DNA of 64,000 nt from Methyloversatilis sp. RAC08 (lineage in GTDB: Bacteria; Pseudomonadota; Gammaproteobacteria; Burkholderiales; Rhodocyclaceae): assembly GCF_001713355.1 (NCBI RefSeq), contig NZ_CP016448.1, positions 2,852,001 through 2,916,000 on the forward strand, given 5' to 3'. Under the pieces are notes generated by a model that was given only the letters and a program-made list of their open reading frames with translations, was not told the origin of the DNA and made no database searches. This document shows, piece after piece, positions 1 through 64,000 of the stretch (within the stretch, counting starts at the first letter, position 1; every line of letters begins with the position of its first letter). The position numbers were made by a program, and so were the translations under genes.

Positions 1-678
1 CGACAGGCGCAGCGCATTGATTTCGTCTGCAGAGTAGAAGTCGGTGAGCGGATTGGCGGTCGGGTCATTGGTCAGCAGATTGCCCGGCATGTCCTTCCAC
101 AGGAAATTCTGGAAGCTGCGCACGCCGACGATCTCGTACTTCGAGTAGATCGTGAAACCGAACTGGCCGCCGTAGTTGCCGAAACCGAATGCATCGTCGC
201 CGCCACCGATCACGCCGTTATTGTTCAGGTCGAAGCCGGACGCCAGACCCGTGTTGGTGTTCGGCGTGTAGCGATACGCGTAATCGATGCCGCTGGTCAG
301 GCCGCGCACCCCATTGCCCTGGCCGACCGACAGGAAGTTCTGCTGGAACAACCGTGCGCCTTCGCTCGAATAACCGAGGCCCATCGGCACGCTGCTGGCA
401 GTGGGTGTGCCATTCAGATCGAAGTCGAATTCGTTCACCAGCAGTACGTCGGCCTGCACGCGTTGGGCGATTTCGGCCACGTTGCGCGCCTGCTGAATGC
501 GATTCGCGACGATGGTGCTGACGCCGACCGCGCCCGGGTTGGCGAGGTCGGACAGCAGATCACCCGCGGCGTCGCGGTTCAGCGAGGCATTGAAGGTGGC
601 GAAACGGACGGTTTCCGCCTGCGCGGCGCCGGCCGTGGCCAGCAGTGCAAGGGCGATCGGGGTGAGTGCGTATTTCAT
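1..678 (-). CDS. Endonuclease/exonuclease/phosphatase-family exported protein (C-terminal part outside window)
   Basis: I translated this frame by hand: 226 residues from ATG at 678 run to the window edge without a stop, so the C-terminus is missing. Residues 1-20 form a signal peptide (MKYALTPIALALLATAGAAQA, cleaved after AQA). The mature part starts ETVRFATFNASLNR, the opening strand of the exonuclease/endonuclease/phosphatase fold, followed by a helix ending in VLLVNEFDF, where the family's metal-binding Glu sits (NE-x-D). An acidic loop DLNNNGVIGGGDDA looks able to bind calcium. A ribosome site AAGGA lies about 9 nt upstream. It probably hydrolyses phosphoesters outside the cytoplasm, matching its four exported phosphoesterase neighbours. 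Whether it carries a PEP-CTERM tail like them cannot be seen. Confidence 0.75.
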   Translation of the reverse strand, partial: MKYALTPIALALLATAGAAQAETVRFATFNASLNRDAAGDLLSDLANPGAVGVSTIVANRIQQARNVAEIAQRVQADVLLVNEFDFDLNGTPTASSVPMGLGYSSEGARLFQQNFLSVGQGNGVRGLTSGIDYAYRYTPNTNTGLASGFDLNNNGVIGGGDDAFGFGNYGGQFGFTIYSKYEIVGVRSFQNFLWKDMPGNLLTNDPTANPLTDFYSADEINALRLS

Positions 679-704
679 GTCGGGTGTCCTTTCAGAGGGG
701 CGGC

Positions 705-1880
705 TCAGCGACGGCGCATGCGCAGCGTCAGCGTCATCAGGCCGAGGCCGGCGAGAAACTGCGCGATGCGGGTGGGTTCGGGTACGGGAGACACTTCGAG
801 TGCGATGAACTGGGTGACCTGGGTGCCGCTGAAGTTGTTGTCCGCGGCCAGCACCAGCGTGCGGTTGCCGTTGGCCAGCGTGTGGCCCCAGCTGATCGCC
901 TCGATGTTGTCCAGCGTGATGCCGTTGAACGTGATCGGCATGTCGAGCAGCAGCTCGCGGCGCATCGGCGTGTAGGTCGCACCGGTGAGGCTGGCGAAGC
1001 TGCTGACGTCGGTCGTGTCAGGCATGATTTCGGCCAGCGTGAGGCGGATGGTGTTGCCGACCCCGAAGGCGAAGGCGCGTTCCACAGCGATGAACTGCGT
1101 GTCGGAAATCGCCAGCAGCTCGGGCAGGCCGTTGTCCGGGCCGAACGGTGCGCCTGGCACGGCATCGACCGGAATCGGCGGCAAGGCGTATACATATTGC
1201 GCACCTGATGCGCCGCTGACCGGATCGATCGCCGTGACGCGCACCACGCTGCCGTTGCTCACCGAGGTGAGCGGGCCGTCCTGCACCAGCGCGTCTTCGT
1301 TGGCGATCCAGATCGTGCCGTTCGGCGCCACCGTCAGTGCTTCGAACAGCTTGTTGCTGCGCCCGCCGGTGGTGGCGTTGTCGACGTAGTTGAACATCGC
1401 CGGTGTGGCGAACTCGCGCACGAAGGCGCCCGAAGTGGTCATTTCCCGCACGAAGGGCTGGTAGCGGCTGGCCGCATTGGCGCTCCAGTTGCCCTCCGAC
1501 GACCAGTACAGGTTGCCGTTCGGCGCCACCCGGATGCCTTCCGGATCGACCGTGCGCGCATTCGACGGGAAGGTCGAGCCGTCCGGCCGCTGCATGAAGG
1601 TCTGGTTGTTCACGGTGACGCTATTGAAGCCGGCCGCGTCGTAGTCCAGTGACAGGTTGTAGAAGCGCGGCGTGCCGCGCTCGCCGCCGCGGTCATCCGA
1701 AATCGCCCAGTAGCGGCCATCGGCGGCGCGGTCGAGCCCGGAAATGCCACCGAACTCGACGCCCTCGAACAGCGTGCCGGTCGCGATGCGCTGCTCGCCG
1801 ATGACGCGCAGCGAAAAGTCGGCTGCCATTGCGTGGCCGGCAAAGGTGGCGAGCAGGGCCACCAGCAAGGTCTTTTTCAT
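705..1880 (-). CDS. Esterase-like activity of phytase family protein with PEP-CTERM signal
   Basis: 391 residues. An N-terminal signal peptide (MKKTLLVALLATFAGHAMA) is followed by a beta-propeller-like region with the phytase-like pattern: GGISGLDRAADGRYWAISDD near residue 50, RTVDPEGIR near 115 and NIEAISWG near 325. The C-terminus is a PEP-CTERM tripartite tag: VPEP, a hydrophobic helix and a basic tail RMRRR. Such tags are processed by exosortase systems and direct proteins to the cell surface or extracellular matrix. The substrate is unknown; the family name rests on distant similarity to phytases. A GGAG ribosome site precedes the ATG. It is paralogous to the gene at 4537-5790 and sits 18 bp downstream of a GDPD gene, probably in the same transcript. 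Confidence 0.82.
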   Translation of the reverse strand: MKKTLLVALLATFAGHAMAADFSLRVIGEQRIATGTLFEGVEFGGISGLDRAADGRYWAISDDRGGERGTPRFYNLSLDYDAAGFNSVTVNNQTFMQRPDGSTFPSNARTVDPEGIRVAPNGNLYWSSEGNWSANAASRYQPFVREMTTSGAFVREFATPAMFNYVDNATTGGRSNKLFEALTVAPNGTIWIANEDALVQDGPLTSVSNGSVVRVTAIDPVSGASGAQYVYALPPIPVDAVPGAPFGPDNGLPELLAISDTQFIAVERAFAFGVGNTIRLTLAEIMPDTTDVSSFASLTGATYTPMRRELLLDMPITFNGITLDNIEAISWGHTLANGNRTLVLAADNNFSGTQVTQFIALEVSPVPEPTRIAQFLAGLGLMTLTLRMRRR

Positions 1881-1898
1881 CTCGTTGACTCCGGGTGA

Positions 1899-3116
1899 TC
1901 AGGCGCGACGACGGGCGGCGAAGCCGATCAGGCCCAGGCCCGCCAGCAGCATCGCGTAGGTTTCGGGTTCGGGTACGGCGGCCAGCGCAGCCAGTGCGGT
2001 GTCCGGGTGATCCGAGAACACGCCATCGACGCCCAGGGCGTAGAACGCGGCGTATTCCTCTTCCGGTGTGCCGTAGCCAAGCTGGTATCCGATCGAGTCG
2101 TCGCGGAAAGTCCAGGTGTGCACCAGCAGGCCACGTGCGTGGGCGGCTTCGACGATGCCGGTGCTGCCTTCGACCAGCCGGTCGCGTGCGTCGATGACGC
2201 CGTCGCCGGTGCGCTCGACGCCGTCGGCCACGGTCTTCAGCAGATAGGGCTTCCACGGGCCGATGCCGTCGGCGTAGGAGGCGATGAAGTCGAGGCCGGC
2301 TGGGGTCAGCAGGTCGCCGAAGGTGCGCGGGTCACCCGCTTCGGCGAAGTCGAACGGGCGGTCATACGGCGGCACCGTCAGGTCCATGCTGCCGTCGGCA
2401 TTCACGTCCCAGGCATCCATCAACTGCACCAGACGGATGTCGGTCCTGCCATTCAGGTACTGCAGGTTCGACACTTCGAAGGACTGGATGAACACCGGCG
2501 CGGCGGCCGCGTTGCCGTAGGCGGCATGCAGCGTGCTGACCAGCTTGTCCTCGAAGTAATTCGCGGCAAAACCGTTGTTCGCGGCCTGTGCATTCATGTA
2601 GACCGAGTGCTTCAGTTCCGGATAGATGCCCACGCCCTTCGACTGCGCCAGCGTGATCACTTCGTCAAGCGTCGGGATGTCGTACAGCCCGTTGAAGCTC
2701 TGGTCGCGGTCGGCGCGCGGCTGGATGGCGCGCAGCGTCTTGATCTCGGCCAGCGTGAAGGTGTCGGCGAAGTAGGCGGTGGTCGACACACCGTCGAGCA
2801 AGCGCGTGGTTTTGCGGCTGGCGTCGAACATGCTGGACACATTGGTCGTGCCATCCAGTATCGGCTCGTGGCGGGCGATCAGGTGACCGTCCTTCGTCAG
2901 CACCAGATCGGGTTCGATGAAGTGCGCACCCTGTTCGATGGCGAGCGCATACGAAGCCAGCGTGTGCTCCGGCAGGTAGCCGGATGCGCCACGGTGGCCG
3001 ATGACGATCGGGGCGGCGCCGGACAGCGTGTTCCAGGCGAAGGCCGCCGGTGCGTTGAAGGCGGACAGCAGTGCGACGCACAGCAGGGCGGGACGAAGCG
3101 TGACCAGATTTTTCAT
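1899..3116 (-). CDS. Glycerophosphodiester phosphodiesterase, PEP-CTERM type
   Basis: 405 residues with a signal peptide (about 1-27, ending AAFAW). The GDPD catalytic signature is complete: IGHRGASGYLPEHT near residue 40 (His, Arg), then IEPDLVLTKDG (Glu and Asp metal ligands) and ARHEP (second His). The TIM-barrel continues with YPELKH and later VHTWTFRDD. It should hydrolyse glycerophosphodiesters to glycerol 3-phosphate and an alcohol, outside the cytoplasm. The C-terminus is a PEP-CTERM tag: VPEPETYAMLLAGLGLIG then ARRRA. Its DNA there is identical over 57 bp to the tail of the gene at 4537-5790. The GDPD gene immediately upstream is a paralogue, pointing to tandem duplication. Exported GDPDs usually serve phosphate or glycerol scavenging. 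Confidence 0.88.
   Translation of the reverse strand: MKNLVTLRPALLCVALLSAFNAPAAFAWNTLSGAAPIVIGHRGASGYLPEHTLASYALAIEQGAHFIEPDLVLTKDGHLIARHEPILDGTTNVSSMFDASRKTTRLLDGVSTTAYFADTFTLAEIKTLRAIQPRADRDQSFNGLYDIPTLDEVITLAQSKGVGIYPELKHSVYMNAQAANNGFAANYFEDKLVSTLHAAYGNAAAAPVFIQSFEVSNLQYLNGRTDIRLVQLMDAWDVNADGSMDLTVPPYDRPFDFAEAGDPRTFGDLLTPAGLDFIASYADGIGPWKPYLLKTVADGVERTGDGVIDARDRLVEGSTGIVEAAHARGLLVHTWTFRDDSIGYQLGYGTPEEEYAAFYALGVDGVFSDHPDTALAALAAVPEPETYAMLLAGLGLIGFAARRRA
1923..1979 (-). repeat. 57-bp exact repeat, copy 1 (PEP-CTERM-coding)
   Basis: This stretch is identical base for base to 4564-4620 and encodes the PEP-CTERM helix of the GDPD gene. The second copy encodes the same helix in a phytase-like gene, a different protein family. 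Third-position identity means the match is recent or maintained by gene conversion. Confidence 0.85.
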
Positions 3117-3182
3117 GAGTGTGTCTCCGGGAGATGCAGCGGTCTTCCTGAGGTGCGCGCCGGGTACAGCGCGCCCCGGGGC

Positions 3183-4457
3183 TCAGCCAGCCTTGCGGCG
3201 GCGTGCCATGAATCCGGTCAGCGCGAGGCCGGCCAGCAGCATGGCGTAGGTTTCCGGCTCCGGAATCGACGCCACGGCGGCCACGCCGATGTCCGGGTGA
3301 TCGGTGAAGAAGCCATCCAGCCCGAGCGCGGTAAAAGCCAGAATCTGGCCCTTCATGTCACCGAAGGCGGCCGGGTCGCTGCTGGAATCGAACTCGTTCG
3401 GCAGGAAGATGTTTTCCGCGCGGAAGGTCCAGGCGTGCACTTCGAGGCCGAGGCTGTGCGCGTCGGCGATCAGGCTGGTCGGTGTACCGAGCACGCCGCC
3501 GACCAGCGGAATCAGCAGGTTGGTATTGGCGCCGATGCCGTCGGCGTAACCTTCGATGAACAGCAGACCTTCGGCGTCGAGTTCGGCCAGCTGCACGTAG
3601 GTGCGCAGGTCGCCTGCCACGGTGAAGTCATACGGCCGGCCGCCGCTGCTCAGCAGCTGCGCGATGCGGATGTCGGTCTGCGTATTGACGTACTGCAGGT
3701 TCGATACTTCGAACGACTGGATGTACACCGGCGCGCTGGCGGTATTGCCGTAGTTGGCGTGCAGCGTGGCGACCAGCGTGTCTTCCATGCGCGTGAGGCC
3801 GTTCGCGTCTGTGAAGTTCTTGAAGTAGGTCGGGTGCTTGGTTTCCGGGTAGATGCCGATGGTGCGGCCGGTTTCGACGCTCTTCGCCTTGGCCAGATCG
3901 ATCACCTCCTGCAGCGTCGGAATGACGTACTGGTTGTTGAACGCGTTGTTGCCGGTGCGCAGGTCGCGCAGGCGTTCCTGGGTGCGGATGTCGGTGCGGA
4001 TTTCGGCCGCGGTGAAGTCTTCCGCCCACCAGCCGCCGACCTTCGTGCCGTCCAGCGTCTTGACGGTCAGGCGGTCGCTGTATTTCTCGAGCTCCCACAC
4101 ATTGGTGCTGGTATCGGTGCGGTTGAGCACCGGCTTGCCATCGGTGCCGAACACGATATTGCCGCTGGCATCGAGATTGACGCGCGCCAGCATCGGCTCA
4201 TGGCGGGCGATCAGCACGCCGTCCTTCGTCATGACGAGGTCGGGCTCGATGTAGTTGGCGCCCTGTTCGATGGCGAGCGTGTAGGCCTCGATCGTGTGTT
4301 CCGGACGGTAGCCGGACGCGCCACGGTGGCCGATCACCAGCGGCGCAGCGCCGCTGAGCGTGTTGTAGGGCGTAGCGGCCAGCGCGTCGGACGGCGTCAG
4401 CAGCGGGGCGGCGCCAAGCGCAGCGGCGAGTGCGGCAAACAGGGCAGTGTGCTTCAT
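3183..4457 (-). CDS. Glycerophosphodiester phosphodiesterase, PEP-CTERM type (second copy)
   Basis: 424 residues from ATG at 4457. I prefer this start to the ATG at 4472 because GGAGGA lies at the right distance upstream of it and the signal peptide (MKHTALFAALAAALGAAPLL) starts here. The GDPD motifs are complete: IGHRGASGYRPEHT, IEPDLVMTKDG, ARHEP, YPETKH and VHAWTFRAE. It carries an insertion of about 30 residues after ARHEP (ARVNLDASGNIVFGTDG) that the downstream paralogue lacks. The C-terminal tag is IPEPETYAMLLAGLALTG plus a basic tail. It presumably releases glycerol 3-phosphate from phospholipid-derived diesters at the cell surface. Its 66-bp gap to the next gene suggests cotranscription, although that gap could hold a weak internal signal. 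Confidence 0.87.
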   Translation of the reverse strand: MKHTALFAALAAALGAAPLLTPSDALAATPYNTLSGAAPLVIGHRGASGYRPEHTIEAYTLAIEQGANYIEPDLVMTKDGVLIARHEPMLARVNLDASGNIVFGTDGKPVLNRTDTSTNVWELEKYSDRLTVKTLDGTKVGGWWAEDFTAAEIRTDIRTQERLRDLRTGNNAFNNQYVIPTLQEVIDLAKAKSVETGRTIGIYPETKHPTYFKNFTDANGLTRMEDTLVATLHANYGNTASAPVYIQSFEVSNLQYVNTQTDIRIAQLLSSGGRPYDFTVAGDLRTYVQLAELDAEGLLFIEGYADGIGANTNLLIPLVGGVLGTPTSLIADAHSLGLEVHAWTFRAENIFLPNEFDSSSDPAAFGDMKGQILAFTALGLDGFFTDHPDIGVAAVASIPEPETYAMLLAGLALTGFMARRRKAG

Positions 4458-4536
4458 CGTGGAGTCCTCCATGCTGGATTTCGGGCGGAGCGGGGGGCAG
4501 GTCCGCGGGCAGAGTTGCCCACGGACCCGGCAGTAC

Positions 4537-5790
4537 TCAGTTCAAGCGGCGGCGTGCCGCCATGCCGATCAGGCCCAGGCCCGCCAGCAGCATCGCGTAG
4601 GTTTCGGGTTCGGGTACGGCAGTGACTTCCAGCGCGATGAGCTGCGTGAATTGCGTGGCGCCGAAGTTGTTGTCCGACGCGAGGATCAGCGTCTGCTTGC
4701 CATTGAAGGCCGGTCCGAAGGTGAGGCCTTCGATGTTGTCGAGCGACAGGGTCGAGCCGTCGTCATTCTTCAGGTCCGACAGATCGAGCAGCAAGGTCTT
4801 GCTGACGGCGGTGATCGTCTGTCCGGCGATCGAATCGAAGGACGACACGTCGGTGGCATTGCGCGCGTCGGCGTAGAACAGACGGATCGTGTTGCCGGTC
4901 GCCGGAATGCCATTCGCGGGGGTGCCGAGCGAGAACGAGCGTTCGATGGTGATGAACTGGCGGTCACCGACGACGATGAAGTCGGTCAGGCCGTTGGTTG
5001 CGAAACCATTCGCCGGGTTCGGCGCGAACACCACCGGGCTCACGTCGTAGATGAATTCCGCACCGGCGGCGCCGCTGTCGATGTCGAACGACACGATGCG
5101 ACTGCGCGAACCGTTGAACGCCGTCGCCGGCAGGCTGTCCTGCGCGAGTGCGTTTTCGGTGGCGGCGTACAGCGTGTTGCCGTCGGTCGAGATTGCGAGG
5201 TTTTCGAACGCGAGGTTGTTGTAGACGCCGCTGTCACCGGCTGCGAGCCCGCTGTTGCTGCCGACCGGGTTGTAGCGCGCCGGCACCGCGAAGTCGCGCA
5301 CGTGGCTGCCATCGATATTGGCGGCGCGCACCGTCGGGTTCTGGAAGCCCGCGCCCGAGCGCTGACCTTCGTTGCTCCAGTACAGCTGGTTGCGCGTCGC
5401 GTCGTAACGCATGCCTTCCGGGTCGACCTGATTGGTGGCGAAGGGCAGGCCGGTCGTGTCGAGCAGCGTGGTCACACCTGTGAAACCCACGCCGGCCATG
5501 CCCGGTGTGGCCGAGCGCGTGAAGGCGTTCAGGTCGAGCGACAGTTCGTAGAAGCGCGCCGGGTTGAACGCCGAGCGGTCATCGCTGATCGCGATGTAGC
5601 GGCCGCTGGCCGACACGTAATCGATCGACGACAGGCCGCCGACCGTGGTGCCGGCGAACTGCGTGCCCGTGGGCACGATCTGCTGGCCGATGTAGTCGAG
5701 CTGGAACGGCGCGGCCGCCTGTGCGCCAATGCTGATCAGCGACAGTGCGAAGGCAAGCGCGAGCGGGCGGGTATGCGATGAAAGCTTCAT
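4537..5790 (-). CDS. Esterase-like activity of phytase family protein with PEP-CTERM signal (second copy)
   Basis: 417 residues from ATG at 5790. The frame stays open upstream to 6075, but GGGAG 6 nt before 5790 and the signal peptide MKLSSHTRPLALAFALSLIS (cleaved near AQA) decide the start. Family motifs are GGLSSIDYVSASGRYIAISDD, NQVDPEGMRYD and LDNIEGLTFG, matching those of the paralogue at 705-1880. The tail is VPEPETYAMLLAGLGLIG followed by AARRRLN. It is the first gene of the minus-strand phosphoesterase block and is divergent from argJ, so a promoter for the whole block probably lies in 5791-6073. Substrate unknown. Confidence 0.83.
   Translation of the reverse strand: MKLSSHTRPLALAFALSLISIGAQAAAPFQLDYIGQQIVPTGTQFAGTTVGGLSSIDYVSASGRYIAISDDRSAFNPARFYELSLDLNAFTRSATPGMAGVGFTGVTTLLDTTGLPFATNQVDPEGMRYDATRNQLYWSNEGQRSGAGFQNPTVRAANIDGSHVRDFAVPARYNPVGSNSGLAAGDSGVYNNLAFENLAISTDGNTLYAATENALAQDSLPATAFNGSRSRIVSFDIDSGAAGAEFIYDVSPVVFAPNPANGFATNGLTDFIVVGDRQFITIERSFSLGTPANGIPATGNTIRLFYADARNATDVSSFDSIAGQTITAVSKTLLLDLSDLKNDDGSTLSLDNIEGLTFGPAFNGKQTLILASDNNFGATQFTQLIALEVTAVPEPETYAMLLAGLGLIGMAARRRLN
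4564..4620 (-). repeat. 57-bp exact repeat, copy 2 (PEP-CTERM-coding)
   Basis: Identical to 1923-1979. It encodes the sorting helix of the second phytase-like protein. The third tag in the block (3201-3260) has clearly diverged, so identity is not explained by protein constraint alone. Confidence 0.85.
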
Positions 5791-6073
5791 GGGATCTCCC
5801 TGTCTGACGATGGGTGCGGACGAAGGTCCGACGCTGGTCCGCAGGCTAGATCGCAGCAATGACAAGGCCGTGAAGGGGTTTGCGCCGAATGGACTATCGA
5901 TGCCTGCACCCTGATCGAGGCCGCTTCCGTCGCCCGCTTTGCTGTGTGTGCAATGCAAATGGCGTCCTGCCGCAGCCGGGTGCGCGCGGTGCGCGGGCGC
6001 CGCAGCATGAGGCAGCTGCCGCCGATCCGCCGGCGCGGGTAGACTGCGCATTTTTCCGCCGCGAGACCCCGCC
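5791..6073. other. Divergent intergenic region between phytase-like gene and argJ
   Basis: This 283-bp gap must hold promoters for the minus-strand phosphoesterase block and for argJ. I find no convincing gene in it and no clear -10/-35 pair, operator or terminator. Confidence 0.5.
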
Positions 6074-7315
6074 ATGCCCGTGAATTACCAGACGCCGCCC
6101 GCCGAATCCATCCTGCCGGTTGCCGGCGTACGTCTCGGCATCGCCCAGGCCGGCATCCGCAAGGCCAACCGGCGCGACCTGTGCCTGATTTCGCTGGTGC
6201 CGGGCGCCCGCGTGGCGGGCGTGTTCACGGTGAATCGCTTCTGCGCCGCGCCGGTGCAGGTGTGCCGCGACCACCTGTCGCGCAGCGACATCCGCGCGCT
6301 GGTCATCAACACCGGCATCGCCAACGCCGGTACCGGCGAACCCGGCCTGGTCGCCGCGCACGCCACCTGCATCGCCGTCGCCCGCGTGCTCGGCGTGGCA
6401 CCGGAGCAGGTGCTGCCATTTTCCACCGGCGTCATCATGGAGCCGCTGCCGGTCGACCGCATCGAGCGCGGCCTGCCCGCCTGCATGGACGATCTCGACG
6501 AAGGCAACTGGCACGCCGCCGCGCACGCCATCATGACCACCGACACCGTCGCCAAAGTGGCGTCGCGCACCGTGCAGATCGATGGCCGCACCGTCACGCT
6601 GAGCGGCATCAGCAAGGGCGCCGGCATGATCAAACCCAATATGGCCACCATGCTGGGTTTCATGGCGACCGACGCCGCCGTGTCGCAGGCCGCGCTGGAG
6701 GCGATGGTGAAGCACGCCGCCGACCGATCGTTCAACTGCATCACGGTCGATGGCGACACCTCGACCAACGACTCCTTCATCCTGATCGCGTCCGGCACCG
6801 CCGGCAACGCCGAAATCACCGCGCTCGACAGCGAAGCCGGCGCCGCACTGGCCGACGCCGTGACCTCGCTCGCCGCCGAACTGGCCCAGGCCATCGTGCG
6901 CGACGGCGAGGGCGCGACCAAATTCATCACCATAGCCATCGAAGGCGGCCGCGACGTGGCCGAATGCAAGGCCGTCGGCTACGCCATCGCCCACTCGCCG
7001 CTGGTGAAAACCGCCTTCTTCGCCTCAGACCCCAACCTCGGCCGCATCCTCGCCGCCGTCGGCAACGCCGCGCAGAACCACCCGCCGCTGGAAGACCTCG
7101 ACACCTCGAAAGTCAGCCTGTGGATCGGCGACTTCCTGGTCGCCAAGGACGGTGGCCGCAACCCCGCCTACCGCGAAGAACAGGGTGCCTCGGCCATGGC
7201 CCCGTCCGAGATCGCGATCCGCGTGGCACTGGGCCGCGGCACCGCGCAGGCCACCTGCTGGACCTGCGACTTCAGCTACGACTACGTGAAGATCAACGCG
7301 GACTACCGCAGCTAG
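6074..7315 (+). CDS. argJ: Bifunctional glutamate N-acetyltransferase / amino-acid acetyltransferase
   Basis: 413 residues, the normal length for ArgJ. It transfers the acetyl group from N-acetylornithine to glutamate, and may also make N-acetylglutamate from acetyl-CoA, so it closes the cyclic arginine pathway. The self-cleavage motif is visible as [14 protein letters not shown], with the nucleophile Thr at residue 192 that becomes the N-terminus of the beta subunit. Other conserved stretches are [11 protein letters not shown] near 78, FSTGVIME near 115 and the C-terminal [17 protein letters not shown]. The ATG at 6074 fits the family's N-terminus, with no strong ribosome site. The next gene starts 6 bp downstream, so the two are probably cotranscribed. 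Confidence 0.95.
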
Positions 7316-7320
7316 CCCGG

Positions 7321-8040
7321 ATGGACGCGTTGAACCAGCCGCTGTCGCAGTCCGAGCTCGACGCACTCGAAAACTTCCTCGCGTCCGCGAATCTGCAGGA
7401 AACGTCGATGGACGTGCCGATGCTGGAGGGCTATCTGACCGCCATCGTCATCGGACCGCACATGGTGACGCCCGGCGAATGGCTGCCCCGGGTGTGGGAC
7501 CGGTACGACGCATCCGTGACGCCCGCCTTCGTCGACGCCGGACAGGCCGCGCGCATCACCACGCTGCTGATGCGTTTCATGAATGGCATCGCAGACACCT
7601 TCCTGAACGATCCGGGCGCTTTCCAGCCCATCTTCTGGCAGCGGGAACAGCGAGGTGCCCCGGAATGGTGTGAAGGCTTTCTGGCCGGCACCGCGTTCTG
7701 CGATGCCGAATGGGCAGCTCTGTGGGAAGAGGAGCCCACACTGTTCGCACCCCTGATGCGCCTGGCAACCGACGAAGGTCGAGCGATGATCCGCGAGGCC
7801 GGCGAAACCGAGGTCTGGATGAAGCTGGTCCAGCCGATGCTTGTCGCCATTCATGAAATCTGGCTGCAGGCGCGCACCTCGGCGCTCGATAGCGGCTACG
7901 AAGGCGCTGTCGACGATGACGCGCCCGCCGAACCTTACGTGCGTCCGGAGCCGAAGATCGGCCGCAACGACGCCTGTCCGTGCGGCAGCGGAAAGAAGTT
8001 CAAGAGGTGCTGCGGCGCGGCGGACCGGTCGTTGCAATGA
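7321..8040 (+). CDS. UPF0149 (YecA-like) protein with C-terminal SEC-C zinc motif
   Basis: 239 residues. The first 190 resemble the UPF0149/YecA family: [29 protein letters not shown] and WCEGFLAGT are typical. The C-terminus carries the SEC-C zinc-binding motif [13 protein letters not shown], shared with SecA and SecA-like proteins, where it can contact SecB or ribosomes. The role of the YecA family is not settled; association with ribosomes or SecYEG has been reported for SEC-C proteins. It follows argJ after 5 bp, and that ATG position suggests translational coupling. No membrane segment is seen. Confidence 0.85.
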
Positions 8041-8394
8041 TGTGTGCAGGACCGGCGCAGTGCGCTCGGAGCACGCTGAAACGCCAAGGCCAGCAGGGTA
8101 TCCGGGTTGCTCCGGACGCCGTTGCCGTCGAAAGTCTCATCATTTCAGAGCGCGTTGATTGCCTGGTGGCCCGGGCAGGGTCGCTCAGTCTGCAGCACGG
8201 AGCAGGATTGTCGCGTGCTCGTCGGTTAAGGTTTTCGCGCGCCCGATTCGTACAAAAGATCGCCCTGTTCGTTCAAGCCTCCGTTTCCCCGCTTCCCTAG
8301 AGTCTGGCCCGTGTGTTGCCGTCGGTCGCCATGTGTGCTGCCGCGAGACCGGGACGGTGGCGGATTCATTCAAATACGACAACGGAGGAAACAA
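8041..8394 (+). other. Promoter-bearing intergenic region upstream of the monooxygenase gene
   Basis: This 354-bp stretch has no convincing gene. It holds the sigma-54 promoter at 8305-8319 and leaves about 260 bp upstream of it for an enhancer-binding activator. I cannot define an enhancer palindrome by eye. Confidence 0.5.
8305..8319 (+). promoter_or_regulatory. Sigma-54 (RpoN) -24/-12 promoter
   Basis: TGGCCC, five bases (GTGTG), then TTGC matches the consensus TGGCAC-N5-TTGC with the invariant GG and GC exactly 10 bp apart. Transcription would start near 8331 and give a leader of about 65 nt, with the ribosome site GGAGG at 8384-8388. A sigma-54 promoter implies an AAA+ activator, which is not encoded in this window. 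Confidence 0.75.
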
Positions 8395-10041
8395 ATGAGC
8401 GAAGCATCTGTGGCTGCGAAAGCGGCGGGGGCGACCGGGAGCGCAAAGACGTATGACGCGATCGTGATCGGGGCGGGCGTGGCGGGGCTTTATCAGGTCT
8501 ATCGCCTGCGTGAGATGGGCATGTCGGTCCTTGGCATCGAAGCCGGCTCCGGCGTGGGCGGCACCTGGTACTGGAATCGTTACCCCGGTGCGCGCTTCGA
8601 TTCGGAAGCGGAGATCTACCAGTACTGGTTCGACGAGGCCATGTTCAAGAACTGGCAGCCGACGGAACGCTTTCCGGCCCAGCCGGAAACCGAGCGCTGG
8701 CTGAACTACGTGGCTGACCGCACCGACCTGCGCAAGTACTACTGCTTCGATACGCGCGTGACCGCTGCGCACTATGACGAAGCGGGACAGCAGTGGCGGG
8801 TTGAAACCGATCGCGGCGACACGGTCACCGCACGCTTCCTGATCTGCTGCACCGGCATGCTGTCGGCGCCGCTGAGCAATATTTTCGAAGGCCAGGAGAG
8901 CTTCAAGGGCCAGATTTTCCACACGGCACGCTGGCCGAAGGAACGGGTCGAGTTCGTCGGCAAGCGCGTGGGCGTCGTGGGCACGGGCGCGACCGGCATC
9001 CAGGTCATCCAGACTATCGCGCCGCAGGTCGGGCACTTGAAGGTGTTCCTTCGTACGCCGCAGTACATCATTCCGATGCGCAACCCGAAATACACCCCGG
9101 CGGACTGGGCGCAGCAGGGCAAGCGATTCAGCGAGATCCGTGACCGCGTGCAGGGCACCTTCTCCGGCTTCGAATACGACTTCGACAATGGCGTCTGGGC
9201 CGACCTCACGCCGGCGCAGCGCACCGAAGTGCTGGAACGCCTGTGGGCAGACGGTTCGCTGGCGCTGTGGCTCTCCTCCTTTGCCGAAATGTTCTTCGAC
9301 GAGAAGGTGAATGACGTGGTGTCCGAATTCGTGCGCGAAAAAATGCGCGCGCGCATCAAGGATCCGGAGCTGTGCGCGAAGCTCATTCCGACCAGCTACG
9401 GCTTCGGCACACATCGCGTGCCGCTGGAAAGCAACTATCTGGAGGCGTTCCTCCAGCCCAACGTCGAGATCGTCGACGTCAAGGCATCACCCATCGTGCG
9501 CATCGTGCCCGAAGGCGTGATGACCGCCGATGGCACGGTGCACGAACTCGACATTCTGGTGCTCGCCACCGGCTTCGACGCCGGCACCGGCGCGCTGACC
9601 CGAATCGACATCCGCGGCCGCGACGGCCGCTCGCTGAAGGAAGAATGGGGCCAGGAAGTCCGCACCGCGATGGGTCTGCAGGTGCACGGCTACCCGAACC
9701 TCTTCACCACCGGTGCTCCGCTGGCGCCGTCAGCTGCGCTGTGCAACATGACCACCTGCCTGCAGCAGCAGGTCGGCTGGATATCCGACTGCATCCGCGA
9801 CATGCGGGAAAAGGGATTGAAGGTCATCGAAGCGTCAAAGGAGATTCAGGATCAGTGGGTTGCCCATCACGACGAGATCGCCAACAAGACGCTCGTGGTG
9901 AAGACCGACTCCTGGTACATGGGCTCCAACGTGAGCGGCAAGCCGCGTCGCCTGCTGTCCTACATCGGCGGCGTCGGCACCTACCGTCAGAAATGTGCAG
10001 ACGTCGCAGCCAGCGGCTACAGCGGCTTCACGTTCGCCTGA
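8395..10041 (+). CDS. Flavin-containing Baeyer-Villiger monooxygenase (cyclohexanone/ketone monooxygenase type)
   Basis: 548 residues from ATG at 8395, chosen because GGAGG lies 6 nt upstream. Features in order: an FAD Rossmann loop GAGVAGLY near residue 25, GGTWYWNRYPGARFDSE near 57 (typical of type I BVMOs), the BVMO fingerprint FKGQIFHTARWP (FxGxxxHTxxWP) near 170, a second nucleotide loop GVVGTGATGIQ for NADPH near 196, and ATGFD near 395. It should insert oxygen beside a carbonyl, turning ketones into esters or lactones with NADPH and O2. Cyclohexanone-monooxygenase-like enzymes have this length and N-terminus. It is monocistronic, followed by a strong hairpin. With its sigma-54 promoter it looks like an inducible catabolic gene. 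The native substrate cannot be told from the sequence. Confidence 0.92.
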   Translation: MSEASVAAKAAGATGSAKTYDAIVIGAGVAGLYQVYRLREMGMSVLGIEAGSGVGGTWYWNRYPGARFDSEAEIYQYWFDEAMFKNWQPTERFPAQPETERWLNYVADRTDLRKYYCFDTRVTAAHYDEAGQQWRVETDRGDTVTARFLICCTGMLSAPLSNIFEGQESFKGQIFHTARWPKERVEFVGKRVGVVGTGATGIQVIQTIAPQVGHLKVFLRTPQYIIPMRNPKYTPADWAQQGKRFSEIRDRVQGTFSGFEYDFDNGVWADLTPAQRTEVLERLWADGSLALWLSSFAEMFFDEKVNDVVSEFVREKMRARIKDPELCAKLIPTSYGFGTHRVPLESNYLEAFLQPNVEIVDVKASPIVRIVPEGVMTADGTVHELDILVLATGFDAGTGALTRIDIRGRDGRSLKEEWGQEVRTAMGLQVHGYPNLFTTGAPLAPSAALCNMTTCLQQQVGWISDCIRDMREKGLKVIEASKEIQDQWVAHHDEIANKTLVVKTDSWYMGSNVSGKPRRLLSYIGGVGTYRQKCADVAASGYSGFTFA

Positions 10042-10071
10042 ACGACGATTGGCCTGACCGCAGGCCGTCGT

Positions 10072-10102
10072 GCCCGGCTCCACCGAAGCGGTGGAGCCGG
10101 GC
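10072..10102 (+). terminator. Strong hairpin after the monooxygenase gene
   Basis: A perfect 13-bp stem (left arm GCCCGGCTCCACC, right arm 10090-10102) with a 5-nt loop starts 31 nt after the stop. No T run follows, so it may act as a Rho-assisted terminator or an mRNA 3'-end stabiliser. Confidence 0.6.
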
Positions 10103-10837
10103 CGAGCGGCCGCCGGGCAGGCGTCGGATAGCGATTCCGGATCCTGCGTCGGCAAATTCCTTCATCTCCAGGCATGCGTGCGGTTCTGCGGCAGCTGCCT
10201 GCCTGCAGTCACGTCCCCGATTCCGTCCCGACCTTACCCCGTCCCCTTTCTGAAGGCGCACATCGACCTCATGGGGGCGTGCTCCGGCGGGTGCGCTTCA
10301 GCGCCTGAAAGTGATTTCCATGTCGATGCGGCATGCCTGAGTCGGGCGACTGCCCGTGCAGCGTGCGGCCATCGGTCATCGTTCGGCGCTCTCATCGCAT
10401 GAACATCGGCGCGGATGGGGGATGCGCATGCAACCCGATGCGCCCGGCAAAAAAAGCTCAAGAAGACAATGGCTTGACGCGCGAGAACCCGCGACAGGCT
10501 TCGGACGCACTGCAGGTCTGCGCGCTACGTCATAGTATTCGGCGCTGATGCGTGCTGAGCGGTGCGACAGCGTGCTGCGCTGCGCCGGCGCGGACTGCGA
10601 CGTCGCGGCACACGGTTGCGGAGGGACTTGTCGAGCGTGTTCCGGTGCGGAGCGATCGATCAAGGTGCTGCCCGCTGCCTCTCCGGTGACCGGTCAACCA
10701 GCAGGCTTCCGGTGGTCGAGAACCCGACCGGCGGGTCCTGCCCGCGATGCGCCGCCATCCGCAGCTGCGCGTCCTGACCGGCTCGCCATCGCTTTTACCT
10801 ATATATATGCACCACAGACTTACCCGGTACCCGAACC
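10103..10837. other. Long gap without a recognisable gene
   Basis: About 735 bp. Several short open frames exist on both strands, but none has a ribosome site, a recognisable protein or neighbour-like codon use. An AT-rich stretch at 10797-10808 (TACCTATATATATG) could supply a -10 element for the methyltransferase gene at 10838. A remnant gene or small RNA cannot be excluded. Confidence 0.4.
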
Positions 10838-11977
10838 TTGACTGACCCGAGACTTGTTTTTTCCGAAGGTGATGCGGAGCGCAGCCTGCGCTGGCAATCC
10901 GAAGCCGGGCTGCCACCGCCCAGGCGCGTGGTGGTGGCCGACGACACGCTGAGTGCCGACAGCGCCTTCCGCCTCGCGAGCGAAGGCACGGCGCTGTTGT
11001 GGCGCAGCGACTTCCAGAACGCGCGGCAACTGCTGCAGGCGCTGGTGCGGCGGGTGGATCGCAAGCCGCGCAAGCCGGCGGCCACGATGCGCGATGCCTT
11101 CAACCAGCACCGGCTGGCGCAGTCGCAACGTGCGCGCACGCTGGGCATGCTGCTGATTCCGTTCGACGCCGGCCATGTCATTCCGCTGCGTCGCGCGCCC
11201 GATGTGGCCGAGGCCTGCACGCAGGCGCACGGCGAGGCGCGCGAAGGCTATGTGTGCTCGCTGCGCGAGCTGCTGGGTGTGATCAGCGCCTACGAATGGC
11301 GGCGCAACGGCGTCGAGGTGCCGGCGCTCGAAGCGCGCATCCACCCGCACTACGGCGTGTTTTCGCCGGTGCGCGGCGAATATGTCGATCTGGTAGCGAA
11401 GGCACCGCTGCCGGCAGTGCTGAAGAAGGCGTCGCGCGCCTTCGACATCGGCACCGGTACCGGCGTGCTGGCGGCCGTACTGGCTAAGCGCGGGGTGTCG
11501 AAGATCGTCGCCACCGACAGTGACGAGCGGGCGCTGGCCTGCGCGCGCGACAACGTCGCCCGCCTCGGGCTCGAATCGCAGATCGACGTGCGTGCGGCCG
11601 ACCTGTTCCCCGATGGCCGCGCGCCGCTCATCGTGTGCAACCCGCCCTGGCTGCCGGCCCGCCCGGCGTCGCCGCTGGAACACGCTGTGTACGACCCGGA
11701 CAGCCGCATGCTGCGCGGCTTTCTGTCGGGGCTGGCGGAACACCTCGGGCCGGACGGCGAGGGCTGGCTCATTCTGTCCGACTTTGCCGAACACCTCGGC
11801 CTGCGCACCGCGGAAGAACTGCAGGGCTGGATCGACGCCGCAGGTCTGAAGGTGCTCGGCCACCTCGATGCCCGCCCGCGTCACCCCAAGGCGAGTGACG
11901 AGTCCGACCCGCTGCACGCCGCACGCTCGCAGGAAGTGACCCGACTGTGGCGGCTGGCGGCGAAAGAGGGCGCTTGA
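10838..11977 (+). CDS. Class I SAM-dependent methyltransferase, PrmC/HemK-like
   Basis: 379 residues from TTG at 10838; no better ATG or GTG lies in frame nearby, and the start is uncertain. The SAM-binding core is clear: FDIGTGTGVLAAVLA (motif I) near residue 200, ATDSDERAL (acidic end of strand 2), and CNPPWLPA (motif IV, N-P-P-[WYF]) near 266. The NPPW motif groups it with enzymes that methylate a planar nitrogen, such as PrmC (release-factor glutamine) or nucleic-acid N-methyltransferases. The N-terminal 180 residues form a separate substrate domain I cannot place. No ribosome site is visible. It is followed by a REP-like element. The substrate is unknown. Confidence 0.8.
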   Translation: MTDPRLVFSEGDAERSLRWQSEAGLPPPRRVVVADDTLSADSAFRLASEGTALLWRSDFQNARQLLQALVRRVDRKPRKPAATMRDAFNQHRLAQSQRARTLGMLLIPFDAGHVIPLRRAPDVAEACTQAHGEAREGYVCSLRELLGVISAYEWRRNGVEVPALEARIHPHYGVFSPVRGEYVDLVAKAPLPAVLKKASRAFDIGTGTGVLAAVLAKRGVSKIVATDSDERALACARDNVARLGLESQIDVRAADLFPDGRAPLIVCNPPWLPARPASPLEHAVYDPDSRMLRGFLSGLAEHLGPDGEGWLILSDFAEHLGLRTAEELQGWIDAAGLKVLGHLDARPRHPKASDESDPLHAARSQEVTRLWRLAAKEGA

Positions 11978-11984
11978 GGGTTGT

Positions 11985-12097
11985 GCGGGAGCGGAACCTG
12001 CGGGAGCAGCGGCCTGTGGGAGCGGCGGCCTCGCCGCGATCAGAGCAGCGATGATCGTTGATCAGCGTGCTGATCGCGGCGAGGCCGCCGCTCCCAC
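11985..12097. repeat. REP-like element with tandem 16-bp units and long palindrome
   Basis: Two degenerate copies (11985-11999, 12000-12015) lead into the unit GTGGGAGCGGCGGCCT at 12016. Positions 12016-12042 and 12071-12097 form a perfect 27-bp inverted repeat around a 28-nt loop. A relative lies at 16091-16204. GTGGGAGCGG-type sequences are a known form of REP (repetitive extragenic palindrome) in Pseudomonas and some Betaproteobacteria; these can be mobilised by RAYT transposases. Confidence 0.85.
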
Positions 12098-12196
12098 AAA
12101 ACCTTCATCACTCCCACAGCCCAGGCCCAAGCCCACAGCCCAAGCCAACAGGCCTGGCTCACACCCTTGGGCTGTGAGTCGCCGCTGCCGGACGAT

Positions 12197-12403
12197 TCAG
12201 CGTGTTGCCCACAGCACAAGGCTGATCAGCACGACATTGACCAGGATCGCCGCGAACAGGCCGCCGAGCAGGAAGTGCTGCGGGCCGAGCCCTTCGGTGG
12301 TGCGGTTGATCATGCGCGTGCGACCGATGCCGGTGAAGGTGAGCAGGATGATCTTGAGGGCGCGCAGGCTGCCGCGCAGCAGCGGGACGGGGGCTTGATC
12401 CAT
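12197..12403 (-). CDS. Small DUF2970-type membrane protein
   Basis: 68 residues from ATG at 12403. An amphipathic N-terminal half (LLRGSLRALKIILLTFTGIG) precedes a single C-terminal membrane helix (FLLGGLFAAILVNVVLISLVLW). The pattern of about 65 residues, a helix, a short polar linker containing HF and one terminal transmembrane segment matches DUF2970, a family common in Beta- and Gammaproteobacteria and of unknown function. It is divergent from the DUF2157 gene with only 74 bp between them. The longer in-frame start at 12517 would overlap that gene and is less likely. Confidence 0.65.
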   Translation of the reverse strand: MDQAPVPLLRGSLRALKIILLTFTGIGRTRMINRTTEGLGPQHFLLGGLFAAILVNVVLISLVLWATR

Positions 12404-12477
12404 CGCCCGATTGTGCCTCACCGGCCCGCGCTGCGCTGGCCGTCGGCAGCCCGGTACGGCCGTGGCATCATGCAGCG

Positions 12478-13563
12478 ATGACATCCGGAAACGAAGCGAT
12501 GGACGACAGCCTGTCACGCACTGATGCGCAGCAACGCGCCGACGACATCCATGCCTTCCGCCGCGAACAGGCGCGACTCGCGGCCGACGGGCTGGCGACG
12601 GCCGATGCGGCGGCGATCCGGGCGCACCACGATGCGCTGCTGACGCGCCTCGCCGCGCGTCCGGACGTCGACACCACGCAGCGCGCGCGCCAGCTCACGC
12701 TCGGCCTGCGCATCGCCTCCTTTCTCGGTGCGCTCGCGCTGGCGGCCAGCGTGTTCTTCCTTTTCCGTCAGTACTGGCCGCTGTTTCCCGAGGCGGTGCA
12801 GGTGATCGTGCTGGCCGGCGCCTCGCTCGGCACGCTGGCGCTGACTTCCTGGCTGCACGGGCGCGACGCTTCCGGCTACTTCACCAAGCTGGCGGCGCTG
12901 GTGGCCTTCGCCTGCTTCGTGCTGAACCTGAGCCTGCTTGGTGCGAGCTTCAACATCACCCCGTCGGACAAGGCGCTGCTGCCGTGGGCGGCCTTCGCGC
13001 TGCTGCTCGCCTACACCTGCGAACTGCGTCTTTTGCTGGTAGCCGGGCTGGTCTGCGTCACCGGCTTCATCGCCGCTCGCGTCGGCAGCTGGTCGGGCAT
13101 GTACTGGCTCAGCGTGGGCGAGCGGCCGGAGCATTTCTTTCCGGCGGCGCTGCTCATGTTCTGCGTTCCCTTCTTCGTTGATCACCGGCGGCATCCGGGC
13201 TTCGATGCCACCTGGCGGCTGGTTGCGCTGCTCGCGCTGTTCCTGCCCATGCTGGTGCTGGCGAACTGGGGCCGCGCGAGCTACCTGCCGTTCGAAGCAG
13301 ACGCGGTCGAAGGCCTGTATCAGGTGGGTGGCTTCGTTGCCGGCGGCCTGCTGACCTGGCTCGGTGCGCGCCGCGGCTGGCCGGAAGTGATGAACACCGC
13401 GGTCGTGTTCTTCGTCATCTTTCTCTACACCAAGCTGTTCGACTGGTGGTGGATGGTGATGCCGAAGTTCCTGTTCTTCCTCGTGCTCGGACTGGTGGCG
13501 CTGCTGGTCATTCTGGTGCTGAAGCGGCTGCGCGCGGTCGTACCGGTGGAAGGCGGGCAATGA
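12478..13563 (+). CDS. DUF2157 multi-pass membrane protein
   Basis: 361 residues if it starts at ATG 12478; ATG at 12499 is an alternative. The soluble N-terminus (about 75 residues) is followed by roughly ten hydrophobic segments, for example FLGALALAASVFFLF, VIVLAGASLGTLAL and FLFFLVLGLVALLVILVL at the C-terminus. This layout, and the partner gene that follows with an ATGA overlap, fit the DUF2157 family, whose function is unknown. It starts the three-gene coupled set 12478-14623. Confidence 0.75.
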   Translation: MTSGNEAMDDSLSRTDAQQRADDIHAFRREQARLAADGLATADAAAIRAHHDALLTRLAARPDVDTTQRARQLTLGLRIASFLGALALAASVFFLFRQYWPLFPEAVQVIVLAGASLGTLALTSWLHGRDASGYFTKLAALVAFACFVLNLSLLGASFNITPSDKALLPWAAFALLLAYTCELRLLLVAGLVCVTGFIAARVGSWSGMYWLSVGERPEHFFPAALLMFCVPFFVDHRRHPGFDATWRLVALLALFLPMLVLANWGRASYLPFEADAVEGLYQVGGFVAGGLLTWLGARRGWPEVMNTAVVFFVIFLYTKLFDWWWMVMPKFLFFLVLGLVALLVILVLKRLRAVVPVEGGQ

Positions 13564-14396
13564 GGCGCGCGCAGAAAGTCCTGCTGGCGGGCGGCGTGGC
13601 ACTCATCGTTGCGGTGAATGCCTTCGTGCTGGCGGGCGTGGCCTGGAACCGTTCGGGCGCGCCCGGCAGCGCGCTCACGCTGACGCAGCGCGAACTGAGC
13701 CTGCCCTATGCCTTCGGCTTCGACGGCGAGCGCGGCGGCATCGACGTGGCGCTGCTGTGGCGCGCACCGATGCGTGACGACAACGCGGATGCGTCATATG
13801 ACATGCACTACGGCCGTGGTCCTGACTGGCTGGGAGCCGACAAGCTGCGCGAGCTGGGTTTCGACCTGAAGGACGAGCGCGATGCCTACCGCGAGAAGCG
13901 CGAGGTGTACGTCGTGCTCGAACTGGCTGGCGAGGCCTGGCAGCGCGCGCTGTCCCAGGCGCAGCGCCGGCTGGACCGCGCACTCGCCCGCGGCAGCGCC
14001 GACAAGCAGGACGCCGACGCGCTGAAGGCGGCGCAGGAGGCCCTGAAGTACGAACAGGACAAGGCGTCGCGCCTGTTCGCCGTCGATGCCGGGCGGGATG
14101 CGGCTGCCCTGCGCCAGCGCCATCCCGACCCGCGCCGTTACGCCATCGTCGCGGCGACGGTGACGCCGTCGGTGACAGTGATCGACAAGCAGACCACCTT
14201 CAGCGGCCACATCGGCGAACCGTCGGTCGCCCGCATCAGCATGCCGTACGCGCTGCGCGGAGCGATGGACGGTGTAGATCGCATGGCGCTCGACAGCGGG
14301 CGCGCCGCCTTCGACATTGATGTTGCGTGGGGCCGGCGCTTCGAGCCGTGGATCACGGCGGTACGTGCGCGCACGCTCGCGCCGGTTGCCCGATGA
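13560..14396 (+). CDS. DUF4824-like membrane-anchored protein
   Basis: 278 residues from the ATG at 13560, which overlaps the preceding stop (ATGA), so translation is coupled. One N-terminal membrane anchor (VLLAGGVALIVAVNAFVLAGVAW) is followed by a periplasmic domain beginning LTLTQRELSLPYAF, typical of DUF4824 proteins found beside DUF2157. The middle is charged and helical (residues 105-175). No catalytic motif is visible. Function unknown; the conserved pairing implies the two proteins act together at the inner membrane. Confidence 0.68.
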   Translation: MRRAQKVLLAGGVALIVAVNAFVLAGVAWNRSGAPGSALTLTQRELSLPYAFGFDGERGGIDVALLWRAPMRDDNADASYDMHYGRGPDWLGADKLRELGFDLKDERDAYREKREVYVVLELAGEAWQRALSQAQRRLDRALARGSADKQDADALKAAQEALKYEQDKASRLFAVDAGRDAAALRQRHPDPRRYAIVAATVTPSVTVIDKQTTFSGHIGEPSVARISMPYALRGAMDGVDRMALDSGRAAFDIDVAWGRRFEPWITAVRARTLAPVAR

Positions 14397-14623
14397 AGCA
14401 GCCGATCACCGGTTACCTCACCGACGACGAAGGCGACTGGGTCGCCCGGCTGGCGTGCGGGCATCGGCAGCACGTGCGCCACCAGCCGCCTTTCATCAAC
14501 CGCGCCTGGGTGGTGACGGAACAAGGTCGTGCGGCCCATCTCGGCACGCTGCTCGACTGCCCGCGCTGCGATGCCTTCGAGTGGCCGGACCACATCGTCG
14601 CGCAGGCCGGGCGCCGCGACTGA
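14393..14623 (+). CDS. DUF3565 small protein
   Basis: 76 residues from ATG at 14393, again overlapping the preceding stop as ATGA. It reads MKQPITGYLTDDEGDWVARL then ACGHRQHVRHQPPFINRAW, with a later CPRC pair. The C-x-H ... C-x-x-C spacing suggests one metal site. This is the DUF3565 pattern, a family of short proteins without assigned function. It may be carried in the DUF2157 transcript without being functionally tied to it. Confidence 0.72.
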   Translation: MKQPITGYLTDDEGDWVARLACGHRQHVRHQPPFINRAWVVTEQGRAAHLGTLLDCPRCDAFEWPDHIVAQAGRRD

Positions 14624-14663
14624 AGCGGTGCTATCTTCCGCTCCCGTATTTCAGGGAGACGAC

Positions 14664-15302
14664 ATGCGCAGCGCAGGCCGCATCAGGACGTGGAAGGATG
14701 ACAAGGGCTTCGGCTTCATCGTGCCGGATGACGGCGGCGATGAATTGTTCGCCCACATCAGCGAAGTGAATGCCGAAGGTCGCCGGCCGTCGGCGGGCGA
14801 CCGCGTGAGCTTCGCAGTCGGCACTGACCGCACGGGGCGGCGCTGTGCAAAGCAGGTGCTGCTCGACGGCGTGCCGCTCAAGACGGCGCGCCCGCGCGCG
14901 CAGGGTCGCGACGATACTCACCCTGCGCAATGGGGCGGCGCCACGCTGTTCGTCATTCCGGCCTTTCTCGTCGTCATGCTGGTCGCGGCCTGGCTGTGGC
15001 AGGTGCCGGCCGGCTGGTTCCTGCTCTATCTCGGGTTGAGCGTCGTCACCTTCGGGCTGTATGCGGTCGACAAGGCGCAGGCTGCAAACAACGGCATGCG
15101 CGTGCCCGAAGCCCGGCTGCATCTGCTGGCGCTGGTCGGCGGCTGGCCAGGTGGCCTGCTGGCGCAGCAGTTCCTGCGCCACAAGTCGGTGAAGGCCTCG
15201 TTTCGGCGCGGCTTCTGGATCACCGTGGCGCTGAATGTGCTGATTTTCCTGTTCGTCACCAGCCCGCTCGGCCGGCCGCTCGTCGCGCACTGGCTGGGGT
15301 AG
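14664..15302 (+). CDS. Cold-shock domain protein fused to DUF1294 membrane domain
   Basis: 212 residues from ATG at 14664, with AGGGAGA upstream. Residues 1-66 are a cold-shock domain with RNP1-like KGFGFIVPDD and RNP2-like ELFAHISEV, expected to bind single-stranded RNA or DNA. Residues 90-212 are DUF1294, with four hydrophobic segments (LFVIPAFLVVMLVAAW; FLLYLGLSVVTFGLYAVD; LLALVGGWPGGLLAQ; FWITVALNVLIFLFV) and the family signature GGWPGGLLAQQFLRHKSVK. The fusion is known in Proteobacteria and would tether a nucleic-acid-binding domain to the membrane. Its role is unknown. Confidence 0.88.
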   Translation: MRSAGRIRTWKDDKGFGFIVPDDGGDELFAHISEVNAEGRRPSAGDRVSFAVGTDRTGRRCAKQVLLDGVPLKTARPRAQGRDDTHPAQWGGATLFVIPAFLVVMLVAAWLWQVPAGWFLLYLGLSVVTFGLYAVDKAQAANNGMRVPEARLHLLALVGGWPGGLLAQQFLRHKSVKASFRRGFWITVALNVLIFLFVTSPLGRPLVAHWLG

Positions 15303-15499
15303 GGATCGCCGCTCCCACAGCCAAAGCCACGCGCCCCGCGCAGCCGCGGTATCGCACGGCGCCGCCGTGACGGGAGTCGCGGTGCGCTCGGTTGCACCGG
15401 CGATCACGCCCCCGAAATGCACGGGCGGATGATCCCGCTCAAGGTGCGTGCCCCAGGCTTTGATCAGGATGGGCGTACTTGCATGGCAGGAGTCCGGAC

Positions 15500-16078
15500 A
15501 TGGGCCGCATCGTCGTTATCCAGGGGCACCCCGAAACGCGCGCGGGGCTGCTGCGCGCACTGGCCGACAGCTATGTCGAAGGTGCGCGGGCGGCCGGGCA
15601 CGACGTCGAGGTGATCGACGTGACCCGGCTCGACTTTCCGCTGCTGCGCGACAAGGCGGCCTGGTCTGCCGCTGCCGACGGCGATGTCGCGCACGCGCAG
15701 GCAGCGATGGCCGCGGCACAGCATGTCGCGGTGTTCTTCCCGCTGTGGCTGGGCACATTGCCGGCGCTGCTCAAGGCCTTTTTCGAGCAGATCCTCCGGC
15801 CGGGTTTCGCGATCGGCGAAGGCACCGGGCTGAACCCGTTCAAGCCGCTGCTGAAGGGTCGTTCGGCGCGGCTGATCGTGACCATGGGCATGCCGGCCTT
15901 GATGTTCCGCCTGATCTACCTTGCGCATGGCGTGAAGAGCTTCGAACGCAATGCACTGAATTTCGTCGGCATCCGGCCGGTGCGTACGACGCTGATCGGC
16001 AGCGTGGACAGCATGGACGACGCTGCACGCGCCCGCTGCCATGCGCAGATGCGCAGCCTCGGTCGCGCCGCCCGCTGA
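15500..16078 (+). CDS. NAD(P)H-dependent oxidoreductase, flavodoxin-like fold
   Basis: 192 residues from ATG at 15500, with AGGAG 8 nt upstream. It has the flavodoxin-fold quinone reductase pattern: IVVIQGHPETRAG (phosphate loop for FMN/FAD), VFFPLWLGTLPALLKAFFEQ near residue 80 (the W-x-x-P-A flavin motif of the KefF/MdaB group), then GRSARLIVTMGMP. Such enzymes reduce quinones or related compounds with NAD(P)H. No partner gene is adjacent. It lies between a degenerate REP half-site (15305-15318) and a full REP element, so its transcript probably ends near 16091. Confidence 0.82.
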   Translation: MGRIVVIQGHPETRAGLLRALADSYVEGARAAGHDVEVIDVTRLDFPLLRDKAAWSAAADGDVAHAQAAMAAAQHVAVFFPLWLGTLPALLKAFFEQILRPGFAIGEGTGLNPFKPLLKGRSARLIVTMGMPALMFRLIYLAHGVKSFERNALNFVGIRPVRTTLIGSVDSMDDAARARCHAQMRSLGRAAR

Positions 16079-16090
16079 AGGGGCTGCGCT

Positions 16091-16204
16091 GTGGGAGCGG
16101 CGGCCTGTGGGAGCGGCGGCCTGTGGGAGCGGCGGCCTCGCCGCGATCTGCGCGTTGATCATCGACCATCGCCGCACTGATCGCGGCGAGGCCGCCGCTC
16201 CCAC
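16091..16204. repeat. REP-like element with three tandem 16-bp units and palindrome
   Basis: GTGGGAGCGGCGGCCT occurs three times head to tail at 16091, 16107 and 16123. The last copy extends into the left arm 16123-16147, whose exact reverse complement is 16180-16204 (25-bp stem, 32-nt loop). It lies between convergent genes, the usual place for REP elements, and could also act as a bidirectional transcript end. Confidence 0.87.
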
Positions 16205-16233
16205 AAATCCGCGCCGCTCCCGGGGGTCGCACC

Positions 16234-16824
16234 CTAGACGCGCAGCAGGCGCACTCGCCTGAACCAGCCCCCGAAGGCGGCCGGTTCGTCGCTGACCACG
16301 CCGAAGGGCAGATCTTTCAGCGCGTCTTCGAGGACCAGGTCGAGCCGGGTGGCGATGCGTCCCGCGATCGGCGACAGCAGGCGGCGCAACGGCGCCGGTC
16401 GACCGGCGGGCAGGAATTTGTCGAGCAGCAATGCCGCGCCGCCGGACTTCAGCACGCGTGCGGCTTCGCGCAGGCAGGCGGCGCCATCGGGCACGACGGC
16501 GACGATGAGGTGCAGCACGACGCAGTCGAAGCTCGCGTCGCGGAACGGTAGCCGCATCGCGTCGCCGCGCACCGCGGCGTAATCGAGCCCCTCGGCGCGC
16601 GGCAGGCTGCGCGCCAGCATGGCGCTGTTGAAGTCGAGTCCGGTGTAGCGGTGATCGGGCGGCAGACAGGGCAGGTCGAGGCCAGTGCCAATGCCGCACA
16701 GCAGGATGTCCGACGGCGAACGCGGCAGGGCGTCCAGGCTGGCGCGTCGCGCGCCGCGCGAGGCGAGATCGACGACCGCGTCGTACAGCGGCGCGAGACG
16801 GGTATAGGAGGCGTCGAGTGACAC
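16234..16824 (-). CDS. Class I SAM-dependent methyltransferase (UbiE-like fold)
   Basis: 196 residues from GTG at 16824, chosen because the family fold begins SLDASYTRLAPLYDAVVD and longer starts run into apaG. Motif I appears as ILLCGIGTGLDLPCLP near residue 50, the acidic strand-2 end as YTGLDFNSAML, and a post-I DAMRLPFRDASFDCVVLHL near 95, as in methyltransf_11/UbiE enzymes. It then continues VLKSGGAALLLDKF. The substrate cannot be told. It starts 17 bp after apaG, so the two are probably cotranscribed. Confidence 0.78.
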   Translation of the reverse strand: MSLDASYTRLAPLYDAVVDLASRGARRASLDALPRSPSDILLCGIGTGLDLPCLPPDHRYTGLDFNSAMLARSLPRAEGLDYAAVRGDAMRLPFRDASFDCVVLHLIVAVVPDGAACLREAARVLKSGGAALLLDKFLPAGRPAPLRRLLSPIAGRIATRLDLVLEDALKDLPFGVVSDEPAAFGGWFRRVRLLRV

Positions 16825-16840
16825 CGCGCCGCCCCGGACC

Positions 16841-17224
16841 TCAGTGCAGCACGCGCGGCATGGCGAGCGTGAATTCGGGAATGACGGCTTCGAACTGCGT
16901 GCCGTCTTCGGCCACCATCTGGTAGCTGCCACCCATGGTACCGACCGGGGTGGTCAGCGCGCAGCCGCTGGTGTATTCGAACTTCTCGTCCGGCTTGAGC
17001 AGCGGTTGCTGACCGACGACGCCGAGGCCGCGCACTTCCTGCTCGGAATCGGCGGCGTCGCGGATGACCCAGTGCCGGCTGATCAGCTGCGCCGGCACGT
17101 TACCGGTATTGGCGATCGTCACCGTATAGGCGAAGACGAAACGCGATTCGTCGGGATCGGACTGCTCTTCGACATAGCGTGTCTGCACCGACACCGTGAT
17201 TTCATGTTTTTTCGCTTCGGCCAT
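16841..17224 (-). CDS. apaG: ApaG protein
   Basis: 127 residues, the normal length. Family motifs: [16 protein letters not shown] near 28, [11 protein letters not shown] near 50, [19 protein letters not shown] near 65 and [14 protein letters not shown] near 98. ApaG is a single fibronectin-III/immunoglobulin-like domain; mutants in enterobacteria affect Co2+ resistance and Mg2+ efflux, but its biochemical role is unclear. Its position divergent from rpe is common in Betaproteobacteria. Confidence 0.95.
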
Positions 17225-17346
17225 GGCAGCTTTTTAACCGAAGTCCTTCAGGGCGGCAAGCAGCAGCCGCCTCGACACAGCCGGCAATGATCGGGGCCGC
17301 GCACGGGAGCCGATACAATTGCGTTCCTGCCATCCGGAGCACGCCC

Positions 17347-18078
17347 GTGAGCCACTCGCCCGTACGCCCTTCATCCGCATCCGATTTCCTGATCGCGCCC
17401 AGCCTGCTGTCGGCCGATTTCGCCATGCTCGGGCAGGAGGTGCGCAACGTCATCGATTCGGGTGCCGACTGGATCCACTTCGACGTGATGGACAACCACT
17501 ACGTGCCCAATCTGACCATCGGGCCGCTGGTGTGCCAGGCGCTGCGCCCGCACACCGATGCGGTGATCGACGTGCATCTGATGGTGAAGCCGGTCGACCG
17601 CATCATTCCGGACTTCGCGAAGGCCGGCGCCAACGTGATCACCTTCCATCCGGAGGCTTCGGAACACATCGATCGTTCGCTCGCGCTGATCCGTGACCAT
17701 GGCTGTCGTGCCGGTCTGGTATTCAACCCGGCCACGCCGCTGCACCATCTCGACCATGTGATGGATCGGCTCGACCTCGTGCTGCTGATGTCGGTGAACC
17801 CGGGCTTCGGCGGCCAGAGCTTCATTCCGGAAACGCTGAACAAGCTGCGCGCCGCGCGCGCGAAGCTGGACGAGTATGAAGCGCGGACCGGCCGGCGCAT
17901 CCGGCTGGAGATCGACGGCGGCGTGAAGGTGGACAACATCGCCGACATCGCGCGCGCTGGCGCCGACACCTTCGTCGCCGGCTCGGCCGTGTTCGGCGCC
18001 GGGCTCGACACCGACCCGAACCGCTACGACAGCGTGATCGGCGCGCTGCGCGCCCAGCTCGCGACCGTCGCGGCATGA
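17347..18078 (+). CDS. rpe: Ribulose-phosphate 3-epimerase
   Basis: 243 residues from GTG at 17347; GGAG at 17336-17339 supports it over the ATG at 17287. It interconverts ribulose 5-phosphate and xylulose 5-phosphate. Motifs: [31 protein letters not shown] (catalytic Asp and metal His), [27 protein letters not shown] and LEIDGGVK with the second catalytic Asp. It is 10-15 residues longer at the N-terminus than the E. coli enzyme. The stop overlaps the gph start (ATGA), giving tight coupling. A -10-like TACAAT at 17314-17319 lies upstream without a clear -35. Confidence 0.95.
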
Positions 18079-18770
18079 GGGCACGGCGCGCGGTCGCCGC
18101 GATCAGCTTCGACCTCGATGGCACGCTGCTCGATACCGTGCCCGATCTCGCCGCCGCCGCGCGCGACATGGCGCTCGAACTGGGCCTGCCGGTGCGGTGC
18201 GAGGACGAGGTACGGATGTTCGTCGGCCGGGGCATTCCGGACCTGGTCAAACGCTGCCTGGGCGAACGTGCGCAGGACGCCGCATTGCTCGCGCAGGCGA
18301 TTGACGCGTTCCGGCGCGGCTACTGCCTGCGCAATGGTGAGCATGCGACCGCCTACCCGGGCGCGCACGACACGCTGGCCGCCTTGCAGACCGCCGGTTT
18401 CCGGCTGGCCTGCGTCACCAACAAGCCGGCCGACTTCACGGAGCCGCTGCTCGAACGGATGAAGATGCGCCAGTACTTCGATTGCGTTGTCAGCGGCGAC
18501 ACGCTGCCGCAGAAGAAGCCCGACCCTGCGCCGCTGCACTACGCGGCCGCGCAACTGGGCTGCGCACCGGGCGTGCTGTTGCATATAGGCGACTCGTACA
18601 ACGACATCGATTGCGCCCGCGCCGCAGGGGTGGCGGTGTTCGGCGTGCCCTGGGGCTATTGCGAAGGGCGCGTGCTGGACGCAAAAGATTGCGATGGGCT
18701 ACTATCGTCGCTCCCTGACCTGCTCGATCGGGTCATGCTGTCGACCGGCCACCGGATCGATCAACCCTGA
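18075..18770 (+). CDS. gph: Phosphoglycolate phosphatase (HAD family)
   Basis: 231 residues. HAD motifs are complete: [14 protein letters not shown] (nucleophile Asp) near residue 12, VTNKP (motif II) near 114, QKKPDP (motif III Lys) near 152 and [16 protein letters not shown] (motif IV Asp pair) near 172. It removes phosphate from 2-phosphoglycolate produced by DNA repair or Rubisco oxygenation. Starting within the rpe stop codon and leading into trpE, it occupies the rpe-gph-trpE order common in Beta- and Gammaproteobacteria. Confidence 0.93.
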
Positions 18771-18786
18771 GCGTACCGACAAAAAA

Positions 18787-18906
18787 ATGGACAGCCCGAC
18801 TTCCAAGGAGAGACCCGCCCGCAGCTGCGCGCCCGCGCCCCTGCACGGGTACCTGTGGCGAGCCGCCTGAGTCCGCTTCCGGTCCGGCGCAGGCGGTGAC
18901 ACCGCG
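18787..18906 (+). promoter_or_regulatory. Possible trp leader with competing hairpins
   Basis: Upstream of trpE, a 27-codon frame (18787-18870) ends YLWRAA with a single Trp codon at 18856-18858. A stem CCGCCTG/CAGGCGG (18863-18869 with 18890-18896) starts 4 nt after that codon. It shares bases with an alternative stem GCGGT/ACCGC (18894-18898 with 18902-18906). This resembles an attenuator layout, but there is only one Trp codon, no good ribosome site and no T run. Confidence 0.3.
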
Positions 18907-18939
18907 GCGCCCGTTCAAATCCTGCACTCCGGTCTGTCC

Positions 18940-20430
18940 ATGAATCACGATCAATTCGAGGCGCTCGTACGCGCCGGCTACAACCGCATTCCGGTCGCGC
19001 GCCAGGCGCTGGCCGATCTCGACACGCCGCTGTCCGCCTATCTGAAGCTGGCCGACGCGCCGTATTCCTATCTGCTCGAATCGGTGCAGGGCGGCGAGCG
19101 CTGGGGTCGTTATTCGATACTCGGCCTGCCGGCGCAGACGCGCATCGTCGTGCGTCGCAACGACATCCGCGTGCTGCGCGACGAGGTCGAGATCGAGCAC
19201 TGCGAATCGGCCGACCCGCTTGCCTTCGTGCAGGAGTTCATCGGCCGCTACCGGGTGCCCGACCTGCCCGGCCTGCCGCGTTTTTCCGGCGGACTGGTCG
19301 GCTACTTCGGCTACGACGTGGTGCGCTATGTCGAACACCGTCTCGAAGCCGGCTGGAACAAGGCCGATCCGCTGTGCGTGCCGGACATCCATCTGCTGCT
19401 GTCGGACGAGCTCGCGGTGTTCGACAACCTGTCAGGTCGGCTCACCTTCATCGTCTATGCGGATCCGGCGCAGCCGGACGCGCTGATGAACGCCCATCTG
19501 CGGCTCGAAGCGCTGTCGGCGCGACTGAAATCGCCGCTGCGCGAGCCGGATACGCCGCGCGGCGTGTCGGTGGACGCGGTGTCCGGCTTCGGCCATGACG
19601 CCTACTGCGCGGCGGTCGACACCGCCAAGCGCTACATTTTCGACGGCGACATCATGCAGGTGGTGCCGTCGCAGCGCATGAGCAAGCCGCTGGCGACGAC
19701 GCCGATGGCGGTCTATCGCGCGCTGCGCGCGCTGAATCCGTCGCCCTACATGTATTTCTTCAATCTCGGCGACACCCACATCGTCGGCGCCAGCCCGGAA
19801 ATCCTCGCCCGCCTGGAAGGCGACAAGGTGACCGTGCGGCCGATCGCCGGCACCCGCAAGCGAGGTGCCACGCCGGACGAAGACCGCGCGCTGGCGGAAG
19901 ACCTGCTGTCGGACGAGAAGGAACGTGCCGAACACATCATGCTGGTCGATCTGGGCCGCAACGATCTGGGCCGGGTCGCCGCCATCGGCTCGGTGGAGGT
20001 GACCGACCGCATGGTGGTGGAAAAGTATTCGCACGTGATGCACATCGTCAGCAATGTCGAAGGCGTGCTCAAGTCGGGCCTGACCGCGATGGACGTGCTG
20101 CGCGCCACCTTCCCGGCCGGCACGGTCAGTGGCGCGCCCAAGGTCAGGGCGATGGAAATCATCGACGAGCTGGAACCGGTCAAGCGCGGCATCTATTCGG
20201 GCGCCGTCGGCTACCTGGGCTTCAACGGCGGCATGGACGTGGCGATCGCGCTGCGCACCGCGGTGATCAAGGACGGCCAGTTGCACGCGCAGGCCGGTGG
20301 CGGCGTGGTGATGGATTCAACGCCCGAAGGCGAATGGCAGGAAACGCTGAACAAGGCGCGCGCCGTGCTGCGTGCGGCGGAACTTGCGGAAGCGGGGCTG
20401 GTGCCGGGCCCGGACGGGCGGGGGAACTGA
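18940..20430 (+). CDS. trpE: Anthranilate synthase component I
   Basis: 496 residues. It converts chorismate and ammonia to anthranilate, the first committed step of tryptophan synthesis. The N-terminal Trp-feedback element [17 protein letters not shown] (LLES) is intact near residue 46. The chorismate-binding region shows [21 protein letters not shown] near 268, [15 protein letters not shown] near 305, [10 protein letters not shown] near 350 and [20 protein letters not shown] near 396. ATG at 18940 fits the family start. trpG follows after one base. Confidence 0.96.
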
Positions 20431-20431
20431 C

Positions 20432-21010
20432 ATGTTATTGATGATCGACAATTACGACTCCTTCACCTACAACCTCGTGCAGTACTTCGGCGAGCTGGGT
20501 GAGGATGTTCGCGTGTTCCGCAACGACGAAATCACGCTCGACCAGATCGATGCGCTCAAACCCGACCACATCGTGGTGTCGCCCGGGCCGTGTTCTCCGA
20601 AGGAGGCGGGCGTATCGGTACCGTTGATCACTGCCTTCGCCGGCAAGTACCCGATTCTGGGCGTGTGCCTCGGCCACCAGAGCATCGGTGCGGCGTTCGG
20701 CGGCGACGTGGTGCACGCCAAGGTGGTGATGCACGGCAAGACGGCGGCGATCCACCATGCCGACAAGGGCATGTTCCGCGGTCTGCCAAATCCGTTCACG
20801 GCCATCCGCTACCACTCGCTGGCGGTGTCGCGCGACACCTTGCCGGATTGTCTGGAGGTGACCGCGTGGACGGATGACGGCGAAATCATGGGCATGCGGC
20901 ACAAGACACTGGCGGTCGAGGGTGTGCAGTTCCACCCCGAATCCATCCTGACCGAACACGGTCACCAGATGCTGAAGAACTTCCTCGACGAGTGGAGGGT
21001 GGGCGCATGA
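20432..21010 (+). CDS. trpG: Anthranilate synthase component II (glutamine amidotransferase)
   Basis: 192 residues from ATG at 20432. It is the glutaminase that feeds ammonia to TrpE and probably also serves PabB as PabA. Triad: [11 protein letters not shown] with the nucleophile Cys near residue 79, and HPES with His near 170 and Glu. [19 protein letters not shown] and [12 protein letters not shown] are typical. The trpD start overlaps its stop (ATGA). Confidence 0.96.
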
Positions 21011-22038
21011 CTTTCACACCGAAACAGGCGCTCGAGCGGGTCATCGAGCACCGCGAAATCTTCCACGAAGAAATGACGGCGCTGATGCGCCAGATCATGA
21101 CCGGCGAGGTGTCGCCGACGCTGATCGCCGCCATCCTGATCGGTCTGCGGGTGAAGAAGGAAACCGTGGGCGAGATTGCTGCCGCGGCCATGGTGATGCG
21201 CGAACTGTCGATGAAGGTGCCGGTGGGCAACACCCAGACCCTGGTCGACACCTGCGGCACCGGTGGCGATGGTGCGCACACCTTCAATATTTCCACCGCG
21301 TCGATGTTCGTCGCTGCGGCCGCCGGTGCGCGCGTGGCCAAGCACGGCGGGCGGGCCAGTTCATCGCAGAGCGGGTCGGCCGACGTGCTGGAAGCGCTCG
21401 GCATGACGCTGAACCTCACGCCGGCGCAGGTCGCGATGTGCATCGAACAGGCCGGCGTCGGCTTCATGTTCGCGCCCAACCACCACAGCGCGATGAAGCA
21501 CGCCGCACCGGTGCGCAGGGAACTGGGCGTGCGCACGATGTTCAATATCCTCGGTCCGCTGACCAACCCGGCCGGCGCAGCCAATCAGGTGATGGGTGTG
21601 TTCCACGCGGATCTGGTCGGTATTCTGGCGCGGGTGCTGAAGGAGCTGGGCTCGCGCAATGTGATGGTGGTGCATGGCCGCGACGGGCTGGACGAACTGT
21701 CGATCAGCGGCGACACCTTCGTGGGCGAGCTGCGCGACGGTGAGGTGCGCGAGTACACGGTGCATCCGTCAGACGTCGGTCTGCCGGTGCATGCACTCGA
21801 CACGCTGCGCGTGACCGATGTGCAGGCCTCGCGCGACATGCTGCTGGCCGCGCTGGATGGCCGATTCGCCCCGGCGCGCGACATCGTGCTGCTTAATGCC
21901 GGTGCCAGCCTTTACGTGGCGGGTGTGGCCGACAGCCTGCGCGACGGGGTGGACCGTGCCCGCGAGGCGGTCGAATCCGGCGCCGCGCGGGCGCGTGTCG
22001 ACACGCTGGTCGAGCTGACGCGCACCTTCGGCACTTGA
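21007..22038 (+). CDS. trpD: Anthranilate phosphoribosyltransferase
   Basis: 343 residues from ATG at 21007, inside the trpG stop. It joins anthranilate to PRPP. Motifs: [17 protein letters not shown] (PRPP loop) near residue 80, [21 protein letters not shown] near 107, [12 protein letters not shown] near 155 and [12 protein letters not shown] near 182. The ribosome site lies within trpG (GGAGGG at 20995). Confidence 0.96.
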
Positions 22039-22093
22039 GGATCCTGCAGGCGCCCGCCCTGCAGGTCCGAAACATTCAATGGGGTCAGAAGAA

Positions 22094-22936
22094 ATGTCCG
22101 ACATCCTGCAGAAAATCCTTGCCACCAAGCGGGAAGAAATTGCCGCCGGCCGAGCATTGCAGACGCTGGACGCGCTGTGTACCCGGGCCGAAGCCCAGCC
22201 GCCGGTGCGCAACTTCGTCGCCGCGCTGAGCGAACGCGTGGCGCGTCGCCAGCCGGCGGTGATCGCCGAGGTGAAGAAGGCCAGCCCGTCGAAAGGCGTG
22301 CTGCGCGCCGACTTCCGTCCGGCCGAGATTGCGCGCTCGTACGAGGCGGGCGGTGCCGCCTGCCTGTCGGTGTTGACTGACCGGCAGTATTTTCAGGGTG
22401 CGCCCGAGTTTCTGGTCGAGGCGCGTGCCGCCTGTCGGTTGCCGGTGCTGCGCAAGGATTTCATCATCGATCCCTGGCAGGTGGTCGAGGCGCGTGCGAT
22501 GGGCGCCGACTGCATCCTGCTGATCGTGGCAGCCTTCCTGCCGCCGTCGGGCGAGGCGGACGCCGCTCAGCAGGCGAAGGCCGTGGCCGACATGCGCGCC
22601 CTGGAAACCCTCGCGGGAGAGCTGGGCATGTCAGTGCTGGTGGAAAGTCACGACGCGGGCGAACTTGATCTGGCGCTGCAACTGGATACGCCGCTGATGG
22701 GCATCAACAACCGCAGCCTGCGTACCTTCGAGGTGTCGCTCGATTTCACGCTGTCACAGCTCGACCGCATTCCGGCCGGGCGCATCGTGATCACCGAGAG
22801 CGGCATCCTGACGGCAGACAACGTCGCGACCATGCGGGCCCGCGACGTGCATGCCTTTCTGGTCGGCGAAGCCTTCATGCGCGCCGCCGACCCTGGGGCC
22901 GAACTGGCCCGCCTGTTCGGCACTGCAGTGGCCTGA
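22094..22936 (+). CDS. trpC: Indole-3-glycerol phosphate synthase
   Basis: 280 residues from ATG at 22094. It closes the ring of carboxyphenylamino-deoxyribulose phosphate to give indole-3-glycerol phosphate. Motifs: [21 protein letters not shown] (catalytic Lys) near residue 60, [17 protein letters not shown] near 97, [15 protein letters not shown] near 120, [18 protein letters not shown] near 202 and ITESGI near 237. TrpC and TrpF are separate here. trpF, trpB and trpA are not nearby, as usual in Betaproteobacteria where they form another locus. Confidence 0.95.
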
Positions 22937-22954
22937 GCCACGGCAGTCCGTTCT

Positions 22955-23554
22955 TCAGCTGCGCACTGCGCCGTCGGCGCCGCGCGGACCGTCGCCATGA
23001 CCATGGCGCTTGCCGTGGTGCGGGTGACCGCCACCCATACGGGCCAGTGACTTGGCCGCGTCCTTGCGCTGTTCAGGCGTCAGCACTTCGGCCAGATCGG
23101 CCAGCGTGCGCGTCATCAGCTTCGAACGTTCGTCCATCTGCGCATGGCGTGCCGCTCGCAGCTGTTCGATCCGGTCGCGGTCTATCGATTCGGCCGACAA
23201 CAGGGCCAGCATTTCCTTCGGACCGCCGCCATCGGCAGGGCGCAGTGCCTTCATCTGTTCGGTCGAGGCCTGGACGATTTCGCGAGCACGTGCCTTCTGC
23301 TCGTCGGTCGCGCCGACCTTGCTGAAGACGCGTTCGACACGCTCTGCCATGCGCTTTTCCATATGACCGTGGCCGTGATGCGCTGCGGTCTTCATGGCGT
23401 GCGGTGCGCGCTGTTCTCCCGCGTCGGCGGAAGCCTGCGGAACGGCGGCAACCATTGCGGCCAGTGCGCCGGCCGCGGTGAGCGCAGCCAGCCAGCGGCC
23501 GCGGGATGCTGCAGCGTGCAGGGGGCGGGCAGTGACAGCGTTCGGGTGATTCAT
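22955..23554 (-). CDS. Periplasmic Spy/CpxP-like protein with LTxxQ motif
   Basis: 199 residues from ATG at 23554, with AGAGGAG upstream. The signal sequence is long (basic region, then WLAALTAAGALAAMVAAVPQASA, about residues 20-43). The mature part is helical and His-rich: HHGHGHMEKRMAERVERVF, an LLSAESIDRDRIEQLR helix near 115, then the LTPEQRKDAAK (LTxxQ-type) motif near 158 and a C-terminal His/Gly tail GGGHPHHGKRHGHGDG. Spy/CpxP proteins are envelope-stress chaperones or sensor modulators; His-rich ends suggest metal binding. It converges with trpC across 18 bp. Confidence 0.75.
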   Translation of the reverse strand: MNHPNAVTARPLHAAASRGRWLAALTAAGALAAMVAAVPQASADAGEQRAPHAMKTAAHHGHGHMEKRMAERVERVFSKVGATDEQKARAREIVQASTEQMKALRPADGGGPKEMLALLSAESIDRDRIEQLRAARHAQMDERSKLMTRTLADLAEVLTPEQRKDAAKSLARMGGGHPHHGKRHGHGDGPRGADGAVRS

Positions 23555-23881
23555 GATCTGACTCCTCTGATTTGCCGGAATGCTCCGGCAGCGAAGCCAG
23601 TGTCGGCGGCTGCTGTAAACCCGCTGCGCGACCGCAGTAACGATTTGTAAGATTCGCAGGGTTTCGGCATTTTCAAGGCAGGGATTCGCGTTGCGGCCGA
23701 AACGGGTGACACTGACCTGCAATGAACGGTCGGGATGTGATGATTCCCAGTGTTGGCGCGGGTTCTGTGCCAAAACACTGCGGTATTATCCGACCAGGTT
23801 CCGTCCGTCAGAACGGCCGATAAACAATCAAAAAAGGTCAGCGCCGGGGGTCACCCCGACGTATCCCGTTTCCTGCACAGC
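23555..23881. other. Divergent gap with possible -10 element
   Basis: About 327 bp between the Spy-like gene and the HDOD gene. TATTAT at 23784-23789 is a good -10 hexamer for plus-strand transcription, without a clear -35. Transcription from there would begin after the far upstream ATG codons and so supports 23882 as the HDOD start. Nothing else is recognisable. Confidence 0.35.
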
Positions 23882-26026
23882 ATGTCAGCCAACGCTGCAA
23901 GCGCGATCGAATGTGCCGTGCTGTCTGGCGCGCCCTCCGTTCCGGTGATAGCCGGAACGGCGCTCGGCCTGCGCTCGCAGCAGGGCGAGGCGCAGCCGCT
24001 GTCGGCGTTGCTGCGCGCCGACCCGGTGCTTGTGCTGCGCGTGCTGCGCGCCTCGGAAGCGCTCGAGCACTCGAATGGCCTGAGCGCAGCGCGTCGCATC
24101 GATGCGGTGATCGACGCAGGCGGGCAGGCCCTCATCCGCGCGGCCTTGCTCGACACCCACCAGTGGTCATCCCGCCTCGGTGCTGTGCCGGATGGATACC
24201 GTCGCTACTGGTCACATTCGCTGCTGAGCGCCGAAACCGCGCGCGAACTGTCGCTGCGCTGTGGCAACAGCGACCCCGACGAGGCCTACATTGCAGGTCT
24301 GCTGCTCGATGTGGCGATGCCGCTGCTGTCGAACAACCCACCGTACCTGAACCTGCTGGCGCAAGGCCATGACGAGTCCGCGCTGTCAGGCCTCGAAGCT
24401 GCCGAGCTGGGTGTTTCGCACGCCGAACTCGCCGCCGATCTGCTGCCAGAGGGGTGGGCCGGCGACTTGGCCGACGCCTTGCGCTTCCACCACGCCGACG
24501 CAGCGCTGTTCCACGATGCGCCTGAATTGCTGCGTGTCGCGCGCGCGGCCGAAGAGCTGTCGGGCGGCGGCAGCGGCGACGCGATGCAGCACGCTGCGCT
24601 GGCGCATGCGCTGACCGGCCTGCCGATGGACCAGCTCAACGACGCCTGGCAGACCGCCTGCCGACGTACGCAGTCCCGGCTGGATGCGCTGCAACTGCTT
24701 GATCCGATGGCGCCGATGATCGCCGGCGCACCGTATCGCCCGTTCTTCGAGGTGTCGCCCGACCCCTCGTTCAACCCGGCGTACGGCGCTGATCCGCAGC
24801 AGTCGGTGCTGCTCGATCTCGCCCGCAGTGGGCTGCTCGCGCAGGTGCTCGAACCCACAGCGGACAACGACGTGCTGCGCGCCTACCGGCTGGCCGGCGC
24901 CCTGCTGCTCGATCTGCCGATGCCGCAGATGCTGCTGCCGGCGCACGGCGAAACCCGTTTTGCGGTGCTTGACGAGGCCGGTGAGCCGGGTGGCGTCCAG
25001 CTCGATCTGGCGCATTCGGGGCTGGGCGACATCGGGCAGCAATTGCTGCGCGGGCAGCCCTGGTACTGCGAGGATGCCCGGCAGGCGGCGCGCCTGCCGA
25101 TCAGCGTCCAGCGACTGCTGCGCCCGGCGCGCGGTGAAGCCTGCCTGCTGCTGCCGCTGCTCGGCGACGGTCGGGTGGAAGCTCTGGCACTGCATCGCAT
25201 GCCTGTTTCTGCGCTGTCAGGCCTGCGCAAGCGCGCTGCCGGACTCGACGCACTGACCGGCGCGACCGCACGCGCGCTGCGCACGCAGCGTGTCCAGGCA
25301 CGCAACCTTGGTGAGCTGCGCGGCAGCATGGTCGAGCAGTACGCCGCGCATTCGCGGCAACTGCGCGCCGACCTGAACACGCCGCTCGGTCTGCTGAAGC
25401 ACCAGGTGAAGTCGATGCGCCTGAAGATGGGCGCCGATTCGATGCTCGAATCCGAGCTGTCGGTGTTCAACGATCAGGTGATCCGCATCGACACGGTGCT
25501 GCACCAGTTCGAAAGCCGCCCGCCGGACATCACCGCAGCTGCGCAATGGACCGACGTCAACCAGCTGATCGAACAGATCATGGCCGAGACCGACGAGCGG
25601 ACGTTCCGCGCGCGCTCGATCACGACCGAACTTCACCTCGATTCGGCGCTGCCGCCGCTGCACCTGCCGCTGTCGGCGATGCGCGACATCGTGGCCGCGC
25701 TGCTCACGGTCAGTGCCGAACAGATCGGCAGCGGTGGGCGCATCGCCGTCAGCAGCGCGGATGGGGTGAACTGGAACGGTGTGCTGCACGCGGAAATCCG
25801 CATCCGCGACTTCGGCCGCGGCATGGACGCTGCACGGGTGGCCGCGCTGTTCGCCTCGACCGCCGGCGAAGGACAGGCAAGACCGACGCTGGCGCACGCG
25901 CTGGCGCAGATCCGGGCGCTCGGTGGTTCTCTGTCGTGCAAGAGCGCGATCGGTCAGGGCACGGTATTCCAGCTGCTGCTGCCGCGCCAGACGCGCCGAC
26001 GCGCGCCGGCTGCCGAGCAGTCCTAG
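23882..26026 (+). CDS. HDOD domain protein with degenerate histidine-kinase-like C-terminus
   Basis: 714 residues from ATG at 23882; the frame is open back to 23750 and no start has a good ribosome site. Residues about 15-215 form an HDOD domain (LSALLRADPVLVLRVLRASE, IDAVIDAGGQALIRAALL, AYIAGLLLDVAMPLL, LGVSHAELAADLLPEGW). Residues 270-460 have a GAF-like layout. The C-terminus resembles a histidine kinase: a helix RADLNTPLGLLKHQV with Ala-496 where the phosphoacceptor His of HELRTPL should be, IVAALLTVSAEQ in place of the N box (both Asn lost), DFGRGMD (G1) at 643 and GQGTVFQLLLP (G2-like). Likely a signalling scaffold or regulatory pseudokinase; the family of whole-length homologues is not known to me. 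Confidence 0.75.
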   Translation: MSANAASAIECAVLSGAPSVPVIAGTALGLRSQQGEAQPLSALLRADPVLVLRVLRASEALEHSNGLSAARRIDAVIDAGGQALIRAALLDTHQWSSRLGAVPDGYRRYWSHSLLSAETARELSLRCGNSDPDEAYIAGLLLDVAMPLLSNNPPYLNLLAQGHDESALSGLEAAELGVSHAELAADLLPEGWAGDLADALRFHHADAALFHDAPELLRVARAAEELSGGGSGDAMQHAALAHALTGLPMDQLNDAWQTACRRTQSRLDALQLLDPMAPMIAGAPYRPFFEVSPDPSFNPAYGADPQQSVLLDLARSGLLAQVLEPTADNDVLRAYRLAGALLLDLPMPQMLLPAHGETRFAVLDEAGEPGGVQLDLAHSGLGDIGQQLLRGQPWYCEDARQAARLPISVQRLLRPARGEACLLLPLLGDGRVEALALHRMPVSALSGLRKRAAGLDALTGATARALRTQRVQARNLGELRGSMVEQYAAHSRQLRADLNTPLGLLKHQVKSMRLKMGADSMLESELSVFNDQVIRIDTVLHQFESRPPDITAAAQWTDVNQLIEQIMAETDERTFRARSITTELHLDSALPPLHLPLSAMRDIVAALLTVSAEQIGSGGRIAVSSADGVNWNGVLHAEIRIRDFGRGMDAARVAALFASTAGEGQARPTLAHALAQIRALGGSLSCKSAIGQGTVFQLLLPRQTRRRAPAAEQS

Positions 26027-26101
26027 GGCAAACCGCAGGGTGTGCACCTGACGCGGCGCGCCGGCTGCACGCGTGACATGCGGATCAGATGCGACCCGCG
26101 C

Positions 26102-26749
26102 TCAGGCCGCCTTCCAGCGGCTGTTGGCATTCACGTGCTGGGAGAGGAAATCCATCTGGTCGACCAGAATGTTGCGGTTGCTCAGGATCAGGTATTCGGC
26201 CTTGTTCGGCACATAGGGCGCGTACAGCAGCTGCATGTGCGCCTGCTCGGGCGTACGACCGCTCTTGCGCTGGTTGCACGGACGGCAGCAGGTGACCACA
26301 TTCATCCACAGGTCGCGGCCGCCCTGCGACACCGGCAGGATGTGGTCGCGCGTGAGTTTCTGGGCCGAAAAGTCACCGCCGCAGTAGGCACAGATCGAGC
26401 GATCGCGGTGGAACAGCTCGCGATTGTTCAGCGGCGGCACGGCCATCTGCAGCTTGTGCGCGTGGCTGCGACCCTTGATCGCGATGATGCTGTTGGTGCG
26501 GATGAAGGACTGTTCGCCGGTCATCCGGTTGATGCCGCCGCGGATTTCGAATTCGTGGCTGCCGGCGACCCAGGCCACCAGATCCTTCGAGTGATAGAAC
26601 ACGGCGTGCTGCCAGCTCACCCAGCGATGCGGCACGCCGTTGGCATCCAGCGTCAGTATCCACGGATGTGCCGGCCGGCGGCGTTGCCGCGCTAAGCTCA
26701 GCGGTGGGTGCTCTTCCATCGACGGGAACACGGCCTTGGCAACCTCCAT
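26102..26749 (-). CDS. HNH endonuclease
   Basis: 215 residues. The nuclease core is CAYCGGDFSAQKLTRDHILP near residue 120, followed by NVVTCCRPCNQRKSGRTPEQ near 153: two CxxC knuckles for structural zinc and the DH catalytic pair, typical of HNH proteins of the McrA/Cas9-HNH type. The N-terminal 110 residues are a conserved domain of a chromosomal HNH subfamily (PWILTLDANGVPHRWVSWQHA). No restriction or toxin partner is adjacent. It is a common free-standing gene in Betaproteobacteria with no known role. The start at 26749 is chosen by length; ATG at 26719 is possible. Confidence 0.85.
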   Translation of the reverse strand: MEVAKAVFPSMEEHPPLSLARQRRRPAHPWILTLDANGVPHRWVSWQHAVFYHSKDLVAWVAGSHEFEIRGGINRMTGEQSFIRTNSIIAIKGRSHAHKLQMAVPPLNNRELFHRDRSICAYCGGDFSAQKLTRDHILPVSQGGRDLWMNVVTCCRPCNQRKSGRTPEQAHMQLLYAPYVPNKAEYLILSNRNILVDQMDFLSQHVNANSRWKAA

Positions 26750-26866
26750 AGTGTCCAGCTTGACAGGCAGGAAACGCGGAAACGCAGATTTGCGCGCGGG
26801 CGATCATCTGCCGAACGAGTGTAACGGCCTTCCGCCTGCAGCGCGCACGTACTCTAGCAAAGGAAG

Positions 26867-27511
26867 ATGAATTTGCAACCGCGTCGCCGGCGTGTTCCAT
26901 CACCGAATCTGCTGGCCGCAACGGGGCTGTCGCTGGCACTGCACGGGCTGCTGATCTGGCCGCTTCCGCTGCCGCGCTCGATACCCGAAAGACCTGTTGC
27001 TCAGGTCGGCGCGCTGCGGCTCGTGCCGACGCTGCCCGCAGCGGCATCGGTCGCCGTTGCGGGCAACCTGCCGGCCGCTCCGCAAGCCAGCCTGTCGATC
27101 GATCGTCCGTCGCCCCTGCTCACCGCTGCCGGCCGGGCCGCCCCGCCTGGACCGGATGGCGGCGCGCTGTCACCCGTCGTTGCGGAATCCTCGCTGCGTG
27201 CATTTCGCTACGCCATCGCGCGCTCCGTTGCCCGTGATGGTGCGCCGCTGCAGGCAAGGGGTGTACGCATGGTGATCGCGCTGCGGCTGCATGCGCGCCG
27301 TGTCGTCGCGGTGTCGCTCGTGCGCAGCAGCGGCCACGACGCGCTGGATGCGAGGGTGCTGGCTGCATTCAGGGCAGCGGCGAGTACCGCCGTCAGGTCG
27401 GTCGATCTGCCGCCGCACGGCTTCGCGGTGGAACTGGAACTTGACGGCGAGTCGGACGACGCAGGGCAGGACGACGCCGGGCAGGATGAGCGACCGCGCG
27501 CGTCCGGCTGA
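26867..27511 (+). CDS. TonB-like C-terminal domain protein
   Basis: 214 residues from ATG at 26867, with AAGGAAG just upstream. One N-terminal membrane anchor (LLAATGLSLALHGLLIWPLPL, SLALH being typical of TonB) is followed by a low-complexity Ala/Pro-rich linker (to about residue 105) and a C-terminal domain GVRMVIALRLHARRVVAVSLVRSSGHDALDARVLAAFRAA, the TonB C-terminal fold. It would couple inner-membrane proton-motive force to an outer-membrane receptor, but ExbB/ExbD are not nearby. The DDAGQDDAGQDE end is a short acidic repeat. Confidence 0.72.
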   Translation: MNLQPRRRRVPSPNLLAATGLSLALHGLLIWPLPLPRSIPERPVAQVGALRLVPTLPAAASVAVAGNLPAAPQASLSIDRPSPLLTAAGRAAPPGPDGGALSPVVAESSLRAFRYAIARSVARDGAPLQARGVRMVIALRLHARRVVAVSLVRSSGHDALDARVLAAFRAAASTAVRSVDLPPHGFAVELELDGESDDAGQDDAGQDERPRASG

Positions 27512-27527
27512 ACCGCCGAGCGGCTGC

Positions 27528-28226
27528 TCAGCAGCGCACCTGCTGGCGACAGAACTCTGCCATCGGAACGACCCGCGTGCGTTCGCCGACCGGCTGCATG
27601 GCGCGGTCTCCGCCGTGTTCGAGCGCAAGCCGGAAGCCGAAACTGCTGAAGAAGCGATCGAATACATCGGCGCCCAGGGTGGCGACCGCAGCCAGTTCGT
27701 CGCGCTCGGCGGAGTACTCCAATACAATCGCGGCCAGCGGTTGCGGGGCAGGGCCTTCGAGCACCTGCGCGCCGGCGGCCGGATCGAACTGGCTGTGCTC
27801 GGAACAGCAGTGTATGACCCGGGCGCGCGCATTGTGTGGAGTCGCGTCAGCGCGATAGGCGATGAAACTGATGTCGCGTGTGGGATGGGTGAGCTTGTGC
27901 GAGCATATGGCCGAGTAGGCGACAACCGATTGGCGCCGGCCGACGCCGCCCGGCCAGTCATAACGGCGGCCATCCGCAGTACGGATGTCTTTCCGGCCCG
28001 CCACCTTCTGGCCGAGATCGAGCAGGAAGCACGGCGTGGCCGGGTAGGGCCACTGGAAAACATAATTGACGCCCGGTTCAAGCGAGGCTGCTCGCAGCGG
28101 TTGCCCGTCACTATTGGTCAGTATGCTGCGCGGAAAGCTTCGCATGATGCGGGCTTGCGCAGGAAGGTTCAGCCCGAGCATGCCGCACGCAGCGCTGCAG
28201 GTCGCGATGAAGTGGCGTCTTTCCAT
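27528..28226 (-). CDS. Tat-exported Rieske [2Fe-2S] protein
   Basis: 232 residues from ATG at 28226, preferred to 28232 because GGAG then sits 7 nt upstream. The N-terminus MERRHFIATCSAACGMLGLN is a twin-arginine signal. The Rieske ligands are complete: AICSHK (C-x-H) and VIHCCSEHSQFDP (C-x2-H), with the SQFDPAAG stretch that follows in this fold. It should hold a 2Fe-2S centre with two Cys and two His ligands in the periplasm. No cytochrome b, c1 or oxidase subunit is adjacent, so it is not the petA of a bc1 operon. Its electron partner is unknown. It converges with the TonB-like gene. Confidence 0.82.
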   Translation of the reverse strand: MERRHFIATCSAACGMLGLNLPAQARIMRSFPRSILTNSDGQPLRAASLEPGVNYVFQWPYPATPCFLLDLGQKVAGRKDIRTADGRRYDWPGGVGRRQSVVAYSAICSHKLTHPTRDISFIAYRADATPHNARARVIHCCSEHSQFDPAAGAQVLEGPAPQPLAAIVLEYSAERDELAAVATLGADVFDRFFSSFGFRLALEHGGDRAMQPVGERTRVVPMAEFCRQQVRC

Positions 28227-28312
28227 TTTCATGCTCCACAGGGACGGTTTGTGCTGCGGTCGTTGAAACCTAGAAACTGTTGTTGCGATAGTCAAGCGGG
28301 TGTGTGCCTCAC

Positions 28313-30811
28313 ATGAACCGTCCGGTTGACGAAATGCACGAACAAGACCCGCAGACCCGCGCGCCGGCGCCCGAAGCCGTGCCGCCGGGTGCGCCGCTGC
28401 CGCTGCCCGGCCCGTTACCGCTGAATGCCCTGATCGCGATTGGCTACTGCGTGCTCGTGGCGGCCAACCTGCAGCTGCGCGACGCGTCGGGCATCACGCC
28501 GATGTGGGCGCCGATCGGCCTCGCGCTGTTCGTCCTGCTGCGCTTCGGCAACCGTGCGCTGCCGGGCGTGCTGATCGGCGTCATCGCCGGAACCGCTCTG
28601 GCACAAATGCCCATGCCGATGGCCGTGCTGCACGCGGCCGGACAGATAATCGCGCCGTGGGTGGGGGCGCGAATTCTGCGGCATCTGATCAGCGAACCGG
28701 CGCATCTGCTGGAGCGTACCGACGGCGCCTTCAAGCTGCTGGCGGTGGCCTATGCGGTGGCTATCATCAGTGCCGCAGCCACCACCCTCGGCATGGCGCT
28801 GGCGCATGAGCTGCCCGCAGCCCGCTGGCTTGATAGCGGTGCGTCGATCTGGCTCGGCGACGCACTGGGCGTCGTCGTGTCCATGCTGCCGCTGCTGGCC
28901 TGGACAACCGATCGCTCGCCGGTGCAGTCGCCGCGTCGGCTGATCGAACAGGTGCTGGTCATCCTGACGCTGCTCGGCATGCTGGCGGCGACCTTCTTCG
29001 GCGTCGCCCTGCTGGCCGAACCCATCCTGCAGCTTTATGCCTCGCTGCCGCTGGTGATCTGGATCGCGCTGCGCTTTCCGCCGCGGGTCGGCTGGACGGT
29101 GTTCCTGATCGCATCGCTGACCGCATTGGCCGGCACCGCACAAGGCTTCTCGCTGCTGAACGAGCACGCGATGGGCGTGCAGATTCTCGTGCTGCACGGG
29201 CTCATCACGCTGACCGCCGCGACCGCGCTGTTCATCGGTGCCGCGATGTTCGAGAAGCAGGCGGCGCGGCGGGCGCTGCGCGAACGCGAGTCGCACTTTC
29301 GTGCGCTGACGCTGCTGTCGGCCGACTGGCACTGGGAACTCGACGCCGACCTGCGCTACCACCGCCTGCCGGATCAACTGACCGGCGTGCATTTCGGCGA
29401 CACCGCGCTGGACGGCTGCGCACCCTGGGAAATCGCCGGGGAAGAGGCGCTCACCCTGCCGTGGGGCCTGCTGCGCCAGACGCTGGAGCGCCACGATGCC
29501 TTCCGCGACTTCCTGTCGCGCCGCCGCGACGGCTCACGCTGGCGCTATCTGGCCTCGTCCGGCGAGCCGGTGTTCGACGCACATGGCGCGTTCTCGGGCT
29601 ACCGCGGCGTCAGTCGGGACATCACGGCCGAAATGCAGGCGCGCGAAGCGCTGCGCGAGGAAGAGTTCAGACTGCGCGCGCTGGTCGATGCGCTGCCGGA
29701 ACTGATCGTGCTGCAGGACAGGCATCTGCGCTGGCGGCTGGCCAACCGCTCGCTGCTCGATACGCGCTGGCTGAAGAAGATGGCCTGGCTGGGCGCCACC
29801 AGCGAGGAACTCGCGGCGCACCTGCCGTCGATGGCCGACGTGCTGAAGCAGGACCACAAGATCGCCGAAGCGGTGGCGCTGTCCTGCAAGCCGCATCGGG
29901 AAGAGCAGCGTCTCGTCATGCCCGATGGCGAGGAGCGGGTATTCGAAGTCAGCGTCATTCCGCTGACCGACGATGATGGCCAGTTCAACGGAATCGTGTC
30001 GGTGCGGCGCGACATGACCGCGCAGCGCGACGCCGAGCGCATCCAGGCCGAACATGTACAGGGCGTGCAGTCACTCAACGACGAGCTGGAGCGCCGTGTC
30101 GGTGCGCGCACTGCAGCGCTTGAAGCGGCGATCCGCGAACTGGAGGCGTTCAGCTACTCGGTGTCGCATGATCTGAGGGCGCCGCTGCGCGCACTGGACG
30201 GCTTCTCACGCCTGCTGGTGGAGGATTACGGCGATCTGCTCGACGAACAGGGGCGCGAGTATCTGTCGCGCATCCGTCGCAACAGCCAGCGCATGGGCGA
30301 ACTGATCGATGACCTGCTGGAACTGTCGCGCGTGTCGCGTGCCGAGGTGCACCGCTCACTGACCAACCTGTCGGACATCGCGCGCGACGTGGTGCGCGAA
30401 CTGACGGCCGAAGCACCTGACCGATACATCCACTGGGTCATTCCGGAAGGTCTGTGGGCCGACACCGATTCCGGACTGGCGCGCGTCGTGTTCGAAAACC
30501 TGCTGCGCAACGCATGGAAATTCACCCGTCTGCAGGCGCAGCCGCGCATCGAGATCGGGCAAACGGAGTTGCAGGGCCAGGCGGCGTACTACGTGCGCGA
30601 CAACGGCGTCGGCTTCGACATGGCCTATGTCGGTCGGCTGTTCGCGCCTTTCCAGCGCCTGCACAACAATCGCGAATTCGACGGCAGCGGCATTGGTCTG
30701 GCGATCGTGCAGCGGGTGATCCGTCTGCACGGCGGCCATGTGTCGGCCGAGGGCGTGGTTGGACAGGGCGCAACCTTCAGCTTCAGCTTCGGCCCGGTAC
30801 GTCCAGACTGA
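28313..30811 (+). CDS. Membrane sensor histidine kinase (MASE1-PAS-PAS-HisKA-HATPase)
   Basis: 832 residues from ATG at 28313 (GTG at 28304 is also in frame; no strong ribosome site). Residues about 35-320 form a MASE1 sensor with eight hydrophobic segments (e.g. GITPMWAPIGLALFVLLRFG). Two PAS domains follow: residues 330-440 (FRALTLLSADWHWELDADLRY, GYRGVSRDIT) and 450-575 (FRLRALVDALPELIVLQD, FNGIVSVRRDMT). The kinase part has the H box FSYSVSHDLRAPLRALDGF near 615, N box VFENLLRNAWKF near 725, G1 DNGVGFD and F/G2 GSGIGLAIVQRVIRLHGG. It resembles phytochrome-type kinases with SVSHDLRAPLR. No cognate response regulator is adjacent. Its 3' end overlaps the convergent Nudix gene by 29 bp. Confidence 0.9.
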   Translation: MNRPVDEMHEQDPQTRAPAPEAVPPGAPLPLPGPLPLNALIAIGYCVLVAANLQLRDASGITPMWAPIGLALFVLLRFGNRALPGVLIGVIAGTALAQMPMPMAVLHAAGQIIAPWVGARILRHLISEPAHLLERTDGAFKLLAVAYAVAIISAAATTLGMALAHELPAARWLDSGASIWLGDALGVVVSMLPLLAWTTDRSPVQSPRRLIEQVLVILTLLGMLAATFFGVALLAEPILQLYASLPLVIWIALRFPPRVGWTVFLIASLTALAGTAQGFSLLNEHAMGVQILVLHGLITLTAATALFIGAAMFEKQAARRALRERESHFRALTLLSADWHWELDADLRYHRLPDQLTGVHFGDTALDGCAPWEIAGEEALTLPWGLLRQTLERHDAFRDFLSRRRDGSRWRYLASSGEPVFDAHGAFSGYRGVSRDITAEMQAREALREEEFRLRALVDALPELIVLQDRHLRWRLANRSLLDTRWLKKMAWLGATSEELAAHLPSMADVLKQDHKIAEAVALSCKPHREEQRLVMPDGEERVFEVSVIPLTDDDGQFNGIVSVRRDMTAQRDAERIQAEHVQGVQSLNDELERRVGARTAALEAAIRELEAFSYSVSHDLRAPLRALDGFSRLLVEDYGDLLDEQGREYLSRIRRNSQRMGELIDDLLELSRVSRAEVHRSLTNLSDIARDVVRELTAEAPDRYIHWVIPEGLWADTDSGLARVVFENLLRNAWKFTRLQAQPRIEIGQTELQGQAAYYVRDNGVGFDMAYVGRLFAPFQRLHNNREFDGSGIGLAIVQRVIRLHGGHVSAEGVVGQGATFSFSFGPVRPD

Positions 30812-31325
30812 AGTGGTGCACGCCGAAGCCGCCCATGCGCCGCTCGTCGAAGAAGGTGCGCAGGGTCAGTGACACGCTGCGGAACGCCAGTTCGTCCCAC
30901 GGAATGTCGGCTTCGTCGAACAGCCTGACATCGAGCGATTCGCTGCCGGGCGCGAAGTCGGTGTCGATCAGCTCGGCCCGGAACAGGATGTGCATCTGGT
31001 CGATCTGCGGCACGCTGACCATCGTATAGGGCGCAATCAATGCGACCCGCGCACAGGCCTCCTCAAGCGTTTCGCGCAATGCACCGTCGGCCGCGCTTTC
31101 ACCGTTTTCGAGAAATCCGGCGGGCAGCGTCCAGTAACCCAGGCGCGGCTCGATGGCGCGCCTGCACAACAGCACCTGCCCCTCCCAGATGGGCAGTGTG
31201 CCCACCACCATGCGCGGGTTCTGATAGTGGATGGTGCCGCACGCCGGGCAGACGTGGCGCAGCCGGTTGTCGCCCACCGGCACGCGCTGTTCAACCTTGC
31301 TGCCGCAGTCAGCGCAGAAATTCAT
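30783..31325 (-). CDS. Nudix hydrolase with N-terminal zinc ribbon
   Basis: 180 residues. The N-terminus is a zinc ribbon (CADCG ... CPACG, residues 4-30), then the Nudix fold. The Nudix box reads GFLENGESAADGALRETLEE followed by ACA, matching GX5EX7REUXEE, but with Cys where the box normally has Gly (EE-x-G). Zinc ribbon plus Nudix is the arrangement of NudC/ADP-ribose-type pyrophosphatases; the C-terminal specificity motif of NudC is not evident, so substrate is open (NADH, ADP-ribose or similar). Its 3' end overlaps the convergent kinase gene. Confidence 0.87.
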   Translation of the reverse strand: MNFCADCGSKVEQRVPVGDNRLRHVCPACGTIHYQNPRMVVGTLPIWEGQVLLCRRAIEPRLGYWTLPAGFLENGESAADGALRETLEEACARVALIAPYTMVSVPQIDQMHILFRAELIDTDFAPGSESLDVRLFDEADIPWDELAFRSVSLTLRTFFDERRMGGFGVHHFSLDVPGRS

Positions 31326-31491
31326 GGGTACACCGGCTGTTCGAAATGAAGAGTCCGGAGTGTAGCGCCCCGCCTGTCGCCTGCGTACCTGCCCTCAAGA
31401 ACCGTGTCTCCCGCGCCGTAAGCTGATGCCATGAGGCATATTCTGCAACGGACGCATGGCGCGCCGTTCAGGCCTGGACGATGGCAAAGCG

Positions 31492-33420
31492 ATGAATGAC
31501 CTGATTGATACAAGCCGGTTCGAGGAAATCAAGGCGGCCGGCGAACTGCCTTCCCCGCGCGGCATTGCGCTGGCGATTGCGCGCGTCACGCAACGCGGTG
31601 ACGCCTCGCTGGCCGAACTCGCCCGCCTGGTGCAGGGCGATCCGGCGCTGGTCGGGCGCCTTGTCTGTGCGGCCAACGGCACGCTGGCACCCGGCATGCG
31701 GCCCATCGTGGCGCTGCGCGACGCACTGTCGGTACTCGGCATGGCTGCGGTACGCAATCTGGCGCTGGGCTTTTCGCTGATTTCCAGCAATGGCAAGGGT
31801 TTGTGCCGAAGTTTTCCGTATTCGCGCTTCTGGACCGGATCGGTCATCCGCGCCATCGCAACGCAGAAGATCATGACCGTGATGCGTTCGGCCGGGGTGG
31901 AGGAAAGCTTCAGCGTCGGCCTGCTGTCCGGCATCGGCGCGCTCGGGCTGGCCAGCGTGTTCCCGGCGCAGTACTCGCGCGTACTCGACGAGGTGCGAGG
32001 TGGCGAGCCGGAAATGCTGCTCGATGTCGAGCGACAGGCATTCGCGATGACCCACGTCGAACTGAGCGCCGCCATGCTCGCCGACTGGGGCATGCCGCGC
32101 TTCTTCATCGCCGCCGTTCTCGGCCATGAATCTGCATTGTCGGTGCAGGGCGAGCCCGAATCGCGCGAATACAGCCTGACGCTGGCACTCGGCCTGGCGC
32201 GTGCGGTCGAAGCCGCCTGCCTGTGCGACGAGGCGGAACGCACGCTGCACATGGGCATCGCCCGCGCTCTGGCGGCGCGCATGTCGTGGCTGCCCGATCA
32301 GGTCAGCACCCTGTGCGATGACGTCGCGCGCGAGTGGAAGGACTGGTCGCAGATACTGCCGGTCGATGCCTATGCATTGCCCAACCTGAACGACGTCGCA
32401 TTGCCCGAACCGGCCATTCCGGCGCCCGCGTCGATCGAGGTGGAGGCTGCGAACGACGCACCCGACCCGGGCGCGCTGCGCGCACTGGTGGTGGATGACG
32501 ACGCCGCCACCCGCATGACGCTGCAGGCGCTGCTGCTGCGCGGTGGCTATCAGGTCACGTGTGCCGAAAACGGTGTGGCGGGCATGGAACGCGCGCTCGA
32601 GTTTCAGCCGCAGATCATGGTGGTCGACTGGGTCATGCCGGAAATGAACGGGCTGGAGCTGACGCGCACGCTGCGCCAGACCCGCATGGGCCGCAATATC
32701 TACATCATCGTGCTGACCAGTCACGAGGACGAGGAACGCCTGGTCGAGGCCTTCGAAGCAGGTGTCGACGACTACATGGTGAAGCCGCTCAAGCCGCGGG
32801 TGCTGGAGGCCCGGCTGCGTGCGGGTCAGCGGCTGATCCGGCTGCAGAAGGATCTGGAGGCCGAACGTGAGGAAATCCGCCGCTACGCGGCCGAGCTGGG
32901 CGTCAGCAACAGACGCCTGCAGGAAGTCGCGCTGACCGACGCGCTGACCGGATTCCCGAACCGGCGCTACGCCATGGCGCGCATCGGACAGGAATGGGCG
33001 ATCGCGCTGCGCAGCGAACGACCGCTGTCGTGCATGCTGATCGACGTCGACTACTTCCGCCAGATCAACGAAACCTATGGGCACGACGTGGCCGATCAGG
33101 TGCTGGAACAAACGGCACGTGCCATCCGCGAATGCATGCGCGCGCAGGACGTGGTGTGCCGTACCGGCGGCGATGAATTCCTGATCATCTGCCCGGACAC
33201 TACGCTGGAACAGGCCATGGCGTGCGCCCAGCGCGTTTGCGCCGGCGTGGCGGCCGTGCCGCTGCAGGCCGGACAGCTGCGCCTGAAAAGCTCGATCAGC
33301 ATAGGCGTGGCCGAACGACTTTCGCCGATGCCGGACGCAGACGCGCTGCTTGCGCTGGCCGATCAGGCGCTCATGGGCGCCAAAAGCACGGGCCGCGGAC
33401 GGGTGCGCGCAGCCAGCTGA
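31492..33420 (+). CDS. HDOD-REC-GGDEF diguanylate cyclase
   Basis: 642 residues from ATG at 31492; ATG at 31456 is an in-frame alternative. Residues 10-260 are an HDOD domain (SPRGIALAIARVTQRGDASLAEL, GDPALVGRLV). Residues 325-445 are a receiver domain (LVVDDDAATRMTL; acceptor Asp in MVVDWVMPEMNG; KPLKPRV). A coiled linker (residues 450-480) leads to a GGDEF domain: TDALTGFPNRRYA, DVDYFRQINETYGHDVAD and RTGGDEFLII. The active site is intact, and the inhibitory site RAQD lies five residues before GGDEF. It should make c-di-GMP under control of phosphorylation and product feedback. HDOD plus REC-GGDEF in one chain is uncommon. It lies just before the EAL gene and flhDC, suggesting control of motility. 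Confidence 0.9.
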   Translation: MNDLIDTSRFEEIKAAGELPSPRGIALAIARVTQRGDASLAELARLVQGDPALVGRLVCAANGTLAPGMRPIVALRDALSVLGMAAVRNLALGFSLISSNGKGLCRSFPYSRFWTGSVIRAIATQKIMTVMRSAGVEESFSVGLLSGIGALGLASVFPAQYSRVLDEVRGGEPEMLLDVERQAFAMTHVELSAAMLADWGMPRFFIAAVLGHESALSVQGEPESREYSLTLALGLARAVEAACLCDEAERTLHMGIARALAARMSWLPDQVSTLCDDVAREWKDWSQILPVDAYALPNLNDVALPEPAIPAPASIEVEAANDAPDPGALRALVVDDDAATRMTLQALLLRGGYQVTCAENGVAGMERALEFQPQIMVVDWVMPEMNGLELTRTLRQTRMGRNIYIIVLTSHEDEERLVEAFEAGVDDYMVKPLKPRVLEARLRAGQRLIRLQKDLEAEREEIRRYAAELGVSNRRLQEVALTDALTGFPNRRYAMARIGQEWAIALRSERPLSCMLIDVDYFRQINETYGHDVADQVLEQTARAIRECMRAQDVVCRTGGDEFLIICPDTTLEQAMACAQRVCAGVAAVPLQAGQLRLKSSISIGVAERLSPMPDADALLALADQALMGAKSTGRGRVRAAS

Positions 33421-33538
33421 GGCGACCCCGACCTTCGGGCCAAGAAACGGCATTTTTACCGCCTGCGCGTTTCGCGGTGCTCAAGTTCCCTCCATTCCTG
33501 CCGTCGTTAAGGTTCGTTGATCGTGCACACGACCTGGA

Positions 33539-35293
33539 ATGAAGTTGATGGATCGCCACTCGGACAGGATGGGAGGGTTCAGAACCATCAAGGTGTTGAT
33601 GGTCGAGGACAATGAAGACGACGTCTTCCTGCTGAATGCGCAGCTGAGCGCACGCGGCCTCGAAACCTATTCCGAGCGCGTGGACAGTGCGCTCGAGCTC
33701 GCACGTGCCCTCGAGGAGCGCGAGTGGGATCTGGTCATTTCCGATCATGCGATGCCGGGCTTTGATTCCGCCTCCGCGCTGGAAGTCCTGCGCCGCAGCG
33801 GTCGCGACATCCCGTTCATCATCTACTCCGGCAAGATTTCCGACCACATGGCGTTCTCGGCCATGCGCAACGGCGTCGCCGACTACGTTCAGAAGGGCAA
33901 TATTGCGCGCCTCGTGCCGGTCATCGAACGCGAGCTGCGCGGCGTTGAAACGCGCCGGGCGGTGCAGACTGCCGATGCACGCATTCATGCGCTGGCCTTC
34001 TTCGACACGCTTTCGGCGTTGCCGAACCAGACCTTGCTGCGCGCCCAGATCGACGACTGGCTCGATACCGCGCGTCGCAGCACCGAAGCGCGCCATGCAA
34101 CGCTGATGGTGATCGACATCGACCGCTTTCTTCGCATCAACACCAGCTTCGGCTATGACGCCGGCAATGTCGTGTTGCGTGAAGTGGTGTCGCGCCTGAT
34201 CGAGCGTGCCGGCCAGGGCGCGATGATTGCGCGCCTGAGTGGTGACCGCTTCTGCGTATTTGCGCCGTCCTGCATCACGCGCGATGACGCACGCGTGTTC
34301 GCGCACCGTTTGCTGGAAGCGTTCGCTTCACCGGTGATCAAGGACGGTCTGGAATTGTTCCTGACCGCATCACTTGGCGTGGCGATGACACCCGAGGACG
34401 GCAGCGAGGCGCAGTCCCTGATCATGAATGCCGAGGCGGCGATGTCGAGCGCCAAGCGCGCCGGCGGCAATGGCCTGAGCTTCTACGCCCACGAAATGAG
34501 CGCCAGTTCGGCCGAGAAGCTGGTGCTCGAGACGCATCTGCGCCACTCCGTGCAGCGCGGCGAACTGTTCCTGAATTACCAGCCGATACTCAATGGCGTG
34601 ACCGGCCGTACGTCGGGCGTCGAGGCGCTGCTGCGCTGGCGTCATCCGCAGCGCGGCATCATCCCGCCGGACCGCTTCATTCCGCTGGCCGATGAATCGG
34701 GCCTGATCGTCGAGATCGGTGCCTGGGTCATGCGCGAAGCCTGCCTGCAGGGCAGGAAGTGGCACGAACAGGGCATGCAGGACCTGTCGATGTCGGTCAA
34801 TGTGTCGGCTGTCCAGTTCGCCCAGCCGCGCCTGCTGGAAACAGTGCGCACGACGCTGGAAGACACCGGATTCCCGGCCGAGAAGCTGGTGCTCGAAATC
34901 ACCGAATCGGTGCTGATGAAGGACGCGGAAACCACCATCGGCATGCTCAAGGCGCTGAAGAACATGGGCGTGCGCATTTCTATGGACGACTTCGGTACCG
35001 GCTATTCGTCGCTGTCCTATCTGAAGCGCTTTCCGATCGACATCGTCAAGATCGACAAATCGTTCGTGCGCGACATCAATGACGACGAGGATGATGCCGC
35101 CATCATCCGCGTCATCATTTCCCTTGCGCGCAGCCTGCGTCTCACGACGGTGGCAGAAGGGGTCGAAACACCGGAACAACTGGGCTTCCTGCGACGCGAA
35201 CAGTGCGACCGCTTTCAGGGCTACTTCTTCTCGCGGCCGGTGGAAGCCGACCTGCTCAGCAAGCGCATCCTGGATGGAACCCTCTTGATCTAG
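33539..35293 (+). CDS. REC-GGDEF-EAL c-di-GMP phosphodiesterase with degenerate GGDEF
   Basis: 584 residues. Residues 16-135 are a receiver (MVEDNEDDVFLLN, acceptor in VISDHAMPGFD, YSGK). The GGDEF domain (145-305) has SGDRF in place of GGDEF and should not cyclise GTP. The EAL domain (320-580) keeps all catalytic stretches: VEALLRWRHP, SVNVSAVQF, LEITESVLM, DDFGTGYSSL, KIDKSFV, AEGVET and FQGYFFSRP. It should hydrolyse c-di-GMP to pGpG, perhaps modulated by GTP binding to the dead GGDEF domain. With the cyclase upstream it forms a make/break pair beside flhDC. Confidence 0.92.
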   Translation: MKLMDRHSDRMGGFRTIKVLMVEDNEDDVFLLNAQLSARGLETYSERVDSALELARALEEREWDLVISDHAMPGFDSASALEVLRRSGRDIPFIIYSGKISDHMAFSAMRNGVADYVQKGNIARLVPVIERELRGVETRRAVQTADARIHALAFFDTLSALPNQTLLRAQIDDWLDTARRSTEARHATLMVIDIDRFLRINTSFGYDAGNVVLREVVSRLIERAGQGAMIARLSGDRFCVFAPSCITRDDARVFAHRLLEAFASPVIKDGLELFLTASLGVAMTPEDGSEAQSLIMNAEAAMSSAKRAGGNGLSFYAHEMSASSAEKLVLETHLRHSVQRGELFLNYQPILNGVTGRTSGVEALLRWRHPQRGIIPPDRFIPLADESGLIVEIGAWVMREACLQGRKWHEQGMQDLSMSVNVSAVQFAQPRLLETVRTTLEDTGFPAEKLVLEITESVLMKDAETTIGMLKALKNMGVRISMDDFGTGYSSLSYLKRFPIDIVKIDKSFVRDINDDEDDAAIIRVIISLARSLRLTTVAEGVETPEQLGFLRREQCDRFQGYFFSRPVEADLLSKRILDGTLLI

Positions 35294-35353
35294 CCGGATT
35301 TCCTGCTCCGCGCGCCCGTCGGCCGGCGCGACAACCCGACCCCGGTCCCGCCA

Positions 35354-35372
35354 TGTAGGAAAACTTCCTACA
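35354..35372. promoter_or_regulatory. Perfect palindrome upstream of flhD
   Basis: TGTAGGAA-AAC-TTCCTACA, 8-bp arms, 123 bp before the flhD start, followed at once by another AGGAA half. TAGGAA/TTCCTA arms resemble sites of NarL/FixJ-type response regulators such as BvgA heptads. A second, shorter palindrome ACGTA-N8-TACGT lies at 35390-35407. Candidate operator for the flagellar master operon. Confidence 0.5.
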
Positions 35373-35494
35373 GGAATCCGCTCGTCTTCACGTACATAAA
35401 CTTACGTCTTGTCCTGATTGGGCAATGGCCCCCTGCTGGGCAGAATGCATCCCATGCACTGAAACACACGGTGCCTGCCGACTGAAGGGACTGC

Positions 35495-35815
35495 ATGATG
35501 AAGACGACCGGTTTGCTCAACGAGATCAGAGAACTGAATCTTTCCTATCTCATGCTTGCCCAGCAGATGATCCGTGAAGACCGCGATGCGGCGATGTTCC
35601 GCCTCGGTGTCAGCGAAGAAGTGGCTGACATGATCGAGTCGCTGTCGCCGGCCCAGGTCCTGAAGATGGCCAGCGCGAACATGATGCTGTGCCGCCTGCG
35701 CTTCGACGACCGCGTGCTGCTCGGTCTGCTGTCGAGCCACGGCCGCGACGCAACGACGTCCCATCTGCATGCCACGATTCTGGCCTGCGCCCAGCCGGTC
35801 GAAGCCGTTTCCTGA
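35495..35815 (+). CDS. flhD: Flagellar transcriptional activator FlhD
   Basis: 106 residues. With FlhC it forms the FlhD4C2 complex that activates class II flagellar promoters. Typical stretches: LLNEIRELNLSYLMLAQQMIREDRDAAMFRLG (residues 5-37), then SLSPAQVLKMASANMMLCRLRFDD near 50. AAGGGA lies 6 nt before the first of two adjacent ATG codons. The gap upstream (35294-35494, 201 bp) contains the palindromes at 35354 and 35390. flhC follows after 18 bp. Confidence 0.96.
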   Translation: MMKTTGLLNEIRELNLSYLMLAQQMIREDRDAAMFRLGVSEEVADMIESLSPAQVLKMASANMMLCRLRFDDRVLLGLLSSHGRDATTSHLHATILACAQPVEAVS

Positions 35816-35833
35816 TTCAAGGGGTTCAAGGTC

Positions 35834-36373
35834 ATGAAAAACAAAAGCATCGTTTCGGAAGGCCGTGAAATTGCACTGGCGGCAGACCTGATCAGACTGG
35901 GCGCACGCCTGCAGCTGCTGGAGGCCGAAACCCACCTGTCGCGCGAGCGTCTGCTCAAGCTGTACAAGGAAGTGAAGGGCGTGTCGCCGCCCAAGGGCAT
36001 GCTGCCCTTTTCGACCGACTGGTTCATGACCTGGCAGCCGAACATTCACGCTTCGCTGTTCATGTCCTTCTTCTCCTTCTTCAAGCAGAACACCGAGCGC
36101 TCCCAGCTCGACTGCATCGTCAAGGCCTTCCGCCTGTACCAGGAACACGTGCAGACGCACGACATGGAAGAGGTGTTGAGCCTGACCCGCGCCTGGACCC
36201 TGGTGCGATTCTTCGATGCCAAGCTGCTGCAGCGTACGCCCTGCACCTGCTGCGGCGGCCAATTCGTGGCCCATGCCTACGATCCGAAATCCAGCTATGT
36301 CTGCGGCCTGTGCCACATCCCGGCACGCGCCGGCAAGACACGGCGCGCGCGCGAGGCCCTGATCGCCGCCTGA
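35834..36373 (+). CDS. flhC: Flagellar transcriptional activator FlhC
   Basis: 179 residues. The family core EIALAADLIRLGARLQLLEAETHLSRERLLKLYKEV and GVSPPKGMLPFSTDWFM is complete. The zinc site is visible as CTCC near residue 138 and CGLC near 157. FlhC provides DNA binding in the FlhDC complex. The operon ends at the hairpin 36426-36459, separating it from motAB. Confidence 0.96.
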   Translation: MKNKSIVSEGREIALAADLIRLGARLQLLEAETHLSRERLLKLYKEVKGVSPPKGMLPFSTDWFMTWQPNIHASLFMSFFSFFKQNTERSQLDCIVKAFRLYQEHVQTHDMEEVLSLTRAWTLVRFFDAKLLQRTPCTCCGGQFVAHAYDPKSSYVCGLCHIPARAGKTRRAREALIAA

Positions 36374-36425
36374 CAACCCGTTCTACTCTCCTGTCTGACC
36401 TCCTCCTTGCGAAAGCAAGGGGCTC

Positions 36426-36459
36426 GCCGCCGCGGGGCAACCCGTGGCGGCTTTTTTTT
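36426..36459 (+). terminator. Rho-independent terminator of flhDC
   Basis: An 11-bp stem with one G-T pair (GCCGCCGCGGG with CCCGTGGCGGC), a GCAA tetraloop and eight T residues at 36452-36459. It lies 53 nt after the flhC stop. Confidence 0.93.
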
Positions 36460-36515
36460 GTACTGCCGCCACGGGCGCCGGTTTCCGGTGGTTGCCGGTC
36501 GTCGGGGAATCACGA

Positions 36516-36542
36516 TCAAGTTTCGCAATGCGGTGCCGTTAC
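36516..36542 (+). promoter_or_regulatory. Sigma-28 (FliA) promoter of motAB
   Basis: TCAAGTTT, 11 bases, GCCGTTAC. The consensus is TAAAGTTT-N11-GCCGATAA, so 13 of 16 positions agree. It lies 58 bp upstream of motA and just past the flhDC terminator. Confidence 0.85.
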
Positions 36543-36599
36543 ACCAACAGGCACCGGGTACTTGATGCCCCGAACATCCGTCATACACAGGGAAAGTCC

Positions 36600-37457
36600 A
36601 TGTTTCTGATCATTGGCTACGTAATCGTCCTTGCCGCCTCGATCGGCACGTACGCCCTTCATGGCAGTCTGGCCGCTCTGTGGGTGCCGGCGGAATACGT
36701 GGCCATTTTCGGTCTGATGATCGGCGGCTTCGTGGCCGGCAACGGCATGCCTGCAATCAAGGCCACGCTGGGGGCCCTGCCGTCGGTGTTCAAGGGATCG
36801 TCGTACAACAAGGCGTTCTATGTGGACGTGCTGGCGATGCTGTACGAAATTCTTGCCAAGGTGCGCAAGGAAGGCCTGATGTCCATCGAGGCCGATGTCG
36901 AGAACCCCGAAGCCAGCCCGATCTTTTCGAAGTACCCCAAATTCCTCGCCGATCACCATGCGGTCGATTTCCTGACCGACTACCTGCGCATGATGGTGGG
37001 TGGCAACCTGAACGCATTCGAGATCGAAAGCCTGATGGATGCCGAGATCGACACCCACCACTCGGAGCAGCACGTGGCCGTGCACTGCGTCTCCAAAGTC
37101 GCTGACAGCGTGCCCGCGTTCGGTATCGTCGTCGCGGTGATGGGCGTGGTGAACGTGATGGGCTCGGTCGGTCAGCCGCCGGCGGTGCTCGGCAAGATGA
37201 TCGGCGGCGCACTGGTCGGTACCTTCCTCGGCATTCTGCTTTCCTACGGCTTCGTTGCGCCGATCGCCGCGCAGCTCGAACAGAAGATGGAAGAGGGCGG
37301 CAAGATCTATCAGTGCATGAAGGTGGTGCTGCTGGCCAGCATGAACGGCTATGCGCCGCAGGTGGCGATCGAGTTCGGCCGCAAGGTGCTGTACTCGCCG
37401 GACCGCCCGAGCTTCAAGGAGCTGGAAGACGAAGTGAAGAACCGCAAGGGCAAGTAG
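36600..37457 (+). CDS. motA: Flagellar motor stator protein MotA
   Basis: 285 residues from ATG at 36600, with GGGAAAG upstream. Four membrane segments (FLIIGYVIVLAASIGTYAL; YVAIFGLMIGGFVAG; and two after residue 170, including FGIVVAVMGVVNVM and MIGGALVGTFLGILLSYGF) flank a large cytoplasmic loop that contacts FliG. It belongs to the MotA clade with a loop containing HHSEQHVAV. It forms the proton-conducting stator with MotB, whose gene follows after 80 bp. Confidence 0.96.
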   Translation: MFLIIGYVIVLAASIGTYALHGSLAALWVPAEYVAIFGLMIGGFVAGNGMPAIKATLGALPSVFKGSSYNKAFYVDVLAMLYEILAKVRKEGLMSIEADVENPEASPIFSKYPKFLADHHAVDFLTDYLRMMVGGNLNAFEIESLMDAEIDTHHSEQHVAVHCVSKVADSVPAFGIVVAVMGVVNVMGSVGQPPAVLGKMIGGALVGTFLGILLSYGFVAPIAAQLEQKMEEGGKIYQCMKVVLLASMNGYAPQVAIEFGRKVLYSPDRPSFKELEDEVKNRKGK

Positions 37458-37537
37458 GCCCGACCACCGTTCTGATCTCGACTCCCCTGTCACGACCGCG
37501 CAACGCCGACCTGAAACCCGTTCCGGATCACTGAACC

Positions 37538-38479
37538 ATGTCCGACGATACCCAGCAGCCCATCATCGTCAAGAAGATCAAGAAAGGCGGCGGCGGCGCG
37601 CATGGCGGCGCGTGGAAGATCGCCTACGCTGACTTCGTGACTGCGATGATGGCCTTCTTCCTGCTCATGTGGCTGCTTGGCTCGACCGCGCAAGGCGATC
37701 TCGAAGGCATCGCCGAATACTTCGAAAATCCGCTCAAGGTCGCCCAGCAGGGCGGCTCGGGCTCGGGTGACAGTTCCAGCATCATCCAGGGTGGTGGTCG
37801 CGATCTCACGCGGCAGACCGGCCAGGTCAAGTACGGCACGGTCGAGGCAAAGAAGCGATCGTTCAATCTCACCGCCAGCAAGGATTCCGAGAACGACGCC
37901 AAGGCCAGGGCGGAAGGCATCGAACGCGCCAAGCTGATCGAACTGAAGAACCAGATCGAAGCGCGCGTCGAAGCCAATCCCGACCTGCGGCCATTCCGCA
38001 ATCAACTGGTGCTCGACGTGACCTCGGAAGGTCTGCGCATCCAGATCGTCGATGAGCAGAACCGGCCGATGTTCGCATCGGCCAGCGAACGGCTGCAGCC
38101 CTATACCTCTGTCATCCTGCGCGAGATCGGTCTGATCCTGAACCAGGTCGAAAATCGCATCTTCCTGTCCGGTCACACCGACGCCACGCCATTCGCCGGC
38201 GGCATCGGCGGCTTCTCGAACTGGGAACTGTCGGCCAATCGCGCCAATGCCTCGCGGCGGGAGCTGATCGCCGGCGGCATGGATCCGGACAAGGTGCTGC
38301 GCGTGGTAGGCATGGGGTCCATCGTGTCGTTCGACAAGGAGGATCCGTACAACCCGATCAACCGTCGCATCAGCATCATCGTGCTCAACAAGCAGACCGA
38401 AGAGCTGTTCCTCGCCGATGGCAGGTCGGTCGACGTCGAAAATCTCGTCGGCGGCGAAGCGGAACCGACGGAGCCCTGA
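37538..38479 (+). CDS. motB: Flagellar motor stator protein MotB
   Basis: 313 residues. One membrane helix with the proton-binding Asp: KIAYADFVTAMMAFFLLMWLLG (Asp near residue 32). The plug region follows, then the OmpA-like peptidoglycan-binding domain: VENRIFLSGHTDATPF, NWELSANRANASRREL and NRRISIIVLNK. The N-terminal IIVKKIKKGGGGAHGGAWK is standard for this clade. It anchors the stator to the cell wall. Confidence 0.96.
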   Translation: MSDDTQQPIIVKKIKKGGGGAHGGAWKIAYADFVTAMMAFFLLMWLLGSTAQGDLEGIAEYFENPLKVAQQGGSGSGDSSSIIQGGGRDLTRQTGQVKYGTVEAKKRSFNLTASKDSENDAKARAEGIERAKLIELKNQIEARVEANPDLRPFRNQLVLDVTSEGLRIQIVDEQNRPMFASASERLQPYTSVILREIGLILNQVENRIFLSGHTDATPFAGGIGGFSNWELSANRANASRRELIAGGMDPDKVLRVVGMGSIVSFDKEDPYNPINRRISIIVLNKQTEELFLADGRSVDVENLVGGEAEPTEP

Positions 38480-38508
38480 TCCGCATCAATTTGTGAAGAA
38501 GTAATGGG

Positions 38509-38535
38509 TAAAGTTTCCATCGCGTTCGCCGTTAC
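38509..38535 (+). promoter_or_regulatory. Sigma-28 (FliA) promoter of the first chemotaxis cluster
   Basis: TAAAGTTT, 11 bases, GCCGTTAC: a perfect -35 and six of eight matches at -10. It lies 29 bp before the ATG at 38564. Confidence 0.88.
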
Positions 38536-38563
38536 ACCGTTCAACTTCCTACCCTGAATCCGA

Positions 38564-39754
38564 ATGCTCGAAGCCATGAATCGCATTTCGATACCACTTG
38601 TCGCCGCATGGAGCCTCACGGTGCTCGGTGCGGTGCTGGCTGTCGTACTCCGGCCCGATGCGATCGCGCCGCTGCTTTCGCTGGGGCTGTTCGCGGCGCT
38701 CATCTGGACCATGACGTCCATCGTCCTGCTGCGCGGCCGGGTGACACCTTTGTCCGCCGACACGCTTCAGGCCGCGCGCACGCATGACGCGGATTCGGGC
38801 CACGCCGTGCTGTCCGGCAGTGCGCTTCAGGTCAGCTCGCAGTGCGGGCAGATGACCGAGGAGCTGTCCCGGGTACAGACCCTCCCGCACGAAGCGATCA
38901 ATGGCCTGACCAACAGCTTTCAAAGCATGCAGGCCGAAACTACTGATCAGCGTACAACCGCGCTCGCACTGACCAGTGGCGGCGGCGACGGGCAGTTCGA
39001 TTTCGAAATCTTTGTCGAGGAAACGTCGGGCACGATGCAGCGCGTCGTCGACAGTGTCGTGCAGAACAGCAAGCTGGGCATGGAACTGGTCGAACTGACC
39101 GAAGGCATCGCGCGCGAAACCGAAAGTGTGCGTTCGCTGCTCGGCGAAATCGGTGGCATTTCCAAGCAGACCAATCTGCTGGCGCTGAATGCCGCCATCG
39201 AAGCGGCGCGGGCCGGCGAGGCCGGGCGCGGGTTCGCCGTCGTCGCTGACGAGGTGCGCACGCTGTCGTCGCGGACCAGTGAATTCAGCCAGCAAATCGT
39301 CACGCTGGTCGATCGTGTACAGGCCAACGTGAAGTTGACAGAGCACGCGCTGGCCGCTCTGGCCGGTCAGGACATGACATTTGCGCTCGAATCGAAGCAG
39401 CGTGTCGAAAGCGTGGTGCGCGGGCTGGAAACGCTGCACCAGCGACGTCAGCGCTCGATCGAGACGCTGGGTGAATCGGTTGAACGTGTCGATAGCGCGG
39501 TGGCGACTGCGGTGACATCCCTGCAGTTCCAGGACATGACGTCGCAGCTGATCGGACACGTTCAGTTGCGTATCGGCAATGTCGACGAGGTCATGAAGGC
39601 GGCGCGCGAGCTGAGTGAAGCTGCGGCGCAGGGCCGTGCGACAGAAGGTCATGCCCGACGGGTTGATGAGGTGCTGGAACAGCTTCGAGCTGCCGACAGC
39701 AAGAACCCGGTGGCGCAGCAAGCCTTCCGGGAAGGCGAAATTGAACTGTTCTGA
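38564..39754 (+). CDS. MCP-like protein without periplasmic sensor, with CheZ-like DxxxQ helix
   Basis: 396 residues (ATG at 38576 is an alternative). Two adjacent membrane helices ([42 protein letters not shown]) are joined by a very short loop, so there is no periplasmic ligand domain. The cytoplasmic part has the receptor hairpin tip [20 protein letters not shown] near residue 210, shorter than in normal MCPs. Near the C-terminus [18 protein letters not shown] (Asp-324, Gln-328) closely matches the catalytic helix of CheZ (FQDLTGQVIKKI in the CheZ at 61378). Such proteins may dephosphorylate CheY-P or only resemble it. cheY follows 12 bp downstream. Confidence 0.8.
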
Positions 39755-39766
39755 AGGAGATACGTA

Positions 39767-40132
39767 ATGGCAAAGACTGTGCTTGCAATTGACGATTCGG
39801 CGTCGATCCGCCAGATGGTGGCGTTCACCCTGAAAAGCTCCGGCTACGACGTGATCGAAGCGGTGGACGGACAGGACGGCCTGGACAAGGCGAAGTCGAA
39901 ATCGGTCAACCTCGTGCTGACCGACCAGAACATGCCGCGCATGGACGGACTGACGCTGATCCGCAATCTGCGCAGCCTGGCGCAGTACAAGGCGACGCCG
40001 ATCCTGATGCTGACCACCGAATCGTCCGATGCGATGAAGGCACAGGGCCGTGCCGCCGGCGCGACCGGCTGGCTGGTCAAGCCCTTCGACCCGCAGAAGC
40101 TGGTCGAGGTGGTGAAAAAAGTGATCGGCTGA
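39767..40132 (+). CDS. cheY: Chemotaxis response regulator CheY (first copy)
   Basis: 121 residues, a single receiver domain, with GAAGGAG upstream. Conserved residues: AIDDSASIRQM (acidic pair), acceptor Asp in VLTDQNMPRMDG (residue 53), Thr in LMLTTESS, and Lys in WLVKPFDP. It is of the CheY type found beside cheA in Betaproteobacteria and differs from the second CheY at 60957. Which of the two binds the FliM switch is not clear; this one probably takes phosphate from the adjacent CheA. Confidence 0.92.
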   Translation: MAKTVLAIDDSASIRQMVAFTLKSSGYDVIEAVDGQDGLDKAKSKSVNLVLTDQNMPRMDGLTLIRNLRSLAQYKATPILMLTTESSDAMKAQGRAAGATGWLVKPFDPQKLVEVVKKVIG

Positions 40133-40175
40133 GCGCACGCGACGTGCGTCCATATCCGCAATCGGGAGACCGTTC

Positions 40176-41930
40176 ATGACCATGGACCTGAGCCAGTTCT
40201 ACCAGGTGTTCTTCGAAGAGGCCGCGGAACACCTGTCGAACATGGAACAGATGCTGCTCGACATCGATCTCGACAGCATCGATGACGAAGAGATGAATGC
40301 GATCTTCCGCGCCGCCCACTCGATCAAGGGCAGCGCCGGCACCTTCGGCTTCAACGACCTCGCGCAGGTCACGCACGAGCTCGAAACCCTGCTCGATCGC
40401 GTGCGCAAGCACGAAGTCGTCATGACGCCTGCCATGGTCAATGCGTCACTCGAAGCCGGCGATCTGCTGCGCGATCTGGTGGCGGCACACCGTGGCATCG
40501 GCGACGCCGATCTGCAGCGTGTGGCGCAGGTATGCGCCGCGCTCAAGGCCCTGTACTCCGAGGCAGTTGAGCCGGCAGGCGCGCCCGATGCAGCAACGCC
40601 GCCGCCAGACGAATCAACCTTCCGCTTCAGCTTTCTGCTCTCTTCCGACCAGGCCGACGTAGCCGGCGTGATCGAGAACCTTGCTCGCGAGGCCGGGGCA
40701 CTCGGTCGCCGCCTGCTTGACCTTTCCCTGGGAGCGGACGGGCGCTGGCACGGCGTGTTCGAGGGGCGAGTCGACGCTGAGGCACTGCGCGAGCTGGTCG
40801 ATTTCGTCGCGGTCTCCGACAGCTTCGCGATGACCGTACCGGACGCCGATGCCGATGCCGACGATGCTTACGGCTTGTTCGATGCAATGCCCGAATCATC
40901 GGTCGAGGGGGATGCCGCGTGGGGTCTGTTCGACGAGGCGTCGCCGGTCGCGGCAAACGCGGTCGATGACAGTTTCGGATTGTTCGACGCCGTTCCCGTT
41001 GCGCTGACAGCCGACAACGACCAGGCGGGCGATCCCTCCTACGGTTTCTTCGATCCGCCGCCTGCCGCGCAGGCTGTCATCGACACGCCGGGCGAGGCTG
41101 CGGGATTGTCGATCGTGTCACCGGTCGCCGCAACGCCGGTGGAGTCTGCAGTCAATGCACCGGTAGAGGCATCGAGCGACTCCCCCAAGGCTGCAGCGCC
41201 GCGTAATGCGAAGCCCGCCGCAGCAGCCGAGACGTCGATACGCGTCGGCGTGGACAAGGTCGACCAGATCATCAATCTGGTCGGCGAACTCGTGATCACG
41301 CAGGCCATGCTGATGTCGGCCGCGTCGAAACTCGACCCGGTCGAGTTCGAACGCCTGATGAGCGGCGTGCAGCAGCTCGAACGCAATACGCGCGACCTGC
41401 AGGAATCGGTGATGTCGATCCGCATGCTGCCGATGTCCACCGTGTTCTCGCGCTTTCCGCGCGTCGTGCGCGACCTGTCGCAGAAGCTGGGCAAGAAGGT
41501 CAGGCTCGTACTGGCGGGTGAATCGACCGAACTCGACAAGGGGCTGATCGAACGCATCGCCGATCCGCTGACCCATCTCGTGCGCAACAGTCTTGACCAT
41601 GGTGTCGAGACGCCCGAGGTAAGGGCGGCGCGCGGCAAGCCGGAAGAAGGCACGATCACGCTGAAGGCCTCACATCAGGGCGGCAACATCGTCATCGAAG
41701 TCGGTGATGACGGTGCCGGCCTCAGTCGTGACCGCATCCTGTCCAAGGCGCGTGAGCGCGGGCTGGCGGTGAGCGATTCGATGACTGACCAGGACGTGTG
41801 GGCGCTGATCTTCGAACCGGGTTTCTCGACCGCCGATCAGGTGACCGAGGTGTCGGGGCGCGGCGTCGGCATGGATGTCGTCAAGCGAAACATTTCGGCG
41901 ATGGGTGGCCGCGTCGACATCGATCGATGA
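40176..41930 (+). CDS. cheA: Chemotaxis histidine kinase CheA, N-terminal part ending at a frame change
   Basis: 584 residues. P1 domain with phosphoacceptor His-48 in AAHSIKGSAGTFGF. The linker holds four [YWF]G[LF]FD repeats at residues 232, 249, 267 and 289. P3 dimerisation starts IRVGVDKVDQIINLVGELVI near 349, and P4 kinase follows with N box HLVRNSLDHGVETPE near 470, G1 VGDDGAGLSR and G2-like GRGVGMDVVKRNI. The frame then stops with VDIDR at 41930, within the last strands of P4, while the missing part continues in another frame from 41927. As read, it cannot bind CheW through P5. It is either a disrupted cheA, a sequence error, or the first half of a two-chain kinase. Confidence 0.88.
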   Translation: MTMDLSQFYQVFFEEAAEHLSNMEQMLLDIDLDSIDDEEMNAIFRAAHSIKGSAGTFGFNDLAQVTHELETLLDRVRKHEVVMTPAMVNASLEAGDLLRDLVAAHRGIGDADLQRVAQVCAALKALYSEAVEPAGAPDAATPPPDESTFRFSFLLSSDQADVAGVIENLAREAGALGRRLLDLSLGADGRWHGVFEGRVDAEALRELVDFVAVSDSFAMTVPDADADADDAYGLFDAMPESSVEGDAAWGLFDEASPVAANAVDDSFGLFDAVPVALTADNDQAGDPSYGFFDPPPAAQAVIDTPGEAAGLSIVSPVAATPVESAVNAPVEASSDSPKAAAPRNAKPAAAAETSIRVGVDKVDQIINLVGELVITQAMLMSAASKLDPVEFERLMSGVQQLERNTRDLQESVMSIRMLPMSTVFSRFPRVVRDLSQKLGKKVRLVLAGESTELDKGLIERIADPLTHLVRNSLDHGVETPEVRAARGKPEEGTITLKASHQGGNIVIEVGDDGAGLSRDRILSKARERGLAVSDSMTDQDVWALIFEPGFSTADQVTEVSGRGVGMDVVKRNISAMGGRVDIDR

Positions 41931-42406
41931 CCGGCGTCGGCACGCGCATGACGGTACGTCTGCCGCTGACGCTCGCCATCCTCGACGGCATGTCGGTGGC
42001 CGTCGGCGACGAAACCTACATCATCCCGCTGAACTACGTTGTCGAGTCGCTTCAGCCGGCTGCCGACATGATCAAGAGCATCGGTGGCATGCCTCGCCTG
42101 GTACAGGTGCGCAACGAGTTTCTGAACATCCTGACGCTGCGCGATGCCTTCGGCCTGGCCGGCGGAACGACCGATCTGGAGCGCGGCATTCTTGTCGTGC
42201 TCGAATCCGACGGCGACAAGATTGCATTGTTCGTCGATGCCCTGGTCGGCCAGCACCAGGTCGTCATCAAGAGCCTGGAAGCCAATTACCGCAAGGTGGT
42301 GGGCATCTCCGGTGCAACCATCATGGGCGACGGGCACGTCGGACTGATCCTTGACGTGCAGGCGCTGGTCGAAACGGCCCGCGTCGGCATGGCGGTGGCC
42401 GCTTAG
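41927..42406 (+). CDS. cheA: CheA C-terminal part: last P4 strand and P5 (CheW-like) domain
   Basis: 159 residues from an ATG that overlaps the preceding TGA (ATGA at 41927-41930). It starts MTGVGTRMTVRLPLTLAILDG, which is the normal continuation of CheA after the G2 region, then runs through a complete P5 domain (VAVGDETYIIPLNYVVESLQP, LVQVRNEFLNILTLRDAF, ALFVDALVGQHQVVIKSLEANY, ISGATIMGDGHVGLILDVQAL). Inserting one base, or one more ATCG unit, near 41918-41926 would rejoin the two frames. No separate ribosome site is clear; if translated it would need re-initiation or frameshifting. Confidence 0.82.
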   Translation: MTGVGTRMTVRLPLTLAILDGMSVAVGDETYIIPLNYVVESLQPAADMIKSIGGMPRLVQVRNEFLNILTLRDAFGLAGGTTDLERGILVVLESDGDKIALFVDALVGQHQVVIKSLEANYRKVVGISGATIMGDGHVGLILDVQALVETARVGMAVAA

Positions 42407-42559
42407 GCGGTCGTCGCAGAGCCTTCGCTTCCAGCGTCGCCGTTCACGACGTCGTCCAGTGCTTTCCGGCTGCCTCCGGTGCGGAGCCGTCCGGTCGCAT
42501 CGACGCCTGATACCGCACATCAGTTTGCAAACAAGCTTGCTTTCAGGCGCTGCGCGTCC

Positions 42560-42587
42560 TCAAGGCAGGCAGGGTTCCAGCCGATAT
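42560..42587 (+). promoter_or_regulatory. Possible sigma-28 promoter before cheW
   Basis: TCAAGGCA, 12 bases, GCCGATAT: a -10 with seven of eight matches but a weak -35 and one extra base of spacer. It lies in the 212-bp gap (42407-42618) before cheW, which otherwise holds nothing recognisable. Confidence 0.5.
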
Positions 42588-42618
42588 AGCAAAAGTGATA
42601 GACGCTGCGGAGCACGCA

Positions 42619-43128
42619 ATGACCCAACTGGCGCGATCAGCGCACCCGAAACAAAGCGGTACCGTCGATGGCGGTTACTCCCAGGAATTCCTGACCTTCA
42701 CGCTCGGTGGTGAAGAATACGCCATCGACATTCTCAAGGTGCAGGAGATCCGTGGCTACGATGCGGTCACAGGCATTGCCCACTCCCCGCCTTTCATCAA
42801 GGGCGTCATCAATCTGCGCGGCATCATCGTTCCGATCGTCGATCTGCGGATCAAGTTCGGTGTCGGTGTCGTCGACTACACACCCTTTACCGTCACGATC
42901 ATCCTGAATGTCGGCGGTCGAGTCGTCGGCATCGTGGTCGATGCCGTGTCCGACGTGCTGTCGCTCGATCCTGCGCAACTGTGCGAGCCGCCGGAATTCG
43001 CTTCCAGCCTGGATACCCGCTACATCCAGTCCCTCGGCTCGATCGATGACCGCATGCTCATCGTTGTCGATATCGAAAAGCTGATGCTTTCGGCCGACAT
43101 GGCGCTTGTCGAAAACCCTCTGCACTGA
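42619..43128 (+). CDS. cheW: Chemotaxis coupling protein CheW
   Basis: 169 residues from ATG at 42619, with GGAG 8 nt upstream. It is a single CheW domain: [25 protein letters not shown] near 24, [20 protein letters not shown] near 63, [14 protein letters not shown] near 104 and [11 protein letters not shown] near 150. It links receptors to CheA. The next gene, an MCP, starts 8 bp after its stop. Confidence 0.95.
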
Positions 43129-43136
43129 AAATCAAA

Positions 43137-45539
43137 ATGTCAAAGACATCGATTATTTCGTCTGGCTCCAGCAACCTGACCGTGCAGCGCCGGCTCATGA
43201 TGATGGTTACCGTGACGCTTGCGGCTTTCGTTGCGCTTGCCGCAATACTGCTGTTCGCGATGCGCGACAACATGCTGGATGACCGCAAGAGCGCAGCGCG
43301 CTTTGCGGTCGAGTCCGCCTGGGGTGTGATCGAATCCTTCGAAAAGCGCGCCGCGTCCGGCGAGCTTACGCAGGACGAGGCGCGCCGGCAGGCCATCGCG
43401 ACGCTGCGCACCCTGCGCTACAACGGCGAGGACTATTTCTGGATCAATGACTTCGGTCCGCGCATGGTGATGCACCCGACCAAGCCGGAACTGGAAGGCA
43501 AGGATCTGGGCGGCTCCAAGGATCCGAGCGGCAAGGCCCTGTTTCTCGAAATGGTGGCTGTCGCCAAGGCCGAAGGAGCCGGCTTCGTCGACTACATGTG
43601 GCCCCGACCCGGCTCGACGGAACCCGTGGCCAAGGTTTCGTATGTACGTGCTTTCGCGCCCTGGGGCTGGATCGTTGGCTCCGGTATCTATGTGGATGAG
43701 GTCGATGCGCTGATTCTCGACCAGGCCTTGTGGGTGGTCCTCGGCGTGATGGTCGTTGCGCTTGCGATCGGCGTGCCGAGCATACGGCTCGGGCGCAGCA
43801 TCGCGTCGCGGCTGCGTGACGCCGGACGCCATGCCGATGCGATCTCGACAGGCATGCTGGACCGGTCGATCGACGCCGGTGCGCTGGACGAGATCGGCCA
43901 CCTGCTGCAGGCGCTCGACAAGATGCGCGCCGACCTGAAGCAGCGCACTGAGCTTGATCATGCGGTGTCCGCCGAGAACCTGCGCGTCCGCACCGCACTC
44001 GATTTCGTGAGCCGCAACGTGCGCATCGCCGATTCGGATGGCAACGTGATCTACGCCAACCGCACCATGATGAAGACGCTGCGCGAGATCGAGGGTGATG
44101 TCAGGGCGAGCGTTCCGTCGTTCTCGGTGGACCGCATCATCGGCAGCAACGTCGCCTCGCTGTGCAACAACCCCGCATTCGTCCGCAGGTCCGAACAGGT
44201 CGGCACTGTGCAGCACAGCGAACTGGTCATCGGGTCACGCACCTTCGACGTCGTCACCACGCCCATCCTTGATGACGCCGGACAGCGCATCGGGCTGGTC
44301 GCTGAATGGACCGAGCGCACGCAGGAACTTGTCGTTGAGCGTGAGGTGGAAAGCATGATCTCGGCCGCCGTCAGCGGCGACTTCACCCACCGCATCGATG
44401 TCCACGGCAAGCAGGGCTTCTTCAAGTCGCTGGCCGTCAGCATGAATGAGCTGGTCGCGGTCGTGGCCGGCGGCCTCGAAGACACGGCTCGCGTACTGAA
44501 TGCCATTTCGCGCGGTGTGCTGACCGAAAAGATCGAGCGCGATTACGCGGGCACGTTCGGTCGTCTGAAGGAAGACACGAACACGACGGTGGACAAGCTG
44601 CGCGAGGTGATAGGGCGGATCAAGGAATCGAGCGAGTCGATCAACACGGCGGCGCGGGAGATCGCGGCGGGTAATTCGGATCTGAGTTCGCGCACGGAAG
44701 AGCAGGCGAGTTCGCTGGAGGAGACGGCCAGTTCGATGGAAGAGCTGAACGCGACGGTGAAGCAGAACGCGGAAAGTGCTTTGAAGGCGAACGAGCTGGG
44801 TCGTCAGAGCAACGAGGCGGTGATGCGCGGAGCGGAGACGGTCAAGCGTGTGGTGAGCACGATGAGCGACATCCAGGATTCGAGCCGCAAGATCGCGGAC
44901 ATCATCGGCGTGATCGATTCGATCGCGTTCCAGACGAACATTCTGGCGCTCAATGCGGCGGTGGAAGCGGCGCGAGCGGGCGAGCAGGGCCGGGGCTTTG
45001 CGGTGGTGGCGAGCGAGGTGAGGAATCTTGCGCAGCGCAGCGCGCAGGCGGCCAAGGAGATCAAGGGGCTGATCGCCGACTCGGTGGAGCGGGTCGACGG
45101 GGGCGCGAAGCTGGTTGCCGAGGCGGGGGCGACGATGGAGCAGGTGGTCGACAGCTTCCGGCAGGTGACGGGGCTGGTGACGGACATCGCATCGGCGAGC
45201 CAGGAGCAGGCGAGCGGGATATCGCAGGTGACGCAGGCGGTGAGCCAGATGGATGGCGTGACGCAGCAGAACGCGGCGCTGGTGGAAGAGGCGGCGGCGG
45301 CGGCGGAAAGTCTGGAAGAGCAGGCGCGCTCGCTGATGCGAGCGGTGGGCCAGTTCAGGCTGGACGAGGGCAGCGGTCGCGGTGGGGTGGCGTTCGACGG
45401 GGCATCGCTGACGCAGCGCGAGGCGGCGAACAGCGAGCCGGTGCTGCCGCGTTCGCGCGGTGGCGCACTGGGCAAGGTGAGGCGGGTTCAGCCGGCCGCC
45501 GCAGCAGCGGTCGACGAGGAAGAGTGGGAAGAGTTCTGA
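43137..45539 (+). CDS. Methyl-accepting chemotaxis protein with sCache and PAS domains
   Basis: 800 residues. Membrane helix 1 (residues 22-44), a periplasmic single-Cache domain (45-195: [40 protein letters not shown]), membrane helix 2 (198-220), HAMP, then a PAS-like domain (residues 285-400: [19 protein letters not shown]) and a second HAMP-like stretch. The signalling hairpin tip is [41 protein letters not shown]. The C-terminus EEWEEF is a tether of the xWxxF type that binds CheR/CheB. The last 967 bp before the tail are nearly identical to the next MCP. sCache domains often bind small organic acids; the ligand is unknown. Confidence 0.93.
44531..45497 (+). repeat. Near-identical MCP signalling-domain repeat, copy A
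   Basis: About 967 bp matching 47433-48399 at a constant offset of 2902 bp. I count only some 10-20 differences by eye, mostly synonymous. Upstream parts of the two genes are clearly different. Confidence 0.9.
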
Positions 45540-45594
45540 CCCACCCGGCCGCAAGCAGAAAACATTTTCAGCAGCACAGCTTCTGGAGAGACTA

Positions 45595-48438
45595 ATGAGG
45601 ATGAACTCGCCGGTTACCCAGCGTGAGATCGAGGTGACGGAACGCCACAACATCGTGTCGCGTACCGACCTCAAGGGTCAGATCGTCTATGTGAATCAAG
45701 ACTTCCTTGAAATCAGCGGCTTCGAGGAATCAGAACTGATCGGTCAGCCGCACAACATCCTGCGCCACCCGGACATGCCGAAGGAAGCCTTCGAAGACAT
45801 GTGGCGCTGCCTGAAGGCTGAACGCCCGTGGACCGGTATGGTGAAGAATCGCTGCAAGAACGGCGATCATTACTGGGTCGTGGCAAACGCCGCGCCGCTT
45901 CTGCAGGACGGAATCGTCATCGGCTACATGTCGGTCCGGACCAGGGCCAGCCGCGAACAGATTGCCCAGGCGGAAGCGGCCTATCGAGCCTTCCGCGAGG
46001 GCCGTGCGCACGGACTGACGATTCGCGATGGTGTCGTGGTGAAGACCGGCTGGCTCGCACCCGGTCGCATCGCCGGATTGAGCATCCGCGCCCGGCTGTT
46101 CGCCATCGTTGCCTTTCTCGGTCTGACGATGATTGCAGTGGCGGCAGTCGGCCTGCTCGAATTGAGCCGCAGCGCAGCCACGCTTGAGGTGACCTACAAG
46201 GACCGCGTACAGCCGACTCAGCAACTGAAGACGGTTGCGGACTTTTATGCGGTCAACATCGTGGATACCGCGCACAAGCTCCGCAATGGCAACATTGATT
46301 TCACCGAAGCGGCTCGAAACATCGAACAGGCTCGCGCCAAGATCGCGACGAACTGGAGCGCGTATCTGTCGAGCGAAATGACCGCCGAAGAGCAGAAGCT
46401 CATCGATGAGGCGAAGCCGTTGATGGCTACGGCCGACGCCTCGATCGAAAAGCTTGATGGCATCGTCCGTGCGAAGGACATGGCAGCGCTCGTCAGCTAC
46501 AGCGTGAACGACTTGTATCCGGTCATCGATCCGATCTCGGGCAAGGTCAGCGAACTGGTTGAACTGCAGATCCGCGTCGCCGGCGCAGAGATCGAGCGTG
46601 TGCGTGCCGATGCATCCTCGGCTTTCGTCGTGATATCGACGATGCTGGCCGTGGGTATTGTCATGGCGGGATTCGGTGCCTGGCTGCTGCTGCGTTCCAT
46701 TCTGTCGCCGATCGTACAGGTTCGGGCGAATGTGCGCCGCATGGCGGAAGGACACCTCGATGTTGCAATCGACACTACTCGACGCGACGAAATGGTAGCC
46801 ATCCTCGACGCGACGAAGATGATGAAGATCAAGCTGGGCGCCGACATGGCGGAGGCAAGACGTGTCGCCAACGAAAACCTGCGTGTCCGCGAGGCACTCG
46901 ACAGCGTCACGACGAATGTCCGGATCGCCGACAACAACGGTCGCGTCATCTACGCCAACAAGACCCTGCTCGACACATTGCGCCGCACCGAAACCGAAAT
47001 CCGCAAGAAGGTGCCGACGTTCTCGGCCGAGCGTTTCATCGGCAGCGACATTACGGTGTTCTACGACGATCCGGACGCTGCACGCCGTCGTCTGGCGGGT
47101 CTGTCGGCCACGGTGCAGAGCGAAATCGTCATTGGCGGGCGCCTGTACCGGCTGACCACCAGCCCGATCGTCAACGAAGCTGGGCAGCGTCTCGGTTCGG
47201 TCGGCGAATGGCTCGATCGCACCGACGAGGACGCGATCGAAAAGGAAGTGACCGATCTCGTGCAGTCAGCGGGTCGGGGTGACTTCGGCAAGCGACTGTC
47301 GGCGGACGGCAAGCAGGGCTTCTTCAAGGCGCTGTCCGACGGGCTCAACGGGCTCGTGGTTAAGGTGTCCGACAGCCTGACCGATCTCGCATCGGTACTC
47401 GACGCCATGGCACAGGGTGATCTGAGCCGCAAGATCGAGCGCGATTACGAGGGCACGTTCGGTCGTCTGAAGGAAGACACGAACACGACGGTGGACAAGC
47501 TGCGCGAGGTGATAGGGCGGATCAAGGAATCGAGCGAGTCGATCAACACGGCGGCGCGGGAGATCGCGGCGGGTAACAGCGACCTGAGTTCGCGCACGGA
47601 AGAGCAGGCGAGTTCGCTGGAGGAGACGGCCAGTTCGATGGAAGAGCTGAACGCGACGGTGAAGCAGAACGCGGAAAGTGCGCTGAAGGCGAACGAGCTG
47701 GGCCGTCAGAGCAACGAGGCGGTGATGCGCGGCGCGGAGACGGTCAAGCGTGTGGTGAGCACGATGAGCGACATCCAGGATTCGAGCCGCAAGATCGCGG
47801 ACATCATCGGCGTGATCGATTCGATCGCGTTCCAGACGAACATTCTGGCGCTCAATGCGGCGGTGGAAGCGGCGCGAGCGGGCGAGCAGGGCCGGGGCTT
47901 TGCGGTGGTGGCGAGCGAGGTGAGGAATCTTGCGCAGCGCAGCGCGCAGGCGGCCAAGGAGATCAAGGGGCTGATCGCCGACTCGGTGGAGCGGGTCGAC
48001 GGGGGCGCGAAGCTGGTTGCCGAGGCGGGGGCGACGATGGAGCAGGTGGTCGACAGCTTCCGTCAGGTGACGGGGCTGGTGACGGACATCGCATCGGCGA
48101 GCCAGGAGCAGGCGAGCGGGATATCGCAGGTGACGCAGGCGGTGAGCCAGATGGATGGCGTGACGCAGCAGAACGCGGCACTGGTGGAAGAGGCGGCGGC
48201 GGCGGCGGAAAGTCTGGAAGAGCAGGCGCGCTCGCTGATGCGAGCGGTGGGCCAGTTCAGGCTGGACGAGGGCAGCGGTCGCGGTGGGGTGGCGTTCGAC
48301 GGGGTATCGCTGACGCAGCGCGAGGCGGCGAACAGCGAGCCGGTGCTGCCGCGCTCGCGCGGTGGCGCGCTGGGCAAGGTGAGGCGGGTTCAGCCGGCCA
48401 CTTCCGCAGCCGTTGACGAGGAATGGGAAGAGTTCTGA
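45595..48438 (+). CDS. Aer-like methyl-accepting chemotaxis protein (redox/energy taxis)
   Basis: 947 residues. The N-terminal PAS domain (residues 10-125) is Aer-like: [59 protein letters not shown] and [10 protein letters not shown]. In Aer this fold binds FAD and reports redox state. Membrane helices near 165-185 and 335-360 enclose a periplasmic four-helix-type region. HAMP, a second PAS (residues 430-550) and the MCP hairpin follow. The C-terminus EEWEEF is a CheR/CheB tether. ATG at 45595 lies after TGGAGAG. Its position before a cytochrome c peroxidase gene supports a role in oxygen or redox taxis. Confidence 0.93.
47433..48399 (+). repeat. Near-identical MCP signalling-domain repeat, copy B
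   Basis: Second copy of 44531-45497, in direct orientation. Recombination between the copies would delete 2902 bp and leave one chimeric receptor. Confidence 0.9.
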
Positions 48439-48531
48439 AGAACCGGGTGACCGCCGGCACACAAGAGTTCAAAAGATGCGCTCGTGCGCATTCCCGCAAT
48501 CAGAACTGAATAGAAAACCATGGAACTCTGT

Positions 48532-49536
48532 ATGAAGCAATTCGCGGTTGTGATCACGGCGGCACTTTGCGTGTCGGTATTCGCCCCGGCAATGGCCGCT
48601 GACCTGCAGGCCCAGAAGGATCTGTACCGCAGGCCGCAGGTGATTCCGTTCCCGGCCGACAATCCGTACACGATCGAGAAGGCGGCGCTGGGCAAGATGC
48701 TTTTCTTCGAAGCCCGTCTGTCACGCGACAACAATCTGAGCTGTGTGAGTTGCCACAATCCATCGTTCGGCTGGCAGGTTCCTTTCGCCAAGGCGATCGG
48801 TGCGGGCGGAAAGCCGCTGACGCGCAAATCGCCGACGACGATCAATCACGCATGGGGCAACACCTTCTTCTGGGATGGCCGCGCAGGGAGCCTCGAAGCC
48901 CAGGCGCGCGGGCCGATCGAGGCGCCGGCCGAAATGGACCTTCCGATGTCCGTCGCCGTCAAGCGGCTGAATGAAATCGAAGGCTACAGGCTCGCCTTCC
49001 AGAAGGCATTTCCGGACACGGGCCTGACCGAAGACAGTGTGCTCAAGGCCCTCGCAACCTACGAACGCACCATCGTGACCGGCGATACGCCGTTTGATCG
49101 CTGGGTGCGCGGCGACGAGAAAGCCATTTCGGCGTCGGCGATCCGCGGCTTTGCCTTGTTCAACGGCAAGGCGCGCTGCGCAACCTGTCATTCCGGATGG
49201 AATTTTTCGGACGAGAAATTCCACGATATCGGTCTTCGTTCTGCGGACACCGGACGCGGCGGCGTCACTGGCAACCCGGGCGACATGCACGCCACCCGGA
49301 CACCCGGGCTGCGGGAAATCGTCGCGCGCGCGCCGTACATGCACGACGGCAGCCTGGACACTCTGGAAGGTGTGCTCGCGCACTACATCTCGGGTGGCAT
49401 GGCCAGACCCACGCGCTCGCCGTTGATGCAACCGCTGCAGCTGGACGGAGAAGAGTTCGCCGATCTGCTGAGCTTCATGCGCACCCTGAGCAGCCCGGGC
49501 AATGTCGTTGCCATGCCCAACCTTCCGGCCCGCTGA
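48532..49536 (+). CDS. Di-haem cytochrome c peroxidase (CcpA/MauG family)
   Basis: 334 residues from ATG at 48532 (ATG at 48520 is in frame); the signal peptide is [20 protein letters not shown]. Two haem c sites, CVSCH near residue 70 and CATCH near 220, give the low- and high-potential haems. Conserved [24 protein letters not shown] and [19 protein letters not shown] are typical of bacterial periplasmic peroxidases that reduce H2O2 to water with electrons from small cytochromes. It lies in line between two MCP genes (81 and 25 bp gaps counted from the in-frame ATG at 48520), an unusual place for this enzyme. It may tune local peroxide levels sensed by the neighbouring receptors, but that is inference. 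Confidence 0.93.
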
Positions 49537-49561
49537 ACCTCAAGAAGAAACGAGATACACA

Positions 49562-51778
49562 ATGAGCTTCTTCAAACAAGGCGCCTACCTGATCGGTGCG
49601 CTGCTTGCCCTGCTGGTACTCCAGGGAGGCCAGTCGTTATGGCAGGCGCGCCAGCTTGGCGAATCGGCCACCCAGATCGCAGTGACCGCCTCCCTTGCGA
49701 CGCGCTCGCGTGTCCTGTGGGATGAGTTCCGTACCGCTGAAGATCAGCTGCGGCAGGCGCTGTCGCTGACCGACGTGTCCGCATCGGACGATGCGCGCAG
49801 TGCATTTCAGGCGCGCACCGGTGCCATGCGAAGCCTGCTCGCAGACATGTCGCAACAGGACACCAGCGGCGATGCGGTCAAGCTGAGTGAGGGCTTTGAA
49901 CGCTGGAGCGCGCTGGCGCAGCCCCACCTCTCTTCATCGGGGCTGACCGCCCTGGCCAGTTACGAGGAACTCGACCGCGCCCGCGAAGCACTTGCAGCAG
50001 GCATCAACAGCTATGCCACATCCAAAACCGCCGCGGCGGAAGGCCTCGCGACCGACAGTCGCGATACGGTCACCGCTGCGCTGCTCTGGATATCCATCGA
50101 GTTGCTTGTCGGCCTGGGCGCCGGCATCGCCCTGGGACGTTTCGCCATCCGCAAGCTGCGCAATGAACTGGGAGGTGAGCCGCGGGAAGTTGCAGACATG
50201 GCACGTCGCGTTGCCAAGGGTGACCTGAGCAGTTCCCTGTCTGTCATGGCGGGCGCAGAGCACAGCGTCGCTGCGGCAATGAATTCGATGCAGACCCGAC
50301 TGCAGGCCTTTGTCGCCGAACAGTCGCTGATGGCTCGCGCACACGAAGGGGGGGCGCTCGAACACGCCATGGATGTCGGCAAGTTCGAGGGCGTGTACAG
50401 AGACATGGCCCGTTCGACCAACGAACTTGTGCGCGCGCACATCGATGTGCAGATGCGCATGGTTCAGGTGATGAAGGTGTACGCATCTGGAGATTTTTCG
50501 ATCGCCATGGATCGCCTGCCCGGCGAGCGCGCCCGCATCACCGAGGCGATGGATGCCGTGCGCACCAACCTGCTTGCCGTCAATCAGGAAATCGACGTGC
50601 TGGTGCAGGCCGCGGCACGCGGCGACTTTTCGGCGCGCGGCAATGCGGCAAATTACGAGCATCGCTTCCGCGAAATGGTCGAAGGCCTGAATACGCTGAT
50701 GCAGACGGCACAGGGTGGTCTGTCGGAAGTGGCGCGCGTGCTGAGTGCCTTGTCGCGCGGTGACCTTTCGGAGCGCATCAGCAACGAGTACGAGGGCACC
50801 TTCGGTCAGCTTAAGGATGACGCGAACACGACTGTCGACGCACTGACCCGAATGGTGGGGCAGATCAGGGTTTCCGCCAGTGCCATCACGAGCGCGTCGA
50901 AGGAAATCGCAAGCGGCAATTCCGAGCTTTCCGAAAGGACCGACACCCAGGCCGCCAATCTGGAGGCAACCGCCAGTTCGATGGAAGAACTGACATCGAC
51001 GGTCAGGCAGAACGCCGAGAGCGCCATGCAGGCCAATCAGCTTGTGGTCGGCGCATCGAATGTGGCCGTACGCGGCGGTGAGGTGGTGCAACAGGTAGTG
51101 CAGACCATGGGTGAAATCTCGGACAGCAGCGAACGCATCGCCGACATCATTTCGGTGATCGACGGCATTGCATTCCAGACCAATATTCTGGCGCTCAACG
51201 CGGCAGTGGAGGCCGCGCGGGCCGGCGAACAGGGTCGGGGATTCGCCGTGGTGGCGTCGGAAGTCCGGAATCTTGCCCAGCGCAGTGCTGCGGCGGCGAA
51301 GGAGATCAAGGCGCTCATTTCTGACTCCGTCGGCAAGGTGCAATCAGGCAGTCGCCTGGTGGGTGAGGCGGGCCAGACGATGGAGGAAATCGTCGGTTCG
51401 GTGAAGCGTGTCACGACCATCATGGCCGAGATCACGGCGGCGTCCGTCGAGCAGAGCAGCGGCATCGAGCGGGTCAATCTCGCCATCACGCAGATGGACG
51501 GCGTGACCCAGCAGAACGCGCGCCTTGTGAAGGAAGAAGCGGTTGCGGCAAGCAGCCTGGAAGAACAGTCGGCAGCGCTGATGCGGGCTGTCGGGCAGTT
51601 CAAGCTCGATGCCGCCGCAGGCAAGGGCGATGGGCGAATCGCCATGCCTGACCGCGACGCCGCGAACAGCATGCAGGTGCGTACTCGCTCGAAGGTCGCG
51701 GGCTTGCCGGGAAAGGCAAAGCGGGCACAGGCCTCGGCCGCGCTGCGCGCCGACGAGGCGGAGTGGGCGGAGTTCTGA
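49562..51778 (+). CDS. Methyl-accepting chemotaxis protein, third in cluster
   Basis: 738 residues from ATG at 49562. Helix 1 (residues 8-24), a periplasmic helical region of about 150 residues of four-helix-bundle type, helix 2 ([20 protein letters not shown]), HAMP, then an extended cytoplasmic segment with two further HAMP-like repeats (for example [19 protein letters not shown] near 322, [19 protein letters not shown] near 360, and [19 protein letters not shown] near 411). The signalling tip is [23 protein letters not shown]. The C-terminus AEWAEF is another xWxxF tether. Related to the two preceding receptors but clearly diverged at the DNA level. Ligand unknown. Confidence 0.92.
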
Positions 51779-51835
51779 GCAAGCGCGCGTGGCTAGACCG
51801 CGCGTCCGCATGACATCAACCGAGAGGTCGGCATC

Positions 51836-52735
51836 GTGATTCAGGCAGGCAGGAATGCAGCAAGTGCAGTCGAAGTGACCCGGCAACTGGCGGATTCAAG
51901 GTCGCTGACCGGCGGAACGCGCGAGTTTTCCTTCACGCGCGACGATTTCGACCGCATCGCAAAACTGATACACCAGCATGCCGGCATTTCGCTGTCGCCG
52001 ATCAAGTTCGACATGGTCTACAGCCGGTTGGCACGCAGGCTTCGTGCCACGGGTGATGCGACCTTCGCTGACTATCTGAAGCGGCTGGAGCGTAATGATC
52101 ACACCGAGTGGGAAACCTTCGTCAATTCACTGACGACCAACCTCACGTCATTCTTCCGCGAAGCGCATCACTTCGACCTGCTGAAGGAACATCTGACCCG
52201 GCTCGGCAAGCCGACGGCCCGCATCTGGTGCAGCGCAGCCTCCACCGGAGAGGAGCCGTACTCGCTGGCCATCACGTGCTGCGAACTGTACGGTTCGATG
52301 AACCCGCCGGTGGAAATCATTGCGACGGACATCGATACCCAGGTGCTGGCGCAGGCCCAGGCCGGTGTCTATACCGAAGACCGTATCGAAAAGCTGTCGC
52401 CCGAACTGGTGCGCAAGTATTTCCTGCGTGGAACCGGCGCTCGCGCCGGCGAGGTGCGAGTGCGCCCCGAACTGCAGAAGCTCATCCGTTTCACCCGCGT
52501 CAACCTGCTCGAGCCGAACTGGCCGATTCGCGGGCCGCTCGAGGCGATCTTCTGCCGCAACGTGATGATCTATTTCGACAAGCCGACGCAGTACGCCATC
52601 CTGAAGCGTTTCGTCCCGCTGCTGCGCCCGGAAGGGCTCATGTACGCCGGGCATTCGGAAAGCTTTTCGCACGCAGTCGATCTGTTCCGCAATCTCGGAA
52701 GGACGGTTTATGGTCGTGCTGACGGCGGTCGATAG
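51836..52735 (+). CDS. cheR: Chemotaxis protein methyltransferase CheR
   Basis: 299 residues from GTG at 51836, with GAGAGG upstream. It methylates receptor glutamates with SAM. N-terminal helical domain to about residue 90, then the catalytic domain: LTTNLTSFFREAHHFDLL near 99, RIWCSAASTGEEPYSLAI (SAM loop) near 129, IIATDIDTQVL near 160, and IFCRNVMIYFDKPTQ near 237. The beta-subdomain that grips receptor pentapeptides is present, fitting the EWEEF tails of the upstream MCPs. cheD starts within its last 26 bases. Confidence 0.95.
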   Translation: MIQAGRNAASAVEVTRQLADSRSLTGGTREFSFTRDDFDRIAKLIHQHAGISLSPIKFDMVYSRLARRLRATGDATFADYLKRLERNDHTEWETFVNSLTTNLTSFFREAHHFDLLKEHLTRLGKPTARIWCSAASTGEEPYSLAITCCELYGSMNPPVEIIATDIDTQVLAQAQAGVYTEDRIEKLSPELVRKYFLRGTGARAGEVRVRPELQKLIRFTRVNLLEPNWPIRGPLEAIFCRNVMIYFDKPTQYAILKRFVPLLRPEGLMYAGHSESFSHAVDLFRNLGRTVYGRADGGR

Positions 52736-53339
52736 TCGCGGTCCTTCCCTGATCGAACACCAGTCGACGCAGCGCTATTTCGACAGCAAATTTTCGCGCG
52801 AGGCGGTGAAGATCCTGCCCGGCGAATTTTTCGTGACGACACGCGACATGCTGCTGGTGACGGTTCTGGGTTCGTGCGTAGCCGCCTGCATCCGCGACCC
52901 GGAACGCGGCATCGGTGGCATGAATCATTTCATGCTGCCCGACGGCGGCACCGAGGCGACCAGTCGTTCGGCGCGCTACGGCGGGTATGCGATGGAACTG
53001 CTGGTCAATGAACTGATCAAGTCGGGTGCCCGGCGCTCGGCGCTCGAAGCCAAGGTGTTCGGCGGCGGGCGCGTGATGGCGTCGCTGTCTAGCGCCAATG
53101 TCGGCGAGCGCAATTCGTCCTTCGTGCTCGATTACCTTAAGCAGGAAGGCATTCCGGTCATCGCGCAGGACCTGCAGGAACAGCACGCGCGCAAGATCTA
53201 CTTCTTTCCGCGTGTCGGTCGGGTGCTGGTGAAGAAGCTCGCACGCGTCAATAACGATACGCTGGCGCGGCGCGAGCGCGAGTATCAGGAGCGGCTTGCA
53301 CGCACGGATGCGTCGGGCGATATCGAGCTGTTCTCGTGA
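52710..53339 (+). CDS. cheD: Chemoreceptor glutamine deamidase CheD
   Basis: 209 residues from ATG at 52710, overlapping cheR by 26 bp, with AAGGA upstream. It deamidates receptor glutamines. Catalytic Cys lies in TVLGSCVAACIRD near residue 56 and His in GIGGMNHFMLP near 73; KVFGGGRVM and NVGERNSSFV are also typical. The C-terminal extension of about 30 residues is charged. Confidence 0.94.
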   Translation: MVVLTAVDSRGPSLIEHQSTQRYFDSKFSREAVKILPGEFFVTTRDMLLVTVLGSCVAACIRDPERGIGGMNHFMLPDGGTEATSRSARYGGYAMELLVNELIKSGARRSALEAKVFGGGRVMASLSSANVGERNSSFVLDYLKQEGIPVIAQDLQEQHARKIYFFPRVGRVLVKKLARVNNDTLARREREYQERLARTDASGDIELFS

Positions 53340-53352
53340 CCGGGCTACGCTG

Positions 53353-54432
53353 ATGAATACGTCAAAGATCAGGGTGCTGGTGGTGGACGATTCCGCGGTC
53401 ATGCGGGCCATGCTGACCGCAATCATCAATCAGGCGCCCGACATGGAAGTGGTGGGTACGGCACCCGATCCGCTGGTGGCGCGCCAGAAGGTGAAGGAAC
53501 TTCTGCCGGACGTGCTGACGCTGGATGTCGAGATGCCGCAGATGAACGGTCTTGAGTTTCTCGACAAGGTGATGCGCCTGCGCCCGATGCCGGTGATCAT
53601 GATCTCCAGCCAGACCGCGCAGGGGTCCGAAGCGACGCTGCAGGCGCTCGAACTGGGCGCGGTGGACTACATCGCCAAGCCGCGTGCCACCCTCGCGGGT
53701 CTGCCGCCAGGCTATGCACAGGAGGTGCAGGACAAGATCCGTGCGGCATTCAGCGCTCATGTGAGGGTGCGGCGCGACGCGCCTTTGCGTCCTGCGACCA
53801 CTGCCGTGACACCACCGCCGGTGGTGAGCAGCAACTGGGGTGACCGCATCGTGTGCATCGGCGCCTCGACCGGCGGCACCGAAGCGATCAAGGAGGTGCT
53901 GACCCGCCTGCCGGAGAACATGCCCGGCGTCGTGATGGTGCAGCACATGCCGGAAATGTTCACCGCGAGCTTTGCCCGGCGGCTCGACTCGCTGTCACGC
54001 CTGCGCGTGAAGGAGGCTGAGCAGGGCGAACGCATACTGCCCGGTCACGCCTACCTCGCACCGGGGCATTCGCACCTGGAAATCCGCAAGTCCGGCGGTG
54101 GCTATGTGTGCGAACTGCTGCAGACGCCACCCTTCAACCGGCACCGCCCGGCGGTCGATGTCCTCTTCGATTCCGCAGCGGTGCAGGCGCGAGGCAGTGC
54201 GGTTGCCGCGCTGCTCACCGGCATGGGCAAGGACGGCGCGCAGGGCATGCTGGCGATGCGCAAGTCGGGCGCGTGGACGATAGGTCAGGACCAGGAAAGC
54301 TGTGTCGTGTACGGAATGCCGCGCGAGGCGGCCCAGATCGGCGCGTGCTGCGAGGTCAGTCCGATCACTCAGGTTGCCGAACGCATCATGGCTGCGCTGC
54401 AGGGCGGTCGGCGCATGGTCGCCCACGGCTGA
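53353..54432 (+). CDS. cheB: Chemotaxis protein-glutamate methylesterase CheB
   Basis: 359 residues from ATG at 53353. Receiver domain (RVLVVDDSAVMRAML; acceptor Asp in LTLDVEMPQMNG near residue 57; KPR) joined by a proline linker to the esterase, with triad Ser in IGASTGGTEA near 176, His in VMVQHMPE near 203 and Asp in GMGKDGAQGM near 297. It removes methyl groups from receptors when phosphorylated by CheA. Confidence 0.95.
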   Translation: MNTSKIRVLVVDDSAVMRAMLTAIINQAPDMEVVGTAPDPLVARQKVKELLPDVLTLDVEMPQMNGLEFLDKVMRLRPMPVIMISSQTAQGSEATLQALELGAVDYIAKPRATLAGLPPGYAQEVQDKIRAAFSAHVRVRRDAPLRPATTAVTPPPVVSSNWGDRIVCIGASTGGTEAIKEVLTRLPENMPGVVMVQHMPEMFTASFARRLDSLSRLRVKEAEQGERILPGHAYLAPGHSHLEIRKSGGGYVCELLQTPPFNRHRPAVDVLFDSAAVQARGSAVAALLTGMGKDGAQGMLAMRKSGAWTIGQDQESCVVYGMPREAAQIGACCEVSPITQVAERIMAALQGGRRMVAHG

Positions 54433-54480
54433 CGGCGGATTGCCGCCCTCATTCATCGATTACAGACAGGAAAACACACC

Positions 54481-54786
54481 ATGGACATCAAGGTCAGTAT
54501 CTCCGACAAGGTTGCGCGCATGAGCCTGGGCGGGCGCTTCGATTTTTCGGCGCACAAGGAATTCCGTGACACCACCGAGCAACTGCTGTTGCGCGACGAA
54601 GTGAGTGAGCTCGACGTCGATCTTGCTGCAGTCAATTACGTGGACAGTTCTGCGCTCGGCATGCTGCTGATGCTGCGCGACAAGGCGCGCAACGCGCGGC
54701 GCGAAATCAGGCTGTCGCGTTGCAGCCCGCCGGTGCGTCAGGTGCTCGATATCGCGAACTTCGGCAAGCTGTTCCGAATCGAGTGA
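54481..54786 (+). CDS. STAS domain protein (anti-sigma-factor antagonist-like)
   Basis: 101 residues, one STAS domain: MDIKVSISDKVARMSLGGRF, then ELDVDLAAVNYVDSSALGML with the DSSALGML motif that carries the phosphorylatable Ser of SpoIIAA-type proteins (Ser near residue 58). It should be switched by a Ser kinase/phosphatase pair, not found in this window. STAS genes of this kind recur in motility and chemotaxis clusters of Betaproteobacteria, with unproven roles. It lies 48 bp after cheB and ends the first cluster. Confidence 0.85.
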   Translation: MDIKVSISDKVARMSLGGRFDFSAHKEFRDTTEQLLLRDEVSELDVDLAAVNYVDSSALGMLLMLRDKARNARREIRLSRCSPPVRQVLDIANFGKLFRIE

Positions 54787-54815
54787 ACGTGACGGCGTGC
54801 GCAGCAGAGTCACAT

Positions 54816-54842
54816 TAAAGCTTGTACACGCTTTGTCGTAAC
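54816..54842 (+). promoter_or_regulatory. Probable sigma-28 promoter before an MCP
   Basis: TAAAGCTT, 11 bases, GTCGTAAC. The -35 has seven of eight matches and the spacing is exact; the -10 is weaker. It lies 119 bp before the MCP at 54961, in the 174-bp gap after the STAS gene. Confidence 0.65.
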
Positions 54843-54960
54843 ACTCCTCACGACGGACGGGCAAACCATGCCCTGACGGAGAGGTGGGCAATCGACGGGT
54901 ACACGTCGGTGCCTCCTTCATATAGGGCGAACAATGCCCCTACCGGTGAGGAGACCGTAA

Positions 54961-56670
54961 ATGTCAGCAACCCCCCCGCGCTCGTTGCTCGGGCGCAACC
55001 TGCTTTGGTTGTGTCTTTATCCTGTTGTATTCCTGACCCACGTGGGCGCTCTTGCCTGGGGGGCGAGGTCGCTCGACACGGGCGGCGTTCTGCTCGCCGC
55101 CGGGCTGTCACTGGCCGCGCTGGCGGTGGTGCGGCTGATCTGCGCGCAACGGTTCGAGCGGCCGCTCGAAGCCCTGGTCGCCAGCATGGAACGGGCCCGC
55201 CTGGAGGGTGATCTCACCTTCCAGTTGCCGGTGCAGGGGCCGGGTGCGCTGCCCCGGCTGGCCGAAAGCTACAACCGTCTGGTCGGTGAATTCAGTGCGG
55301 CGATGGCCAAGATGCTGTTTACCTCGTCGCGCCTGCAGGAAGCCTGTGACCGGCTCGGCAAGGGGGCCGAGCGGGTGGCCGGCTCGACCGACGCTCAGTG
55401 CACCGCATCGCGCGCCGCCAGCACCGATGTGGGCAACATGAAAAGCAGCATGGAAGCGGCCACCGACGTGGCGGCCCAGACGGTCGAGGACGCCGCGCGT
55501 TCGCGCGAACTTTCGCAGCAGGGCGCCCAGGTGGTCAGTCGTGTCGCCGCAGAAATGTCACGCGTGTCGGGCAGCGTTGAACAGTGTGCACGGCAGATCG
55601 AACACCTGGGCAGCCGGTCGGAAGAGATCGGCGGCGTGGTGCAGGTGATCCGCGAAATTGCTGACCAGACCAATCTGCTCGCGCTCAATGCCGCCATCGA
55701 GGCGGCCCGGGCCGGCGAGCAGGGTCGCGGCTTTGCCGTGGTGGCCGACGAGGTGCGCAAACTGGCTGAACGCACCGCCTCGTCGACCGGGCAGATCCAC
55801 ACGATGATTTCGGCGGTGCAACGCGAAACCAGCGAAGCCGCGGCGGTGGTGCGCGCCAGCGCAGTCGAGGCGCGCAATGGCGCCGCCCTGACCGGCGAGG
55901 CGGTGGCCACGCTCGAACGCATCCGCGAATGCGCCGATGCGACGCTGGAACGGGTCGGCGGCACGGTTGCGGCGATGCGCCAGAACCATGCGCTGGGCGA
56001 ACAGGTTGACCAGCACGTACAGCGCATCTTCGCCATGGCGGAATCGAACCGCGAGGTGTCGCACGTGGCGGCGACCGACGCCGGGCGCCTGGACGTGCTG
56101 TCGAGCAACCTGGCCGAACTGGCGCAGGTGTTCCGCCTCGGCGCCGCCGGCGAACAGGCGGTGGCGATGCATGCGCGGATGCCGGAGCTGGTCGCTGGGG
56201 CAGCCGCGCAGGTCGGGGCGTGTCTGGAAGCGGCGGTCAAGCGTGGCGAGATCAAGATCGACGACCTGTTCGACGAGAACTACCAGCCGATCGCCGGCAC
56301 CCGGCCAGTCAAGTACTCCACGCGTTTCGACAGCCTGACAGACCGGCTGCTGCCGGCCATCCAGGAACCGCTGCTCGAACGTCACCCCGGTCTCATCTAC
56401 GCCGGCGCGGTCGATCGCAAGGGCTATTTCCCGACCCACAACAAGAAGTTCTCACAGCCGCTGACCGGCGACGAAAAGGTCGACATCGTGCGCAACCGTA
56501 CCAAGCGCATCTTCGAAGATCCGGTCGGCAAGCGCTGTGGTGCACACGCCCAGCCCTTCCTGATCCAGACCTATCGCCGCGACACCGGGGAAGTGGTGCA
56601 CGACATTTCGGCACCGATCCACGTCTGTGGACGCCAATGGGGCGGCTTCCGCATCGGCTACGTCGCCTGA
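54961..56670 (+). CDS. Methyl-accepting chemotaxis protein with C-terminal cytoplasmic sensor domain
   Basis: 569 residues, with GAGGAG upstream. Two close membrane helices ([37 protein letters not shown]) leave almost no periplasmic domain. HAMP follows, then the signalling hairpin tip [20 protein letters not shown] near residue 240. About 150 residues after the hairpin form an extra domain: [54 protein letters not shown] and [11 protein letters not shown]. This Cache-like arrangement is seen in some betaproteobacterial MCPs and places sensing in the cytoplasm. Ligand unknown. Confidence 0.9.
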
Positions 56671-56716
56671 TTGCGCATTTCGGGTGATCTGGATCAAGCG
56701 GCGGCGACGGCACGCT

Positions 56717-56742
56717 CAAAGCGTCGCCGTCGCCGCCGTTAA
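56717..56742 (+). promoter_or_regulatory. Weak sigma-28-like site before an MCP
   Basis: CAAAG at 56717 and GCCGTTAA at 56735-56742 (seven of eight -10 matches), but the spacer is one base short of the standard. It lies 97 bp before the MCP at 56839. Confidence 0.4.
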
Positions 56743-56838
56743 GTCTAGTAAGTCCGCCGCCCACCCGGCGCAGCGTGAGCGCGCCGCCGAATCCGGCCAC
56801 CGGTTCGCCCAGAATTGCCCTTCAAGGAGATCCCCGCA

Positions 56839-58860
56839 ATGAACGCCCTGCTGCTGCCCGCCCGGGCATTGATGTCACATCTGCGCTTCGCGCCGAAGAT
56901 GATGCTGGTCATGGGCATTCTGCTGTCGCTGCTGTTCGGCGTCGCCACGCTGCAGACGCTGGACCGCATGACTGCCGTACGATCGATGCACGACGAGCAG
57001 ATTGGTGCCAACTACGTCGGCACCTTGCTGGGCGTGCTCGCCACGGTGCAGCAGCATCGCGGCATGTCGTCGTCGATGCTCAACGGCGACGCCAGTCTGG
57101 CACCCAAGGTCGAAGCGAAGGCAGCCGAAGTGGCTGCCGGCATCGCGCAGCTCAAGGCGCAGAATGACGCCAACCTTGCGCTGCTCGATCAGGCGGCGCA
57201 GATCGATCGCCTGAATGACGAGTGGGTGGCTGTGCGTCAATTGATGAGCGGTGCCACCGGCGGCGAGAACTTCCGCCGGCATTCGGACTTGATCGTCAAT
57301 CTGCTGAACGACTTCCGCATGGTGGCCGACGCATCCGGCCTGACCTTCGATCCTTTCCCGGACAGCTACACGCTGATGGACGCGACGATCGGCATCGTAC
57401 CGCAGACGGTCGAGTATCTGGCCCGGCTGCGTGGGCTGGCGGCTTCCATCAGCGCCTCCCGCTCGATGTCGCCCGAAAAGGCGGTCGAACTCGGAGCCCT
57501 GCTGCAGTTGTCGAAGGCGCAGATCGATGCATCGGAACGCATGCTCGAACGCGTGCTGAAGAATGCACCGGCCCACGCCGGCGCAATCACCACTGACGTG
57601 GCGGAACTGCGCGACGCCTTTGGCGCCACCGCTCAGATGATCGAAAATTCGGTGATCAGCCAGACCTTCGATCTGTCGCCGGCCGAAGTGTTCGCCCGCG
57701 CAAGCGCACCGGTTGATGCCGCCCTGGGTACCGCTCGCACGCTGCTGTCCAGCCTCGACGCCAGCCTGGCCGTGCATCGATCCGAAATGATGCGCCAGGA
57801 GGTGCTGATCGTTGCTGCGCTGACCGCCGGCATGCTGCTGTCGATGTACCTTGCCCTTGGCCTCTACCTTTCACTTCAGGACGACATCCGCCGCACCATC
57901 GAAGGGGGCCAGCGGCTTGCCGATGGGGATCTGACGGCGCGCATCGACATCGCGAGTCGTGACGAGTTCGGCGACATCGCGGCCAGCTTCAACCGCATGG
58001 CCGATGGCTTGTCGACGCTGATCGGGCGCGTGAAGGCTTCGGCTTCGGCGGTGTCGGAAGTGACTCATGTGCTCGCCAGCGCGACGCAGCAGATCAGCCA
58101 GGCATCAACCCACCAGAGCCAGTCGGCATCGGCGATGGCGGCCACCATCGAAGAACTGTCGGTGTCGATCAACAGCGTGTCGGACAGTGCGTCCGACATG
58201 CGTCACCACGCCGACGCCAGCCGCGATGAAGCAGACCAGGGGCGGCGCGCGATCGACGCGGTGAGCGGTGAGCTGGACGACGTCGGTCAGGTGGTCGGCG
58301 AGATTTCCGATGCCGCAAGCGCCTTCGTGGACAGCACGCGTGCCATCGGCGGCATGACCCGCCAGGTCAAGGACATCGCCGAACAGACCAATCTGCTGGC
58401 GCTCAATGCGGCCATCGAAGCGGCGCGCGCCGGCGAGCAGGGGCGCGGCTTCGCGGTGGTCGCTGATGAAGTGCGCAAGCTGGCCGAGAAGTCGGCGGCA
58501 TCGGCACTTGAGATCGAGGCCGTCACGCGCACGCTGGATGCACACGCCGCCGGCGTCGATGCCGTGGTGCGGCGCGGGTCCGACGCGATCAACGCCTCGC
58601 GCCAGCAGCTGACCCGCGTGGTCGACGCGCTCGGCCGTGCGGCCGAGGCGGCCGCCTCGACATCTAGCGGCATCAGCGGCATTGCCGAATCGGTCAGCGA
58701 ACAGACCATCGCCAGCCACGAGGTCGCGCGCAAGATCGAACAGATCGCGCAGATGACCGAGGAAAACACCAGTGCCATCGGTTCCATGGCTGATCAGGCG
58801 CAGCACCTGAGTTCGCTGGCGCGCGAGCTGGAAGCCGCCGGTGCGCGGTTCCGCGTCTGA
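56839..58860 (+). CDS. Methyl-accepting chemotaxis protein with large periplasmic helical domain
   Basis: 673 residues from ATG at 56839, with AAGGAGA upstream. Helix 1 ([18 protein letters not shown]) is followed by a periplasmic region of about 270 helical residues containing [21 protein letters not shown], resembling the QxERG start of NIT-type (nitrate/nitrite) sensor domains; that assignment is weak. Helix 2 ([23 protein letters not shown]), HAMP (residues 350-405) and the hairpin with [20 protein letters not shown] follow. No C-terminal xWxxF tail is present (it ends GARFRV), so it would be methylated by assistance from tethered receptors or directly. Confidence 0.9.
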
Positions 58861-58928
58861 TCTGCCCGAAATCCCGTCGAGGCCGGACATGCAGCGCGTT
58901 CGCAGCGCTTCTGAAGGTCTGCAGCCAT

Positions 58929-58955
58929 TCAAGACTTGCCATGCATTGCCGTAAA
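58929..58955 (+). promoter_or_regulatory. Sigma-28 (FliA) promoter of the cheV-cheV-cheY-cheZ-cheA set
   Basis: TCAAGACT, 11 bases, GCCGTAAA. Spacing is exact and the GCCG core is present. It lies 53 bp before cheV at 59008. Confidence 0.75.
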
Positions 58956-59007
58956 ACCATCTGCACCCGGTTGTTTTCGTGCCACTGAACAGACAGACGA
59001 GGCCGAC

Positions 59008-59979
59008 ATGTCAGAGTTACTCAAGAATATCGATGCCCGCACCAAGCTTGCGGGTACCAACAAGCTCGAAATACTGATGTTTTCGCTCGGCGTGGACACG
59101 CGCACCGGGCGACGCGAGACATTCGGCATCAATGTGTTCAAGGTGCGCGAGGTGATGCGCACCCCCAACATCACGGCAGCGCCGGAAATGCCCAATGCGG
59201 TCGAAGGCATGGTCAGCCTGCGCGGTGCGCTGGTACCGGTGGTCGATCTGGCCAAGTTTGCCCAGTTCCCGAGCGATACGCCGCGCGACGTGATGATCGT
59301 GACCGAATACAACGGCCATACCCAGGGCTTCCTGGTGGAGTCGGTCGATACCATCCTGCGGCTGGACTGGTCGCAGATGCGCGTGCCGCCGGCCATGCTG
59401 ACAGCCAATCTCGGCGGACTGGTGACTGCCGTGACCGAGCTGGCGGACAACCGGCTGGTGATGATGCTCGACGTCGAGAAGATCCTGTCGGAAACGGCGG
59501 ACATCGACAACGATCTCGCCTTCAAGGACATCAAGCCGCTCGACATCGAAGACGCAACGGTCTTCTTCTGCGATGACTCCCCGGTGGCCCGCACCCAGAT
59601 CACGCGCACGCTGGACCTGATGGGTGTGCGCTACGTCAGCGCCATCAATGGCGGCCAGATGTGGGCCGAACTGCTGAAGGTTGCCAGCTACGCCGATTCC
59701 AGCGGCCGCAAGGTGAATGAACTGATCAGCATGATCCTCACCGACGTCGAGATGCCGGAGATGGACGGCTACATCCTGACCAAGAACATCAAGGCCGACC
59801 CGCGCTTCGCCGGCATTCCGGTGGTCATGCACTCGTCGTTGTCGTCGGGCTCCAACCAGCAGCTGGGCCGATCGGTTGGCGTCGATGAGTATGTGTCCAA
59901 GTTCGAGGCACAGCGCCTCGCCGAAACCATCACCCGCCTGATCCGCCGCAGCAAGGGCTTGGATCGCGTGGCTGCCTGA
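59008..59979 (+). CDS. cheV: Chemotaxis protein CheV (first of two)
   Basis: 323 residues from ATG at 59008, with GAGG upstream. The CheW-like domain spans residues 15-165 (FGINVFKVREVMRTPNITAAPEMP, GMVSLRGALVPVVDL, GFLVESVDTILRLDWSQ). The receiver domain starts near 185 (VFFCDDSPVARTQI) with acceptor Asp in MILTDVEMPEMDGYIL and MHSSLSSGSNQ. CheV couples receptors to CheA and can act as a phosphate sink or adaptation switch. The second cheV follows after 20 bp. Confidence 0.94.
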   Translation: MSELLKNIDARTKLAGTNKLEILMFSLGVDTRTGRRETFGINVFKVREVMRTPNITAAPEMPNAVEGMVSLRGALVPVVDLAKFAQFPSDTPRDVMIVTEYNGHTQGFLVESVDTILRLDWSQMRVPPAMLTANLGGLVTAVTELADNRLVMMLDVEKILSETADIDNDLAFKDIKPLDIEDATVFFCDDSPVARTQITRTLDLMGVRYVSAINGGQMWAELLKVASYADSSGRKVNELISMILTDVEMPEMDGYILTKNIKADPRFAGIPVVMHSSLSSGSNQQLGRSVGVDEYVSKFEAQRLAETITRLIRRSKGLDRVAA

Positions 59980-59999
59980 AAAAGACCGGAGACAACACG

Positions 60000-60944
60000 A
60001 TGGACAGACCTGACCACAACCTGCTCGAGCAGGTGGACGCCCGCACCAAGCTGGCGGGCTCGAACAAGATGGAAATCCTGCTCTTTTCACTCGGCACGCA
60101 CGAGCTGTTCGGCATCAATGTATTCAAGGTGCGCGAGGTCAGCAGCACGCCGATCGTAACGCCGACGCCGAATATGCCGGCTGGCGTCGAAGGTCTGATT
60201 TCACTGCGCGGAAACGTCATTCCGGTGCTGTCGCTGGCACGCATCATGAACCTGACCGACGCACCCGAGGGCATGGGTGGCGCAATGATGGTGACCGAGT
60301 ACAGCAAGCGTACGCTGGGTTTTCTGGTGCACGAGGTGGATCGCATCATCCGTGTCGACTGGGATCGCGTGCGCGCGCCCGAGTCGGTCGTCACCAGTGA
60401 GCAGCTCTACATCACCGCGATCACCGAACTCGACGATGGTCGGCTGGTGTCCATCCTCGACGTGGAAAGCATTCTGGCCGGTACCTTCGGCGACGCCGTC
60501 GTCGGCGAGATTCCGCCGCTGGGCGGCAATTACGATCCGAACGTGTTCTTCGTCGATGACTCTGCGGTGGCCCGCAAGAAGATCGCCGAAGTGCTGGACA
60601 AGCTCAACATCCGCCACAAGCACGCCACCAATGGCGCCGAGGCGTGGGCTCGCCTGCAGGGCATGGCTGCGCACACCACGCAGACCGGCCAGCCGCTGAC
60701 CGACGAGATCGACCTGATACTGGTCGATGCAGAAATGCCCGAGATGGACGGCTACGTCCTCACGCGACACATCAAGAACGATCCCCGATTCGTCGATATA
60801 CCGGTGGTGATGCACTCGTCGCTGTCGTCGGAAGCAAACCGTGCAATGGGCAAGAGCGTCGGTGTCGATGCCTACGTGGCGAAGTTCGACGCCGAAGTGC
60901 TGGCCGATACGCTGCGTCCGCTGCTGCAAGCCCATAAAGCCTGA
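60000..60944 (+). CDS. cheV: Chemotaxis protein CheV (second of two)
   Basis: 314 residues. It is a paralogue of the preceding gene with the same order: a CheW-like domain (FGINVFKVREVSSTPIVTPTPNMP, GLISLRGNVIPVLSL, GFLVHEVDRIIRVDWDRV) and a receiver (VFFVDDSAVARKKI; acceptor in LILVDAEMPEMDGYVL; MHSSLSSEANR). The two share DARTKLAGxNKxEIL at the N-terminus. Tandem cheV genes suggest that different receptors use different adaptors. Confidence 0.94.
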   Translation: MDRPDHNLLEQVDARTKLAGSNKMEILLFSLGTHELFGINVFKVREVSSTPIVTPTPNMPAGVEGLISLRGNVIPVLSLARIMNLTDAPEGMGGAMMVTEYSKRTLGFLVHEVDRIIRVDWDRVRAPESVVTSEQLYITAITELDDGRLVSILDVESILAGTFGDAVVGEIPPLGGNYDPNVFFVDDSAVARKKIAEVLDKLNIRHKHATNGAEAWARLQGMAAHTTQTGQPLTDEIDLILVDAEMPEMDGYVLTRHIKNDPRFVDIPVVMHSSLSSEANRAMGKSVGVDAYVAKFDAEVLADTLRPLLQAHKA

Positions 60945-60956
60945 GAGAGGTAGGCC

Positions 60957-61355
60957 ATGTCAGATCCCAAGATGAAATTTCTCGTTGTCGACGACTTTTC
61001 GACCATGCGCCGCATCGTGCGCAATCTGTTGAAGGAACTCGGCTTCACCAATGTCGACGAGGCCGAGGACGGTGTCATTGCGCTGCAGAAGCTGAAGTCG
61101 TCCGACTTCGATTTCGTGGTCACCGACTGGAACATGCCGAACATGACCGGCATCGAGCTGCTGCGCGCCATTCGCGGCGACGCCGCGCTGAAGGGGCTGC
61201 CGGTGCTGATGATCACGGCCGAAGCCAAGAAGGAAAACATCATCGAAGCCGCCCAGGCCGGCGCTTCCGGCTACATCGTGAAGCCTTTCACCGCCGGCAC
61301 CCTGGGTGAAAAGCTGACCAAGATCTTCGAAAAGATGAACCAGAAGGCCGCCTGA
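60957..61355 (+). CDS. cheY: Chemotaxis response regulator CheY (second copy)
   Basis: 132 residues, very close to the enterobacterial CheY pattern: [25 protein letters not shown], acceptor Asp in [17 protein letters not shown] near residue 60, [33 protein letters not shown]. This is the form known to bind FliM at the flagellar switch, so it is probably the main output regulator. cheZ follows after 22 bp. Confidence 0.96.
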
Positions 61356-61377
61356 GCCGGCATCGGGAGATGACATT

Positions 61378-62208
61378 GTGAAGAAGATGAAGCTTGACGA
61401 AACCGGCGATTCCGACGACCTGCAGGCGCTGTTCGACAGCATCGCGTCCGAGACGCCGCAGAAGGTGAGGCTCGAAGTCGTGCCGGAAGCCGCAAACAGC
61501 AGCGGCGACAGCGCCGATCTGGAAGCCCTGTTCGATTCGGTATCGGACGACTACTCGGCACCGGCTGCCGCGGCCCCCGCGCCCGGCAATGAAGACGAGC
61601 ACAGCTGCGACAATGTATTCAACAAGGTGGGTCACCTCGCGCGTCAGCTGCACGACACGCTGCGCGAGCTGGGGTACGACCATGCGCTGGAAGACGTGGC
61701 GCAGCAGATGCCTGATGCGCGCAGCCGCCTGACCTACATCGCACAGATGACCGAGAGCGCGGCCAGCCGCGTGCTCAACGCGACCGATATCGCCATACCG
61801 CTGCAGGATGACGTCGAAAAGCGCTCCAGCACGCTGCATGACCGCTGGGAAAAGCTGTACCGGAACGAACTGTCGGTTGACGAATTCAAGGCACTGGCCG
61901 CGGAAACGCGCGGCTTTCTCGGCGACGTGCCGGCCTTTGCCCGCGATACCCGGGCGCAACTGAACGAAATCATGATGGCCCAGGATTTTCAGGATCTGAC
62001 CGGACAGGTGATCAAGAAAATCGTCGAAATGTCGCAAAAGCTGGAAAGCGGCCTGCTGCAGGTACTGATCGAAGCCATGCCGGCAGAGAAGCGGGCCAGC
62101 ACGCCGGAAAGCCTGCTGAACGGCCCGGTCGTGTCGGCCGAAGGCCGCGAGGACGTGGTGACAAGTCAGGAGCAGGTGGACGACCTGCTCGAAAGTCTCG
62201 GCTTCTGA
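61378..62208 (+). CDS. cheZ: CheY-P phosphatase CheZ with repeated N-terminal acidic motif
   Basis: 276 residues from GTG at 61378, with GGGAGA 7 nt upstream; ATG at 61387 is possible. The long helical hairpin is typical (ALEDVAQQMPDARSRLTYIAQMTE, AAIPLQDD-like region), with catalytic Asp-206 and Gln-210 in FQDLTGQVIKKI. The C-terminal peptide QVDDLLESLGF is the CheY-docking tail. It is about 60 residues longer than the E. coli protein because of an N-terminal stretch with two similar motifs, DDLQALFDSI (13-22) and ADLEALFDSV (46-55). Confidence 0.95.
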   Translation: MKKMKLDETGDSDDLQALFDSIASETPQKVRLEVVPEAANSSGDSADLEALFDSVSDDYSAPAAAAPAPGNEDEHSCDNVFNKVGHLARQLHDTLRELGYDHALEDVAQQMPDARSRLTYIAQMTESAASRVLNATDIAIPLQDDVEKRSSTLHDRWEKLYRNELSVDEFKALAAETRGFLGDVPAFARDTRAQLNEIMMAQDFQDLTGQVIKKIVEMSQKLESGLLQVLIEAMPAEKRASTPESLLNGPVVSAEGREDVVTSQEQVDDLLESLGF

Positions 62209-62361
62209 TCGCCGGCAGCAGCAGGACAGTCGTGACACAGCGTTCGGTCAGCGCGGACGGACGGGTCGGTCGAACGGGTGGCATCCATCCGTGGAACCGG
62301 AACAACAGGAGCAGTAGGGCGAGCGGTGCGTCGAATGCGCTGCCCGCCACAGGAGCGAACG

Positions 62362-64000
62362 ATGAGTGACTTTCAGGGCATGGAAGATCTGCTGCAGGAC
62401 TTTCTGGTCGAAGCAACCGACCTGCTGTCCGGCGTGGACAACAAGCTGGTCGATCTCGAAAAGACGCCTGGTGACCGCAGTCTGCTGAACGAGATTTTTC
62501 GCGGCTTCCATACCATCAAGGGGGGCGCCGGCTTCCTGAATGCGTCCGAACTGGTCGCGCTCTGTCATCTGACCGAAAACCTGTTCGACAAACTGCGCAA
62601 TGGCGAAATGGCCATCACGCCGCAACTGATGGACGTCATTCTCGACGCGACCGGCATCGTGCGCGACATGTTCGGTGCCCTGGAGCGCGGCATGCTGCCG
62701 GCAGCCGCCGACGTTGGCGTGATGACCCGCCTGCGCGCCGCACTGGCCGGCGAGCTCGACAAGGTCGCAACGGCGGACGCCAGTGCCGAAGCACCGGCTG
62801 CGCCGGCCGTCGCACGTGGCGTCGAACCTGACTGGAACACGCTGCATCAGGCCGTGACCGGTGTCGTGCCGGTTGCCCCGCAAGCGGTGCCTGAACCTGC
62901 AGCCGCGCGATCGGCCAATGATGGCGAGGTCGCTGCGGTGGTCAATGCGGCTTTCGGCCGCCGGTCCGCTGATCGTCCGGGCGCACCGGCACCGACCGGT
63001 CGCCGCGATGCCGAAAAGGGCCGTGAAAACTCGATCCGGGTCGATACTTCGCGCCTCGACCAGGTGCTCAACCTGTCGGGCGAGATCGGCCTGACCAAGA
63101 ATCGCCTGACCTCGCTGCGCGCGGACATCCTGGCCGGCAAGAGCGACAACGAAACACTGCATGCGCTCGATGCGGCCGTGAGCCAGCTCGACCTGCTGGT
63201 GTCCGATCTGCAGAACGCGGTGATGAAGACGCGCATGCAGCCGATCGGTCGCCTGTTCCAGAAATACCCGCGCATCGCCCGCGATCTCGCCCGCAATCTG
63301 GGCAAGGACGTCGAGCTTGCGCTGGTCGGCGAAGAAACCGAAATCGACAAGACGATGATCGAGGATCTGTCCGACCCGATCATCCACCTGATCCGCAATG
63401 CCGTGGATCACGGCGTGGAAACGCCGGAAGACCGGATCGCCCAGGGCAAGCCGGGCAAATCGGTGGTGCGTCTCGAAGCGCGCCAGGAAGGCGACCACAT
63501 CGTGATCATGGTGGCCGACGACGGGCGCGGCATGAACGCCGAGCGGCTGCGTGCCAAGGCGCTCGAAAAGGGCCTGATCACCGATGAGGAAGCCAATACG
63601 CTGGACGAGCGTGCAAGCCTGAACCTGGTGTTCCTGCCGGGCTTCTCGACCGCAGCAACGGTGTCCGATGTGTCGGGTCGTGGTGTCGGCATGGACGTCG
63701 TGAAAACGAATATCCAGAAGCTCAACGGTTCGATCGAAATCCGGTCCATCCAGGGCAAGGGCACGACCTTCGTGATTTCGCTGCCGCTGACGCTGGCCAT
63801 CCTGCCGGTGTTGCTGGTGCGTCTGGCCGAACAGCACTTCGCGGTGCCGCTGTCGATGGTGCGCGAAATCCTGCCGATCCAGCCGCAGGATATCCAGGAA
63901 GTCGGTGGCCGCGCGACCATGGTGGTGCGCGGCGAAGTGATGCCGGTGCTGCCGCTGGCCCGCCTGCTTGGCTGGCCGCAGAAGAACCTGCCGCAGTACG
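62362..64000 (+). CDS. cheA: Chemotaxis histidine kinase CheA (second copy, C-terminus outside window)
   Basis: I translated this frame by hand; it is open to the window end (546 codons), starting at ATG 62362 with AGGAG upstream. P1 has the phosphoacceptor His-50 in GFHTIKGGAGFLNASELV. After a short linker with no separate P2 evident, P3 starts NSIRVDTSRLDQVLNLSGEIGL near 225. P4 shows HLIRNAVDHGVETPE (N box), VADDGRGMN (G1) and GRGVGMDVVKTNI. P5 begins ILPVLLVRLAEQHFAVPLS and is cut off. Unlike the first cheA, the P4-P5 junction (IQGKGTTFVISLPLTLAIL) is in frame. It lies 153 bp after cheZ in a gap with no visible promoter or terminator. Confidence 0.95.
   Translation, partial: MSDFQGMEDLLQDFLVEATDLLSGVDNKLVDLEKTPGDRSLLNEIFRGFHTIKGGAGFLNASELVALCHLTENLFDKLRNGEMAITPQLMDVILDATGIVRDMFGALERGMLPAAADVGVMTRLRAALAGELDKVATADASAEAPAAPAVARGVEPDWNTLHQAVTGVVPVAPQAVPEPAAARSANDGEVAAVVNAAFGRRSADRPGAPAPTGRRDAEKGRENSIRVDTSRLDQVLNLSGEIGLTKNRLTSLRADILAGKSDNETLHALDAAVSQLDLLVSDLQNAVMKTRMQPIGRLFQKYPRIARDLARNLGKDVELALVGEETEIDKTMIEDLSDPIIHLIRNAVDHGVETPEDRIAQGKPGKSVVRLEARQEGDHIVIMVADDGRGMNAERLRAKALEKGLITDEEANTLDERASLNLVFLPGFSTAATVSDVSGRGVGMDVVKTNIQKLNGSIEIRSIQGKGTTFVISLPLTLAILPVLLVRLAEQHFAVPLSMVREILPIQPQDIQEVGGRATMVVRGEVMPVLPLARLLGWPQKNLPQY

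What the first reader, a model, noticed from the sequence alone, without database searches (positions are those of the whole stretch)
40176..42406. cheA split into two overlapping frames at an ATGA inside the P4 domain
The kinase frame stops at 41930 right after VDIDR, and the normal continuation (GVGTRMTVRLPLTLAI and all of P5) runs in another frame from an ATG at 41927 that overlaps the stop. The break is not at a domain boundary: the last P4 strand is in the second frame. That favours a one-base loss or a sequence error. But ATGA is also a classic re-initiation signal, and the site lies in a short ATCGATCGAT repeat where one more ATCG unit would also restore the frame. Either this system has a real two-chain CheA with a free CheW-like P5, or an off/on switch, or a dead cheA backed by the second cheA at 62362.
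Basis: partly seen in the sequence, partly recalled or inferred. Interest (0 to 1): 0.75.

Follow-up and report, generated by a model that had tools for sequence, protein, structure and literature searches.

The report
Chemotaxis kinase gene with one-base break
One of the chemotaxis kinase genes of an environmental bacterium is broken in this genome record by a single missing base, while the relatives examined carry the gene whole; this looks like an ordinary recent mutation or a sequencing slip, not a new kind of two-part kinase.

Summary
The contig length, 3,937,190 bp, equals that printed for Methyloversatilis sp. RAC08, a PacBio-only 305x assembly. The split looks private: 109 of 109 other loci run unbroken through the junction, and in an order-wide search 32 of 33 matching genomes span it, the exception being this one. 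The ATGA is inherited: close congeners read the same ATG-ACC as in-frame codons, and the window is one base shorter just before it. The four closest congeners lack the ATCGATCG repeat, so it is a product of the loss. P5 is strongly constrained (28 synonymous, 1 non-synonymous codon differences from the nearest relative), so the break is very recent or not real. No other clear frameshift turned up among 329 compared ORFs; four candidates stay unresolved. Best reading: a recent disabling one-base loss (0.6) or a consensus error (0.34). A working two-chain CheA is unlikely (0.04).

The parts
40176..41930 (+). cheA (first copy) 5' part: P1 (Hpt), linker/P2 region, P3 (dimerisation), P4 up to the second-last strand; ends at TGA 41928-41930
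   Evidence: 581-583 residues align to intact homologues in the best matches
41927..42406 (+). cheA 3' part in another frame: last P4 strand and P5 (CheW-like), 159 codons plus stop
   Evidence: 99.4% identical to the relative's residues 582-741
41919..41928 (+). ATCGATCGAT run at the junction; absent from the four closest congeners, arises from the one-base loss
39767..40132 (+). cheY-like response regulator upstream of cheA
42595..43128 (+). cheW downstream, open
51836..54432 (+). cheR, cheD, cheB of the same cluster
62362..64000 (+). second cheA (Hpt, H-kinase_dim, HATPase_c, CheW), open frame 668 aa continuing past the window

Best explanation
The first cheA of the flagellar chemotaxis cluster (flhDC-motAB-mcp-cheY-cheA-cheW-mcp...cheR-cheD-cheB) carries a one-base loss in the last part of P4. 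Translation ends at the TGA that the shift exposes in the conserved Met-Thr codons (ATG ACC), giving a kinase without its last P4 strand and without P5, which should neither fold a working ATP domain nor join receptor arrays. I think it most likely a genuine, very recent loss of function in this isolate, which came from a laboratory-kept algal coculture, with the second, intact cheA at 62362 remaining. Shown: the split, its absence from the relatives examined, and the constraint on P5. Inferred: that the base is missing in the living strain and that the product is dead.
For: 32 of 33 matching genomes of an order-wide junction search span it in one frame. Codon comparison shows one base fewer in the window and the same ATG ACC in frame in close congeners. 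This is the one clear frameshift among 187 + 142 compared ORFs of the nearest relative, four further candidates unresolved. 305x PacBio coverage. The site is not a long homopolymer in congeners. A search listing (PMC11556028, start of abstract) calls the genus non-motile, which would relax the need for cheA, although FlhA and flagellin genes are present and open here.
Against: The gene shows no other decay near the break: 28 synonymous to 1 non-synonymous codon differences in the P5 part and 34 to 2 in the last 232 codons before it; on the RAC08 branch 12 to 1 and 12 to 0. A sequence error explains this equally well. The assembly is from a single technology whose residual errors are mainly one-base indels (recalled). 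No reads or second strain were available.
Confidence: 0.6

Rival explanations
1. Consensus error: the living strain has a whole cheA and the assembly lost one base.
For: Seen in this record only; purifying selection on both parts; single-technology PacBio/HGAP assembly.
Against: 305x coverage; no second clear frameshift among 329 compared ORFs, four unresolved; site is not a long homopolymer.
Confidence: 0.34
2. A working two-chain CheA: ribosomes re-initiate at the ATGA and make P1-P3-P4 short of its last strand plus a free strand-P5 chain that complement each other.
For: ATGA overlap is a usual re-initiation arrangement (recalled); P5 is constrained; an ATGA within 6 nt of the loss is expected for only 431 of 20731 simulated losses.
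Against: No relative examined has it; the ATG is an ordinary Met codon in close congeners; the cut is between two strands of P4, not between domains; no Shine-Dalgarno-like stretch seen by eye upstream of 41927.
Confidence: 0.04
3. A reversible on/off switch by slippage in the ATCG repeat, or programmed frameshifting at the site.
For: ATCGATCGAT at 41919-41928.
Against: The repeat does not exist in the four closest congeners; it has only 2.5 units and is one of 106 tetranucleotide runs of 10 nt or more in 304 kb; no -1 slippery heptamer seen by eye; not conserved.
Confidence: 0.02

Closest known systems
Canonical single-chain CheA of flagellar chemotaxis clusters (solved chains 6s1k_A, 8c5v_A; recalled to be E. 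coli)
   Same: Domain order P1-P3-P4-P5, relatives' sequence matches the solved chains across the junction, cluster gene content
   Different: One base short in late P4, so two frames
Split kinase CheA3/CheA4 of Rhodobacter sphaeroides (PMC3591291, passages read)
   Same: A CheA whose activities lie on more than one chain
   Different: There the split is by whole domains and both chains bind the cluster through their own P5 domains; here the cut is inside P4 and seen only in one genome
Frameshifted bacterial pseudogenes (general knowledge)
   Same: Private one-base indel, flanks still well conserved
   Different: None seen

Membership tests
CheA, single chain (class II histidine kinase) | P1 Hpt, P3 and P4 domains | tested here: met
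   Hpt, H-kinase_dim, HATPase_c over cut-off; HATPase_c stops at profile 93 of 111
CheA, single chain (class II histidine kinase) | P4 complete and P5 in the same frame | tested here: not met
   TGA at 41928-41930; P5 in another frame; 109 of 109 other loci run in one frame through the junction
Split CheA (CheA3/CheA4 type) | Split between whole domains, each chain with its own P5 | tested here: not met
   Cut lies between two strands of P4; P5 on one piece only
Translationally coupled gene pair | Overlapping stop/start ATGA | tested here: met
   41927-41930
Translationally coupled gene pair | Arrangement conserved in relatives | tested here: not met
   0 of 109 other loci, 0 of 32 other genomes matching
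Phase-variable repeat switch | Repeat tract present in related strains and varying in length | tested here: not met
   No ATCGATCG at the site in 4 of 4 closest congeners; short tract, ordinary density
Phase-variable repeat switch | Both alleles in one population | not testable with these tools
   No reads
Pseudogene by frameshift | Intact orthologues in relatives, indel private to the strain | tested here: met
Pseudogene by frameshift | Indel present in the living strain's DNA | not testable with these tools
   No second assembly or reads held

The most novel reading that the evidence does not exclude
A newborn two-chain CheA in which re-initiation at ATGA supplies the last P4 strand plus P5 as a separate chain that complements the truncated kinase in trans, giving a receptor-array adaptor that can exchange independently of the kinase.
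Probability: 0.04. Interest if true: 0.6.

Novelty: already known. Interest (0 to 1): 0.12.

Why it matters
As found it is an ordinary frameshift and matters mainly as a caution: a gene caller working on this record would see a truncated CheA and an orphan CheW-like protein here. If the loss is real, RAC08 is a natural test of what the second CheA can do without the first.

Tried and rejected
Repeat-slippage switch: rejected, since the four closest congeners lack the repeat. Split at this junction elsewhere: none found among the loci and matches examined. Copies in viral contigs: none confirmed (P0001 as query).

Other frameshifts in this genome. One search gave three candidates; two fall away (an upstream extension of cheR, and an antisense ORF over the gap between two conserved genes), leaving cheA. 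One search gave six. One search looked at five of them: two are ORFs antisense to, or spanning the gap between, well-conserved ORFs; three stayed unresolved (a repeat-like ORF at about G000:C1:704500-706000; a 205-aa ORF of the relative with no Pfam match; and a DUF2141 gene whose first 37 or so residues lie in different frames in the two genomes though each has an open frame with a start). The sixth, 82 aa and without a Pfam match, was not examined further. The reverse comparisons (own ORFs against the relative) gave six candidates in each; I did not follow them up except where overlapped them. The ORF sets are greedy picks of long ORFs and include some that are not genes.

Literature: in the listings I saw nothing on this gene in RAC08 beyond the genome announcement. 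The second structure job and the fold searches were not used.

Full report
Observation. The kinase frame 40176-41930 encodes 584 residues ending GGRVDIDR, and the homologous continuation runs from ATG 41927 to 42406 in another frame. Pfam finds Hpt, H-kinase_dim and an incomplete HATPase_c in the first frame and CheW in the second. The nearest relative's intact protein (94% identical over the first part) has all four in one chain. In an AlphaFold model of that relative's P4-P5 (mean pLDDT 80.8, pTM 0.57) the break sits at the end of strand 144-150, before strand 154-162, so the cut is inside P4. Solved CheA chains (6s1k, 8c5v) align with the relative straight through this place.

Source. The window is 2852001-2916000 of a single 3,937,190-base contig. 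That length is the one printed for Methyloversatilis sp. RAC08, CP016448, in PMC5095461 (whole text read). The strain was isolated from a laboratory-kept haptophyte coculture and sequenced with PacBio only, HGAP 2.2.0, 305-fold coverage. The locus that matches the nearest relative's protein at 100% is from Methyloversatilis sp. XJ19-49. The identification rests on the equal length and on the genus of that relative.

Context. The cluster reads flhD, flhC, motA, motB, a receptor, cheY, cheA, cheW, two receptors, a di-haem cytochrome c peroxidase gene, a receptor, cheR, cheD, cheB, a STAS protein, two receptors, two CheW-receiver (CheV-like) genes, a cheY-like gene, cheZ and a second cheA. Nine CheW-domain places exist in the genome, among them the P5 of the broken cheA, of the second cheA (668 aa) and of two further CheA-like frames of 842 and 1901 aa. 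FlhA (one match) and flagellin (three matches) genes are present and open. In G001 a similar pair of cheA matches lies 21 kb apart.

Relatives. Of 61 genomes searched, 56 including this one had a match. The best 30 matches became loci, and 80 more came from genome contigs (best 80 of 531 confirmed). Apart from the window's own locus, 109 of 109 run in one frame from the P4 motif GVGMDV through the junction into P5 (recounted). At least five of these are the same contig fetched twice, by equal contig length (L002/L031, L012/L034, L017/L049, L018/L053, L029/L046). The second set was ranked by match to an intact query and so leans towards intact genes. A separate search with a 150-residue junction query over 300 genomes of the order gave 33 genomes with a match at E 1e-55 or better; 32 span the junction and only this genome starts at residue 50. 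That strict threshold also favours unsplit genes, and the other 267 genomes say nothing.

What changed. In the four closest congeners (L002-L005) the codons read ATY GAY TCG ATG ACC GGY GTC in frame. The window has the same ATG ACC but one base fewer just before it. So the ATGA is an inherited Met-Thr codon pair, and the ATCGATCGAT run is made by the loss: the word ATCGATCG is at the site in the window and in none of those four. Tetranucleotide runs of at least 10 nt are common (106 in 304 kb of this genome), and that exact 10-mer occurs 3 times there. Removing one base at each position of ten congeners' cheA genes in silico, 3525 of 20731 losses end at an ATGA, and 431 of 20731 (2.1%) at an ATGA within 6 nt. 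The last figure is low but is chosen after the fact.

Age. Against the nearest relative the P5 part has 28 synonymous and 1 non-synonymous codon differences in 159 codons, dN 0.006, dS 0.26; the last 232 codons before the break have 34 and 2, dN 0.004, dS 0.23; the whole upstream part, with its variable linker, has 88 and 36 in 579 codons. Polarised with three congeners, the window's branch has 12 synonymous and 1 non-synonymous in P5 and 12 and 0 in the last 232 codons before it. Constraint therefore held until very recently. This fits a new mutation, a sequence error, or a P5 still in use.

Error or mutation. I compared collinear stretches with the nearest relative: 187 of 218 ORFs and 142 of 155 ORFs of that relative had a match of at least 80% identity in the sampled stretches of this genome. 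cheA was the only clear frameshift. Two of the three candidates and two of the six are spurious ORFs over gaps between conserved genes or upstream extensions. Four of the six stay unresolved: a repeat-like ORF, a 205-aa ORF without Pfam match, the N-terminal end of a DUF2141 gene, and an 82-aa ORF. The sampled record is thus not rich in indels, which with 305x coverage leans to a real mutation. It cannot settle the matter.

Verdict. A one-base loss, real (0.6) or in the record only (0.34), in an otherwise normal cheA. A two-chain CheA (0.04) or a switch (0.02) has no comparative support. Split CheA proteins are known (R. sphaeroides CheA3/CheA4; PMC3591291, passages; PMC6829392, start of abstract only), but they divide between whole domains.

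Noticed in passing
48520-49536: A di-haem cytochrome c peroxidase (MauG-like) gene sits inside the chemotaxis cluster and overlaps the start of the next receptor ORF (49502).
   Followed up: no
58936-60944: Two tandem CheV-like genes (CheW plus receiver) precede a cheY-like gene, cheZ and the second cheA.
   Followed up: no
L002, L003, L004, L005 (downstream of cheA): In the four closest draft congeners the contig ends within about 3 kb downstream of cheA, perhaps because the following receptor genes are repeated sequence.
   Followed up: no
G000:C1 about 704500-706000 (within L158-L159): A repeat-like ORF differs in length and frame from the relative's copy and has no Pfam match in the relative; nature unresolved.
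   Followed up: partly
G000:C1 about 1698333-1698938 (within L149): A DUF2141 gene whose first 37 or so residues lie in different frames in this genome and in the nearest relative.
   Followed up: partly
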